DNA of 64,000 nucleotides from Diphasiastrum complanatum (Eukaryota > Streptophyta > Lycopodiopsida > Lycopodiales > Lycopodiaceae): contig CM055102.1 in assembly GCA_029204225.1 (NCBI GenBank), forward strand, positions 23,779,390 through 23,843,389, read 5' to 3'. The notes beneath the pieces were generated by a model. The model was not told where the DNA came from. It saw nothing but the letters and a program-made list of their open reading frames with translations, and did no database searches. The position numbers and the translations under genes were made by a program. Positions 1 through 64,000 of the stretch are shown one piece after another (within the stretch, counting starts at the first letter, position 1; each line of letters begins with the position of its first letter).

Positions 1-1
1 C

Positions 2-250
2 TGTGCAAAAAAGACTGATATTGTTGAAGACATTGAAGATGGCCAGGTCTTCAATGTTTTTCAGATAGCTTTAAACTTGACATTCGAATGTGAAAAGAAT
101 AGGATTGGTTACCCTTTATGCTTTGATCCATGGATGAAGATCAGCTGGAAGCCCGATGCAATCGTTCTTCAAATAGTCTGGCCTGTTGGAAAGAGAGGTG
201 AAAGAAAGATAACTCGAAAAGAAACGAACACGAAAAGAAAACGAACTTGA
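2..250 (+). other. open coding-like frame running in from the left edge
   Basis: A frame open from base 2 to a TGA at 248-250 encodes about 82 residues with ordinary composition (a VEDIEDGQVFNVFQIALNL stretch, then FDPWMKISWKP) and a Lys/Arg-rich tail. It has no start in the window, so it could be the 3' end of an exon or of a transposon ORF. I recognise no domain. The A-rich GAAAAGAAAACGAA text at 200-270 resembles copia LTR text near 46550, which argues for a transposon origin. Confidence is low. Confidence 0.2.
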
Positions 251-339
251 AAAAAAACGAAATCGAATTGAAAATGTTCGTGCGCAGCGAAATAAGCTAT
301 CTCTCTCTTTCCTCAAGCATAACTACGCCTTTCAATCTC

Positions 340-1040
340 GAACAAAACATTAGTGATAGAAATCACATTCAAGCTGATTACATAGCCAAACATTAAGCAT
401 CAAAACATCAGGCAAATAATTTGTCGCGAATAGCTAGACAAATTAGTAGTCACGAAGAGCTAGACTAATAATCAGTCGCGAACAACAGACAGCCAGACTA
501 AACAATTGGAAAGTCAGACAGAACGTAGAAAAGCATTGCAATATTGACACAAATCTAAACACATAACAAACAGAGTTGTAATCAGATTAAGTATAACGAA
601 ATATACAAGTCAATAATGCGTGTGAGCACAAAACAATAGCGGACGTAACCGTGTGCCTCACAAACCTAATCACAATCTGTAAAGGTGATGAACCTATTAC
701 TGACAATACATCTGGAAGAAAGAATCAATGCGCAAAGGCATCTACAATGTCTGTCTCTGATTACGAGTGATGTTTCGTTCAATCTTCTATTATCTATTCT
801 ATATTTGAATACACATATGATATTCAATATATACATATTTTTTACATATGTGCAGATGAAGAAGGTACAAAAGTGGTTGTGTTGTATGTAGGAGATCGTG
901 GGTGGTTGTTGTTGTTGTCAAATCTGATTGCACAATGCATGGAACGAGCATGAGGAGGCCGCGATGTCGGGCTTCGCTAAAATTAACGCTGATGAAAATG
1001 CGAAAAATGCAACACTCTGACAAATGCCTTAAAAGTTGAT
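340..1040. other. no gene seen; AT-rich repeat-derived sequence
   Basis: No coding frame with recognisable protein content was found. The stretch may be part of the long terminal repeat that begins at 1320 on the minus strand, but I could not find a matching second copy in the window. Confidence 0.3.
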
Positions 1041-1320
1041 TTACAAGGTACCTTCGCTTTTCTATAAGGGCACCTTTGGCATTTGTAGGACACCTTCGAC
1101 ATTTGTAGGGCAGTGTCGTCTTTTTCGTCTGTCATAAATTATGTGTAAAAACACAGTGTCGTCTTTTTCGCATTTTTTGCCTGTTCAAATTTGCTTGTAT
1201 TTATGCAGACTGTAGTGACAATCAGTTCAAATATGTAGACTGTGTGGAGTAAAAATGCAGCAACATGAATGGAGGCAGATTAACATAGGATTTAGGAGAG
1301 TAAGGGAGATAAATCCAACA
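1040..1320 (-). repeat. 3' LTR start of minus-strand copia element M
   Basis: On the minus strand the sequence directly after a polypurine tract begins TGTTGGATTTATC, the usual TG start of an LTR. The left boundary is not determined and may lie anywhere up to the window edge. Inside, 1085-1200 carries the CAGTGTCG..TTTTTCGCATTTTT motif that also forms the tandem array at 4384-4600. Confidence 0.45.
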
Positions 1321-1330
1321 CCCCCCCCTT
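1321..1330 (-). promoter_or_regulatory. polypurine tract of copia element M
   Basis: The minus strand reads AAGGGGGGGG immediately before the TGTTGG LTR start. This is the expected plus-strand primer site between the end of RNase H and the 3' LTR. Confidence 0.6.
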
Positions 1331-2970
1331 AATATGGGTCCGTGAATGTCTTGATCTTCAGACTAAGCAATTCACAAAACTTGTTGTGTGCATTAACACT
1401 TAATGCCTTTGTGAATATATCTGCAACCATGTCCTGCATTCTATAGTATATTAAGCTTACCTCCTTGTTGAGAACCTTGTCCCTAATATAGTGATATTGG
1501 ATTTCAATGTGCTTACTCCTAGAATGAAATCTAGGATTGGCCGATAAGGCAATAGCACTTTGATTATCACATTATATGATTGTAGGGCTGTACTGATACA
1601 AACTAATGTTTGACAGTAAATCTCTCAACCAAAGTGCTTCTTTAATAGATTGAGAAGCAGCAATGTATTCTGCTCCTATAGATGAAAGAGCGATAGAGGT
1701 TTGCTTACGACTCTTTCATGAGATAGGACTGCCGTTAAAGAAGAATGTAAATCTAGATGTGGACTTGCGATTGTCTACATCTCCTCCCCAGCTTGCATAA
1801 GAGTATCCACTGAGCTGATGGAGATTGTCGTTGTTGACTTCTCTATAGCAGATGCACTAGTCCATGGTAGCTCGAATATGAGAGCCTTCCAATGGTTAAT
1901 GCTAGGATTAGCCATATATTGGCTGAGTGAGCTTACTACAAAAGAGATGTCAGGTCATGTACAAAACATTGCGTACATGAGAGATCCAAGTATCATTCGA
2001 TAAGGATACTCTCTCATCTGCTCCTCTTCCTGCTGGGTCTAGGGACAATGGTCCTTTGACAAACGCAGGCCTGGGATCCATCGGTGAGTGAGCTAACTTA
2101 CAGTTCATCATATTATTTTTGTCAAGAACATTGTGAAGATACCTTTGTTGAGTGATATAAATCAGTCGTCTCATTCTGTCTCTGTGGATTTGAATGCCCA
2201 AACAGAAGTGAGCTTTACCCAAATCAGTCATGTCAAACTTAGAAAATAGCACTTGTTTAGAATCCTTAACCAGATTGGTATTGTTGTTGAAAAACAATGT
2301 ATCATCCACGTATAACGTGATGATAATGAAGGATTGCTGCACTGACTTGGAATAGACGTTCCAATCAGCAATGCTCGGTTGGAAACCTTGTTCAATGAAA
2401 GATGTGTTGATCCTCTGAAACCAAGCTCTACCAGACTGTTTCAAGCCGTAAAGTGCCTTATGGAGTTTACAGACATGATTCTTCATACCTTCCAGAATGT
2501 ATCGTTCGGACTAGATCATGTAGATGTCTTCTTGTATAACTCCATTCAGATAAGCTATTTGTACATAAAGTTGATGCACTTCAAGGTCGATAGCTGCAGC
2601 ATATGATAGGAGGGCTCGGATTGATGAATGCTTGACTACTGGACTGAAAGTCTCACTGTAGTCAACGTTGGGAATCTGAGTGAATCCTCATGCTACTAGT
2701 CTCGCCTTCCTTCAATCAATCGTTCCATTGGCGTTGTACTTGATCTTAAAGATCCATTTGCAATCAATGATATTGCAGCCAATAGGAGCTTCGACTAATG
2801 ACTACGCTTGGTTCTTAATCAGAGAGGAATACTCTCCAGAGATCAGAGTCTGGTTGGCTAAGTGCCTCTTCGACTGTTGTCGGTTCTTGTATCAAGAGAC
2901 ATGCAGACTCATGAGTATACCTTGTGGGTTGTGTGCACACTCGGCTTGATCTTTTGGGAGGAATTCACTG
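1331..2970 (-). pseudogene. Ty1/copia reverse transcriptase-RNase H relic (element M)
   Basis: Minus-strand reading gives the RVT_2 domain in order: CKWIFKIKYNANG near 2760, HKALYGLKQSGRAWFQR near 2460-2400, the catalytic LYVDDTLFF near 2300, and RNase H text with SIGAEYIAAS near 1680 and CDNQSAIA near 1560. These are the normal landmarks of a copia pol C-terminus. Several in-frame stops (for example after SPIS, and within the I-x-CDNQ segment) and frameshifts break it. It ends at the polypurine tract at 1321-1330, so the 3' end of the element is structurally complete. The gag/protease piece at 5271-6098 on the same strand may belong to the same original insertion, split by element A; that is inference. 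Non-functional. Confidence 0.85.
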
Positions 2971-3429
2971 ATGAACCACTCCTGGGACTTGTTGTTGGGT
3001 AGCAGCAACATCTTCATCTGACTCACTGTCAAGTAGTGGATCGACGATGTACATGCTTAAGCTTGAAGCTCAGATTGTCATGTCAGTAATCCACTACCTC
3101 ATGTTCTGGTATCTCTTCTTTTATGAGTTGAGATTCGGATACACCCCTGATGTAGTAGGTATATCTGTAGTTGGTACAGATTCAGCATGTACTAGATCAA
3201 CTAGAACTTCTTTTTGCTTCTGAACAACCATCAAAAGTACACTTGGTTCAATAGGCTGAGCTGTTGGTCTTAGCTTGATTGTAAGAGAAGCTCCCTAAGA
3301 TCCTGCTTACAAGGTAACACACAATGGAGCAACCACCCAACCAAGTAGAAGCAACCAATCAACTCTAGTAGCTTCACCCCCAAGTCAAGGAACAAGAGAC
3401 ATAATATCTAGCAAAAGTTAGTTGCTAAA
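2971..3429 (-). other. probable integrase-RT hinge of element M; no clear domain
   Basis: This lies upstream (minus strand) of the RT start and is where copia polyproteins carry the variable IN-RT linker. I found no conserved motif, only a plausible low-constraint reading. Confidence 0.3.
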
Positions 3430-3535
3430 GATTGAACGCGATTTTCATCACTACTGTTTTGTTCAATTTTTGATAGGCGTAGTTATGCATTGGAATTAGG
3501 AAGTTTTCGCATTCTATTACTCACCTATTTTGACA
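3430..3535 (+). repeat. 5' LTR remnant of plus-strand copia element A
   Basis: About 106 bp ending in TTTTGACA match the end of the sequence at 5165-5270 with a few differences (shared core CATCACTACTGTTTTGTTC). Only the 3' end of this LTR survives; minus-strand sequence replaces the rest, so element A is 5' truncated. Confidence 0.7.
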
Positions 3536-3610
3536 TGGTATCAGAGCATACTATCATAGTATCAGTGCTAGATCACTACTTCTTTATCTGAATCGTCATG
3601 GTATCAGAGC
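3536..3610 (+). promoter_or_regulatory. primer binding site(s) for tRNA-iMet, duplicated
   Basis: TGGTATCAGAGC, the plant initiator tRNA-Met primer site, directly follows the LTR at 3536-3547. It recurs exactly at 3599-3610, with a degenerate copy near 3559. The first copy abuts the LTR and is the expected functional one. Confidence 0.75.
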
Positions 3611-3804
3611 TGTGATCTCAATCAGGGCCTAATACTATTTCAATAATAGAGCGAAAAGCTCTAATACTCAATATCTTTCGCGATATCAAATTGATATCAT
3701 ATTGTTCAATTCCTTTCATCCTTTCAATATCAGAGAATTGATTTCCTGTTGTTGGCATCACTACATCTTAGCGTCATCGATACAATCGACAGACTAAGTT
3801 CCAG

Positions 3805-4370
3805 ATGGATTCTCAAAGTAAAGTTGGTCTTATCGCAGACAAGCTGAATGGATCCAGTTATCATTTGTGAAAATTTAAGATGAAGACCTTGCTAATTGCC
3901 AACGAGTTGTGGGATGTTGTTACGGGTATCGAAGTGAAACCTGAAGACGACACATAAGACTCAAAATGGAAATCGAAGGATGGTAAAGCTTTCACGCTTA
4001 TTATCCTCAATATATCAAATACAAAGATTGGCCACATAGTTGAAGCTAAAACTTTGAAAGAAGTTTGGGACATCCTGAGCTCACTATATGATGTGAGAAA
4101 TGTAACTACTAAGTTACATCTTCGAAAGAAATTCTTTACACTCAAGATGTCAAATGGTGATTCTCTTTAGAGTCACATTAACCAGTTTAAGAATCTCTTG
4201 CAATAGATGGCCGCTGTCGGATCAATCATAGATGATCAAGATGCAATAATGACATTGCTTTCAAGCGGGCTCTCTACATATGAGAACTGGGTGATGATCA
4301 TCACGACACACTCAGATTCAACTCTTACAAGAGTTATCACATCACATTTTCTCTCTCTACAAACTCGACA
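3805..4370 (+). pseudogene. copia gag relic of element A
   Basis: The reading starts at ATG 3805 with MDSQSKVGLIADKLNGSSYHL, then KTLLIANELWDVVTG, LKEVWDILSSLYDVRN and TKLHLRKKFFTLKM. This is the UBN2/DUF4219-type gag order of plant copia elements. In-frame stops occur after SYHL, after EDDT, after DSL and before MAAVG. The frame reaches about ITSHFLSLQT and then runs straight into LTR-like sequence. Zinc knuckle and pol are absent, so the element was internally deleted as well as 5' truncated. Non-functional. Confidence 0.75.
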
Positions 4371-5270
4371 ATGTCAAATGTCAAAGAATCTAGTGTAAAA
4401 ATGCAGTGTCGACTTTTTTGCATTTTTTGCTTGTCAGGAATTGTGTGTAAAAATGCAGTGTCGCCCTTTCGCATTTTTCGCCTGTCAGGAATTACGTGCA
4501 AAAATGCAGTGTCACCTTTTTCGCATTTTTCGCCTGCCAAGATTTACGAGTAAAAATGCAGTGTCGCATTTTTTGCATGTGGCAGTTTACGTTCATTTAT
4601 GCAAAATGACAGTTTACGTTCATTTATGTAGACAGACTGTTTACGGCCAATTGTCATCGCTTATCAGCAAGTAACTTTTGAGAAGAACTGGATGAATGCC
4701 AGCAGACTCCAGCCAGCTGGCAATCGCATTTGACGACCTAATTACTAAGTATAAATCAACTATTCATACATCTCAATTATCATCTGAAAATGTTATTGTG
4801 AATTGTGAAGGAGTTGAGTGTTATTACATGACGCTTCCTGCGCTCCCATCAAGCATATCGTTCACAATCAGAAAGTATTGTTGTTAGCTCTCTATCAAGC
4901 TTTCAAGCTTGAACTCTCTTGAGCATTCTAGCTTAGTCTTTTAGAGATTTATTTTAGAGTTGCTATTGCGCTACTGCTTATTAGAAGAGTTGCTCATTTC
5001 AGACTTATTCTCAGTTACTCAAAGATAGCTTTAGAGTGCGCAATTTCTATCTGCTATTGTCTTGCACTCATTAGCATCCAATCTTGTTTTTCTAAATCAA
5101 TACTATTTTCTTATTGCTTTCAATTTGTGTTTGAATGCATGCATCTCTGTATCGCTTTTGTGACGGATTGTACGTGATTTCCATCACTACTGTTTTGTTC
5201 AATTTTTGATAGGCGGTCATGCATTGGAAATAAGAAGTTTCCACATTTTATTACTTACCTATTTTCGACA
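4371..5270 (+). repeat. 3' LTR of copia element A (left end inferred)
   Basis: The right end, ATTTTCGACA at 5270, is fixed by its match to the 5' remnant ending at 3535. The left end is inferred from a TGTC start at 4373-4376 that pairs with the terminal GACA. The LTR holds a tandem array in its U3 part. Its right flank switches abruptly to minus-strand copia protease sequence, which marks the insertion point. Confidence 0.55.
4384..4640 (+). repeat. ~53-bp tandem array with CAGTGTCG core
   Basis: Units begin near 4391, 4443, 4495 and 4548 and share AAAAATGCAGTGTCG, a T-rich CGCATTTTT block and CTGTCAGGAATT-like text. The fourth unit is truncated and followed by a short repeat of CAGTTTACGTTCATTTATG (4594 and 4609 region). 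Related text occurs at 1085-1200 and, inverted, at 48846-48905. Confidence 0.7.
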
Positions 5271-6098
5271 TTAGGCACAAAAAACACATCATTGAGCTCA
5301 AGCAACATAGTGGACTCAACACCAATTGGTACACTACCAATTCCTTCTATCTTGCATCTATTATCATTAGGAATGGAGATGAACTTCCTAGATCCATTTT
5401 AAGATACAAGATGAGTGAAATTTTTTTTTGAACTAGTCATATGAGAACTAGCTCCACTATCTATCCAGCATGCATTTCCATCTTTAAAACTAGAAGAAGA
5501 GTATATTGACATCATGAGAGATTCTTCCTCATAACTCCCTTCTACCTCACCTTCACTCTTTTTAGTAAGCTTAGGTTGCTTGAAGAACTTTTCTTCTTGA
5601 AACAATAAGAAGCATAATGCCTCTTCTTACCACAAAAAAAAAAAATTGCTTCTTATTAGATTTGCATCTTGTTGATGGTTGTGATGAATCCTCATCACTC
5701 TCTTCTTTGGATTTGTCCTCCTTGAAATGTTGATGTTGCCCTTTGCCCCTTCCTCTTGGCTTGTCCTTTGAGAAGAATGCTTTCTCCTCTCCACCATCCT
5801 CCAAAGAAAGTTGATTGATCCTCAATAGGCTTGTTCTCTTGCCTACACTCTTCGGAAATGAGAACTCCTTGTAGTGCCTTCAAGCTTGGAAGCTCCTATT
5901 TGATTGCATAAGATTGAAAAATATTGTCAAATCCATCTCTTAATCCATTAAGGATTACTTTCAATAATTCACTTTGATTGAGATGATCTCCTATGCAAGC
6001 AGGTTTTCTATGAAGATCTCATTCTCATGACAAAATTTGAGGCACTCTCATTACTCTTTTGGAATATTTGAAAGATTTGATTCCTTAGTGTGAGCAAC
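5271..6098 (-). pseudogene. copia gag C-terminus and protease relic
   Basis: Minus-strand text corresponds part by part to the gag of element D: an EECRQE helix, a Lys-rich spacer with GQHQHF, a zinc-knuckle region, then CWIDSGASSHMTSS with the DSG aspartic protease motif near 5460. A 14-base A tract at 5633-5646 (poly-T on the coding strand) shifts the frame exactly at the zinc knuckle. The protease continues with EGIGSVPIG and LLELNDVFFVP to 5275, where element A interrupts it. Non-functional. Confidence 0.75.
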
Positions 6099-6102
6099 CA
6101 GG

Positions 6103-6745
6103 ATGTGTTCTTTGCCTCATAAATGGATTTACATGACTCACCATTGTGACTGGTTCCAAGATGACAAATCACTCACCCATTCTAGAGTTGTACAATTAGG
6201 AGACAACTCATCTCATACTATCGAGGGTGAAGGAACTATCAGGATCGAATTTAAAAAAGGTGATGTAAAATTTTTGTGCAATGTTCTTCACGTTCCAAAT
6301 CTTATAAAAAATATACTTTCAATAAGCAGAATCACAGATTCTGGTCACATGGTCGAATTCGATACAAAGGGTTGCACTATTCTTGACATATGGTACAAGT
6401 TTTAGCTTTCGGTAGGAGATATGGCTATCTTTACAAGCTAAGCCATTGCTATTCTACAAACAATCAAGCTCTTCATACTTCAATTTCTGAATTGACTGAT
6501 ATCCTGTGGTATTTCAGGCTAGGCCATTTAAACTTCAAAAGTATCCAACAAATGTCCAATCTGAACTTAGTACAAGATCTACCATCTATTAGCAAATCGA
6601 CTTCTCTTTGTGAAAGCTATATTATCAGCAAACATGCTAGAAGTCCATTCAATTCTCCTTATGTCAATTCATCTAAAGGTTTGCTAGATCTTGTACATAG
6701 TGACATTTGTGGCCCTATGCAGGCTGTTTCCACAGGGGACAGGGG
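6103..6745 (+). pseudogene. copia protease to integrase fragment (element E)
   Basis: Plus-strand readings give MTHHCDWFQDD, then NVLHVPNLIKNILSISRI (protease C-terminus), LGHLNFKSIQQMSN (GAG-pre-integrase) and LLDLVHSDICGPM (integrase start). The fragment stops within the integrase at about 6740. The expected D-S-G-A active-site residues before the MTHHCDW segment are missing (WI is followed directly by YMTHH), so the protease was already dead. Frameshifts occur near 6405. A different lineage from element D. Confidence 0.8.
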
Positions 6746-6824
6746 GAGCCATTGACCCAAGCCCCCTTCATAGGTCATGATTGCCATGTTATGTGAATCG
6801 TGACCCAAAACTACAATACTCAAA

Positions 6825-7561
6825 TGTTAAATTTCACACGTGTGGACTGTCCACTACATGTACTTGTGATCTCCTAAGGTGTGTAGATGCACCAAGATCA
6901 AGACTAGATTGAGATTCAAGATCAATCTTGAATCCTATGGCAAAAACACACTACTACATGCATTCAATCACTTCCAACTCTCACTCACACGTGTGGGAAG
7001 TATTCAAAAAATAATCTAAGTAAAAACAAGTTGCTTTCCTCGGGTAGAGAGAGAAAATGCATCAAGAGCTCTCGGGTAGAGAGAGAAGGCTAGAAATCCA
7101 ATAACTCACAAAATCCATGAAATCACCAAATCAATTGACTTCAAAATGAGGAGTACAATGATACTAGTAGGTCCACGAGCTACCACTATGCTTAACTATG
7201 ATTGGACCACATTTTGTCACCTCTTGATCCTATTGGATCATTGATCTATGCACCTCTTAATTCTATTGGACTATATTCAAGCACACCTCAATTTCCTATT
7301 GGACCTCACAAGGTTCCACCTCTATATCCTATTGGACCTCTTGGAATTCATCAAACAAAAACTTTACACTTGTCTACACTCTAATTAGCAAGTGTTTAGC
7401 CTCTTACTCTATTTTGGCTCAATAGTGGCATTACAAGTGGAAATGCATAATTTGCCATCCATGCCAAATTTATTCCTATCAACATCCTACACCTAGATGC
7501 TTGATGTAAAAAACATAAGACCCCTATATCTAACATAGATAATCTTTTTCAATTCTTCACA
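6825..7561 (-). repeat. 3' LTR of element D
   Basis: 737 bp, matching 10731-11467 with about five single-base differences (for example G/A near 7089 and G/T near 7229). It contains four spaced copies of CCTATTGGA-like text between 7228 and 7345 (CCTATTGGATC, TCTATTGGACT, CCTATTGGACC twice). Confidence 0.95.
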
Positions 7562-7570
7562 CTCCTCCTA
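7562..7570 (-). promoter_or_regulatory. polypurine tract of element D
   Basis: The minus strand reads TAGGAGGAG directly before the TGTGAAG start of the 3' LTR. Confidence 0.8.
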
Positions 7571-7579
7571 AAAAATTAT

Positions 7580-8992
7580 CTATGAAGATTTGAGCATTGA
7601 TCTTGATATAACTCCAAGATTAGATCTATGCTTGATGAAAGCACTTTTGCTCAAAGGCTTGGTGAGTAGATCGGCAATACAAGAGGACGAGTTGACATGC
7701 TCCAAATAGATTTCTCCTCCAATAAGCTTTTCTCTCACAAAATGGTGTGCCACTTCTATGTGCTTGCTTCTTGCATGAAATATGGGATTATTGGCAAGAG
7801 CTTGGGCCGAGATGTTATCACACTTGATCATTGGTAGATCATCCTCCTCGATGCACTTTAGTTCCATTAATAACCTCTTGATCCAAAGCACTTCTTTGGT
7901 AGTTGTAGTGAGTGCTTTGTACTCGGCCTCACATGAAGAGAGAGATATAGTATCTTGCTTTTTGGAAAGCCAAGATATTAGATTGCCTCCAAGAAAGATA
8001 GTGTATGCACTAATAGACTTTCGATCCATCTTGTCACTTGCAAAGTCCGAATCCGAGTAGCCAATAATGGATAGATCTTCACTTTTATAGAGTAGACCAT
8101 AATCACAAGATGAAGATACATATCTTAGAATCCTCTTGGCCATCTTCCAATGATGGATCTTAGGTTCTTGCATAAATTGACTCAATTTGTGCACACAAAA
8201 ACTAAGATCGGGCCTAGTAATGGTAAGCCAAATCAAGGAGCTTACAAGACTCCTAAAAAGTGTGATGTCCTCAAAGGATCTTTCATCACCTTTATTAGGA
8301 TCTTTTACAATTTGCTCCATTGGAGTATCTATGCTCTTAGAATTTTCCATATGGAATTTTTTCAACATAGAGTGAGCATATCTAGATTGGCATATAAAGA
8401 CATGATTTTCATAAAAATCAATTTCTAGGCCTAGGATGTAATGTATCTCTCCTAGATCTTGCATTTTAAACTCACATCCAAGTGCTAGCTTGGTTTCATC
8501 AACTAGCTTGATACAACTTCCACAAAGAATAATGTCATCAACATAAATTAGAAGAATGACAATATTGCTATCAACAAACTTTAGATACATGGAAGGATCA
8601 TAGTCACTAAGAGTAAATCCTAGTGAGATAAGAAAAGAGTTAAGTCTTGAATACCAAGATCTTGGTGCTTGCTTGAGTCCATAAAGACTTTTGAAGAGCA
8701 AGCACACTTTGAACTCATCCTTGATGAATCCTTGAGGTTTTTCCATATAGATCTCCTCCTCAAGATAACCATTTAGAAAAGCATTGGATACATCTAATTG
8801 GAACACCTTCCACTTGAAAAAACAAGCAAGAGAAATAAGAATTCTTATTGTCACCATCTTTGCAACGGGTGGCTTCAAGGGAATGTTCCCTATGCCTTCA
8901 ATAGGACGTTCAAAATCATTTGCGGTGTATATTGATTTCTTCACTCCATCATAAGGTGCAATAGAGGAGAAAGAGTCCTTGGAGCTACACAT
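7580..8992 (-). CDS. fused protease/RT-RNase H polyprotein of element D
   Basis: An uninterrupted 470-codon frame that continues upstream in the same frame to 9184. It begins in the protease just after DSGASSHM, runs to EGIGNIPLKPPVAK, and then passes without a stop into RT at MVTIRILISLACFF. RT landmarks are FQLDVSNAFLNG, LYGLKQAPRSWYSRL and the catalytic LIYVDDIILCGS. RNase H follows with YSDSDFASDKMDRKS, SSCEAEYKAL, KCDNISAQALANN, RSKHIEVAHHFVRE and ADLLTKPL. A normal copia pol would have the rest of the protease, GAG-pre-integrase, integrase and the RT N-terminus between these parts, so roughly 2.5 kb has been lost in frame. The stop lies at 7580-7582, just before the polypurine tract. 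Confidence 0.9.
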   Translation of the reverse strand: MCSSKDSFSSIAPYDGVKKSIYTANDFERPIEGIGNIPLKPPVAKMVTIRILISLACFFKWKVFQLDVSNAFLNGYLEEEIYMEKPQGFIKDEFKVCLLFKSLYGLKQAPRSWYSRLNSFLISLGFTLSDYDPSMYLKFVDSNIVILLIYVDDIILCGSCIKLVDETKLALGCEFKMQDLGEIHYILGLEIDFYENHVFICQSRYAHSMLKKFHMENSKSIDTPMEQIVKDPNKGDERSFEDITLFRSLVSSLIWLTITRPDLSFCVHKLSQFMQEPKIHHWKMAKRILRYVSSSCDYGLLYKSEDLSIIGYSDSDFASDKMDRKSISAYTIFLGGNLISWLSKKQDTISLSSCEAEYKALTTTTKEVLWIKRLLMELKCIEEDDLPMIKCDNISAQALANNPIFHARSKHIEVAHHFVREKLIGGEIYLEHVNSSSCIADLLTKPLSKSAFIKHRSNLGVISRSMLKSS

Positions 8993-9184
8993 ATGTGAAG
9001 AGGCTCCACTATCAATATACCATAGGCCGTCCTTCTTGAAAGGAGTAGATGAGAAACTAGAGACTATAAGAGATCCCTCTCCATCACTTGCAATAGTGTC
9101 TTCCTTCTCATTGGTAATATTGGCTTGCTTGAGTTGATTCTTCTTTTTGAAGCAATTGGTGGCATAATGACCTTTCTTGCCACA

Positions 9185-9973
9185 CTAAAAGAACTTGATC
9201 TTATTCTTCTTCTTGAGCTTGGATGATGAAGCATTAGAGGAATCATCTTCCTCCTCATCTTTGTCTTTGGATTTGACTTTGTCCTTGCTTGAGGATTGTT
9301 GATGTTGGTTCTTGCTCCTCTCTTTGTGCTTATCCTTGGCAAAGAGAGCTTTGCCATCATTATGAGTGAGAGAAAGCTTGTCCATCCTCAAGAGCTTGTA
9401 CTCTTGTCTTGATTCTTCTGAAATTAGCACACTTTGGAGAGCCTCCAAACTTGGTAGCTCCTCCTTAATGGCATAGGATTGGACAAGGTTATTAAATTCA
9501 CTTCTCAAGCCATTGAGAATGACTTGAACTATCTCATTTTGATTGATGGAATCACCAATGCAAGCAAGCTCTCTATGAATATCTTTTACTCTCAAAACAT
9601 AACTAGATGCACTCTCATCACTCTTTTGGCTACTTTGAAAGATTTGATTTCTAAGAGTGAGAAGCCTAGAGGTATTCTTAGCCTCATAGATAGTCTTGAG
9701 ACAATCCCAAGCTTCTTTGGCTGTTGTACAAGTACCTATCTCCCTCAATATCTCATTAGAGACATTCATCTTAATGTAGTGGAGAGCCATCCTAGCTCTC
9801 TTTTTGTATTTTTGAACCTCTTGAAGAACTTGTGGTTCTTCTTCAAGGCCAAGAACTATGTCCATCACGTCTTGAAGGATCAAGATGGACTCCATCCTCA
9901 TTTTCCAAATTGAATAATTTGAAGCGGTCAATCTTTCACTTGGTTCCAACAAGGATGAACCCATTGAAGACAT
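9185..9973 (-). CDS. gag of element D
   Basis: Copia gag starting MSSMGSSLLEPSERLTASNY at ATG 9971-9973 (the frame is open to 10027 with an earlier Met). Landmarks are SIWKMRMESILILQDVMDIV, AKEAWDCLKTIYE, LLTLRNQIFQ, SYVLRVKDIHREL and ILNGLRSEFNNLV, followed by a Lys/Ser/Asp-rich spacer. It ends at a TAG (9185-9187). The same frame then continues CGKKGHYATNC, i.e. the last three ligands of a CCHC zinc knuckle, and runs on open into the protease. The first knuckle Cys is absent (Phe-Phe-stop-Cys). The TAG is the only stop between gag and RNase H. Confidence 0.85.
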   Translation of the reverse strand: MSSMGSSLLEPSERLTASNYSIWKMRMESILILQDVMDIVLGLEEEPQVLQEVQKYKKRARMALHYIKMNVSNEILREIGTCTTAKEAWDCLKTIYEAKNTSRLLTLRNQIFQSSQKSDESASSYVLRVKDIHRELACIGDSINQNEIVQVILNGLRSEFNNLVQSYAIKEELPSLEALQSVLISEESRQEYKLLRMDKLSLTHNDGKALFAKDKHKERSKNQHQQSSSKDKVKSKDKDEEEDDSSNASSSKLKKKNKIKFF

Positions 9974-10718
9974 TTGAAGTGAAGAAAACTCAAATGATGA
10001 ACAATAAATGTTGTTACACACTTTCAATAGGATCCAATAATTGAGTACTATCTCCTCCTATGAAAGATCTTACAACAATTTGTGAATTGATTCTCACTAG
10101 CTACTCAAATCTCTCTAAAACAAGATCTATTTCACATCAAATGATTGAGTATAGGCAAAGTTAGGATCTAACACTCCTAGCACGTGTGAAATACACTAAG
10201 AAACCAAATTTGACTCAAATACAATGATATTGCATGAAACAAAATGGCTAAGATTTCAAAACAGTGCCTAGATCACATATAGATGAGATTGGCAAGCATA
10301 CAACTGTGATTTTGGATTAACCAAGCAACCTCTTGACCAAACCAAATGTGTCCACCCAGGTCTAGGTGCCCTACCTAACCCTCTTCAAAAGCTTATAACT
10401 TTTGATTGGCTCAACCAAATGGAATGAAACCAATTGCAACAGAAACTAGACAAAAATAGCTTCAAAACAAGCTATCAAACAAGATAAATGGATCAAACAT
10501 GAGAGAGAACTTCCAAATTGAAATTGGATGTTCCTCACACGTGTCTGAGCACCTGATTCCGTACAGTACCAGGTTAGACCCAATCAATGTCCTTTTGATC
10601 TCTTTTGATCCAAGATTGAACAAAATAGCTAGGAAAATGGGCCTTGACAACTTCTAGCTCAAGATTGATGAAATTTTTTTCACTTAGATGGATCAAAATG
10701 CATGGTAACCTTAGGTAG

Positions 10719-10730
10719 GCTCTGATACCA
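10719..10730 (-). promoter_or_regulatory. primer binding site of element D (tRNA-iMet)
   Basis: The minus strand reads TGGTATCAGAGC directly after the 5' LTR end TTTAACA. Confidence 0.9.
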
Positions 10731-11467
10731 TGTTAAATTTCACACGTGTGGACTGTCCACTACATGTACTTGTGATCTCCTAAGGTGTGTAGATGCACCA
10801 AGATCAAGACTAGATTGAGATTCAAGATCAATCTTGAATCCTATGGCAAAAACACACTACTACATGCATTCAATCACTTCCAACTCTCACTCACACGTGT
10901 GGGAAGTATTCAAAAAATAATCTAAGTAAAAACAAGTTGCTTTCCTCGGGTAGAGAGAGAAAATGCATCAAGAGCTCTCGGGTAGAGAGAGAAAGCTAGA
11001 AATCCAATAACTCCCAAAATCCATGAAATCACCAAATCAATTGACTTCAAAATGAGGAGTACAATGATACTAGTAGGTCCACGAGCTACCACTATGCTTA
11101 ACTATGATTAGACCACATTTTGTCACCTCTTGATCCTATTGGATCATTTATCTATGCACCTCTTAATTCTATTGGACTATATTCAAGCACACCTCAATTT
11201 CCTATTGGACCTCACAAGGTTCCACCTCTATATCCTATTGGACCTCTTGGAATTCATCAAACAAAAACTTTACACTTGTCTACACTCTAATTAGCAAGTG
11301 TTTAGCCTCTTACTCTATTTTGGCTCAATAGTGGCATTACAAGTGGAAATGCATAATTTGCCATCTATGCCAAATTTATTCCTATCAACATCCTACACCT
11401 AGATGCTTGATGTAAAAAACATAAGACCCCTATATCTAACATAGATAATCTTTTTCAATTCTTCACA
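10731..11467 (-). repeat. 5' LTR of element D
   Basis: 737 bp direct repeat of 6825-7561. It ends about 400 bp upstream of the SEC23 start codon, transcribing away from that gene. Confidence 0.95.
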
Positions 11468-11472
11468 TCAAA

Positions 11473-11775
11473 GTCGAGACAACGAGGTTGAGTGTCCACA
11501 TGGACTAGTAGGCACAGTTGGATCAGATGGCATGCCCTAAACTATGTTCCTTAAATTGATCAAGGAAGACAGGCCCGTCCTCGAGATGCGGACAAGTCAA
11601 TGGGGACAACCTTGATAAGTGGGGATGGACAACTTGTAAACCTTAAACTGCGATTGCTAAATCGACTGATGAAAAGGCTCGTCCTCTAGCCCCTCAATGG
11701 TAGGTGGGAATAGGACAAGACAAAGCATAAGAAGTAAGTGCCAATGTTCTTTGTTTTTTTTAGGTGTATATGCAT

Positions 11776-11828
<53 letters not shown>

Positions 11829-11874
11829 TGTTTATTTAGGGTTTGAAGAAGGGGAGTGCTATTGCAGGAGAGCT
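11473..11874 (+). promoter_or_regulatory. SEC23 5' flank and probable 5' UTR with (GT)n(GA)n tract
   Basis: Only about 400 bp separate the element D target duplication from the SEC23 ATG. The stretch holds a compound microsatellite, (GT) then (GA), at about 11776-11826, 50 bp upstream of the ATG and so probably transcribed. No clear TATA box was identified; GTATATGCA at 11765 is a weak candidate. The rest has no recognisable content. Confidence 0.4.
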
Positions 11875-12202
11875 ATGGCTGTGCGCTTTACGTTTGGATG
11901 TTGTCCAGGAGATGCACAGGCACAGGAAGGCTGCGGTGTTCCATGGGGAGCCACCATCACTCCATTTGCTGCGGTTGATGAGACTGGCTCTACACCAGCC
12001 TTCGGGAAGCATGCTCAGCTGGTGCCTCGTTGCGAGAGCTGCTGGGCTTACATCAATGCGCTGTGCGAGATGGAGCAGTGGGCATGGACTTGTGCTCTCT
12101 GTGGGAATCTCAATGCCTTATCAGCTTCTGCAGCTGCCAGATACGCCCCGCCGCATTCCTGTCCAGAGCTTACTTCATCCTTTGTTGATTTAGAGCTGGA
12201 CG
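11875..12202 (+). CDS. SEC23: SEC23 exon 1 (residues 1-109)
   Basis: Starts at ATG 11875, whose MAVR.. start fits the family. It carries the zinc finger CESC..CALC and ends in the conserved SSFVDLELD. Donor GTATG at 12203, phase 1. Confidence 0.93.
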
Positions 12203-15200
12203 GTATGTTGAATTTCGCTTGCCAAAGCGTTCTTTTTTCACATGCCATGAACTGAATTCTTCATTCTGAACTACAGAGTTCGAAATGAACTAATTTACTA
12301 GCTTCATGCCACGACAAAGCAAATTCCATACTCAGGATGAATTTATTCCGGTGCCTTCAAATGTGAATTTTTGGGGATCGGGATGCAACTTGTTGCTTCT
12401 CTGTTCGCTGACTATCGCTATACAATCCAATTAAAGCCAGAGCAAAATATTATCCAGAATTTACATACTGTTGTTTCTTTAAATTTAGTCAATTACCCTG
12501 TCTACATGCTGAATGGAGCTGGAAATTGTCGTTGAGGCTGTGTTTACATGAGCTTGCCACAAACGTACACGCTCTTCCACTGACACACAGACAGAATGAT
12601 ATCAATTGGGATAGCATACTGTCCTCTGAAGGGGTGATTAAGATGATTTTTTGGAAGGAGACAGTGAGGATCTTGGAGATAGACACCTTAAAACATGGAA
12701 GGCTGAAGTTAGAGGGCATTCCCTTGCATAAAGGCCAACATGTGGCACTACGTCATTGCCTTATGTCAAAAGCCCTAGGCCTTACAAGGGTAGAGCTCAT
12801 CCGTGTCACTGACTGAAGTTGGACCTCAGATTGTATCCAGGGAGCGATCCTCTAAAAAAATGCCTGAGGTCTCTACATAAACCGGAACCCAATTTGCTGA
12901 CAAGAAGTCAGAGACAAAGTTCTGCAGTAATTCAATTACCTAACTTCGTGAATGCCAACCATTCACAATCATAAGATCACTCACTGACTGGAAGATTGAA
13001 AGCATTCAAAATCATAAGATCACTCACCGACTAGAAGATCGAATGGTTTTGTGATTAAGTAGAAAGTATTTCGCAAACAATTAGAACAATCCATAAGTAA
13101 ATCACGTAGAACATGAATGATTTACTGCATAATATTATATTGGACAACTAGAAAACCCAAATAAATCTTCTAAATTGCATAAAAGCTCGAACATCAACAG
13201 TGGTTATAAAATGTGTTTCTTGGAGGAGTAATGCGATGTCAATGGTCAACATCTGCATGTGGTGCTATTGCTTTGCATTGAGAACAATTGATGGTCCCTG
13301 CATTGGGACTAAGTTGTACTGCGATGGCGTTCTAGAACGCTGGAACATCATTCCAAAAAACCTTTAGCTGCTTTTTTTCACCTATCCACTTTGAGTTGAA
13401 TTTTTGACCCTGTTTTATAGGGTTTAGGTTTCTAATAGCCATGCTTGTTGCGAGACAAGGCATATTGGTAGAGCTGGATGAGACACAATAGTTTTTGCAA
13501 GTTTAGGTGCATGCAAGTGGAGTTGTCTATATTGCGGTAATACCTTTTGCAACATGACAACAAGGATCAGGTTGCATTGAGTCAGTTGGGGCAAGGTCTA
13601 CAAAGGCTAAATCCAACTGACTTTGGGGAGGCAAGGCAGAGGCAGGGAGTGTTTTGGAATGAGCGTATACGTGCAACAGTCGTTGAGTCAAGGGAGCAAC
13701 ATGTAGTGTATGTGGTCATTGACAATGTCAGCAATTGTGTTGCCATGGGTGAGCTTTTGGAAAGAGACTACCTTGCCATTGTGTGGACCTCGTGTGTAGC
13801 ACACTGCATCGATTTTTTGATGCACGACATAGGAGGCCTCCCCTAGGTTTCTACCGTCACATCTACTACCATGACCTTGCACATTTGGGACCAATAAGAA
13901 GAGGTCCTTGCCATTTCAAGACATAGAACTCGTTGGATTTGAAGAAGCCAACATCCACACGCTTTGCCTAGTACTTTGTCATCTTGGAGTGGTTGCTTCA
14001 GGTTCGACCCGTATTGCGCTAGATGGCAGCCAGCGCTTTCACACAGTGGGGTCTTAGTAACGAGTTGATTGGACTTAGGTTTCAAAAGACAGTTGGTGCC
14101 AAGCAACTGGTTGAGGTCACGCGGCCAATGTACCATGTGTTGAGGTTAGTGGATCAAGATGATTGTACACTTGGCCTTGTTTACGAGTTTATGGATTGGA
14201 TTGGGGACACACTTTAGTGACTGGTTCTTGATGATGAAGATATATATATTTTTCATTTGTTTTGCTCATTTATTTTGTAAAAGTTTTTCATATTTCAACA
14301 TTGTTGAGTTGTTCTTTTTGGCAAGAAAATGATTATTTTTCTTCTTTATGTAGGATATCAAGTGGAATCATTTCCACAAGCCAATACATGCAATTACTCA
14401 TTTGCTTCACCCTATGTGGGCCGATGCGCACAAATGCTAAGCTTGTGGACGACTAAGGGGGTATACACAGAGAATGTGTATGTAGGTTAGGATTATCCCC
14501 CAATAGGGCTATCTAACCCATCTTGTTTTCAACATTCATGTAATCGTCAATATTTTTTGTGTGATTTTGACTCCTCATTATTTATAAATTATAATTAATG
14601 ATATATAAACATATGTTGCAACATGCTTTGTAAAAATGACAATGTCCCCTATCTTTGTGCAGGTCATGGCTCTTTGTTGCACAGGATCAAGTGACAGATG
14701 TTAGATTTTGAGCGCAAACAAGGATGCTTCATTGGGTCTCAGGGCACAGTTACTTTCAAATGTTTGAAAAATTTGAAACTCAACGTTTGAAATGCTGTTG
14801 ACCCTTTTTTTAAAGTTTTGACAAACCCGTATGTTGATTTAAGGATCGGGAGGTTAAATGTGTTATTAAGCTGGTTCAACGAGCATGTAAAATGAGCAAA
14901 AGCATTGAATCGACTATGATAAACAACGATCATCATTTTTTCTGAAAACCCTTTCAATGATAGCAAACATTGACAAAATTCTACATTTCAAATGCGTTTG
15001 ATTAAAGTTTCGAAGGTAACTACGATTAATCTTGAATCCAGCTCCCGAGTCCCACCTATTGTTACGATCCATAATATATAGTACATACTTTGATGACTCA
15101 AGAGTCATGTTGTTAGAAAACCGACTTGATTATACAAGTAACCCAAGATAAGATTCCTATTGTTGTCATACACATGAGAGAGAACACAAACAACAATGAT

Positions 15201-18200
15201 GAAGCAATGATGATGAGATGTACTCCAACTGTGTCCCATTGCTGATGAGATAGGGTGCTCTACATACTTATAAACTTTGGTCTATGCCAAAAAGCAAAAG
15301 CAAAAGCAGCCTAAAAGCAATCGCCTAATTAATGTCTCTAGATATGGTAAAAGCATCAACACCTATCTATAGCAAAAACTCGTGCTCCTAATCTAGCACT
15401 AGAATCACCTAAAACCTGTGCATTTTTTAACAAGAAAGAAAGATTGTCGCCCTTTTAGTCAAATGTACCTGTGTTTCCCATAGTATGTTTGAGGTCCTTG
15501 AGCTTAGATTTGTTGTCGTCTAGTGAAACTTTGTCACTCGATTTCCCCCACCATTGGCAAGAGAACTTGGGCTTTCACCTTCTTGCTTTGGACTCGTCTC
15601 TTTGTCCATTTGACTATCCTACAGGCTCATACTTGATAGTCACAATTTTGTTTCTGAATGGTCTTTCACGACTTCTTTTGATCCCCCAAACTAATTTTTG
15701 TGGATTTGTGGGGGTTGCAGGCTCCAGATTTGAATTTGCCACTTGTTCCAATTGATCACCTGGCATTGCTCTCAATGTCTCACCACACAATTGCCAACTT
15801 GACTCTGCTGGTGAGGAAGCTAATGATGTGATCATTAAGCCAACTTAACATCATGGTTGCATTCGATGCTGTTATTTCCTGCACTATAAAAGTTATGCAG
15901 ATTTTCCATAATCCCAATGTCATCGAACATTTGTTGCCAGCCTCCCAATTGTCAATACTCCTTTTGCAGTTTCTATCATCATTGGATCGAGGTTGTCTAC
16001 TAGTTTAGTCCTAGCTTTATAATGTGTGACACCTCGAGATCAATAAGGGAGTGAGTACATGTGTTTTCAATAATCTCCCCTTGAGGTGTAGACTTGGTTG
16101 CAGGTATACCCATCAGATTATATTTGTACATTGTTAGAGCTCCAATTTGTTAAATTCCTTTAATATCTTCTTTAGTCAGGCCAAAATTGTCATCTAGATC
16201 ATCTTCATCACACTTTGCTACCTGACCTGAAGTGCTCTGTTGCATCACATCAAGGGCCTCCATTACCACTATAACTTATCTATTCAAGAGCCATGTGCAA
16301 GGTCTGCCAAGAGTGACCTTGCTGTTGGTACTTGAAAGCTGCCTACAGCGTGTTACTTTTTGTTGTGCTTGTTTGGCCGTATCCGTTTTTTAAAATGGTT
16401 TTCCCATCAAAACTAAGTGACAAACATAGGTCATTGAGGAAAACTTTTTATTGCTACTTGATGTTTTGTTTCATCCAAACTAGGTGCTTTTGTGCTGATT
16501 GAACTTGAATTTCCTTGCATTTCATTTAGTCCCTTTTGTGTTTTTTAAGCAAAATCAAGAGCCACTGACTCTCAAAATCACCGACCATCTTTGTGGCACA
16601 AATTGTTGATTTGAAGTCAGTGGTCATATAGATGTTTATTGGCCTTCTGGTCCACGATGGGTTTCCTTGAAGTAGATAGTGTGTTTTATTTGCCTCGGAC
16701 ATGTTTGGGATAACTCAGATCATCTGTCCGACCTCGTCCAAATAAGATCAAAGTGATCCCTTTGGTTTATGCTCAAACATTCCTGCACTCAACTTCATTC
16801 CAGAATCACAAAGGATGAAGCGCTTGCTTAAAGCCCTCCTGGTTTTTGTATTGTCTAGCAGCCACTCTGTACCAAAAGCAAGAGCCATGTTCACCTTTTT
16901 CTCTTTGGGAGTTTGCATGAGGTGAAATTTATGAAAGAACCAATCCTTGACCATTTGCACATCACATTCTCTGTTGAAGGTTGTGGGAGGACAATTATGG
17001 CGTTTTGTGTCCTTTCTCTGTTTCTAAGTTGTAGCTGGTGTGTTCTTTAAGATGGCCGAACCTACCTTACCAATTGTAGATGATCCTCAACATGTTGTGG
17101 CTCTCCTTCTCACACGGGAGTTCAAGCTATTATGTCAGAATGGGCTATGACAATGTTATGAAGCTCCTCACCAAGCTTTTGAAAGTCCTCATTAGGAAGT
17201 TATTAAGCAGTCCTTGGAACATTTTTAGATCAGTTTTTTTGTAATTTGACCAATCCTTAGGTCTAACTAAGAAGTGTCTATAAAGGGCACAAGCATTGAG
17301 TATTTCTCTACTGTTCCCATACAGCTCTTGAAGTGCATATAGGCTGCGAAGTCCAAAATTACTCCATTATGATTCTTACTCTGTGATTTGATCAAATGCT
17401 ATAGAGTTTTATGTGTTGTGGAAAATTATGATTTGCAAAACAGACATCTGTTTGAATCTGAGGAAAGTTCAAGCAAGCTTGCTTGGTGTCAATATCAGAT
17501 AGTTAACAAAAAAATAATAATTTTACTGTGGAAAACTCCAATGTACTGTTTCTATGTGTCTGATGTCTGTGTGAATGACATTATTCTACTGGAATTTTTA
17601 TCTTCTTGACAGCTGATGGGCCTGAAGCTGAACAAAACTCGTACACAAGACCTGTCTACATCGCAGCAGTGGACCTTTCAGGTTCTTATGAAACCTTCCA
17701 AATTCTGGATTCCATTTGTGCATAAGTGTTATCATTAGTTTGAGATTATTCATGTGTATAAATATTTTGTAATAGACGGATGCTCAATGGATTGAACCGT
17801 GTGTCAAACTTAGCACATTGTCTTATATCAAGACCTAATGGAAGCTTTTATAACACTTGTCACGCATGTATGTTAAGATAGACCATGCTTATAGAATGTT
17901 AATATGTAAGAGCATCATTGATAAAGGACACTAGAAGAGTTTTTGATTTGTTAAATTTTCATAATTCTCTTGCAACTGATGATGCTGTAGTAGACTGAAA
18001 CCATCATTAGCTGGCTGCTGTAGCCTGCCAACCTTTTGATGAAAATTTAGGTTTCCATCTCAAATTATCCTTGAGCTTCAAGTCATTATAACCCTTATTT
18101 TGAAAAAGTGAAGTCCTCTGCGTTTTGGTATCCCAAGTATGCTTAAAAAAGAAGGAATAGTAAAACAGTCCAAGAGCATGTTTATAAGTCAAAGAGAGAC

Positions 18201-20478
18201 AGGTCACAGAGACGAAATAGTCAAATTGCTGTTGTGTTGTGGAATAGCCTAAATGCAGGGAAGGTTTAATGAGCCAAATGGACATGTATATTGATGTTTG
18301 ATATTCTGTTCCATTATTTCTCCATTTAGAATGTTGTAACATGCAAAATATGACTTATCTCTTCATCGTTTGAGACCAGTTGATAACGGCAATATATGGT
18401 CTTTTTTTGGAGGCAATTGTAGTGGGATTTACATCCTGACTACTAGATCCAAATCAACTGCAGTATTTTGAAATTAAGGAACAAAAATTTGACATCATCT
18501 AAGATCCAAAGGAGAGGTATTAAACCAAGCTGTGACTGATACACGATCACTGTTTCCTGTAATTATGCATGTGAGCTAATTGCAATCACCATCCTACTAT
18601 TTATTGAAGGGCAAGGTTTGTCGTATTTTAATTTCTTTTCAACTTTGCAGTTAGTCATGGATGAATTAATTTGGACTGTTGGTGTTGACTTAATCTATCA
18701 TGTTCTTATAGTTAGTCTGCGGCCCAAAGTTCACCAGTGGTGTTGCTATTATGTCTTATAGCAGGCCTCTTCGAAGTAAAATTGTGGTTGTGAGTTTCTA
18801 TAAAAGAATGGATGGCTCTGCCAGAAGCTTTGTCTAGCCCTCCTCCCATTCCTTGTTGTCATGTTTTTTTTGCATTTGTTGGTGTGGTAGACTTCTATTG
18901 CAATGTTTTGCTATGATAGAATCATTGTGATAAACATTTTTCTTTATTACAGCAGGAAAGCTCTCCTTTGAGTTTGTGTTCCATACATAGAAAAATGTTG
19001 TATTTCTGCAAATATCAAGTATGACAAGCTTTTCTCTGAATGCATTCAAAGATTTGTCTTTTTGGTCTCCTAGAAACGAATGCCATAACAAGCTTCAAAT
19101 TCTTTAAAAATGTATATTCTTTGATAGATTCAATTTCTGCTCACAGCTTCTGAGGAGTTTCTGGAGCTTGTCAAAAGTGCGCTCCTTGCAGCTCTTGAAG
19201 GTAAGTACGGCAACAAATTTTCAATATTTTCTGTCAAATGAGGTCAGCGATATCCTCTAAAATTGTTCTAGAACAATTAGCTTCAGTATGTTCAAAATTG
19301 AAATCGTGCAATCTCAATTATCAATTAGCTCCTTTTCTCTCCCTCAGTGTCTTCTCAAGTCAAAACAAATCATGTTTTCTTATCTCTACATTAATAATTT
19401 CCTATACCTGTTTTTAAGTTTAGGACTACAATATTTTGTTCACATTACACATCTGGCTAAGAAAATTGTGAATATAATCTAATGATCAATGATGGGTCTG
19501 CCATAGGAATGGAAATCTGAAGAGAAAATCAACTCTTACCTCTGTACTTGATGCCACATTTCAAGGGCATTCTTAGTGAAGAATCTTTATTTAGGGTTTA
19601 ATTCTGTGTACTTCTGGCAGCTATTGATGCAGGTGCACTCTTTGGGCTGATGACATTCAGTCACAAGATGGGTCTGTATGATGTACAAGGACCTATCCCA
19701 GTTGTGAAGCATATCATCATCCCTGCAGATGTTAATGAAAAAATAGCAGTGAACTTGGAAAATGTCATGCCTGCACAATCATTTCTAGCACCAGTAAGTT
19801 ATCTTTTCATCTTCCAAACTTAGAGACCATGAACAATTGTATCTTTACTTAAGATCACCATTTATTTAACCTCATGTGCAGTTAGTACTCTATATTCCTT
19901 TTCAGGTGGCAATAGGTTATCAAGTGACCTTTGCACTAGGGAATCTGCCCATAAAATTCAGCCAAGCCATAATTTTATGGACCAGATGATCTAGTGGAAA
20001 AGTCTTTGGATAATCCATTTTGTTATGTGAGAATCAGTGAGGCTGCCCATCTTTTATGGGTTGGAACAACTACTACTGAGCCGCCCCTTGTCACATGTAC
20101 TTATAGATTGTAAATTGTAATTTTAATTGTAAATGGCTAAGTCACCGACCTGTGGAGACAATTGTAATTTGCAATTTAAATATTAGTTAACCACCAACAC
20201 CACTGTTGCTTTCTTCAGAGTGTTGAATGATTGACAGTTGCATGAAGGGTGTATATTTGAGCATATCATGGCTTAGCATATTGTTATTGGACGTCGTATG
20301 TACATCACATGAACTATAGTTTTGAGTAGGAGGAGATTGAGCTACTTTAGAGATATGCGGTTTTATTTTGTCATTTTCTATGGAGACATTTCTTTATATG
20401 TTTCTTAAGTTTCTAGATACTTAAGATGCACTCTTTTTGTCTTACGTGCCCTTAGCTACAAACAAGACATTGATAATG

Positions 20479-20509
<31 letters not shown>

Positions 20510-23500
20510 GTATGGCATGATTCTACAATTAGCTGTGTTCTGAGGTGAAGTCCAGGGGATTATTTGCTACGGGTTGGGCTGGTTTCAAAGCTCATCAACC
20601 TACCACAGATCATATCCTTACTGAGGACGTGAGTCTTTTGTTGCTTTGTGGACTTCCCGAAAACCTTTGATTCTGTTCCACATTCTTTGCTCATTCAAAG
20701 ACTTCGCGACTTGGTATTTTCCACGAACATAGTGCTAGCTGTCGTGGCATTTTATGAGAGGGTTTTGGGATGTTTCAGAGGTGACCTGGGTATTTCTGAG
20801 TAGAGATTGAGTACCATAGGGGTGAAGCAGGGCTATTCCCTTTCACCTACCCTGGTTCTTTTCAGGGTGTCCCTTGGGGGGAGAGGCTTTGCCAGTTTTG
20901 TACTCTTGGTAAGGTAAAGACTGAGGCGCACTTTATTTTTAGATGCCCCATAGATGATGAGATTAGAGGGAGATCTTTTGCCTCTTTAGAGACTCTCTAA
21001 TCACATTATGCTCTCTCATCACATGTGGATCCACGTTGTCGTTGATGATTTGTGAAATGTTACTACTTCGGAGCAGTCAATGTCATGTACAACAGGGTCC
21101 TATCTCACAACTCCAGATCACCTCTTTTTTTTCTAGGAGAAGATTCATGATGTTTGAGTGTGATGATGAGGTTGATAATCCTTACTCATGACTAGCATTG
21201 AGATCAGAGGCGTTGAGTACAACATCATATGACAACTAGAGCCACTTGACACATTTTGAGGTAACATACTCAGAGATCACATACTCGACATCCACCTTGA
21301 TTCCAATAATGATTCACCCTCGCTATACCTCCTAGGATTGCACATATCACCTCTTTCTTTGACTTGATTTGATGGTGTTTCAGCTTCATTACATTTTCTA
21401 CATATCTCTTTATGTCTTTATTCCAGGGTTTAGTTCTAGTTTTCTGTACGCATTTACAGTTTCAGAGACCTTTTTTTTGCTCCCATAGTTTTCATTATAC
21501 ACACTTGACATGTACTATTTTCATCTTATATGCCTTTCTGGCATTTAAAAGACATTAATAAGACTTTCTTCTTTCCTCTTCTCCTCATCTAGCCAGCGAT
21601 GGCTGCCATCGCTGAGGCTCTTGCTACTCCATGCCATCGCTGCAGGCATTGCTGCTACATGCGCTGAGGCCATCGCTACTCCTGCTCCGTGCTCCATCGG
21701 CCCATAGCCTCAGCCTCATCATTCAACGCCATCACTCTATAGCTGCCATCTTAAGACTACATTGTTCCGTATTCCAGCCAGACTTTATCGTTGCTCCAGA
21801 TCCCATTGCTGCTCCATGGCAAAGGGAAGGAAAGCTAGTGATGGGCGAAGCTCTCATGTGCAAGCAGCTTTGTTGCCTTCACAGTCAGCTAAGAAGACAG
21901 GACCTGACCACGTAGCAGCGTTGCCTGCACAAGTTTTATCTACGTTGCAGGCAGTGCCGTCTGATCTACCTCACGCTATTCCTCTCTCCCCCAGTTCTAT
22001 CTCATCCAATATGGAGACTAATTCCGCTCTTCCCTTAACTCCACATCAAGAAACGCCTCCATCAACTTCTACAATGTTGTTTTCACTCAGGGCAGACATG
22101 ATATTCGGACTTCTTGCCAACCAATGGAAAGAGATGAATTCCCATCAAGAAATGATTCTATCGGTTCATTCACATCTCCAACGGACAGATTCATCCATTG
22201 AAGAACTTAAGTAGGAAATTACAATCCTTAAATGTGCAGCAGCCTCCCACGTAGCTACTTCATCTATGATCCAACAACTCGAAAGTAAAGTGGAGCAGCA
22301 TCATACGATTGTCCAATCTTGGGCAAATGTTCTCACAGGTCCCAGTAAATTGGATGCTCCAATTTCTTTGATTTCTGCTACACTTACTGAGAGCCAATTG
22401 TGAGAGCAAAAGGCTCTCAATGTTTGTGTCAGAGGCATCCCAGATTCTCAGGAAGCCCTTACAAAAGGCAAAAACTTTTTGGAAGCTACTCTTCATCATC
22501 ATGACAAAGGTTTGGACTCAGCTTGACGTCCCAAGAAAGATGCTAGTACCTTGGTTCTGCGCTTCACCTCGTTGTAGTCTCGACGGGATGTACTATGTCA
22601 AAGATATAAATTAAAAGAGGTGAGATCTTCTTGGATGAAGACCTCACCTCTTTTCTTTCAACTATCATGATCATGTCGTTATTGTGAAGCTATATGGTAT
22701 CATTTTTCTGTTAGAGTGAGTTCTGGGGCTGAGACTAGGAGACTACATGCATTGGGCTAGGCAGGTTTCTGAGCTCATTCCACTAGAGATCATGTCTTCC
22801 CTCTTTGGGCTATCATCAAAGAAGCCAAACAAAGGAGAGAGATTGTTTATTGTTGTTTTGTTGACATCGAAAAAGCCTTCGACTTTTTTCCATAGTCCCT
22901 TCTCATCTAGCAGCCATGTGATCTTGGTTTCTCCATTGACATGGTCCTAGCGGTGATGGCACTTTATGAGAGAGTTCTTGGTTGTTTTCGGAGTGAAATT
23001 GACATTTCAGAGCAGACATGGAGTGAAGCAGGGTTGTTTTCTCTCATGCACTTTGTTTGGATTATATATTGATGAACTTGAGAGAGTTGTTGAGCAGTGT
23101 GGTGGTGCAGGTTGCAGGCTTGGTGATATTCTGATCGCCATCCTTTTTATGTAGATCATTTGGCTTTGGTCTCCACGACTAGGGATGGTTTAAAGAGATA
23201 GCTAGACAGTCTTCATGCTTTTTGTATAAGAATGGGATTTACCACATCTCAGCATCTTCATAGACAAGGTTATTGTGGTTTGCCCAGGCCTCTCAGTTAC
23301 TTGATACACTTGGTATTCCCATACCCAATTTTAATGGGCACCCATGATTATATCAGACCTTTCTTATACGGAGCATATTTTGATCGAGCATGGTAGGGCT
23401 AGCTAGGGGTCAAACTTGACTACCATTGGATTCACTTTTTGGAGTTAGATGTAGCTGGGCTCCTAGTTTTACCACACTATCTTCATTCTGAATTATCTCG

Positions 23501-26500
23501 CAGTCTTAGATTTATAGTGGGACAGCTTTGAGTCTGTTCACATCAGTTGGCGATTTGAGCACCCCTAGAGAGGAGAGGAGAGGATTTGCTAACTATATTC
23601 CTTATCTGAGGTGGAGTCTGAGGATCACTTTTTATTCAGATGCCCAGTCTAGTACAAGATCAGAGGGAGATATTACTACCTATTCTACCATACACAAGTT
23701 ACAGTGTGGTCGCTTGTAGCATACAAGGATCCTCTTTGTGTTGCACTCATGATAGGGGGGAGATGTTCCGACTACGACAAGATCTATGCCAATTAGTTCG
23801 GCCAAGTCACTCCGACACATAGCTCTAGATTACATTCTTCTTCTCCCAAAGAAGACCATGGATGGATCCAGAGACACATGCTAGGTACGATGACGACACT
23901 TCTTGACATAGAGTCCAAAGACGGCGCATCACTCAGTTTTATGCTGTTGGGAGAGCTATACATTTCCTTATGAGGAGACACATTTCTCATGGATGACATC
24001 AGCAGCGTGGCTTGGACATACTTCCAACAGTAGCCACCATTACATCCTTCTTCTGCAGCAGTGGGAGATGATGACATGATTCATCTTAGATCGTTGCAGT
24101 TAGATTGCAAGTAGTTAGACGCACATATATTTTTGCTTCCTTACTGACTTAGAGTCGTTCTATATGCTTCCATGGTATATCACACACTTGACATCTACTC
24201 TTTGGTCTTATGTGCCTTTTGGCATGGAAAAGACATTAGAAAGATCTTCATGGGATTTTCTGTAACATAAAATCATAAATGGAGATTTTTGATCTTTGGA
24301 CATGAGTTTTTGAGGATTCACTGCTGTCCTAAAATGAAAGGGGAGCAGACAAGGGAATCTTTAATAATCATGTATTGGTTTTGCTGAAGGTCGATGAATG
24401 TATTGCATGTTTTCTTAGTTGTTTGCGTTGATGATTGGTTGTAATTCAGTTGATACTTTTTTCTAAAGTCTAAAATGTAATTATTATGGTGCACAGTGCT
24501 GATGATGTACAAAGAATGCTCAAATTCCTGAAAGTTATAAGTACTTCGAGCTCTACAGAAGCTTAGTACGATTCTCCGAGTATTTTAGACTGTACGCTTT
24601 CGTGTATCTTTTTAATTCTTATGGGGTCAGATATTCTCATTTGTTTTCTGAAGTCCAAGCTCCCTATGGGATCTAAGACAAGTTCATGATAAGGTTTGTT
24701 AGTTGTTGGATCCCAAAAGGTGCTTATTGACTTTTTTTAAACAAGTTCACTGAGCTGAATGTTGGTAGTCTTTGCATGCAGGTCGCGACTAACCGAGAGC
24801 ATATTGCTGCTGCTCTTGAGACTTTGAAGCCTACGAGTTCATGGGAAAGAGCCACAGCGGCAGGCCAAGGAGGGGAAGGGGTACCTATGGGTGGCCGTGG
24901 ATTTGGAGTGGCAATGGATGCTTTAATAGATTACTTGAGTGCAGAGCAGGAAACAGCTTTTACATTTGGTAAGGACCCCTTCAAGTCCAGCTATCTTTTC
25001 TTCATGGAAATGTCTAACGCAACATGGGTTAGTGGATACTGATTGCACAATAAACCTTGTTTTTCACTTGACCCTAGAAGCTATAGTCATCATGTGCAAC
25101 TTCACAGGGCCAGATAGGATTTGCAATGATTGATATGTGGCCTTTCTGGGTTTGTTTTGTCAGCAAGGGTACTTGCTTTCATATCAGGTGCACCTGATTA
25201 TGGAGCTGGTCAATTAGATACCAGACGGTATGGTGAGCAATACGCTAGCAAAGGGGAGGATGCAGACAAAGCCTTGCTTTGTGAACAGACTCCATTTTAC
25301 AGAAATATTGTAAGTGATACCGGGCTGAAATACTTCTTATTTCTGCTATAGTGCATCAAACAGAATCAGGAACATGATACGAATTCTATGCAACAGGCAG
25401 CAATGGCAGTGCAAGCTGGTATATGCGTTGATATGTTTGCAATAACAAACGAGTACATAGATTTGGCGTCACTAAGATTTTTGAGCCTTGAAAGTGGTGG
25501 CTCACTTTTCCTTTATTCAGATACAGATGAAACCACCTTACCGCAAGATCTGTAAGTTCAAATTTTGCACTTGCTTTGCATGTGACTTACGCCTACCCTT
25601 GGGCACTGATGATGTGAGTAGGGATGTGTCTCAGACTTCATGGGTAGACTCCATAAGGTTGAAAATTTGACATCTCCTCTGTCATGTCAAGTACTATCCC
25701 ACAAATAACATTGATATATCCTGGATGAATGGAATCGTAATCAAAACATCATCCTATTGGCCAATCAACATATTGTCTAGTTAAAAATGCTACTTCTAAC
25801 TTCCATACCCTATATGAAAAATGTCTTATCTTCTTTCTTGGATCCCACCCGATCTCTTAGTTATGGTTTCCACCAATCTGTGCAGATGTTCTGTTATACA
25901 ATGTGTCCTATTCATCTCCATCAAGAGCACTGCTTTTTCTCAACTTCCATGAGCAGTCCCAATGTTATACCTCGATATCAAGGCCTGTGCATTTTGTATT
26001 TTAGATAATCTAAGGCAGATTAGAGACTCAGTTGGACCATTCTTCTACATCTCAACACATTTTCCTACTGTATGACTAAAAGTTATCTCAAAATGTTGAA
26101 AACCACTATCTGTGAGGCTTCTGACTAACAGAAATAGCTACAGGCAAGTGACAGATTGGAAACTGACTAGACAAAGTAGACGATGATGATGAAATTGTTG
26201 GAAGTACAAGTCAATTCCAGATATTAGGGTTTCTTTTGCACAAAAATGGTTTAAGGACTAGCTTCTTTGCTAGCTCCAATGAGATCACATTCGATCACCC
26301 TTATTTAATGTTATGGAAAAACTCTATAGGGCCAATGTTCATGTGTTTATAGATTGTGGTCAAAGAAGGCAAGCAAAAGGCTTTGTATGGTAATGTTTAA
26401 TACTACAGACTCATAAAAGAATTGACATACACATGCATTATGAATCATGAATTAATGGTCTTTTGCTCCTTACTTTTCCTTTCAGTATATGAAACATTAT

Positions 26501-29500
26501 TCAACCTGCCATCATACATCTGAAATTAGCTCTCAGAAAAGTTTTTATTGATTTTTATCCTTTGATGATAGGTATCGAATGCTAAGTAGACCATGTGCAA
26601 TCAATGGTGTATTACGCCTGAGAACATCTCCGGAGTTTAAAGCTGCACGAGTGGTAATTACAATCAGTCTGACCTTGTTTTTTCTGTAACATTTTTGTCT
26701 GCTATGTACAATTCATTCACAATCAGCTTAAATGGGTATTTGGGTGAAACTCCAGCTCCCTGGATGTAGTTTCGGAGGAAAGTAAGCTTGAAGTTGCTCT
26801 AAATTCTTGATTAGAACCAGCAAGCTTCACTTAATCAAGGTTTCTCAACTTTCTCATAAATTTCTCATTTGGATATGCTGACAGTACGGTCACTACTCTC
26901 CTGATCCACAATATGAGAATATTCAGCATATTATTTGTTGTGACGCTTACGGGACTCTTGCTTACGACTTTGAGTTTACAGATTCAACAGGCTTCAGCAG
27001 GTACCATTTGTAGATGTGCAGATGGAGTATGTCATGCTCTTGATTTTACGTGCACACATGTTTTGTCATTTTACCTTTTATTTAGGCCTATTATAGTAAG
27101 GGTGAACTGGTGCGCTTTTGGATTGATTGGTTAATGCTCCCTTGTTTTGTAATCTAGAACAAAGTAGAAAAGTCATAGGATAGGAGATATTCCTCAATGT
27201 GGCATCTTCAAGTTCTACAATTACTCATTGTGCTTGTATTGTGCAGGTGTTAGCTCACACAGCATCTTAGTGCAGATAAAGTTTAGTTTACTGTTTTGTG
27301 TCTTTCTAGCAGTTTTGATGTTTTTCTCATAGACCACCTGATTTTTCAGGAATTTTGAAGCTCCTCCAATGATACAGTTAGCTTTTCAGTACACACGAAT
27401 TATGCCGTTGGGCGAGTCTGATCTCTTGGGTTCCACTGTTTCTTCAGAAGGGTACTGAGTTTTGGCATTAATTTCTTGATTACATATCACATCGACAATT
27501 GAAATTTGAAAGGGACCATTGTGCCTAGGATTGGAGCTTTATCAAAATCCATGTCTGAATGAGGTGCTTTTGCAGGGAAAAATTCTCAATAAAACGTAGA
27601 TTGAGGATACGGACGATGTCAATGGGAGTTGCCAAAAGTTTCAAGGATATCTATGAGAGCACTGATTCGGAGGTGGTTCTGTCCATACTAACTCACAAGG
27701 TAAATGCCATTTGGCTTCTTGTCTTGGTGAGGTGAGGCCAGCAGGCTTTGTTAGTGTCTGCCAGTGTTTACAAATATCATGAATCTGTCTATTTGTTAGA
27801 AGATTTAGCAATTGGTTGGTAGTTCAGTAGATCGTATTAGCTCAAATTATTCAACCATCCAAACCTCTATAGGTGTCTAGTGGTAGTTGGATTAGACGCA
27901 ATCTACAACGAATTTGAGGGTTTGCAAGTCAGTTTGTGGAGAGCCGAGAGAGAAGTGCAGAAAAACTCTTACTAAATCTAGCGTCAGTCCAGTCCCAGTC
28001 ACATATGCCCTAATCTATTATGCATGTCAACTATTGAACTCTACAATAATACAAGGGGCAATGTTTTCAGCTTAATGAACATATAGATTTAAATCCATCT
28101 ACCTAAGCCTGACGAGGTACATAGAGACCTTTAGCCTGCCATCTTACCAAGTATATCTTGTTCATATTTCTTGCTTTTGCTGGCTTACATCCATGCTATT
28201 GTTCTCAACAGCGGATTCGGATCTGCTTCATTATGTGTGTATGGCTTAATCCGTGGTGGGAGATGAGTAAGGAACTCTGGTTCTTGTAAAAAGCACTTCT
28301 GGTTGTTAGTCCACAGTAGAGGGTCCACCAAGCAAACACTAGGCCACAAGACCATTCGTTCCTTCTGAAAGATGTTCATCTCTTAAAGCTTGGAATGGAT
28401 CTGTTAGTATTTGACATCCGAAAGTTGGGAATCCTCAACCTTTCCAAATAGACATAGTACTTAAATTGCAAAATAGAGTTGGGTAAAACAGATACAGAGT
28501 CCAAAATATCAATCTTTTCCCCTTTTTCCCAGATTCCTGCATTTCCCAGAAACCCCCAAAACAATATTTTGAATACTCGAAGCAATTTCATCAGCTTATC
28601 GAGTTTTCTGGTCACTCCTTTTCTTTCATAAACTTTGACAGTTGATATTTGGAGTTTTGACAATCCTTAAACACAAATGAAGATTTTGAAGAGGTTCTCT
28701 GCGTTGTTCTGTGTGTAGTTTAATTTGGTTTTTCCCTTTGGTGCTGTATCAGATTATCGAGCGATTGTAAATATATGTTTGCTTGACATGGTATTCTGAC
28801 TGGCTCCCTTGGCATTCTTGTTTATCATCAAGGAAGATAATAGAAGCGTCTTTGGAAGAAGGTGTGAGGGAGGGAAGACTTCTTCTTCATGACTGGTTGG
28901 TGATACTTACTGCGCAATATAATGAGTTTTACAAACTGGCACAATTTGGTCAACCATCCACTTTCAGTCGGCTTGATGCTGCATTTTCAAAATGCCCACG
29001 TTTGCAGCCACTTCCCAGGCTTGCCTTTGCACTTCTTAGAAGTTCTCTTCTTCGACTTCATGAGGAGGGTGTTCACCCAGACTACCGCGTGTATTTGCAA
29101 TCACTCTTTAGGTATGTTCCATAAAGCGAAACGCACGGTCTGCAATCATCATGATAAAAGTTTCCTTTAAGTTGCTACTTCAAAAGGTATATTGTTCTTT
29201 TTATGAGGCAATAGCTTCTTTAAACTTGCAAGGTGGAATTTTATTTCTGATGGAGCATTAGCTGAACTCATTTTCCAGATTTTTTGAATTCAGTTCTAGA
29301 AAGCCATAACTTTATCAAAGTTATTTCTTTTGCTATCATAGTTATAGAGGCATATGTTTCATCCACATGTCCATGCATGAACTAGTATGATCATCTTCTT
29401 GAAGATAATTTGAGTTTAGGACCACAGAATTAATGAGCTCTGTATGTCTCAAGTTTATGGGCATCTGAAAATCAGACTATGCTGCTAATTTTCTTGTTAA

Positions 29501-32274
29501 AGCCTTCAACTGATTTGCTAGTGAATGATCCGGTTTTCTTCTACTCTTATGATGTCAACACTTTTCTGAGATCCGTATGTTAGATTTTGAATTGGTGATA
29601 TCAGTTCGTTGCAGAGTTAACAGGTCAGCTTAGTTGCTGGCATTGTCAATGCATATGGAAGTCAATACAGCAATAATGCTTTGCCATTTCACTGATTTGC
29701 AAGAGTAGGTTCCTGAAAAGCTTCCCTAATCATATGTATGCCATCATCAAAGTCTTCAATCTCACAGGTTTCTCTAATGAGAATGATTACTAGCTACCTA
29801 CGTTAGGATGTCATCATAATAGCCACTATATTGGAACTGAGAAAATTACCAATAAGTTGGCCTTAAATAGTTGGCATTGATGTCAACGCGCAATGAAAAA
29901 TAGGATATTTTGGTCTAAAGTTATGGAATTGGTGTGACAGTTGTACCATCACCTTAGGATCCAAAGGTTTGAGAGTTCAAACCAGAACTCCACAGAGGCA
30001 GTAAAATTATTGGCTATTATGTATGTGCATGGGTACACCACACAGAAGATCAAATTTAGCTATTTTTTTCCTATTTTTAAGTCCGTATATGAAAAAATAG
30101 GAAATTGCTGATATCTAGAATCTGGATAACAAACAAATTGAAGTACATGAGGAAAACCTTACATGAACCCACCCTAGTCTTTACCAAAAGCCTTCTGCGA
30201 CATATTGTATGCAAATATCAGAAAAACCACAGCATTATGCAGAACAATAGGAATATGCTGAATACCAAGCACTTTGCATCACGTAATATTGCAAATTGCA
30301 ACTGAAACACTTCAGAAAGTGGCATTTTGCTAAATCAATCTCAAACTTCTAAAGGAGTTTTCAAACAGATTTGGGATGAAGAGATGGAGTGAGTCCTATG
30401 AATCATTTACAGATTGGATTCCTGGCCATGATTTCATGCTCTTTGGACAGGATTTTATTTTTAATTTTTTTTGTGTAGCATTATTTTACTCATTGAACGA
30501 GTAATACTCAGCTATTGTCCTTTGGCATGCAGTGCACTAGAGCCTAGTTATTTGCTACGTGCTATTTATCCAGTGCTCTCATCTTATTCAACTCCCGACA
30601 AACAGGCGTACCCTCGACATTCCCTGAGTCGAGCTGCAATAATTACGAGTGGGAGTCCAATATTTTTTTTGGACGCTTTCACGATCCTCATTGTGTATTA
30701 CTTATCCACAGCAGACCCAGCTCTGCCATTCCCTCCTCCCCAAAACTGTAAGATTTTTTTCTCTTCTTATGCAGCTTCTTTTTCAAGTGCTACTGCTGAT
30801 AATCTATCGATTGTCCTAAGTTACATAATATTTGTTATTCTTTACACATTCACTTTTCGTAGTGAAATTGATGCTAGGTTTTGTCCTATATAGATTTTTG
30901 TGTTTGGGGCCTCTGAAGTTTAAAGAAATTGCTTGCTAGCTCCTCACCTGACAAGATCTGTTCTTGAAATGGCCATGTACGTGGTTTTTGGATCATGCTG
31001 TAAATCTTTCTGAAGTTTCTAGATATTGAATGTCATAGAAAAGACAAGAGGATTCTTTTTGGGTTGGGACCCAGGTCATGAATATTGATATTTGTCTTAG
31101 TTCTCATGAAGTTTTGTGTGCTAATTCTTTCAATCCATGTCCACTACAGTTTTGGCTGGCAGATGCTTTCTCAACATGTAACTAGGAACCTACTATGCAG
31201 CAGGTTGACTTTATCTTTAGCTATTGTTTGTTGCAATAAGGTGCATTCAAACCAACTGACTTTTATCATGCCCAAATTCCTCATTAACTCTGGAGAATGA
31301 TGTTAATCCTGGATATTGGTGCGTATGTTACGTTATCGAATGTAGCTTAATACTTTAGGCATGTAATTGCACCTACTTGTCCTAGTCAAATCAGGATTGC
31401 AGCGCTAGTTCATCTTGTGTATGATCAAGTTAGGATCGTAACTCTATTTGATCTTGTGCATGGTCAAGTTAGGATTGTAACACTAGTTCATCTTGCAATT
31501 TCATGGGTGATCATGATGAATTTAAGCCGGTAGTCCTTGACCTTATTTCTGTGTGACACAGAAAGACTGTGTCTCATTCAATATGAACTTTTGAAATCTA
31601 CAGTGTTATACTTATGCAACCTATTCATTTAATTCATGGATCACTATTCTAAATTGGGGACAGCCAGTGAAAAGCAACCTGAGTATGAAGAGAGGTACTC
31701 TTGCTATAAAAATCTCACGTTGTGTGGTCATCTAGGGTAAGACGCCAATGTATATGGACCACGGGACCATCATTTGGACCATATAGTTTGGGAGTGTGAG
31801 TTTGTCGTTTATCAATTGACGTTCATTGAGACATTTATGAGTCACTTGGTCATTATTGGACCATAGCATTGCCTAGTCTGGTCCAGTTTAGTCTGACTCA
31901 GTTTCAAAGTTTCTATATAGACCACCTCAATTTTAGAGAAGCCTTTACTTAGTAGCCTAAACAGGTAGGTAGGTCCACCACCAACACAAAAGGTTTTGCA
32001 CTTACTCATTCCATGGGACTTCTCCTCCAACTTATACCCATTACCATAGTTACAACCAAACGCATTTGAAAGGGGTTCCAAATGCGTTTCTAAACACCCA
32101 GATTTGAAACGTATTTTGAATGTGAGTTCTACAAATTTTTCAAAGAAAAAGAACCTAAAAAAATGGGGTCTCAAGACCCTCAAAAAAGAGTCTTGAACCC
32201 CCAAATCACCTCCTAAATGGCCCGATGGCCCACTAGTTGGCCATCTCCATTATTTGGTACCTTAGGGTGGTCGT

Positions 32275-32326
<52 letters not shown>

Positions 32327-32932
32327 GACGACAATGACTTTTACCGACATAGAGACCAAAGGCGGCGTACTACACATACTCATATTTTCCGCAGAGCCAA
32401 TACTCAGAGACGACCTCCTTGGCGACGTCAACAACATTTATCAAGACCACCCCCAGGCGTTATCCCCACCACATCTTTCTTTGACAGCAACAGTATTTGA
32501 GGACAACGAGATATACCATTATCATATTGGCAGCCGTACTCTCTTCCATTAGACATGCTCTATCTTTGTAGTTGTAGTACACATGCTTTTAGACATGCTC
32601 TATCTTTGTAGTTGTAGTACACATGCTTTTCTTTTCTGTATGGAAACGTTTCATACGCTCCCGCGGTACCACACACTTGATATGTGCTTTCTTTCGTCTT
32701 ATATGCCTATTGGCATGGAAAAGACATTAATAAAGTATTTCGTTCTTTTCTTTCTCCCTCCATCCATTTACGTTGTAGGCTACAGCCCCGTTGAAGCTGT
32801 TTGCCCCTCTCCAAGAAGCAAGAAGCGTCAATCTTGCTTGAATGTGCATCAAATGTTTAAAAAAATTGCAGGCAAAGTTTTTCAATACTCATGAAGATGG
32901 GGCGTTGAAATGATTTAAAAGTCTTTTGTTTG

Positions 32933-32984
<52 letters not shown>

Positions 32985-33235
32985 CAGACATGAGGGTCCG
33001 GGCCGTTTTACCCGCGTCCGGCGTCCGGACTAGGACGCGGGGTCGGACGCGTCTATTTTTTTTTTTTAAATTAAAAAAAAAAAAAATAGATGCGTCCTGG
33101 GGTCCGGACGCCCGAGGACGCACGCGTCTAGGGGTCCGGACGCAATTTTTTTTTTGTTATTTAAAAAAAAAAAAATTGGACGCGTCCGGACGCGGACGCA
33201 CCCCTGGCGCGTCCGCGTCCGCCATCCGCTTCATT

Positions 33236-33295
<60 letters not shown>

Positions 33296-33500
33296 CATGA
33301 GGGTCCGGGCCAAAGTGCCCGCGTCCGACGCTCGAACCTGGACGCGTCCGACCCCCGGATGCGTCCTTTTTTAAAATTTTTTTTTTTTGGGCTGGACGCG
33401 ACGCGTCCGGGCCCTGGACGCGTTTTAAAAAAAAAAACAAAAGGACGCGGGCCCTGCGGACAGTCTGCAGAACTCGAGACTGCAACGAAAGAGGCTGGAA

Positions 33501-33575
<75 letters not shown>

Positions 33576-33872
33576 TGTTTGTGTGGGTGTGTGTGATGAG
33601 TTGTGTGCGTGTGTGTGTGTGTGAAAAGATATTGTTGATTTGTGTGCATACAATTGTGTGTGTGTGGTGATCTGTGTGAGAGAGAGAGAGAGGAAGAGAC
33701 AGAGAGTGTGAGGGATGGAGAGAGGGAGGATTTGTGTGTGTGCACAGTGTGTGTGTGAGTTTAGGATTTAGGTTTAAGGGTGCTTGGGTTTGGGGTTTAG
33801 GGTTTAGGGTTTAGGGTAGGGAGAGATTGGATTTGCGTGCTTGTGTGTGTGTGTGCGCATGAGGGAGAGTGC

Positions 33873-33946
<74 letters not shown>

Positions 33947-36900
33947 TGGCCGCTCATCCCATTTGGGATGAGGTGGAGGTGATGCCCGACAAAAAGTGGC
34001 GTTGCCCTTTTTGTCGAAGGCAGTTCACAGGGAACGCCTCTCGGGTTCGAGCACATCTGGGGGGGTTGCGAGTCCGACCCACGGGGGGAGGCTACGGGAT
34101 CGGCATTGGTATAGTCATCCCCGCTGCGGAGAGGGCTCACATTATCGAGACATATTCTGAGCCAGTTGCTGAGCCCGGCGAGTCGTCCACAGATGCCGCG
34201 GACTCTATTTCTACTGGTGCACCCACTGCCACCGCCCCTGCCACTGGTACACCCAGCGCCACCGCCCCCACCATCGCATCTGCACCCGCCACCGCCGCTG
34301 CATCCGCACCCGCCACCGCCACCGCCTCCGCCTCCGCCTCCGCCACAGCCACTCGTACCCCCTCCGCCAGTACTCCCCATGGATCCACAGCCTCCACTGC
34401 TGCACCTACGCCTCTGCCATCACCGTCAAATCTGCACGCATCTTCCGCACCTACACCTATGCCACCACCTCCAGATCCGCATCGTCCATCCACATCCTCC
34501 CAGCCATCCACATCCCGAGGCACCAGACAGATGTCCATGCCGGGATCTTTCTGAGAGGGGCAGCATAGAGAGTTCACCAGGACCATAGCATAGATGTTCT
34601 ATGACCTGAACCTCCCCTTTATCATGGCATCATCCCGCATCTTCCGAGAGGCTATCTCGAAAGTTGCAGTCTGCGGGCCCGGCTACACACCACCCACAGC
34701 CGACACACTACGAGGCCCTTTGCTCCAGGACCGGGTTGCATCACTCAGGGAGAGATTGACCGCACTGCACAAGGCTTGGGATAGATACGGCTGTTCCATC
34801 ATGGCTAATGGGTGGACAATCGTCGCAGACGTCCACTCATCAACGTGATTGTTTCTAGTTGTTACAGTTCATGTTCCTACGCAGCATCGACGCCTCCTAG
34901 GCAGGGAGAGTGCACTCGGCCACTCATCAACGTGATTGTTTCTAGTTGTTACGGTTCATGTTCCTACGCAGCATCGACACCTCCGAGGCAGGGAGAGTGC
35001 ACTCGGCCGAGTACATTTACGGCATCATTCGCGTAGCGATAGAGGAGGTCGGGCCACAGCGCGTTGTCCAAGTATAATTTTCTTTCATTGGTTGCTTGGT
35101 CATTTACTGCTTGATATTGATACAATAGTTTTGCGTAGTTTTCGATTGATTGCATTGTCTTTCCAAGTTGTGAACTGATCGTGTGAACGTATCGCGAAAG
35201 GTTGTGACGGACAATGCGTCCAACTGCCGCGGTATGGGGGCTTCTTATGGCAGACTACCCCTCCATTGTCTGGACTCCGTGTGCCGCACACTCACTGGAC
35301 CTCCTCTTACATTCCATCGGGCGCCTGCCTTGGGTCAGTGACATTCTCACGAGGGCACTTGCGGTTGTGGACTTCGTCACACGCAAGCGCCGCATGACGG
35401 CCCTTTTCCGCACATTCAGCAGGTAAGTAGCTACGATCTTTTTGGCTCGTTCAAGATGCTTCTTTATTTTTTGCTCGTTTCATGTGTGCCTCTCATTTCG
35501 TTTGTCAATGCAGGCTCGACTTGAAGAAGCCAGCTCGCACCCGCTTCACCTACCAGTTCATCATGCTTGAGCGGCTACACAAGCTCAAGGGTGAATTGCG
35601 GCACATGGCCACTTCGGCAGAGTGTCCACGACCCCAGAGGACTTGGCCTTCCACGACATCTTATTCATGGAGCCTTTCTGGGTGGATATGCAGCAGCTGA
35701 TGGACGTCATGTGCCCCATCTACTCTGTTCTGAGGCTCGTTGATCGCGAGGGGTGCACAATGGGCCTCATTTACGAGTTCATGGCCGCATAGGCGAGTCT
35801 CTCCAACGTTCCGAGCTGGACCTTGCCGAGTATACCTTTCTTCCGTCTCACCATCCTTACTTCCATTTCGCACTCTGTTTCGTCTTGCTGCCGCAACACG
35901 ATGGTATGTAACTGTTGCCTTCACGTGGTTTGGTCCACAGGTTGGAGCCTATCAGGCGCTTGTGGCAGCGGCGATGGGATAAGTTTCATCGGCCCATTCA
36001 CAGTGTGGCCCACATACTGCATCCGCGGTTTCAGAGCGAGAGGCAGTATGACGATGCAGATCTGCGTGCGGAGTGGTTCGCATACATCCGCCTCCTCAGC
36101 AGCGACTCTGAGTTCCGCAGCAGGCTCGAGGTGCAGAGGCTCGGTTACTGGTAAACTCTTGATCTATCGTAAGCTGTCGTTCGTTCAATTTCCCTACGCG
36201 GGCTCAAGTGTACTCAAGCATATCGTTGCTCAACTGCAGGCACTCTCTGGGGCTGTTCGGCGAGGACCTTGCACGTGTTTGAGAGAACAGGCTCTTGCCT
36301 ATATCATTGTGGGAGAGCTACGACGCCGGGCAGCCAGACCTGAGGACGCTCGCGCTCCGAGTCCTTTCACAGGTATGTTGTCTAATCTCATTCATCCAAC
36401 CAGTTGTCGCATTTTCTCTACAAGGTTGGTACTCACTCGAGTTGTTGCCAAGTAATGTAGGACTGTTCTGCTTGCGTGTGCGAGCGGAACTGGTCAGCGT
36501 TCAGCCTTGTTCACACGAACAGGCGGAACCGTCTGACGACGGAGTGATGCAATGACCTGGTGTATTGCAACACCAACACCAGAGTGGTTGGACGCATCAC
36601 GGAGAGCATGAGGGTAGGAGGCGCACGCGCCCTATTGCTGCAGGTATATTTCGTTGCTCTGTCGTTTTGCTTTCGTATTGGTTTAAGACATTCAGTTTAG
36701 GGCCCTCACGGTTGCTTCGACTATTCTCACGAATGATTGACTTGTGCAGGTCAATCCGATGAGTGCCTGGTTACAGCGGCAGATCATGAGCCAGAGCCAA
36801 AGGTTGATCCAGACGATGTCGCTCGGCGTGCTCTGCTGGGTGAGCCCGAGGATGATGCCGATGCTGATGAGACCACCACCCTCCCTGCTGACGTTCCATT

Positions 36901-39900
36901 GCCCTCTGATGATGATGAGCCCACATATGATTCAGATGAGACGGTCGACCTAGCAGGGGATGGTCCACGTGCCCCACCTAGTACCTCGCATCATGCCTTC
37001 TTTCCGATGATGGCTGGTCAAAATGGCCGTTCGACGGGATAGAAACGCAATCAGGTCACGTGAAATGGACTAGTTTTGCAGCTCTCTGTCCGACGGCCCA
37101 GTTTTTCCAAACAGGCTTCGTTTCGGGTGCCGTCCGTTTCGGCCAACCGACAACCTCGCCAGGAACCTGTGGGAGCAGACAGGACGAGGAACGGACGAAT
37201 GACCTGTAGTGAATGAAATAGTTTTGCATGAGTAATTACTAAGCTGTTGAAGTTCATCCAGGGGGAAAACCGATCACCTGACACAAGACACAGTACTGTG
37301 TAGAACCGTGAGGATAGAGGTACCTATACCTCTTGCAGGATGGTCGGTCATGTGATCCCCTGTAGTGAATGGCATAGTTCTGGTGACCATTCACTCTTCT
37401 GGTGTCCATTAACTTCTAGAGTTCAAAATTGTGAACAACAATTTTTTCACAATTGTTTTCATCAAGCCATGGAATTGAGGCACACCACAGAAGCCCATCA
37501 AAACGCGCAAAAGTGTGGACCTATCGTATGCTTTAGGGCCAACGGCTAGCAAACAAATGGCGAAAAGAAGGACATCAAATACACTGTTGAGCAAGATTCT
37601 TCTATTGATGAAGAGTACAAGCCTTCAGTTAGCCAGAAAGAAAGTTCGATCTCTTCCATAACTGGCGAGTGCGACTAACGTACTGAAGTTGTTTGGTTAC
37701 CGACGGGGATGGTGTAAATGAAAGTCAATTAGAGCAGGTTTTGCAATCAATATAGAGTTTGAAAGGCACTTGTGTTGGCTTTATACTGTTTTATGATTTA
37801 GGTTTTGGCTTCACTGCCAGGCAATGTTCACTACCCTTCCATCTGGACATTTGGCCAGCAAGCCTTGCAAGAAAGCAATGGTCAACAATGTCTTTCCAGT
37901 GCATGCAGACGAAAGGAGTGGTTGCGTCGCCCTTACGTACTCCCGGATTTTACCACGCCATTAATTGCTCCGTTTTCGACTCCACGCCAGACGTTTTTGG
38001 TGAGCCTTCAGAGAAAACACCAGCTGGTTTTTGATCAGTGGATCAGAAACCAGTGGGTGCTGTCTCTGTCGGCTCACCAAAAACGTTTGGCGTGGAGTCG
38101 AAAACAGAGCAATTGGTGATGTGGCAAGATTCGGGAACACGTGCTGGCGTTATAACCACTTCGACCATCTCCATGACCTGGAAAGACATTGTTGACCATT
38201 GCTTTCGTACAAAGTTTCGTGGCCAAACATCCAGATGAAAGGGTATTAATCATTGTCTTATCTATGCTGCTTCCTTGGGTGTTTGAGTTCAGGAAAATGG
38301 CTATTGAAGCCCATAAAATTTCCTTTCAAACTGTGTTCTTATTGCAAAACATGCTTTAACTGACTTTCACTCACACCGTCCCTGTCATATACCAAGCAAC
38401 TTCAATACTTCTGGCACACTTCAGATTTATGGAAGAGCTGGAACTTTCTTCCTGGCTAACTGAAGGTTTGCACTCCTCGTCATCATCAGAATCTTGCTCA
38501 ACAGTATCTTTGGTATCCTCCTTCTGGTCGTTTGTTCCCCAACCCCTAAATCTCAAACCGAACAAAAGGCCAACATTTTAGTGCGTTTTGAGGTGTTTGT
38601 GTGGTCCGCATCCCCGATCCCGTAGTGCGATGAAAACAACTGCAACAAAACTGCTGCTAATAGTGGTGAATGGTTGTTAGAACCGTGCCATTCACTACAG
38701 GGAGTGAATGGTCACTAGAAGAGTGGATGGTCATCATAACTGTGTCGACGACAAGGGACCCTTTCTGGACCATGAGTTGTTCTGCGGTGAAGTTAATTCC
38801 AATCCGTTGCGTTTCCTCGCCCTCGCCAGCTCGGGCAGGGGGGAGCAGGTCCGAGGACCGTGAGGGCACGTAGCTGTAGCTCCGGTAGTCGCCCCATTAT
38901 CTCACCCTAAAACCATGAAATTCTGCTTCTTGCTTCCGTTCGTTGTGTCGACAGACATCTATCAAACATGCTCCGACGAGTTGCCCATGTGATGTTGTAC
39001 CACCCCGAACCCTAAATCTATCTCATCACATAGGCCATGGTACTGTGTAGAATGCATTCTCCGTACGACGGCCCCGTTTCTCCAAACGGGATCCGTTTCA
39101 GGTGCCGTCTGTTTCAGCCAATGGACAACCTCGATATGAACCTGTGGGAACAAACAGGACGAGGAAACGACCGACGGTCGGCCCGCAACGTCCGCCCGAA
39201 GTTCAACGTTAAACAGGGCTTCAGGGACACTTTGTCCGGTCGGGACCTGAAAACTGGGAGATGTTTCGGAGCCCCCATGCTGGTACGCAAAATTCCGACA
39301 TCGTATTGTAGCGTGTTGACATGAGTAATTAGTAAGCTGTTGAAGTTCATCCGAGGAGAAACCGATCTCATCAACCGAGTCACAGTAGTGTATAGGTCTT
39401 GTGGTTTTCTGTAGTGAATGACACATTTTGCATAAGTAGTTAGTAAGTTGTTGAAGTTCATCCGGGGGGGAACCGATCTCATCAAATAAGTCTTAGACAT
39501 AGTAGTGTGTCGGTCTTGTGGTTTCCTGTCTTGAGAGCGTGTCACTCTTCTGATGAGCCCTAATTTCCCCCAGAGACTTCTGCTCCTGAGAGCTTGTCAC
39601 TCTTCTGGTGAGCGTTCACCTCTCCCCAATCCTCTGGTGAGCATTCACTTCCTTGAGACGGTCACTGATGCACCCTAAACCCTATACCAGTAATATGTTT
39701 GCCATACAAACCATCATCTTCACTCGAAACCACTCTCAGATCTTTCTTTGCTGCTTTTTTGGAGCTTAGTTCCCAATGAAGGTTTGTAATAATTTATGAA
39801 CTGCTCATTAGCCATGGTTGTTTAGTAATATCTCAGTTATGAGAGGCCTGGCCCAGTGGTTAGGTCTGTTGCAAATTTTTTTGGTACCGTTTTCCTATTT

Positions 39901-40091
39901 TTTAACAGGAGGGGGCAGGTGGGTGCCAGACACCCTCTGATAATTAATTCCGGGGGAAAAACAGGGGCCATAAATTGCTTTTAATTTGGTTTTTGGGATG
40001 GGGGACAGTGTAGGCAGGTGCCCGTTTTTTTTTTTTTAAATTTTTTTTTTGCAAAAAATCGGACGCGTCCGCGTCCGCCATCCGCTTCCTT

Positions 40092-40139
<48 letters not shown>

Positions 40140-43100
40140 TAGTAAAGAGTGCCCGTCGTTGACGGGCAATGGCGACCGATCTAGGTGGTGGCCGATGATT
40201 TGGAAATTGAGTATCTCGTTGACAGGAGATGATTTTTCGATGATTTGGAAATTTAGTATTGTCAGAAATGGTGAACGCTTGCAACTTTGTCGCAGCACGA
40301 ACAAGACACGAAGGTCGAACGAGAACAATTCGCGATAGTCAACGTGTCTTTGACTCGAAGCACGAACGATTCGCGAATCAATCGCGAATCGTAAACACAC
40401 CTCCAGGACCGCAAAGCGCAAAATGGACGCAAAACGAAAACTACGAAAACACACGAAGAGAAATCTTTCGCGCTGCCAGCTGGCAGCTCAACGGGCTTCA
40501 TGCCCAGCTGAAACGAATAGCAACGACGGAGACTAACTAACTAGTTGATTAGCATTAACTAGTCTTGTGATTCTACGTTTAGCTATCTTGTAAACTCCAC
40601 ACAGTGGAGTTATAAACGATCCTCTCTGGATCATAACCAAAAAGAGAGAAAAAGTGATGAGAATTTTACAGAGATCTGTAAGAAACAGAGAGAGACGTAG
40701 CGAATAGAGTAAGAAAGAAAAAATACCATAGTTGTGCATGAAAGTCTGCCAACGAGCAGAATGTTGGAATGTAAATGGAATTGCTTACATTACCATAGGT
40801 TACTTTGACCCAAAAGGTCGAGAGTTACTAAACTTAGAGCTAGCTAAGTTAGTATGAAATTAACTTGGTAGGGACTCATGGGTCCACTAGGCCTAATTGT
40901 GACATTAAGTACCCCAACTTGACATATTGGAGGTACCTTATTCTTTCTATGTAACTTATAGAAAGTTGGATAGTCAATAGTCAAGTAGTTGGACAGCCAA
41001 TAGTCAAGTAGTTGGAAAGCCAATAGTCAAGTAGTTGGATAGCCAATAGTCATGAAGTTAGATAGTCATCTTGGACTATATATATGTGTGCATCCCATTT
41101 GTATGTGACACTTTTGTAAGCAATACTGACTATTCTCCTTGGTTGTCCACGAGTTTCTACAAGAGGGTTTCTAGCCATCTCTCTCTTTCTTTCGAGAATG
41201 CTTTGTGTGATTGAATAGTTAAGATTTGGGATCCTTAGGCTTCTATTTCCTACATGGTATCAGAGCCTTTAGGTGATCATATTGCTTGCAGGAGGGCGCT
41301 CAATAGGAAGCTATCTTCTTCCCCTTTTGGTTGCAGAAAATCATCAAGTTGCTGATTTTTGCAGGAGAAGAATCTGTTCATCTTCTTATAGCTTTTTTGC
41401 AGGAAATTGCACGGCACCTTCACCTATTTGAGAGCTAGCAGTAGGGCGCCCATGCTCAAACCAATTGCATGTGATTTTCACTCAATTACATGCTGAAAAT
41501 TTCAGATTTACTTCTTAAATGAAGATACATGTGTTTTGGACACATTTCTTGCTGAAATTTTCCTATTGGTGAGCTTGGAGTAGGGCGCTACCATCAGCTC
41601 TATATGTACATAGTATGTACTCTTGTTAGCCACAAATTTCTGGTTTGGGTTTTGGCTTCATTCGAAGACTACCTATTTGTGAGCATTCTGTTTTTTGTGC
41701 AGAAATCAGCCACCTATTTCATTACTTGTTGAGCAAATTGCATGTGGAGTATTGCAATCTATTGTGCTCATAATTTCAGCTTTGAGGTTGCTGCCCTTTG
41801 AGTAGATTTTGACTTGGAAAGTCTATTTCCTATCTACTACAAGCTGATTTTTCTGTTATGGCTAAAGAATCGGAGTCTATTGGTTCTTTATATAATGAAG
41901 ATAGGCTGGATGGCACAAACTATTCCTTGTGGTGCTACATGATGAAGAACCTTCTAATTGCTAAAGGTTTGTGGGAAGTAGTTAATGGTGACGAAGAGAG
42001 GCCGCCTACCTTGGCACTTATTACACCATCTAGAACAACTACTTCTTCATCTACGGAAGTGTCTTCCGATGAGCAAAAGAAGTGGGATTGACGAGATGCA
42101 CAAGCACATTCCGTCATTGCATTATCAGTGAAGAGATCTATCCTTCCTCATATTAGATCATGCAAGACTTCCAAAAGTGCTTGGGAGACTCTTGCAAAGA
42201 TGTTTCAAGTAAAGAATGCAGCAAAAGTGGTATATCTTCGAAATCAACTTTCTATCTTGAAGATGCAAGAAGGTGATTTACTTAAAAACCACTTGACGAA
42301 GATCAAGGATCTTCGAGAGGAGCTTCTAGTATTGATGAAGTGATTGAGAACTCACAATTTGTATCTATTACTCTCAACTCTCTTCCTAATTCTTACCTTC
42401 CATTTGTTCATCATTGAGCACTTCTCTTAGGGGACAGCAAATCTCCTTCGACGAACTTGTTGACTTACTTCTTCAAGAAGAGCAAACAAGGATCAACTTT
42501 GGTGAACAAGAAGATCAAGCTTTCTTTGCAAAAGGCAAAGGCAAAGGCAAGTGAAAAGGGAAGCCTTTTTCAACAACACTTCCAAAGATGATAAAAAATC
42601 TAAGGAAGCTCAAGATCAAGGCTCCAAGTAGAAGGGTAAGTGCCACTATTGCAAGAAGTTTGGGCATCACATCAAAGAATGTAGGAAGAGGCTTGCAAAG
42701 GAAAAAGAGAAAGGTAACGACACAAGTACCGCAATCATTACTTTGGAACAACAATTTGGAAACGAGGATAATCTTTTCAATAATGATTATGCTTTTGTCA
42801 CTAATAATCTCATCTCTCCTAAAGACGAGATTTCTGCCACTTCAAATCTTGTTGGTTTTTCAGCAGAAAACAACTCATCTTTAGCTTTACAAGTTGCTGT
42901 TTTTTCATCTATTGATTGGGTGATTGATAGCGGTGCCACACGCCATATGACTTATAACAAAGAAGTTTTCACAAAGCTTGTGAAAGTGCATGATGGAAGC
43001 AAAGTTCAAGGTGTTAATAACACCTCTTATCCTATCAAAGGTATTGGAGTGATCCCCATTATCTTACCCAATGGTGAGGAAAAGTACATTCGTAATGTAC

Positions 43101-46100
43101 TTTATGTTCCAAAAATAAAAAAGAATCTCATTTCGGTGTCTACAATTATGAACTAGGGAGTGGTTGTGGAATTCAAAGAAGACAAGTGTCTTATCAAAGA
43201 CCCAAAGAGATCTCTTATGATCATTGCTTCGGGAACATTACGTGGTGGATTGTTCCTTATGGATACCTATGAGTGAAGAGCTTCATCATCTTTTTGTCTT
43301 GTTGCATCAAGTTCACATTCTTTGGAGTTGGCTGAATTATGGCATGCTAGGTTTGGACATCTCAACTTTGCTAGCTTGAAGATGTTGAAGAGATTCAATA
43401 TGGTTGAAGACATTCCTAATATTGAGCATCCCGAAGGACATGTATGCGAAGGATGCATACCTGGAAAATTTCAAAGGCAAGCTTTTCCAATTGATGGAAC
43501 TATTAGAGTTGATGGCAAATTTGATTTGGTTCATAGTATCAGTATGTGGTCCAATGAGCACCGAATCCATTGGAAGGTGTAAGTACTTTGTTACTTTTAT
43601 TGATGACCTTTCAAGATTTACATGGATTTATCCTATGAAAGCAAAATCTGAAGTTTTTCAACGCTTTAAGGATTTTCTAGCAATGATAGAAAACTAGTTT
43701 GGGCACTCTTTGAAGATCTTACGTACCGACCGAGGAGGGGAATATATAAAGAATACGTTCGGTACTTATCTTCAAAGCAAAGGTATCCATCATCAAATGA
43801 CAACCCCTTACACATCTCAACAAAATGGTGTTGCCGAAAGAAAGAATCGCACTATCATGGTGATGGCTCGATGCATGCTCAATGCAAAGGGCCTACCTCA
43901 CAAGTTTTGGGCTGAAGCAGTTATAACGGCGACTTACTTTAGTAATCGGTGTCCTACTAAAGCCTTGAAGGTATTATCTCCTTATGAAGTTTGGTATGGT
44001 AAGAAGCGTACTGTTTTTGACTTACGCATCTTTGGTTGCACGGCTTATGCTTAAGCTAAGAACCAAGCTTGATGATAAAGGAGTTAAATGCATATTTGTT
44101 GGCTATAGTAGCGAAAGGAAGGGCTATAGGTTGTTTAATATGGATACTAATTAAATCATAGTGAGTCGTGATGTTCATTTTGATGAAAAGACCTCCTATG
44201 ATGTTGCGCCCACTCATGTCATGAAAGGGGACTTCCCCCATGATGCATATGTTGAGATATTTCCAGATTTGGTTTTGCCATCTAATCATGAAGAGAAGGG
44301 GCTGCCATCAACTTCTAGTGGACAGCCCACTACTTCTTCAATTTTGCAGCCCATAGTTCATCAAGAAGAACCTATTTATGGTGAAGAGCAGCCTGTTGAA
44401 GACATCGGACAGCAAGGTCCAAGTTCGGAAAACATTGGACAACAAGGTCCAAGTTCGGAACACTTTGGACAGCAAAGTGTTGACAAAGGTAAGGCTGTTG
44501 GACAGCCCAAACCAGTCCCTAAATGGTTGTTGCAGGCTTTGCAGGACAGCAAAGTGGATCATTTCTATGAAGGGAAGACTCGTGCCTCTGCTAAATCAGT
44601 AGAATTTGCTGATTTTGCTCTTATTTCTATTGAGGATGGTACAGTAGAACCTGTTTTTTATGAGTAAGCCAGAGGAGGAAAATGTTGGGAGGATGCGATG
44701 CAAGAGGAGTACAACTCACTCATGAAGAATCACACTTGGGTTCTTGTTGATCTTCCACATGGGGCTGGAATCTTCATCTCTCAACAACGATACATTGAGT
44801 AGATGTTGAAACAATCTTCTTTTTTCAAGTCACCGCAAGTTGATGCATATGATGGATGCATTTGTGAAAAGTTTCATGCGAAACCTTTTCAATTTGATGT
44901 TTTAGCAAAGGCTGAAAAATTCAAGCATTCTTTGGAACCTTTTGTACTAATCGAGGAGGGAGTCAACATGTGTCAATTAGTACTTTTGTTCAAAGTGTTA
45001 AGAGTGAGCATTTGTTTGCAAAGAGAATTTTTCATTATTTGAAAAATCTTCTATGTCATCCCATGCCTCTTCGAGGGACAGCTTTGATGACGCCATCGTT
45101 GATGCATCTCTTGATAGTTTGCTAAATTTTTATGATGAAGATGTTGGACAACAGGTTCAGTCATCTTCTTTTGGTCATTAACAGCCCATTTTACATCATG
45201 AGCAGTCCATTATGCTTCAGGAACAGTCTGCGGAAGATTATGGACAACATGGTCCATGTTGGGAACACTTTGGGCAGCAAAGTGTGGAACAGCCCATAAC
45301 TATTCCTTGTCGGCTATTGGAGCTTTGTAGGACAGCAAAGAAATATCTTACTACGAAAGGAAGGCACATGCCTCTTTAAAATCAGTACCTCTTGCTGATT
45401 TTTTTAGTTCTACACTTACTCTTCATCATGATGTTGGTACACCGCCTATTCTATGTGAGCAAGTCATTGATGGTAAGGTTCGAGAGGATGTGATGTCAAA
45501 AGAGTTTGTTACTCTTTTTTATTGTCCTTATGATAAGGAGTATTTTCAAATAATGTGAGAGCCTATGATGGATTACAGGTCCATGTTTCGACTTATTGCC
45601 GAGTTTATGTTGGTTCCCTACTTCGGATGGAGCATGCAAATCCTCACCCTTCGACTTGATGCTTCATTATTACGCATTCTTTTCCTTTTATATGTTGGAC
45701 ATGATTGGGGATGAGATTTCGACTACTTCAGTGCGAAGTTTGGGGACATGAAGTTTGGACAACAAGTTACATTTTTCTCTTTCGAGAAGTTACTTCATGT
45801 TATGTTATGCATTTCCATTTAAGGAGGGTGTTGGAATGTAAATGGAATTGCTTACATTACCATAGGTTACTTTTACCCAAAAGGTCGAGAGTTGTGTAAC
45901 CATGGTCATTTATTATATTAGGCCTACTAAACTTAGAGTTAGTAAGTTAGTATGAAATTAACTTGGTAGGGACTCATGGGTCCACTAGGCCTAATTGTGA
46001 CATTAAGTACCCCAACTTGACATATTGGAGGTACCTTATTCTTTCTATGTAACTTATAGAAAGTTGGATAGTCAATAGTCAAGTAGTTGGACAGCCAATA

Positions 46101-49100
46101 GTCAAGTAGTTGGAAAGCCAATAGTCAAGTAGTTGGATAGCCAATAGTCATGAAGTTAGATAGTCATCTTGGACTATATATATGTGTGCATCCCATTTGT
46201 ATGTGACACTTTTGTAAGCAATACTGACTATTCTCCTTGGCTGTCCACGAGTTTCTACAAGAGGGTTTCTAGCCACCTCTCTCTTTCTTTTGAGAATGAT
46301 TTGTGTGATTGAATAGTTAAGATTCTGGATCCTTAGGCTTCTATTTCCTACACAGAACACAGCGAAAGAGCAGAGAGTCAATCCACCAACGAGCGAGACA
46401 TTGACGATCTTGTTCTAAAACCAAGCTGACAATATAGTCGCTCTATTTTGTGTATCTATTGGCCTTGTGCTGTGTATCTTGATTGCTAGAATAAAATATG
46501 TTCTGTGATGCGTAGTCGAGTGTCTGGGATCCCATAAGTGCTTTCGCACGAAAAGAAAATTTAGAGACAGAAAATTGTTTGCGAATAAGAAGAGAGAGGA
46601 CGAACACGAAACAAAAAAGCTTCCGCGACATGGTATCAGAGCCTACAGGTTATCACTACTGATATCCCAGCAGTGATTCTTCCAGACAACACAATATGGC
46701 TACGACAATCTAGACCAGAGTAGCAATCAGTCTTGATGGTGCAAATTACAGAATCTGGAAATTCAAAATCAAAACACTCCTGAAGGGCGAAGGCATCTGG
46801 TCGGTGACCGAGCTCTCAGAGGTGCAGCCTCCAGAGGGAGACCCGAGGAGAGCTGAATGGATCAGAAAGGATGAGCGCGCAATGGCGATCATCGTTTCGT
46901 CCATAAATGAAGATCCACTCATGCAGATTGAAGACTGCGAAAGTAGCCATGCAGCGTGGAAGATTAAAGCAGAAGTATGAAGTGAGGACTGCAGCTTCAG
47001 TCATGCACCTTCACAATCAGCTGCAATCCATACGGTGGGATGGCAACCAGTTAGATCAGCACGTTGAGAAGATCAGAACGATCTTCGCTCAACTCGCTGC
47101 ATCAGGACAGGAGCACCAGGTCCCAGCACCATAGCAGCTGATGTACTTCATGAAATCTCTATCGACGTCCTATCAGCCGCTGAGAATGCTCATACTGAGT
47201 CTACCAAATATGACATTCGACAAAGCAGTCAGTCTTGTTGCTGATGAGAGACTGATGAGAGACGAAGGAGAGGGAAGCAGTGATCAAGAGAAGGCACTCT
47301 TCACGAAAGGAAAGAAGAAGAACAAAAACAAGCCAAGATTCGAGAAGACGAAGTCCTCAAATCAACAATCTTCTTCTTGCGATCACTGCCACAAACCAGG
47401 CCATACGGCCAACAAATGCTGGTTCAATCCAGCAATACCTTGCATGCACTGCAAGAAGAAAGGGCATTCTGCATACGAGTGCAGATTCAACCCAAAAAGG
47501 AAAAACAAAGCTGAAAAGGCAAACGTTGCAGAGTCATCAAAGGATGCTGAAAGAGGTGACGAAGCTTTCACGATACTCGACGAAGCTTCGACAAGCTACT
47601 CTGAACACGACTACGATGTAGTCATCGATTCAGGAGCAACATCTCACATAACCTGCAACAAGAAGATCTTGATCAACTTTTGTGAACTCGAAAACGACAG
47701 AGCAGTGATTCTAGGCGATGGAAGCAGACACGATGTCAAAGGCATCGGCTCTCTACAACTACGAACATTGTCTGGCCAAGCAGAGCTGCCAGGAGCACTC
47801 TATGTGCCCTCACTCAGGAAGATTCTGCTATCTGTCTCCAAGATGGCAGATCTAGGCATTTGAGTTTTGTTCGACGACAACACTTGCTGTATGATCGAGA
47901 AGACGACAAACAAGTTGCTGATGGTCGGATGCAGAGAAGGAAATCTCTACCAGGCCAAAATAATCAGCAACTCTGAAAGCATATTAAATGCTTTAGAAAA
48001 CGAAGATCAGCTCTGGCATAGAAGAATGTATCATCTGAACATGCGGAGCCTGTATGACATGAGCAGAAAGGACATTGTCACTGGTCTCAAGATTTCAAGG
48101 CCAGAGGCTGAGTTCTGCGAAGCTTGTCAGAAAGGCAAGCAACATCGGAATCCATTCACACACGAGGGAAGAAGAGCCAAAGAAGTTCTTGAGCTCGTCC
48201 ACTCTGATGTGTGTGGACCGATGAAAACAGATTCGCTCTCAAGTTCGAGATATTTTCTAACGTTCATAGATGATTACAGCCGAATGACCACGATCTACTA
48301 CTTGAAGAAGAAATCCGAAGTATTGGATTCTTCCAAGAAGTTCGTGGCATTCGCAGAGCGACACACCTCGAAAAAGATACAGATTCTTAGATCTGACAAT
48401 GGAGGTGAATACAAAAGCACAGAATTTTCAAGATTCTGTGAAGAACAGGGGATCGAACACCAGTTCACTCCTGCATACACACCAGAATACAACTGTGTGG
48501 CAGAAAGAAAAAATAGAACGCTAGTCGAAGGAGCCAGATGCATGATGGCACAGGCTCAATTGCCAGGTCAATTCTGGGCCGAGGCAATAGCTGCAGCTGT
48601 ACACCTGCAGAACAGATCTACAACGACAACGCTGGAAAACAAAACACCATACGAAATGTGGACAGGCAGAAAGCCTGATCTGTCATACGTACGAGTGTTT
48701 GGATGTGCAGCATACAAGCACATTCTAAAGGAAAAGAGAAGCAAGCTCGATAACAAATCCGAGCAAACAATTATGGTCGGCTACTCGAATGGAACACGTG
48801 TACAGACTCTATGATCCAACAACGAAGAAGGTTGTTTCGAGCAGCAGATGCGACACTCCCCTCCCAGTCCGAAAAAATGCGACACTGCCCTCCAAAGATG
48901 CGACACGATGGTTAAAGGCAGGGATGAAAATATTTTATCATTGATTTCGACAACCCTCGGGCCTCTACAAACGACACCCTTACGTCGTTGGCTTTTTGCA
49001 GCGATGGAGTCTACTTGTCATTGTGTTTGTAACTCAAGTATTAAGATTGGCCTACATGAATCCAGCTGAGAATGTTATTTCGACCTCATGTATCTCATAC

Positions 49101-52100
49101 GCTTATTACCCCAAGCGAAATGGTATGCAGGCCATTCAGATACAAAGGTAATAAATACATCAGATTGCTACATCGAATGCATATCAAGCTAATAAATACT
49201 TCAGACCACAATTGCTTCATAAATGATGTGAGTTGCAAAAATCATTGTATTGAATCATTCTTCATGCATTTGTTTAGTATGTCGCAAAATACTACTATGT
49301 TATCGTTTGTTTAGTTGTTTATGGAAAGGAGGGCCATAATTTTGGACTGAATGTGAGAATAAATCTGATAATAAGGTAAGGTAGAGGCTAATATCAGTTA
49401 ACAATGATTTCCTAACAACGATCCCATAATAATACAATTTCTTTTCTTTTATGCACTGGTTGTTGTTTGGTATTTCATTGAGAAGTTCTAAAGAGAATAT
49501 ATATTTCTGGGCATGGTGAACAACTTTGACATGTATGGACGCGTACGGATATGTATGGACCCTTCATCTTTGGTGTGTGCATATGTATGGATAGAACATA
49601 GTGACCAAAAAAAAAAATGACATAGACACCCATTTTTTCAAAAAGTTGAAAGTTGTTTGAAAATTTGCCAAAATATTGAATTTCAATTATTAAAACTATC
49701 AATGTCATAATGAAATTCTTGTCCTATATGGGTACAGTGATATAGGAGAACTACCAGGAATCAGTTTAATACCATGGTCAACACCCCTAGAGGGGGGAAG
49801 ACCCTCAGGAAGCTGCTCAGGAAACACATCATTTAATTCTCGCCTAAGTTCTTGAAGATTTCACCTTCTAGTGAGTTTTCTTGCTTTAGGTTATTAGACA
49901 TTAGTTCCATTTGGAGATTGTAAAATCGCAAACTACGTTCTTCATGGTAAGTAAAATCTTTTAACCAACATAAGTAAGAACTGCAATCCACAACATCCAT
50001 ACATTTAGCTGTTTCCAAAGCAGAAAGCATATATGGAGTAGAAATATCAACACTTCCATTTAATTCTATGAGTGAGTTGTTATGCAAGAACGACAAACTG
50101 TGAGTTACATAGTTTTTCTTCATAGACTCGTTCCTCTCATAGAACCACTCCTTTCCAAGTATTACATCTACCCTATCTAGATTCATAATGTGAAAGTCTA
50201 ATTTATCCTTATAGGCTTGAATCTCTATTGGTAGACGTGGGACTATCCGGTCCCATACTTGGCTTTCCGCACTAGTTGCCAGCTTCACTGTGTATCGGTG
50301 GTCACTTTGCCTTGTTTCCACCTTTAGCTTCTGCAACAAATTAGCGTTAATAAAATTATACGTGGAACCATCGTCAAATAAAACTGTTACGGCTTGGCCA
50401 CCCACAACCCCCTTCATTCGAATGAGGTCATGAGGGCCAAAAAAGGCCGTGTAAAAACAACAGTGCTCTCACACAGAATTACCAGCAAAGGAAAGATCTA
50501 CACTAGATATGCTAGAGTTGCCTGGCGTCTTAAAGGATGCCCCTTTAGCCTTCCGTTTCTTTGGACATTCCTTCGCGACATGACCTGGTTCCATGCAATT
50601 AAAGCACAGATTGTCGCTTCTGGCTTTCATAAAGGTTTCCTAGTCCAAGGTAGATCTTTTCTTCGACTTACCCGAACCTGAGTCTTTCGATTTCCTTGGA
50701 AAGATCTTACCCTTTATGTTGGGCAAGACACCAGTCTCAGGCTTAGCCATCATACGAGTATCATCGTAGATTCTGGCGAAGCGAACAACATCCTCGAGGG
50801 CAAGAGGCTGGTTCTTCCTGACCTCTAGCTGATAGTCTCTTGGCGACCCAAGTATAAAATGCAACTTTACTAGCAAAGGATCTATTCTAGTTGCAAAACG
50901 AGAATAGACCTCTTGAAAATCTTGTAACTACTGATCCAGGGGCCTGTTCCTCATATGGATCGTTGCATATTGACGGTAAAATTCAAAATCATCAAGAATT
51001 GGAAGGAAGGCCGCCTTAAAGGCCTTACAGAAATCTTTCCAATTCTTAGGAACTTCAGGCGTACCCCTTATATCTTGCCACCAAGTAAATGCTTTACCTC
51101 GTAGGTACATGACGACGAGATTGATCTTGTTGTCCTCGGATGAATCGTGCATGGAAAAGTGCGAATTCCATTGATCCAACCATTGCAAGACCGCCTCCGG
51201 GGTTCTATCTTTCTTTTCCCCAGCAATAACTTCAGGAGTGAACAAGGGTTGATGCACCAATTGCCTTAGCTGCGTCAATTCCTTCAGTTCCTGCTGATCC
51301 CGACTGTGTTTAGATTGCATATCAGCAATCTGTTGCTGTAGATTGTTAATTGCAAGTAATAAGGCATCATGATCTAAAGGTAGAGGTAGATGCTGTAACC
51401 TCCCTAGCAGGGGACATAGGCTGTGTGGTAGGAGTAGGATCCATTTTACAAGAAGAAGAGAGGTGAATTAAGAAAGAGATGATAGAAGAGAATCAAAAGC
51501 TACTCAAGGAAGGTAGATACAAGTCTCCTCTTGCTGTCTCTTCACAAACTTTTTTTAAGTGGGGGTTTCTGCGGAAAAGCAGTCCACTACACGGGACCTG
51601 AGCAGAAATGAAATCCGCCCCCTTCTGCCACCTGTCCAGATTCGGACTGTGCCACGTGGCCAGGAGGAAACAAATTATTTGTTTTATTTTCCTTCGCTGC
51701 TCAGACGAGTAACCACCTTTTTTGCGCTGGGAGGGGCCCCCTGACACCGTCCGTTACCTCAACCCGGAGCGGAAATACAAGTTGAGGACTGCCACCTGTC
51801 CGCTTCTGGACAGTCCACGTGGTTCACTGCTAAGGGCCCCACAACTGTTTTTTTTGAAAAATTTCATCCAAAAAAACCAAAAACAGTGAAGAAGGACAAC
51901 ACACAAAGGTGCATAAAAATCTTATTTTAAGCCCGTTTTGAATTCCGTTAAAAGCATCGTAAATTACAAGAAATCTGCTTTTTGAAAGCTTGTTCAGTGT
52001 AGGTATTCTACCTATGAGAAGGAACTCTTTGCAGTCATTCGCGTGCTAGTTTTTACGGTGATGACTGATCAACAGTCCCTTAAGCATGTGATATCATTGA

Positions 52101-53029
52101 CCTTAGAAGTTGACAAGCCATATGGTCAGAACTCATTCAGGAGTTCTTGTTCAACATTAAGTACCGTAGAGGTATGTCAAACTGTGTTGCCGATGACTTG
52201 AGTTAGATTGGAGAGATTAATCAATTATGATTTGCTAAGATCCAATCTTATTTGTATTTGTCACTTCGGGGTTTTTGTCAGATTGGTTGGTTATTTGGTC
52301 ACATCTAGCTAGACGTCCTGGCAGAAAATCTTAGATCTAGTTAAGACCTTGGGGTGCAAAATTCCAAGAAATGAGAAGATACTGAGTGATATCCCATAAG
52401 GAATGGCTTACTTTTACTGACTGGAAAGGTATGTGTGCCGGAAAGGGAAGATCTTAAGGCCCAAACTTGGCAACAGCTTCATGACAACCTAGCGTACATA
52501 GGTCATTTGACCTTGGTAAACAGAACTTTTATTTGCCCAAAGTAAAAAGTTATGTCAAGGCATACATTCAAGGTTGTAAGCATCTATTTTTCTCTATTAA
52601 ATGGTAGACAATGCCTTTATTGATACTTTCCTATTATTCTTCAGTGATCATCTAGCCCTGACAAAGAGAGGGCTAGGGGCATCTGTAATCTCCTGTTTAT
52701 TGTGTGGTTGCTCAATGAAATGAGCTTGGTCTGCTGGAACTAAGATCTAACTCAACTCATGACTGTACTATCAATGCAGGCTTACGAACAGCTCACACTA
52801 AGACTCTGGGTTTCATTTTGCAGGTTTTCTCCGGGATACTATCAACAATTTAAAACAAACAAGACATATCACTCCTAAACTTTTGACCATCAGGGGAGGG
52901 CATGACAATGTTGAACCATTTGAGCGTTACTTGATTGAGGAACAAGATGTAAACGGTGCTCCCACTGGGATGGGTTTTGTTTCTTTTCTAGACCAAATAG
53001 GTCAAGACGTCGTGCGATACATGAAATGA
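11875..53029 (+). CDS. SEC23: SEC23-family COPII coat protein, 14 exons, 743 aa
   Basis: Subunit of the inner COPII coat. SEC23 pairs with SEC24 on ER exit sites and acts as GTPase-activating protein for SAR1. Exons: 11875-12202, 17613-17681, 19147-19200, 19621-19793, 24782-24968, 25164-25309, 25397-25551, 26572-26653, 26885-27000, 27350-27451, 27576-27699, 28837-29111, 30533-30747, 52824-53029. All introns are GT-AG, phases agree, and the sum is 2232 nt. Visible domains are a zinc finger (Cys53, 56, 73, 76), a trunk at about 120-380 (FGLMTFSHKMGLYD, PMGGRGFGVAMDAL, GQLDTRRYGEQYAS), a beta-sandwich to about 500, a helical part (EGVREGRLLLHDWLVILTAQ) and a gelsolin-like end (YLIEEQDV, MGFVSFLDQIG). 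It matches the AT4G01810-type SEC23 subfamily as I remember it. No internal stop. Three introns are swollen by transposons. Confidence 0.95.
12203..13546 (+). other. intron 1, first part; no gene recognised
   Basis: A 96-codon open frame at 12526-12816 has no recognisable motif and no sign of being an exon. The rest is unremarkable AT-rich intron. Confidence 0.5.
13547..14217 (+). pseudogene. hAT transposase relic in SEC23 intron 1
   Basis: Readings include VVYVVIDNVSNCVAMG and YLAIVWTSCVAHCIDFLMHDIG (the VTDNASN..WTPCAAHCLDLLL region of hAT/DUF659 transposases), then, after frameshifts, MYHVLRLVDQDDCTLGLVYEFMD. The same two blocks occur in the better preserved hAT gene at 33946-37042 (TPCAAHSLDLLLHSIG; VLRLVDREGCTMGLIYEFM). 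BED finger and dimerisation domain are not seen, and multiple stops are present. Dead fragment, same strand as SEC23. Confidence 0.75.
14218..15470 (+). other. intron 1, middle part; nothing recognised
   Basis: AT-rich sequence with short open frames only. No conserved motif on either strand. Confidence 0.5.
15471..16960 (-). pseudogene. unidentified antisense coding-like relic in intron 1
   Basis: The minus strand shows long stretches with protein-like composition, broken by stops and shifts. Examples: FILCDSGMKLSAGMFEHKPK near 16800, NMSEANKTHYLLQGNPSWTR near 16690, an Asp-rich DEDDLDDNFGLTKEDIKG near 16180, and SCQWWGKSSDKVSLDDNKSK near 15540. I do not recognise the family. It could be a captured host-gene fragment or a transposon protein. 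The + strand shows no equally convincing frame. Confidence 0.35.
16961..17612 (+). other. intron 1, last part; nothing recognised
   Basis: Ordinary intron sequence up to the TTGACAG acceptor at 17612. Confidence 0.5.
17613..17681 (+). CDS. SEC23: SEC23 exon 2 (residues 110-132)
   Basis: Encodes the linker into the trunk domain, ending PVYIAAVDLS. Preceded by AG, donor GTTCTT at 17682, phase 1 on both sides. Confidence 0.9.
17682..19146 (+). other. intron 2; nothing recognised
   Basis: 1465 bp. Short open frames only, no motif. Confidence 0.6.
19147..19200 (+). CDS. SEC23: SEC23 exon 3 (residues 133-150)
   Basis: Short exon encoding SEEFLELVKSALLAALE, a signature of this SEC23 subfamily. 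Donor GTAAGT at 19201. Confidence 0.9.
19201..19620 (+). other. intron 3; nothing recognised
   Basis: 420 bp, AT-rich, no feature seen. Confidence 0.6.
19621..19793 (+). CDS. SEC23: SEC23 exon 4 (residues 151-208)
   Basis: Encodes the vWA-like trunk strand FGLMTFSHKMGLYDVQGP and a conserved VMP..FLAP end. Donor GTAAGT at 19794, phase 0. Confidence 0.93.
19794..20399 (+). other. intron 4, first part; nothing firm
   Basis: A weak tRNA A-box-like string (TGATCTAGTGG) occurs near 19987. No B box was found, so a SINE is not called. Confidence 0.4.
20400..20506 (+). repeat. diverged LINE 3' tail plus (CT)n
   Basis: CACTCTTTTTGTCTTACGTG..AAGACATTGATAATG resembles the tail text shared by the three other LINE ends in this window. 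It runs directly into a (CT)n tract at 20479-20505. Confidence 0.4.
20520..21565 (+). mobile_element. LINE relic 1 (RT fragment and 3' end), intron 4
   Basis: Readings run GFKAHQPTTDHILTED, FVDFPKTFDSVPHSLLIQRL and IGVKQGYSLSPTL (RT motifs), then CQFCTLGKVKTEAHFIFRCP (the C-terminal Cys-rich knuckle of plant LINE ORF2), then a 3' UTR. The segment between RT and knuckle is shortened. The 3' tail ends with an ATGCC-loop-GGCAT hairpin at 21530-21544 and AAAAGACATTAATAAG. 5' truncated, with stops. Same strand as SEC23. Confidence 0.8.
21816..22214 (+). pseudogene. LINE relic 2 ORF1
   Basis: ATG 21816 opens MAKGRKASDGRSS and runs 132 codons to a TAG at 22212-22214. The same frame continues past it through SSMIQQLESKVEQHH (a coiled-coil-like stretch) and LNVCVRGIPDSQEA to TLVLRFTSL, with further stops. 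The layout resembles ORF1 of plant L1-like LINEs: a basic N-terminus, a Ser/Pro linker, a coiled coil and an RNA-binding-like domain. Decayed. Confidence 0.6.
22735..23690 (+). pseudogene. LINE relic 2 reverse transcriptase part
   Basis: Readings include IIKEAKQRREIVYCCFVDIEKAFD, then VKQGCFLSCTLFGLYIDELE (the QG-PLSP..LF..YI-DEL box) and, after a shift, FYVDHLALVS in place of YADDLALLS. The C-terminal knuckle text EDHFLFRCP follows near 23620. Multiple stops; dead. Confidence 0.75.
24257..24781 (+). other. intron 4, last part; nothing recognised
   Basis: Ordinary intron sequence ending in TTGCATGCAG at 24781. Confidence 0.5.
24782..24968 (+). CDS. SEC23: SEC23 exon 5 (residues 209-270)
   Basis: Encodes NREHIAAALETLKPTSSWER and MGGRGFGVAMDAL of the trunk. 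Phase 0 start; donor GTAAGG at 24969. Confidence 0.93.
25164..25309 (+). CDS. SEC23: SEC23 exon 6 (residues 271-319)
   Basis: Encodes ARVLAFISGAPDYGAGQLD and RYGEQYASK..LLCEQTPFYRNI. Flanked by CAG and GTAAGT. Confidence 0.93.
25397..25551 (+). CDS. SEC23: SEC23 exon 7 (residues 320-370)
   Basis: Encodes AVQAGICVDMFAITNEYIDL and LESGGSLFLYSDTDETTLPQ. Donor GTAAGT at 25552, phase 2. Confidence 0.93.
25552..26571 (+). other. intron 7; nothing recognised
   Basis: 1020 bp. No motif on either strand. Confidence 0.6.
26572..26653 (+). CDS. SEC23: SEC23 exon 8 (residues 371-398)
   Basis: Encodes YRMLSRPCAINGVLRLRTSP, the start of the beta-sandwich. Donor GTAATT at 26654. Confidence 0.9.
26885..27000 (+). 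CDS. SEC23: SEC23 exon 9 (residues 399-436)
   Basis: Encodes GHYSPDPQYENIQHIICCD and YDFEFTDSTGFS. Donor GTACC at 27001, phase 2. Confidence 0.92.
27001..27349 (+). other. intron 9; nothing recognised
   Basis: 349 bp, T-rich, no feature seen. Confidence 0.6.
27350..27451 (+). CDS. SEC23: SEC23 exon 10 (residues 437-470)
   Basis: Encodes PPMIQLAFQYTRIMPLGES. Acceptor TTTTTCAG, donor GTACTG, phase 2. Confidence 0.9.
27576..27699 (+). CDS. SEC23: SEC23 exon 11 (residues 471-512)
   Basis: Encodes KRRLRIRTMSMGVAKSFKDI and EVVLSILTHK. Donor GTAAAT at 27700, phase 0. Confidence 0.92.
27700..28836 (+). other. intron 11; nothing recognised
   Basis: 1137 bp. Short antisense open frames at 28185-28663 carry no motif. 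Acceptor AAG at 28836 is chosen because it preserves the HK-IIEASLEEG reading. Confidence 0.55.
28837..29111 (+). CDS. SEC23: SEC23 exon 12 (residues 513-603)
   Basis: Encodes the helical domain: EGVREGRLLLHDWLVILTAQ, PRLQPLPRLAFALLRSSLLR and HEEGVHPDYRVYLQSLF. Donor GTATG at 29112, phase 2. Confidence 0.94.
29112..30532 (+). other. intron 12; possible decayed SINE, otherwise nothing
   Basis: 1421 bp. A B-box-like GAGTTCAAACC at 29973-29983 and a weak A-box-like TTGGTGTGACAG about 45 bp upstream suggest a tRNA-derived SINE at roughly 29925-30020. There are no flanking duplications I could confirm. Confidence 0.3.
30533..30747 (+). CDS. SEC23: SEC23 exon 13 (residues 604-675)
   Basis: Encodes YPRHSLSRAAIITSGSPIFF, LDAFTILIVYYLSTADPALP and FPPPQN. 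Donor GTAAG at 30748. The Cys676 codon (T|GT) is split across the 22-kb intron 13. Confidence 0.94.
30748..32270 (+). other. start of intron 13; one short tandem repeat
   Basis: No coding content. At 31391-31500 a ~39-bp unit (TAGGATTGTAAC..TTCATCTTG..GATCAAGT) is repeated about 2.6 times. Confidence 0.5.
32278..32324 (+). repeat. (CT)n microsatellite
   Basis: About 23 CT repeats at the left edge of the LINE 3' end. Confidence 0.9.
32330..32745 (+). mobile_element. LINE relic 3, 3' end only
   Basis: 5' truncated. Its 3' tail (CACACTTGATATGTGC.., ATGCC-TATT-GGCAT at 32703-32716, AAAAGACATTAATAAAG) matches those of relics 1 and 2. It contains an exact 40-bp tandem duplication at 32551-32590 and 32591-32630. 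Confidence 0.65.
32936..32978. repeat. (TA)n tract, left of small GC-rich element
   Basis: About 21 TA repeats followed by TGTATATCAGACATGAGG. Confidence 0.9.
32979..33236. mobile_element. small (TA)n-bounded GC-rich element (copy 1)
   Basis: About 255 bp between two (TA)n tracts. Left end is TCAGACATGAGGGTCCGGGC; right end is GCGTCCGCCATCCGCTTC then ATTAGA. The interior is made of GGACGCG/CGCGTCC words and two inverted arms: GGACGCGTCTA and TAGATGCGTCC around a T/A tract, and a second ATTTTTTTTTT/AAAAAAAAAAT stem. It has no coding capacity. The left end recurs at 33293 and the right end at 40050-40092. Confidence 0.6.
33237..33292. repeat. (TA)n tract between copies 1 and 2
   Basis: About 27 TA repeats. 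Confidence 0.9.
33505..33571 (+). repeat. (GA)n microsatellite
   Basis: About 33 GA repeats. Confidence 0.9.
33759..33816 (+). repeat. interstitial plant telomere-like repeat
   Basis: Three perfect TTTAGGG units at 33796-33816, preceded by degenerate ones (TTTAGGATTTAGGTTTAAGGG). Confidence 0.8.
33877..33943 (+). repeat. (GA)n microsatellite ending 3 bp before the hAT ATG
   Basis: About 33 GA repeats directly upstream of ATG 33946, the likely 5' leader of the transposase gene. Confidence 0.9.
33946..37042 (+). pseudogene. hAT-superfamily transposase gene (BED/DUF659), nearly full length
   Basis: ATG 33946 opens with a BED-type zinc finger (KWRCPFCRRQF..RAHLGGL), then an Ala/Thr/Pro-rich spacer. 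DUF659 follows: FYDLNLPFIMASSRIFREAI, GPGYTPPTADTLRGPLL and YGCSIMANGWT. Next come VVTDNASNCRGMG (35199-35240), TPCAAHSLDLLLHSIGRLPW, FTYQFIMLERLHKLKGELR, VLRLVDREGCTMGLIYEFM, DKFHRPIHSVAHILHPRF, and the hATC dimerisation text CERNWSAF..NRRNRL near 36480-36530. It ends in an acidic tail to a TAG at 37040. Domains are separated by plausible GT-AG introns (about 35091-35198, 35424-35514, 35770-35940, 36154-36237). Defects: a TAG at 34591-34593 just before FYDLNLPF, a one-base shift and an 88-bp tandem duplication after GWT (34832-35007), and a shift after RGMG. Probably inactive but unusually complete. Confidence 0.8.
34832..35007 (+). repeat. 88-bp tandem duplication inside the hAT gene
   Basis: 34832-34919 and 34920-35007 are near-identical. 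The single-copy reading PLINVIVSSCYGS fits the hAT family, so one copy is an extra insertion. Confidence 0.85.
37070..37300 (+). repeat. direct repeat R1 (pairs with 39040-39380)
   Basis: Shares ACGGCCC..TTTCTCCAAAC, GGTGCCGTC.GTTTC, GAACCTGTGGGA and CTGTTGAAGTTCATCC in the same order as R2, diverged. Confidence 0.7.
37356..38720. repeat. ~1.36-kb near-palindrome with 4-bp centre
   Basis: The two arms (about 37356-38036 and 38041-38720) are inverted copies around GATC-AGTG-GATC at 38033-38044. Matched landmarks include ACGTTTTTGGTGAGCC against GGCTCACCAAAAACGT, CAATGGTCAACAATGTCTTT against AAAGACATTGTTGACCATTG, TGTTGAGCAAGATTCT against AGAATCTTGCTCAACA, and TGTAGTGAATGGCA against TGCCATTCACTACA. 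Arms are diverged with small indels but alignable over nearly 680 bp. Both arms keep a shared reading (KQWSTMSFQ.., NCSVFDSTP.VFGEP), so they may derive from a coding segment I do not recognise. Confidence 0.85.
39040..39540 (+). repeat. direct repeat R2 and local tandem copies
   Basis: Matches R1. Its last part (AAGCTGTTGAAGTTCATCCG..GAACCGATCTCATCAA) is itself repeated at about 39325-39420 and 39432-39530. Confidence 0.7.
39541..40050 (+). other. non-coding, with short repeats and a tRNA-like A-box string
   Basis: GTCACTCTTCTGGTGAGC-like text is repeated between 39540 and 39660. GGCCTGGCCCAGTGGTTAGG at about 39845-39864 resembles a tRNA A box, but no B box was found. Confidence 0.4.
40093..40137. 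repeat. (TA)n tract
   Basis: About 22 TA repeats between the right end of the GC-rich element and a Helitron-like end. Confidence 0.9.
40137..40259 (-). mobile_element. Helitron-like 3' terminus
   Basis: On the minus strand the sequence reads GCCCGTCAACGACGGGC (a 7-bp stem with 3-nt loop), ACTCTTTA, CTAG, then T: the hairpin-spacer-CTRR-T order of Helitron 3' ends. The rest of the element was not delimited and no Rep/helicase is seen. Confidence 0.4.
40260..40756 (+). repeat. 5' LTR of copia element B, left part
   Basis: Begins TGTCAGAAATGG, complementary at its end to the GACA that closes the LTR at 46630. Element C interrupts it at 40757-46357. The left boundary is inferred from the TGTC/GACA ends. 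Confidence 0.55.
40762..41254 (+). repeat. 5' LTR of element C
   Basis: Contains a ~23-bp unit (TAGTCAAGTAGTTGGACAGC) repeated 3-4 times at about 40964-41060, then a TATA box (TATATATA, 41077-41084). These are the expected U3 enhancer-like repeats and promoter. Confidence 0.93.
41255..41266 (+). promoter_or_regulatory. primer binding site of element C
   Basis: TGGTATCAGAGC directly after the LTR. Confidence 0.92.
41267..41857 (+). other. untranslated leader of element C
   Basis: Non-coding leader between primer site and gag. GAGTAGGGCGCT/CAGTAGGGCGCC-like text recurs at 41442 and 41578. Confidence 0.6.
41858..42705 (+). pseudogene. gag of element C
   Basis: MAKESESIGSLYNEDRLDG.. then YSLWCYMMKNLLIAKGLWEV, SAWETLAKMFQVKN, VYLRNQLSILKM, and a CCHC knuckle (CHYCKKFGHHIKEC) at about 42640-42681. 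A TGA at 42089-42091 and later stops/frameshifts interrupt it, so the gag is defective. Confidence 0.85.
42743..44054 (+). pseudogene. protease-integrase of element C
   Basis: Protease VIDSGATRHMTYNKEVF, then ELWHARFGHLNFASLKML and HVCEGCIPGKFQRQAF (GAG-pre-integrase with Cys motif). The integrase core follows: FVTFIDDLSRFTWIYPM, LRTDRGGEYI and QNGVAERKNRTIM. D, D and E of the catalytic triad are present. Frameshifts near 43150 and 43580 and a TAG at 43696 break the frame. Confidence 0.88.
44161..44667 (+). pseudogene. integrase-RT hinge of element C with internal repeats
   Basis: 168 open codons starting SRDVHFDEK, the usual start of the copia hinge. A Gln/Pro/Ser-rich part follows, in which GQQGPSSE is repeated (44408-44470). 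A related stretch recurs downstream at about 45130-45340, after the RT deletion. Confidence 0.75.
44668..45820 (+). pseudogene. RT remnants and second hinge-like block of element C
   Basis: Only the RT start (MQEEYNSLMKNHTWVL) and ISQQRYIE remain. The rest of the block, to the polypurine tract, lacks RT and RNase H motifs. It repeats hinge-like words (YGQHGPCWEHFGQQSVEQP). Confidence 0.7.
45821..45828 (+). promoter_or_regulatory. polypurine tract of element C
   Basis: AAGGAGGG directly before the 3' LTR. Confidence 0.85.
45829..46352 (+). repeat. 3' LTR of element C
   Basis: Same as the 5' LTR, with about 32 extra bases (GTAACCATGGTCATTTATTA..) near 45896-45927, and the same U3 repeats and TATA box. 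Confidence 0.93.
46358..46630 (+). repeat. 5' LTR of copia element B, right part
   Basis: Resumes after the element C target duplication and ends CCGCGACA directly before a primer site. Confidence 0.7.
46631..46642 (+). promoter_or_regulatory. primer binding site of element B
   Basis: TGGTATCAGAGC after GCGACA. Confidence 0.9.
46696..48847 (+). pseudogene. gag-protease-integrase of copia element B
   Basis: Starts at ATG 46696, with a TAG as codon 6. Gag landmarks are DGANYRIWKFKIKTLLKG, VMHLHNQLQSIRWDG and YQPLRMLILSLP. Two CCHC knuckles follow (CDHCHKPGHTANKC and CMHCKKKGHSAYEC), then protease VVIDSGATSHITCNKK and, after a TGA at 47861-47863, DQLWHRRMYHLNMRSL. Integrase shows LVHSDVCGPM, FLTFIDDYSRMTTIYYL, LRSDNGGEYKSTEF and CVAERKNRTLVEGA. 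It breaks off after the integrase C-terminal VVSS at about 48847; RT, RNase H and 3' LTR are missing. A frameshift lies near 46975. Better preserved than the other copia fragments. Dead. Confidence 0.9.
48846..48910 (-). repeat. inverted CAGTGTCG-type motif cluster
   Basis: ATGCGACACT occurs three times in 60 bp. The complement matches the CAGTGTCGCAT words of the arrays at 4384 and 1085. It abuts the broken end of element B. Confidence 0.6.
48911..49790. other. intron 13, no gene recognised
   Basis: AT-rich sequence without recognisable coding content. Confidence 0.5.
49833..51444 (-). pseudogene. Ty3/gypsy gag-protease, minus strand
   Basis: Reads from ATG 51444 (MDPTPTTQPMSP..). After a shift come LVHQPLFTPEVIAGEKKDRT, VLQWLDQWNSHFSMHD, GKAFTWWQDIRGTPEVP and FCKAFKAAFLPI, then a CCHC knuckle (CFNCMEPGHVAKEC, near 50590). 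The protease follows, VTVLFDDGSTYNFINANLL, with the D-x-GST active site and later DVILGKEWF (50417-49833). RT is absent beyond 49833. Stops at about 50926 and 50637 and the initial frameshift make it dead. Confidence 0.85.
51445..51980 (-). other. probable leader/LTR of the minus-strand gypsy element
   Basis: Non-coding, with mixed GC content. This is where the gypsy 5' leader and LTR should lie, but no repeat partner or primer site was identified. Confidence 0.3.
51985..52560 (+). pseudogene. gypsy RNase H-integrase N-terminus fragment, plus strand
   Basis: Readings YSTYEKELFAVIRVLV, FTVMTDQQSLKHV and CVADDLS (gypsy RNase H), then WQQLHDNLAYIGHLTLVNRT (integrase zinc-binding region). The central RNase H segment is deleted and stops are frequent. 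Opposite orientation to the gypsy relic at 49833-51444. Confidence 0.7.
52824..53029 (+). CDS. SEC23: SEC23 exon 14 (residues 676-743 and stop)
   Basis: Encodes RDTINNLKQTRHITPKLLTI, ERYLIEEQDVNGAPTGMGFV and SFLDQIGQDVVRYMK, ending in TGA. It is the gelsolin-like C-terminus. Acceptor TTTTGCAG at 52823. Confidence 0.94.
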
Positions 53030-54940
53030 ACTCCATTTTTCTTACTTGTGGAACTTGTTGCTTGCAATATCCAACACCAAAAAAAATGTCACAATGAGAC
53101 TCATTTAGTTACTTCATAGGGCACGTTTGGAGCTGAAGTAGACAAGTGCTCTCTGTAGGCTGTAGCTATGGAAAGATTTTTGACAATTCCTGTTAATCTA
53201 CTTCCCATTGGATCACAGAAGAGTTTGGGTCGAGTCATAGAAGTGAAAATTGCATCGATTTATGGCATCAGAACAGGCTCGTGTGGAGCAATATTTCTCT
53301 AATTTCTTCCACCGGCACATGCATGATGGCATGAATCTGAATGGAGCTAGTGTTGCATGGAGCACTTGATGAGGTATTTCAAAGACTTGACTAATGTTTA
53401 CTACCTATTACTATTTACTTTCTTTGATATAAAGCATTGGTTATTCTTTTTCCAGGTTTCCATATAAGGGTTGCCATGGTACATAATTTTGTGGTTGCTG
53501 GAATAGAGGCAGTATCTTTGAACTGACGGGATGTTAATGAACCATGGTTAGGTTCTAACATTATTTTGTTTGAGCTCAATTTTGGAGCTGTCACGTGTTG
53601 GCCTGATGCAAACTTGCTGTGGCTGTTTTCAACTCAATCTAGTCTAGTACACAAGAATGCAAGATTTATCAATTGTTTTACGAACTTGAAGGATGATTTT
53701 GATTGTGTTATCAAAAAATTCTGAATTTCGTTTACATCGCTTTTATATTTCCTGATTGACTGTTAATATTTTGTGTGATAAACTTCTGCTTCATCACAAG
53801 CTCCAATTGTTTAGTAATCCTAGTATGAAAGGCTTAAAATTGCTGGCAAATGAGAGGTCATCAAAAAGATTAATTCCCAAAGCAACATGTTGTATTTCTG
53901 AATTCTGACACCTTTAACTGGGTGGCAATCCTGTAAAGGAGAAAGTGTACATGCTTTATTGGTACAAAATAAAAATGTTTGCCGTCCCTAGGAGGCCCAA
54001 ACAAGCGTAAAGCCTGACCCTCAGGCATGCACCCCTGCGTAAACACCACCTGGAATTCTTTTTGTATGGTTGACTGGCACCTGTCAATTATGGTTAGATG
54101 CAAAAACATTACGTCATGTACAATCTAAAAGCTTTAAAAAAAAGTGGTCATACGAAATAAAAATTACGATCTTAAATTATATTTATTCTAGTGATGTTTT
54201 GAGACCCATTTTATGCATGAAAGTTTCAAAAGCCCTATCTTTCACAGCAAAGTCCACTGTGCTTTTTATTGATGGATTTGTTGGTCTCTTACATTTGTAA
54301 CCAGGATCACACTTCTCAGCTTAATTCAATTCATGTAGACTCTCAAGGAGTTCTTGAGGGGGATGACTGGCTATGAAACAAAGGTTTTAAACTGCAGCAT
54401 GTAATTTAATACTGCATACTTAGACTTTTAGACTCTGAGAATGAGCTATTTTATATTTTGAAATTTGGTGAAGCTCCTACAAGCATTCCATATTGGTGAG
54501 GGTGACCCAAAATTCACTGGTTTTAAAGACACAAATTTACTGGGTCTAAATTTCAGGCTTTCTTGTTTACAATTCTAGCCTATGCCAAGAGCAAAATCAA
54601 CGTTGGCCCTATCCATGTGGCAAGACTGGTTAGTAATGTAAATCTTACGGTCATTTTCCGTGTTTCTTCTCTCTCATGCTACTTCATGATGCTTTGTATT
54701 CTCTCTCTCGCATTTTGCTGCATGGAAGACACGTGTATGACTTTGAACTCATCGTTAAATAAGGAAATCTTTGTGCAAGCTGCATTGGACCTTGGATTTT
54801 GCTTGAAGGATATCCAGCGCTGCAAGGAGGGCCGGGCTGCATGAAAAGAAGACTAAAAAGTCTGCCTTAGTCCTTAGAAGACCAGAACACAGTCGCTGTA
54901 GATCCTGGTGTAAGAAGTCACTGAAAGAACTGCTTGCTAA
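53030..54940 (+). other. SEC23 3' UTR and downstream; no gene recognised
   Basis: The 3' UTR must begin here, but no clear poly(A) signal can be chosen (AATAAA at 53968 is a distant candidate). Short frames at 53870-54844 have no motif. Confidence 0.4.
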
Positions 54941-55190
54941 GATCGATCGCTGGTTGCACGAGGACCAGTTGCTCTTCTATTTGTTGGCAAAATCAGCTTT
55001 CTGCTGTCTCTATCCATTCCTGCAATGTGTGGGGCCAGTTCCTGCTCCAGTGTTTTGGCTGGCATTTCCCGGTCTAATTGTGCCTGCAATTCTTCGATCT
55101 TGGTCGGCTTCTGAGCCAGTGTTTCCTCAAGGCTGTGGGTCTGCTGGGTAAGCTCGGCATTTGCGGTATATCTTGTCGATGTTTCAAATC
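54940..55190 (-). pseudogene. coiled-coil coding-like fragment, minus strand
   Basis: An open frame of about 80 codons reads YTANAELTQQTHSLEETLAQ, KIEELQAQLDREMPAK and TLEQELAPHIAG, with coiled-coil composition and then a basic tail ending at a TAG near 54940. No start codon or splice context is evident and there is no family I can name. Probably a captured or decayed gene piece. Confidence 0.35.
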
Positions 55191-55424
55191 TTGCTCAGCC
55201 TATACAACATATAGAGTATTTGTGTGCTTTGGTTAAACATTGGTAGCAAACTATCACGACACGCTTGATTGTATGCATGCAAGTCTTATTTGACACTGAT
55301 CAAGTGCATGTTCTAATACATTCCAAGTCATGCATACAATCTTTTTCCTCTAGAAGATGAGAACAGGAATTCATGACGAAACTAGAAGATGCTTTTCATG
55401 TAAAATTAAACGTTTGGCATTTTT

Positions 55425-55820
55425 ACCGTATTTTCTCGAAGCCTGCTACGCTAAACATCACTTTGAAAAAAATCAGATTGGCTATTTTGAGAATTGATTT
55501 TCTTCAATTTATCAATTGTAATACTTCACATTAATGTCGACTTGCTGTGAATGATCTTTTCTTTGAGAAATTTCAAGTTCAAACTGCATAGATCAAAATT
55601 GCAAGAAGATACGCATAATCTCGTTTTTGAAAAATCTGTATTTTACCTCCAAGCCTGCTATGCAGAACATTACTTTGGTAAACATTCGACTGCCTATTTC
55701 GAACAATAATGTCGATTTGCTGTGAACAATCTTTTCTTTGGCAAATTTCAAAGTTCAGACTGCATAGTTTGAAAGTGCAAGGAGACAGGCATAATGTCTT
55801 TTTTGAATAATCTGAAGAGG
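55425..55820 (+). repeat. ~200-bp tandem duplication
   Basis: 55425-55630 and 55631-55820 share CCTGCTA.GC..AACAT.ACTTTG, AATGTCGA.TTGCTGTGAA, ATCTTTTCTTTG..AAATTTCAA and CTGCATAG. Diverged. Confidence 0.75.
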
Positions 55821-56532
55821 AGAATGGCTCTCTTCATGTCAACAAAACAACAATAATGGATCTGACTATAACAAGTTCTAACAATTTGGAAACATCATTC
55901 ACGTACAATTGACATTATTGTGATGCAATTTGTTGGGTTATAGCATATTAAGCATTGTTGTAAATGGAATTCATTGCTTGATGTCTTGTCTTGCTTGCTA
56001 GAGCTATCAGGTAATAAACAAATAAAAAAAAACCTCCGAAGTTTGGACCTTTGGACTTTTACACATTCGCATAGACCCAGTATGAACATATAGCTATGAA
56101 TTATTGCTTGTATATAGAAAAACCATTTAGCTTTTCTATTGTTTAAACCTATCATATACACAAAATTGAAAGTTTGAATTTCACAACAAATTTTTTGATA
56201 ATCAGTATCTCATGTGTTCTTTCGAATTGCAATTTTTAAAATGTCATTCTATGATTTCTTTTATGAATGCAGCTCACCATTCATATTCCTCAATTTGATG
56301 AAAATGACTTTTCTTAGTATTATAGCTAGATTGAAAGCTTGCCAGTTAGACGTTGGAAATCGCATTCAGTTATGTGTGATTTCATAAAGCAATAGGGTGG
56401 TTATATATGTCCAAGATTCGATTTAGTGAGAATTGAGAGAAATGTCAATAGCAAGACCTTGATCTTCTGGTAAGTTCATCCTGTCATTTGCGATTTTATA
56501 ATGTTACTTTTATTAACTTCAACTTCTTCATT
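55821..56532. other. intergenic, nothing recognised
   Basis: AT-rich; short frames only. Confidence 0.5.
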
Positions 56533-56639
56533 GATCAAATAACGTAATTGTAGTGGTAGGATGTTTTATTGAAACTATAAAACATCCTACCACTATGTTT
56601 CAATAAAACATCTTACCACTACAATTACGTTATTTGATC
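56533..56639. repeat. near-perfect hairpin, 43-bp arms, 21-nt loop
   Basis: Arms 56533-56575 and 56597-56639 are complementary at 42 of 43 positions and end in GATC. The loop (56576-56596) itself repeats part of the arm (AAAACATCCTACCACTA). This could be a MITE remnant or a small-RNA foldback. Confidence 0.9.
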
Positions 56640-57370
56640 CAATGGAGAATACCTCTAACGGTGGTGCAAGTCAATAGAAGCTCCAATACAAATTGACACA
56701 GTTCTTGATGTTTTGCAAAAAAGGCTCGATGTTTGTCACATGTCATTTGATCTTTCCAAATTGCATTGGTTTGCATTGCACATTTACGGGAAATTTATTG
56801 CAATTAATAAATGCCAAGATCCAATTGGCCATGAAACTTGTTGATTGAAAGTAATTAAGAAATAATTTATCAATGAAAGATGCATCAACATCTATCTTCC
56901 AGAATGATAATGGGTCCACATAGGATTGATGAGCTAGTTTTAGTACATAATAAAAATCACATCTATTTTTTTTTCTAATATTTCTATGGTGCGAAAATGG
57001 GGAATGATGAGACATCTCTTATTCATATGAAGTGAAGGTGGAATGTTATAATGGACTAAAACCACTCGCCTGGTGGACCATGACGTAGACCACAATACAA
57101 ATAGATTTACAATTTTCTTAAACTTTCTACCACTACAACTATGTCATTAATTTTAATGGACAATATCTTTGATCCTCAATGCAAAGTTATAGAAGTTCAA
57201 TACAAATAGACACAATCCTTTATGTTTTGCAAAAAGTAAGCTCAACATCACAGATTAATTGTGTGCATGTGTGTGTGCCATTATTTTTGATCTTTTCAAT
57301 ATGCATAATTGTTTTTACATTCATTGCACATTTACATGAGATTTATTGTAGGGACAATTTTTGCAAACAA
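56600..57370 (+). repeat. diverged direct duplication
   Basis: The order TACCACTACAA.TA, AATGGA.AATA, TCAATACAAAT.GACACA, GATGTTTTGCAAAAA and CATTGCACATTTAC at about 56612-56810 recurs at 57126-57350. Confidence 0.7.
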
Positions 57371-57770
57371 CGATGTCTTCTACATTTATTACGCAAGTGA
57401 ATTTGAATTATACTAACATATACGTATTCCATTGTCAAATTTCTCAAAAAAACTTATACCCTCTCTTTTTGACATGAAACGACATTGTCAAGTTAACATG
57501 CAAAGTCACATACTCAATCTACAAACAGATTGCAAACAAACGCATGAAATCTATATCGATCAAACGTCTAATTTGCAATATTGATAACAATGGCATGCAA
57601 AAAAATCACCAAAGAAAATAATAAAAAAAGCAGAAACATTATGCTACAATTTAGTCATTTCATGAGCAATTTGAAGTCCAAGTTGTGAATATTGTTAAAC
57701 ATAGAAAACTAGTTAATATGATTGAAAAAATTTACATTCTACATTATATATCCACTATGAAGCATGGGCA

Positions 57771-57935
57771 CAACGAACTCAAATCCGATCCCATCAACTC
57801 AAAAGTTTATTGGTATTTGAAAAGGCACAACGAACTCAAATCCGATCCCATCAACTCGAAAGTATATTGGTATTTGAAAGGCATAACGAACTCAAATTCG
57901 ATCCCATCAACTCAAAAGTTTATTGATATTTTTCA
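57771..57935 (+). repeat. 57-bp tandem repeat, about 2.8 units
   Basis: Units start at 57771, 57828 and 57884 (ACGAACTCAAATCCGATCCC core). Unit lengths of 57 and 56 bp make the in-frame reading HNELKSDPINSKVYWYLK repeat twice. Confidence 0.85.
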
Positions 57936-58600
57936 CATAATCTCTCTTGCTTTGTGTTATGGTTATCTCACCTCTAAGAAACAACATTAATGCAAAATGA
58001 TCAAAAATATGAATACAATTAATATTATAACTTGATCCAACCCCATAATTGCGTTGCTAGTTGTCAACACCAACTAAGTGTCTCCATACTTGCTCATCCA
58101 CATTCGTTTATAGGTGCATAGCATCATATACATTGGTAATCTAGAGATAGCTAGCCACGTGTATTGCAATGATATTTTGTATTGCCACGACTTTTTCTTG
58201 TGCAATTGCCTTGTTTTTGGCATACTTTGATATTGTTCGACCAATATCTTCATGCTTATTGTACGCAACTCTCTACATGCAGCTTTTTATGTGCACATTG
58301 TGAAGACCTTGCAAAAAAAATTGTTTGATTTCATTGGACGTAGTTCAAAATTTCTCTATTGTTGAGTTGCACTGCATCAGTAGCCATAAGTCATGATCTT
58401 ATGTTGTGTATAATACCCATAATAATTATTCCTATAAGCATTTTAATGATATTGTACATTGTAGTTCTCTCATACAAGCGTCTCATGAAGCATGACATTT
58501 CTCTTATCTGCATTTTCAAATTGGCTAATTTATGAACAAAACGTCATTGGTGAACATTCATTCTCTTCATCAGAGGTTTGAAATTCTATGTTTTCCTTCC
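57936..58600. other. intergenic, nothing recognised
   Basis: No recognisable coding content. Confidence 0.5.
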
Positions 58601-58619
58601 TAGCCTTAGGGAAATGTTG

Positions 58620-59111
<492 letters not shown>

Positions 59112-59265
59112 CTTTTTTCACATACAAAAAAAAAATCAAAATTTTTGAGGTTAGATTAGTGTGATTTCGTGTTAGTTTTGCTGTTTTTTTTTTTTTCGGA
59201 GATTTTGCCGTTTTTTGTGATTTTTTTTGCTTGTACGAAAAAATAAAATAAAAACTAAAAAAAAT

Positions 59266-59646
59266 GGAAAAGAACCTAAGCCTCGCTGGTGAGCGACTCT
59301 ATCTTTCAGATAGCCTCCTTCCACGACTGCGACGGTTCTATTCCCTTTGAAACTAAAAATTGGAAAAGAACCTAAGCCTCGCTGGTGAGTGACTCTATCT
59401 TTCAGATAGCCTCCTCCCACGACTGCGACGGTTCTATTCCCTTGAATTTTTTTTTTTTTTGGAAAAGAACCTAAGTCTCGCTGGTGAGTGACTCTATCCT
59501 TCAGATAGCCTCTTCCCACGACTGCGACAGTTCTATTCCCTTAAAAAAATATTAAAAACAAAAAAATTGGAAGAAAAACCTCAGCGTGGTGAGCCTTCTC
59601 TATCTTTTAGATATCGTCCTCCCATGACTTTGACGGTTCTATTCCC
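59266..59646 (+). repeat. tandem array of four ~80-bp structured units
   Basis: Units start at 59266, 59362, 59461 and 59569, separated by variable A/T runs. Each begins GGAAAAGAACC (GGAAGAAAAACC in unit 4) and ends GGTTCTATTCCC, which pair. Internal CTATCT-TTC-AGATAG and CGCT-GGTG-AGCG/AGTG hairpins give a branched fold. Confidence 0.85.
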
Positions 59647-59989
59647 AAAAAAAAAAAAAAAAGGAGCTGAAAAATAATAATAATAATAATTTTAATTTTA
59701 GCCCAGGCCTCTTTGGTGAGTGGCCTCTATATCAGTTACCATCCATCCTTCATTTTCATTTTTCTTGTCCATCTCCATTCAATCTTCCATCCGCTCTCTC
59801 ATCTGATAAATCCATATCGGTCTTATTTATCCATCCTTACTGATCAATCTCTTTACTTACTCTTTTCTCTTCTTCATTTCTTCTTCTTCTTCTTCTTAAA
59901 AAAAAGAAGAAGTCGGAACACCAGCATCATTGTGCGGACCTTGAAGCAATCCACCAACCAACTACTCTGTGACATTCTAGTGCTGAGTT

Positions 59990-60433
59990 ATGGAGACCAT
60001 CCTTGCAAAATTGTCTAAGTTGCAAAAGTTCCCTGATGAGACAATTAGAGACTACACTAATCGGATCCATCAAATTGCTGAATCATTAGATGGAGAATCA
60101 GAGGAACTAGGGACTTCAACAAGCGATGATCAAACAAGAATAGAAACTTGTGGAAGGCAACTAAGTGGAGCAAAGTCAAGTGGATCAAGTGCAGCAGAAG
60201 ACCAAGAACTTTGCACTTCAAGCTGTCAGCAAGCTTATGCTCGCTCAATTAAGTTTTTTGAGACGGACGAATGTACTTTCTGCTTTGGAGATCATCCAAG
60301 TACAAGGTGTCCAATCAAGAATCCGCGCTTCTTACAAGGACAAAATATAGAGCAGCAAGTTCTACGACTAGATTCAAGAATTCAATCATTGCTCTCCGAC
60401 ATAAAGCCTCCACTTGTAGCCATGTTGAAGTGA
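59990..60433 (+). pseudogene. retrotransposon gag-like ORF
   Basis: 147 codons from ATG 59990: METILAKLSKLQKFPDETIR and DYTNRIHQIAESL, like the retrotransposon gag C-terminal helices. A short Cys motif follows (CTFCFGDHPSTRC), then QVLRLDSRIQSLLSDIKPPL. It is truncated relative to a full gag. Together with the RT at 62436 on the same strand it may be one gypsy element split by copia sequence. Confidence 0.5.
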
Positions 60434-61009
60434 CCTGATCTTCTCCTTTCAACTTGTTCCAATGCTCAAAACACTCTTTTGAATGACAACAAATGTACTA
60501 AAAAGGAATCACAAAGATATGGAACCTCTCAATTCTCTTCTAGCACTACTACTAGCAAATCAACACATAGAATGAAGAATTCTTGATCAACCTATGATCT
60601 ACCAACAATATAATGAATCTTTTCTCTTCCTAATATTGAAACACACTCTATTATAGTCCAGCATCTTCATAAAATAGAGATCCAATCAAAATTAGTGTTT
60701 TGACAAAATCACAAAAATTGAATCTTCCAAATTCTACATGCAATTGCCTAAAACTTGATATAGGATCTTGTAGCCTCTAATGAGACCTTCCTAATGCATC
60801 AAAACTCACCCAAATGCAGTAATCCACATGTGAAATCAGAATTCCTCAAGTTCATAAACCTAAATTGAGTTTTGATCTACAAAAAATCCAATCTACATAT
60901 GTAAAGAACTCAATTTTTGAGTAGAAATCAGTCTAGCATGTCTAGCATTCGTATCTCCTCCAAATCTTTGATAACTGTGGTTGATCCTTTCATAACCTGA
61001 AATAGAAGA
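60434..61009 (-). other. copia leader-like sequence, no domain seen
   Basis: Lies internal (minus strand) to the primer site at 61010. No gag was recognised. Confidence 0.35.
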
Positions 61010-61021
61010 GCTCTGATACCA
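61010..61021 (-). promoter_or_regulatory. primer binding site of a minus-strand copia element
   Basis: The minus strand reads TGGTATCAGAGC after TTCACA. Confidence 0.8.
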
Positions 61022-61350
61022 TGTGAATAATTTCAGATCATTAAGATGCAAAATGTGTCCCTTAATCTTTGGTTAGAGTGACAACACAACCTACAACATT
61101 GTCAATGTAGAAAAATCAACATCCACTTAATGAAAAAGATGCAAACTCGATAAAAACCTGATCAAACATCAAACATATAATACGATGAAGTTGCTGTCCA
61201 TATAAAAATAGTAAGCTACTGTATTTCACGTGTGTGGATCCGAAAATAGCATAAAATAAGCATTCTACACACAAGATTACAAGATATCACAAATATAGTG
61301 CACCAATGGATAGATGAACCCAAGAGAACTCATGTATAAGCATGAAGTGA

Positions 61351-61408
<58 letters not shown>

Positions 61409-61715
61409 TGTCTCTTCCGACGAGTGTACAACTATATATAGCATATCCTTGACTCATTAATGAGTTTGGTCTTCGTCCTTAACAAAAACCCTAGCATTAT
61501 TGTGGACTAGATTCAATGTCTCCACCATTCAAATTTGAATTTACTAAAACTCGTGTACTACATTTTTCCCACACTTTCAAAAAGTGTTTATTCAAATACT
61601 TTTAGATAATATAGCTTTAAAAAGTCAAACTTTAAGTCTAATATTAAAATTGGCCTCAATTGCCAAATATACAAATATGACCAAAATAACAAAACTAGTT
61701 GAAATTTCTCACAAA
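61022..61715 (-). repeat. copia 5' LTR, minus strand (right end inferred)
   Basis: Left end TGTGAATAATTT abuts the primer site. A (GA)n tract lies at 61354-61405 and a minus-strand TATA box (CTATATATAG) at 61432-61441. No partner LTR lies in the window. Confidence 0.5.
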
Positions 61716-61729
61716 ATGTACAACATTAT

Positions 61730-62290
61730 CTATTAGAATAGTCATCTATAATTGTAATAAAGACTCTAGCACCAAATAGTGATGGTGTCTGCATTGGGCC
61801 ACATATATCAGTATGTACAATGTCCAACAAATCTTTAGATACATGTTCTTGATTTGACTTAAATGGCCTTCTTGCTTGCTTTCCTACAATATAGCTTTGG
61901 CAGACAGGAGGGTTGTGAATTTGATAGTCTTAATCAAGAACTGAAGAATGCCTAGGCATGTTACCTATCAATACATGATTAAGGTGACCAAGTCTACAAT
62001 GCCAAATCAATTCTTTATTGATAGATGCTGAACTACTTAAAGCACAATTAGTCGCAGAGTTACAATGACTAAGCCTATAGAGATATCCTTGCCCTTTTCC
62101 GAGTGCAAGAACTCTCTTGTCTTTATCAAGAATTTGACAGGAACTTGCCTAAAACTATACTCTATGTCTTAAATCTGTAATTTGACTAACCGACAACATA
62201 TTTGTAGTCATGTTCGGGACATACGATACATTTGGTATAAGCTTCGACAATCTATTCTGAGAATTCAGTCTAACAGCATTGCAGAAGCGT
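61730..62290 (-). pseudogene. copia GAG-pre-integrase/integrase fragment, minus strand
   Basis: Readings LGHLNHVLIGNM, a YIVGKQARRPFK-like Cys-motif region, and LLDIVHTDICGPMQTPSLFG followed by VFITIIDDYS. It breaks off at both sides. Related in layout to fragment E (6103-6745). Confidence 0.75.
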
Positions 62291-62435
62291 ATTAGGTGCG
62301 GAGATTAGATTGTCAGAAAACAAGTGCATTTCTGCAGAGTATGCGACTATACAAGTATTTACAACAACTAATGAATGAATCTAGATTAGTAATGAGATAA
62401 GGGATGGAGAGGATAGAAATCCAACAAATACCATT

Positions 62436-63900
62436 TTGGGTTTCTTTGAAATGCATATAAGTAGTTGTGAATTGTCAAAAATTCTTAACTCAGTGGACTT
62501 AGATCAGGAGCAAATGGAAAAGAATAAGATTTTAGATGAATTCAAAGATGTTTTTCCAGTTGAATTATCTCATGGAATACCATCGGCTAGGTCGGTAGAC
62601 CACATGATTGAGTTAATTCCATGTAGTCACCCTATCTCTAGACAACCGTACCGATTTTCTCATAAAGAAGAGATAGAGCTTACTAATCAAATTGAAAATT
62701 ATCCTAACCTGGGTCACATTCAGCCTAGTAAGTCACCATGGGGTGCTCTTGTTCTTCTAAAAGGGAGGCTTTCAGATGTGTGTGAATTAAAAGGAATAAG
62801 GTAACTATTAAGAATAAATATCCATTGCCCCAAATGGTTGATCTGGTAGATCAATTATGTGGAGCTAAATACTTCACAAAAAGAGATCTTAGAACCGGAT
62901 ATTATCATATTAAAATTCATCTGAATGATGTGAAAAAGACATGTTTTCGGATAAAATTCGGTCATTATGAATTCCTTGTGCTCCTTTTGAGTTGATGAAT
63001 GCACTTGCGACATTTCAACAGATGATGAAGAATATTTTTCATCCATATCTGGATCAATTCATAGTTGTATTTTTAGATGATATTTACATCTACAGTAGAA
63101 CTCTTAAGGAGCATTTGAATTATCTTAAGACTGTCTTGAGAATTCTCAAAAGAGAGAAATTATGTTTAAGCATGAGTTAGTGTACCTTGGTCATAAGATC
63201 ACCCCAGATGGGTTGAAGATAGACAAGAGTAAGGTCAAGACAATGTTTAAGTGGCCGATACCAAAGACAATTAGAGAAGTTAAATCTTTTTTCGATTTTA
63301 CTATTTTTTTCCGTAAGTCAATTGAGGATTATGCAAAGGTAGTAGTGCCTCTAAATAATCTGACTAAAGACAGAGTTAATAAGAAAAAGAAGAGAGGTCA
63401 ACCTAGTCCGCCTATCAAGTGGAATGAAGAACCGAATCAATGTTTTGAGAAACTCAAATATATGGTTGCTTTAGCTCTTGTATGAACTGACGCAAGTGCC
63501 AAGTGATTCGACGATAGGAGCAGTTCTTTTACAAAATGATGGGCCGATATCGTTTGAATGCAAGAAACTTACCAGACCTCAGTTGCATTATACAACTCAG
63601 GAAAATGAGCTATTTGTTGTGATACATGCACTTAAAACCTAGAGGCATTACCTTTATGGTAGTCAGTTTATAGTGTATACAGATTACCAGCCCCTAAAGT
63701 ACTTTTGCAATCAACACGATTTGAGAGGTTGTAAAGCTCGCTAGGCTGAGCTTATATAGGAATTTGATCACAAGATCCGATATGTCAAGGGAAGCTCTAA
63801 CCAAGCTGGTGACGTTCTTAGTCGGATCAGTGAATTATTGTCATTCACCCAGATGCGAATCAGATTCTCATTTTGGTCGCATTTAGAAAATGGTTGAGAC
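62436..63900 (+). pseudogene. Ty3/gypsy reverse transcriptase-RNase H
   Basis: Readings in order: [81 protein letters not shown], the catalytic VFLDDIYIYSRT (63069-63105), HELVYLGHKITPDGLKIDKS, then RNase H: QENELFVVIHALKT, HYLYGSQFIVYTDYQPLKYF, KIRYVKGSSNQAGDVLSRI. A frameshift near 62800, stops around 62990 and 63175-63180, and several RNase H stops (63484, 63641) show decay. Integrase would follow beyond the window. Confidence 0.88.
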
Positions 63901-64000
63901 TGGAAAAATGAGAATGGGATAGAGATTAATTCGCAGAGATTTCATGTTCCTAAAAAAGATAAGAAGATAAATGAATAGTTCTCCATCTAAGGTGATTTGC

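Follow-up and report, generated by a model that had tools for sequence, protein, structure and literature searches.

The two elements bounded by (TA)n microsatellites in this stretch of the Diphasiastrum complanatum genome most probably belong to a family of hAT-superfamily DNA transposons that strongly prefers to integrate into such tracts (probability of about 0.87). The large copies carry a hAT transposase gene, comprising a BED finger, a DUF659/RNase-H core and a hAT C-terminal region, and the short derivatives, ∼130–300 bp in length, consist only of the two tips and the GGACGC-rich subterminal regions. Copies share their ends, duplicate 8 bp of target, hold the gene at a fixed position, favor (TA)n and stack within single tracts, and a second (TA)n-prone family is present. 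The window, that is, the whole 64-kb stretch analyzed, spans C11:23779390–23843389, and the D. complanatum genome (1.74 Gb, 5,176 contigs) was searched. The element family of the window is referred to as family 1 and a second, divergent hAT family as family 2. Loci numbered with L were fetched from the genome around element tips; they include twenty 10-kb loci anchored on the family-1 5′ tip. L025 and L026 are duplicates, as are L050 and L088, both pairs lying within the tip sample from contig C1.

Tracts of (TA)6 or longer occur in the 64 kb only at 32936–32977, 33239–33290 and 40095–40138. The same 5′ 20-mer is found at 32984 and 33291, and the same 3′ 18-mer at 33215 and 40071, so that the small and the large element have the ends CAGACATGAGGG...CCGCTTC(C/A)TTAG in common. 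The initial annotation had paired these junctions into elements of ~255 bp and ~6.8 kb, and this pairing is borne out. The exact ends were set from other copies with visible 8-bp target duplications, and they differ by one base on either side from those first proposed: the T at the start and the A at the end are duplicated target and not element. Boundaries of the form T...A were rejected because 411 of 909 exact 5′ tips in the genome are not preceded by a T. The features of the window are collected in the table.

Features of the two elements and the three (TA)n tracts, in window positions
Feature	Position	Strand	Remarks
(TA)n tract 1	32936..32984		Ends in 8 bases (32977–32984), ATGTATAT, that form the left-hand target duplication of the 253-bp element
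Miniature non-autonomous hAT element (MITE), 253 bp, CAGACATGAGGG...CCGCTTCATTAG	32985..33237	+	Ends set by other copies with 8-bp duplications
(TA)n tract 2, between both elements	33238..33291		ATATATAT at 33238–33245 and 33284–33291
Large hAT element, 6,802 bp, ends as in the small element, broken transposase gene inside	33292..40093	+	
5′ subterminal region of the large element	33292..33461	+	GGACGC/GCGTCC rich, 8 in 170 bp
hAT transposase pseudogene, several exon-like pieces	33943..36697	+	
BED-type finger of the pseudogene	about 33985–34059		
Defects of the pseudogene	34552; 34825–34998		In-frame stops, at 34552 and elsewhere; tandem duplication of 87 bp at 34825–34998
DUF659 pieces of the pseudogene	34594–34845, 34946–35074, 35208–35423		With the stretch TPCAAHSLDLLL
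hAT C-terminal region of the pseudogene	36461–36544		Around ERNWSAF
Approximate extra internal segment	37021..39289		Absent from the 4.4-kb copy in L011, and from L015 with slightly different limits
Imperfect inverted repeat inside the extra segment	37552–38536		
Open frame antisense to the transposase, with two Argonaute PIWI-like fragments in tandem	38962..39489	−	
3′ subterminal region of the large element	40014..40093	+	With GGACGCGTCCGCGTCC and the 3′ tip CCATCCGCTTCCTTAG
(TA)n tract 3	40094..40138		The large element has its right-hand target duplication, ATATATAT, at 40094–40101
Start of another dispersed repeat (CTAGTAAAGAGTGCCCGTCG...)	40139..40271		Plain (TA)n adjoins in 16/16 other copies read

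Both elements are rich in GGACGC/GCGTCC near their ends, as had been noticed at the outset for GGACGCG/CGCGTCC. The hexamer occurs 14 times in the 253-bp element, and in the large element 3 times in the last 80 bp in addition to the 5′ cluster; the middle 6,552 bp of the large element and the 56,700 bp outside hold 3 each. In the large copy, this amounts to densities per kb of 47 (5′ end), 37.5 (3′ end) and 0.46 (interior). Relative to the window outside, the density is ∼1,000 times higher in the small element and 700–900 times higher at the ends of the large one. Clusters of short subterminal repeats such as these are a property of hAT elements. The terminal inverted repeats of hAT elements are short and of the form YARNG. 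The 5′ tips of family 1, which read CAGAC, CAGGG or CAAGG, and the 3′ tip, which as its reverse complement reads CTAAG, are hAT-like, but the two ends match each other poorly as inverted repeats. The tips CAGGGATGAGGG and CAAGGATGAGGG, found among the nine copies with perfect target duplications described below, also resemble those of hAT elements.

Many copies in the genome begin at these ends, as the initial annotation had anticipated. The 5′ 20-mer has 498 exact copies and its reversed control none, which shows that the shared 5′ end is not due to chance. Without the leading T, the 19-base tip has 909 exact copies, and the rise from 498 to 909 indicates that the T is part of the target. The sequence TATATATAT stands directly before 180 of the 909 tips (20%). 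Since only this fraction follows perfect (TA)n and 411 tips lack even the T, many family-1 copies must sit elsewhere. The flanks of 42 of the 43 exact 5′ tips on contig C1 were read (C1:74532973 was left out). A TA run of at least 12 bp was present within 40 bp upstream of 13 of the 42 tips, and one of at least 8 bp upstream of 18. Among 11,292 control stretches of 40 bp, taken from the window outside 32.8–40.3 kb, the corresponding numbers were 0 and 35. In the distal 3 kb of 20 loci, a control biased towards TA as further elements lie there, they were 0.8% and 1.3%. Twenty of the 42 tips on C1 had no T before them, and 19 of those 20 also lacked a TA run of at least 8 bp. Copies bearing the hAT gene are also found outside (TA)n, for example in L074, L086 and L087. 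Insertion of family 1 into (TA)n is a strong preference, not an exclusive one; the expectation that many copies would lie in (TA)n is borne out, a large share of them being found there.

The length of the target duplication was read from copies outside (TA)n. At 115 places, position 6 of the 3′-tip flank is G or C, and a first sample was made up of 20 of them; a credible 5′ tip lay within 750 bp at 12 of these loci, and no 5′ tip was in view at the other 8. Nine of the 12 copies with both ends are flanked by a perfect 8-bp duplication (all 8/8) that abuts CAGACATGAGGG...CCTTAG: ATCTAGCC, TCCTAGAC, CTATGGTC, CTACACAC, GGCTAGAG, ATTCAGCT, TATTGGAG, CTCTACAT and GACTGGAG. The remaining three pairs (L054, L056 and L062) showed no matching duplication. 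A second sample held 20 loci from the 41 places where the seventh base ahead of the 5′-tip C is G or C. The 3′ tip was in view at four of them, of which L043 has ACTTGTAT and ACCTGTAT (7/8), and L029, L034 and L042 showed no matching duplication. In L011, AGCTGGAG flanks the outer element on either side. The hAT-type duplication of 8 bp, which had been supposed from the beginning, is therefore found in family-1 copies outside (TA)n. Among 59 distinct non-TA 3′ flanks, drawn from 100 of the 115 places and hence selected by G or C at position 6, the central step is pyrimidine-purine in 44 (TA 16, CA 17, TG 9 and CG 2). ATATATAT fits this pyrimidine-purine center of the would-be duplication. Of 16 end pairs that lie mostly in TA, 13 have a T as the last base of the left flank and an A as the first base of the right one, a phase that fits a duplication of even length and not one of 9 bp. 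Nine of the 16 pairs, both window elements among them, agree at 7/8 or 8/8. In L014, L017, L020 and one copy in L012, TATAATAT on the left faces ATATATAT on the right (4/8); L018 (4/8) and L085 (6/8) also score lower, and the 0/8 entry for L015 is a misparse of an altered tip.

The nearly complete hAT gene that had been recognized inside the large element has all the expected regions, but it is broken. Given its in-frame stops and the 87-bp tandem duplication, it cannot be a source of transposase, and movement of the window copy would need transposase from elsewhere. In 9 of the 20 10-kb loci (L009, L010, L011, L015, L017, L024, L025, L026 and L028, with L025 and L026 being duplicates), the gene follows the 5′ tip at the same place and on the same strand, which indicates that it is integral to the element. 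Among the exceptions, L013 has the gene on the opposite strand far from the tip and L016 has only a weak match to the first exon. Complete hAT-bearing copies with TA on both sides measure 4,424 bp (L011), 4,500 bp (L017) and 6,802 bp (window), and L015 holds a hAT-bearing copy of ∼4.2 kb whose 3′ tip, followed by (TA)n, is altered. Large (TA)n-bounded copies encoding the same transposase, a prediction of the initial annotation, are thus present at 4.2–4.5 kb. The BED finger, the DUF659/RNase-H core and the C-terminal dimerization region of hAT proteins are all represented, with the Pfam scores of DUF659 (1.3e-23 and 1.1e-14, L028) over the cut-off and those of Dimer_Tnp_hAT (0.0048, L011) and zf-BED (0.015, window) under it. 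A 79-aa piece of the transposase has at least 150 matches in the genome at 88%–93% identity (100% in the window itself), 150 of 5,593 candidates having been scored. Seven of the 25 transposase matches on contigs C1–C3 have a 5′ tip 0.1–3.5 kb upstream on the same strand, six of them the exact 20-mer and one (C1:69566343) its first 16 bases only. On the opposite strand the number was 1 of 25, and at random positions the mean was 0.015 (at most 1). The other 18 had no 5′ tip upstream among the tips listed; their tips may be altered.

The 6.8-kb copy of the window has ∼2.3 kb more internal sequence than the copies of 4.2–4.5 kb in L011, L015 and L017. This extra sequence may be a later insertion. 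The Argonaute PIWI-like motif recurs in other loci.

Whether (TA)n preceded the elements can be judged from the right flank of the window. A search with the joined flanks for an empty site gave no two-sided site among 40 scored of 1,823 candidates. Among these 40, only the right flank proved to be repeated, at least 38 further long matches being present, and this repeat can serve as a non-orthologous stand-in for the empty site. The (TA)n that adjoins it is ∼4 to ∼40 units long in the 16 copies read. The 110 bases shown for each copy contain no family-1 end, and 8 to 10 of the 16 are also similar in sequence beyond the TA tract. The smaller family-1 element of L011, flanked by AGCTGGAG, encloses a TA tract that contains the 4.4-kb copy. 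Both arrangements are consistent with insertion into pre-existing (TA)n; the tracts may also have lengthened later on. Multiple elements linked by (TA)n are seen in the window, L012, L022 and L069.

Family 2 is found in the same tracts as family 1. Its ends are CATAG(G/A)TCC...CTATG, its subterminal regions are rich in GGTACC, and its hAT protein is 38%–39% identical to that of family 1 over 224–267 aa. A 580-aa open frame of this family (L012) contains DUF659 at 1.3e-40; a search of solved structures with this frame found no transposase. Of the 1,751 genome copies of its 21-base tip, 1,061 (61%) follow ATATATAT. Copies that bear the hAT gene and have (TA)n at both ends are present in L022 (858–7664) and L023 (867–6287), and CTTTGTAT flanks a copy outside TA (L020, 1778–2548) on either side.

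The (TA)n-targeting plant families found in the literature are Mutator-like, and the window elements could in principle be members of such a family (of the Micron, MuTAnT or SaTar type), the hAT gene being only captured or nested DNA. Insertion into (TA)n and stacking in one tract are indeed shared with those families. Against this reading, 9 of 12 non-TA pairs have a duplication of 8 bp and not the 9–10 bp, or 9–11 bp at the widest, of Mutator-like elements, 9 of 20 loci agree in the place and orientation of the hAT gene, and the 16 window pieces scanned contain no Mutator-like domain (hAT domains and a Piwi fragment were found instead). Duplication length and gene content largely refute a Mutator-like origin, which we regard as very improbable. 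It is also scarcely conceivable that the interior at 33.4–40.0 kb arose by independent insertions and that the ends only look paired. The window interior is larger and more repeated than that of L011 or L015, but L011, L015 and L017 have both ends around the same hAT gene in 4.2–4.5 kb. An independent nested hAT was rejected because the same gene lies between the same ends in these three loci, and for the gene this also disposes of the objection that the initial annotation had raised against itself. Helitrons make no target duplication and have a 5′ TC and a 3′ CTRR. A Helitron, considered for its 5′ TC, a hairpin close to the 3′ end and an A/T target, was dropped in view of the 8-bp duplications and the 3′ end CTTAG.

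Two further explanations concern the (TA)n itself. The flanks could be mostly post-insertion growth: an element with a preference for a pyrimidine-purine center would land in a short TA-rich site, and the duplicated ATATATAT would expand by slippage. The central pyrimidine-purine step at non-TA sites fits this, as do the TAFT-type elements of maize, whose 6- to 8-bp TA target sites are reported to expand after insertion (PMC5907723). However, ATATATAT precedes 61% of family-2 tips, which would be far more than such a central preference alone should yield; moreover, the right-edge repeat has plain (TA)n without an element in 16 of 16 other copies, and one window tract is flanked by two elements. 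Growth as the main source of the flanks is therefore unlikely. Alternatively, (TA)n-flanked copies could spread by homologous recombination of excised TA-ended circles and not by transposase, a mechanism for microsatellite-inserted MITEs that is attributed to Franco et al. in a paper on carrot (PMC8227079). The elements joined by (TA)n in the window, L012, L022 and L069 would be expected from it; the base-exact ends on both sides of most (TA)n copies listed and the clean 8-bp duplications outside TA in other copies of the family would not, and we consider it quite improbable.

A hAT family with a preference for (TA)n could operate as follows. The transposase would bind the GGACGC-rich subterminal repeats and cut the target with an 8-bp stagger centered on a pyrimidine-purine step. 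A (TA)n tract would represent a run of overlapping best sites, favored because every second 8-mer in it (ATATATAT) would be ideal. As landing would leave (TA)n on both sides, further copies could enter the same tract and give rise to element-TA-element arrays. The miniatures would be mobilized by the transposase of the large copies.

No report of a (TA)n-targeting plant hAT was found in the open-access literature. Micron of rice, named in the initial annotation as a known non-coding family that targets microsatellites, has since been tied to Mutator-like elements (PMC5907723), and a MITE survey of 207 genomes likewise treats it as the (TA)n-inserting type and of likely Mutator derivation (PMC12550479). 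Micron or rSaTar2 of rice and SaTar of guayule and rice resemble the present families in being short (TA)n-flanked elements in modular arrays with rarer large coding relatives (PMC5907723). Unlike them, Micron and SaTar are Mutator-like, with 10-bp duplications in guayule members outside microsatellites, as opposed to hAT and 8 bp here. MuTAnT and AutoMuTAnT of Medicago truncatula also lie mostly in (TA)n, with short copies, a large transposase-bearing copy and some copies outside (TA)n with clear duplications, but their transposase is Mutator-like, their duplication 9 bp and their inverted repeats long and foldback (PMC4486113). About 74% of the Ac-mMITEs of pineapple have TA microsatellites on one or both sides, with clusters joined by (TA)n; in contrast to family 1, they are Mutator-like with 9- or 10-bp duplications, and no autonomous partner is reported (PMC8449440). 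The nearest hAT precedent among the sources found is hATm-3 of Hydra, for which a figure legend gives a TATATATA duplication as an example; it is an animal element, and the accessible text does not mention microsatellite targeting, arrays or miniature derivatives (PMC8721813). The Buster group (e.g., Mar of Drosophila) has an 8-bp duplication with a central TA, nnnTAnnn, and MITEs derived from a hAT, whereas (TA)n targeting is not mentioned in the sections available (PMC3517528).

How elements reach TA microsatellites is called unclear in the carrot MITE paper, for Mutator-like cases (PMC8227079). Tentatively, and at slightly less than even odds, the two families, at 38%–39% identity, may represent a plant hAT lineage with dedicated (TA)n targeting, independent of the Mutator-like Micron and MuTAnT, with microsatellites acting as shared landing pads on which families stack; the amplified antisense Argonaute fragments of family 1 might disturb the silencing machinery. 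A second superfamily with the (TA)n habit, exact ends, a known stagger and a coding partner would make the question of targeting testable on the transposase in vitro. A family with copies both inside and outside (TA)n may help to explain how landing sites are chosen, and bears on the origin and persistence of (TA)n tracts and stacked arrays in a large genome.

The 8 bases preceding the 5′ tip of family 1, the hAT family that prefers (TA)n, are often TATAATAT in place of ATATATAT. The table gives the loci of the host genome with this flank, and TAATAT occurs in the left flank at five places in the genome listing of 5′-tip flanks. In one case (L027), TATAATAT precedes the tip without a longer TA tract. 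The 3′ end is in view at only two TATAATAT-flanked loci, L017 and L020, and at both the left and right flanks mismatch. The second hAT family of these TA tracts, which carries a divergent transposase, is more abundant and was observed at L012, L018, L020, L022, L023, and L024. Its ends are CATAG...CTATG, its subterminal repeats are rich in GGTACC, and 61% of its exact tips are preceded by ATATATAT.

The dispersed repeat at the right edge of the last TA tract has at least 38 other long matches, and it adjoins (TA)n tracts of varying length. The inverted repeat inside the large family-1 element is missing from the 4.2–4.4-kb copies at L011 and L015.

Features of the window and of other genomic loci
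Feature	Position or loci	Strand	Remarks
Open frame	11764-12255		Resembles start of Sec23/Sec24-type gene, judged by eye
Imperfect inverted repeat	37552-38536		Arms ~490 bp
PIWI-like fragments	38962-39489	minus	Tandem
Dispersed repeat	40139-40271		Further copies L090-L105
TATAATAT-type left flanks	L009, L017, L019, L020, L027		

Antisense fragments resembling the PIWI domain of Argonaute lie inside or adjoining family-1 elements, in the window and at L010, L011, L013, L015, L019, L028, L037, L049, L051, L068, and L069; they are also in tandem at L015 and L019. The window fragment matches Pfam Piwi at 2.3e-7 and the best of three in L019 at 5.5e-9, and a phmmer match to Argonaute-2 was weak (0.0012). 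The fragments look like a piece of a host gene that was captured and then amplified along with the transposon.
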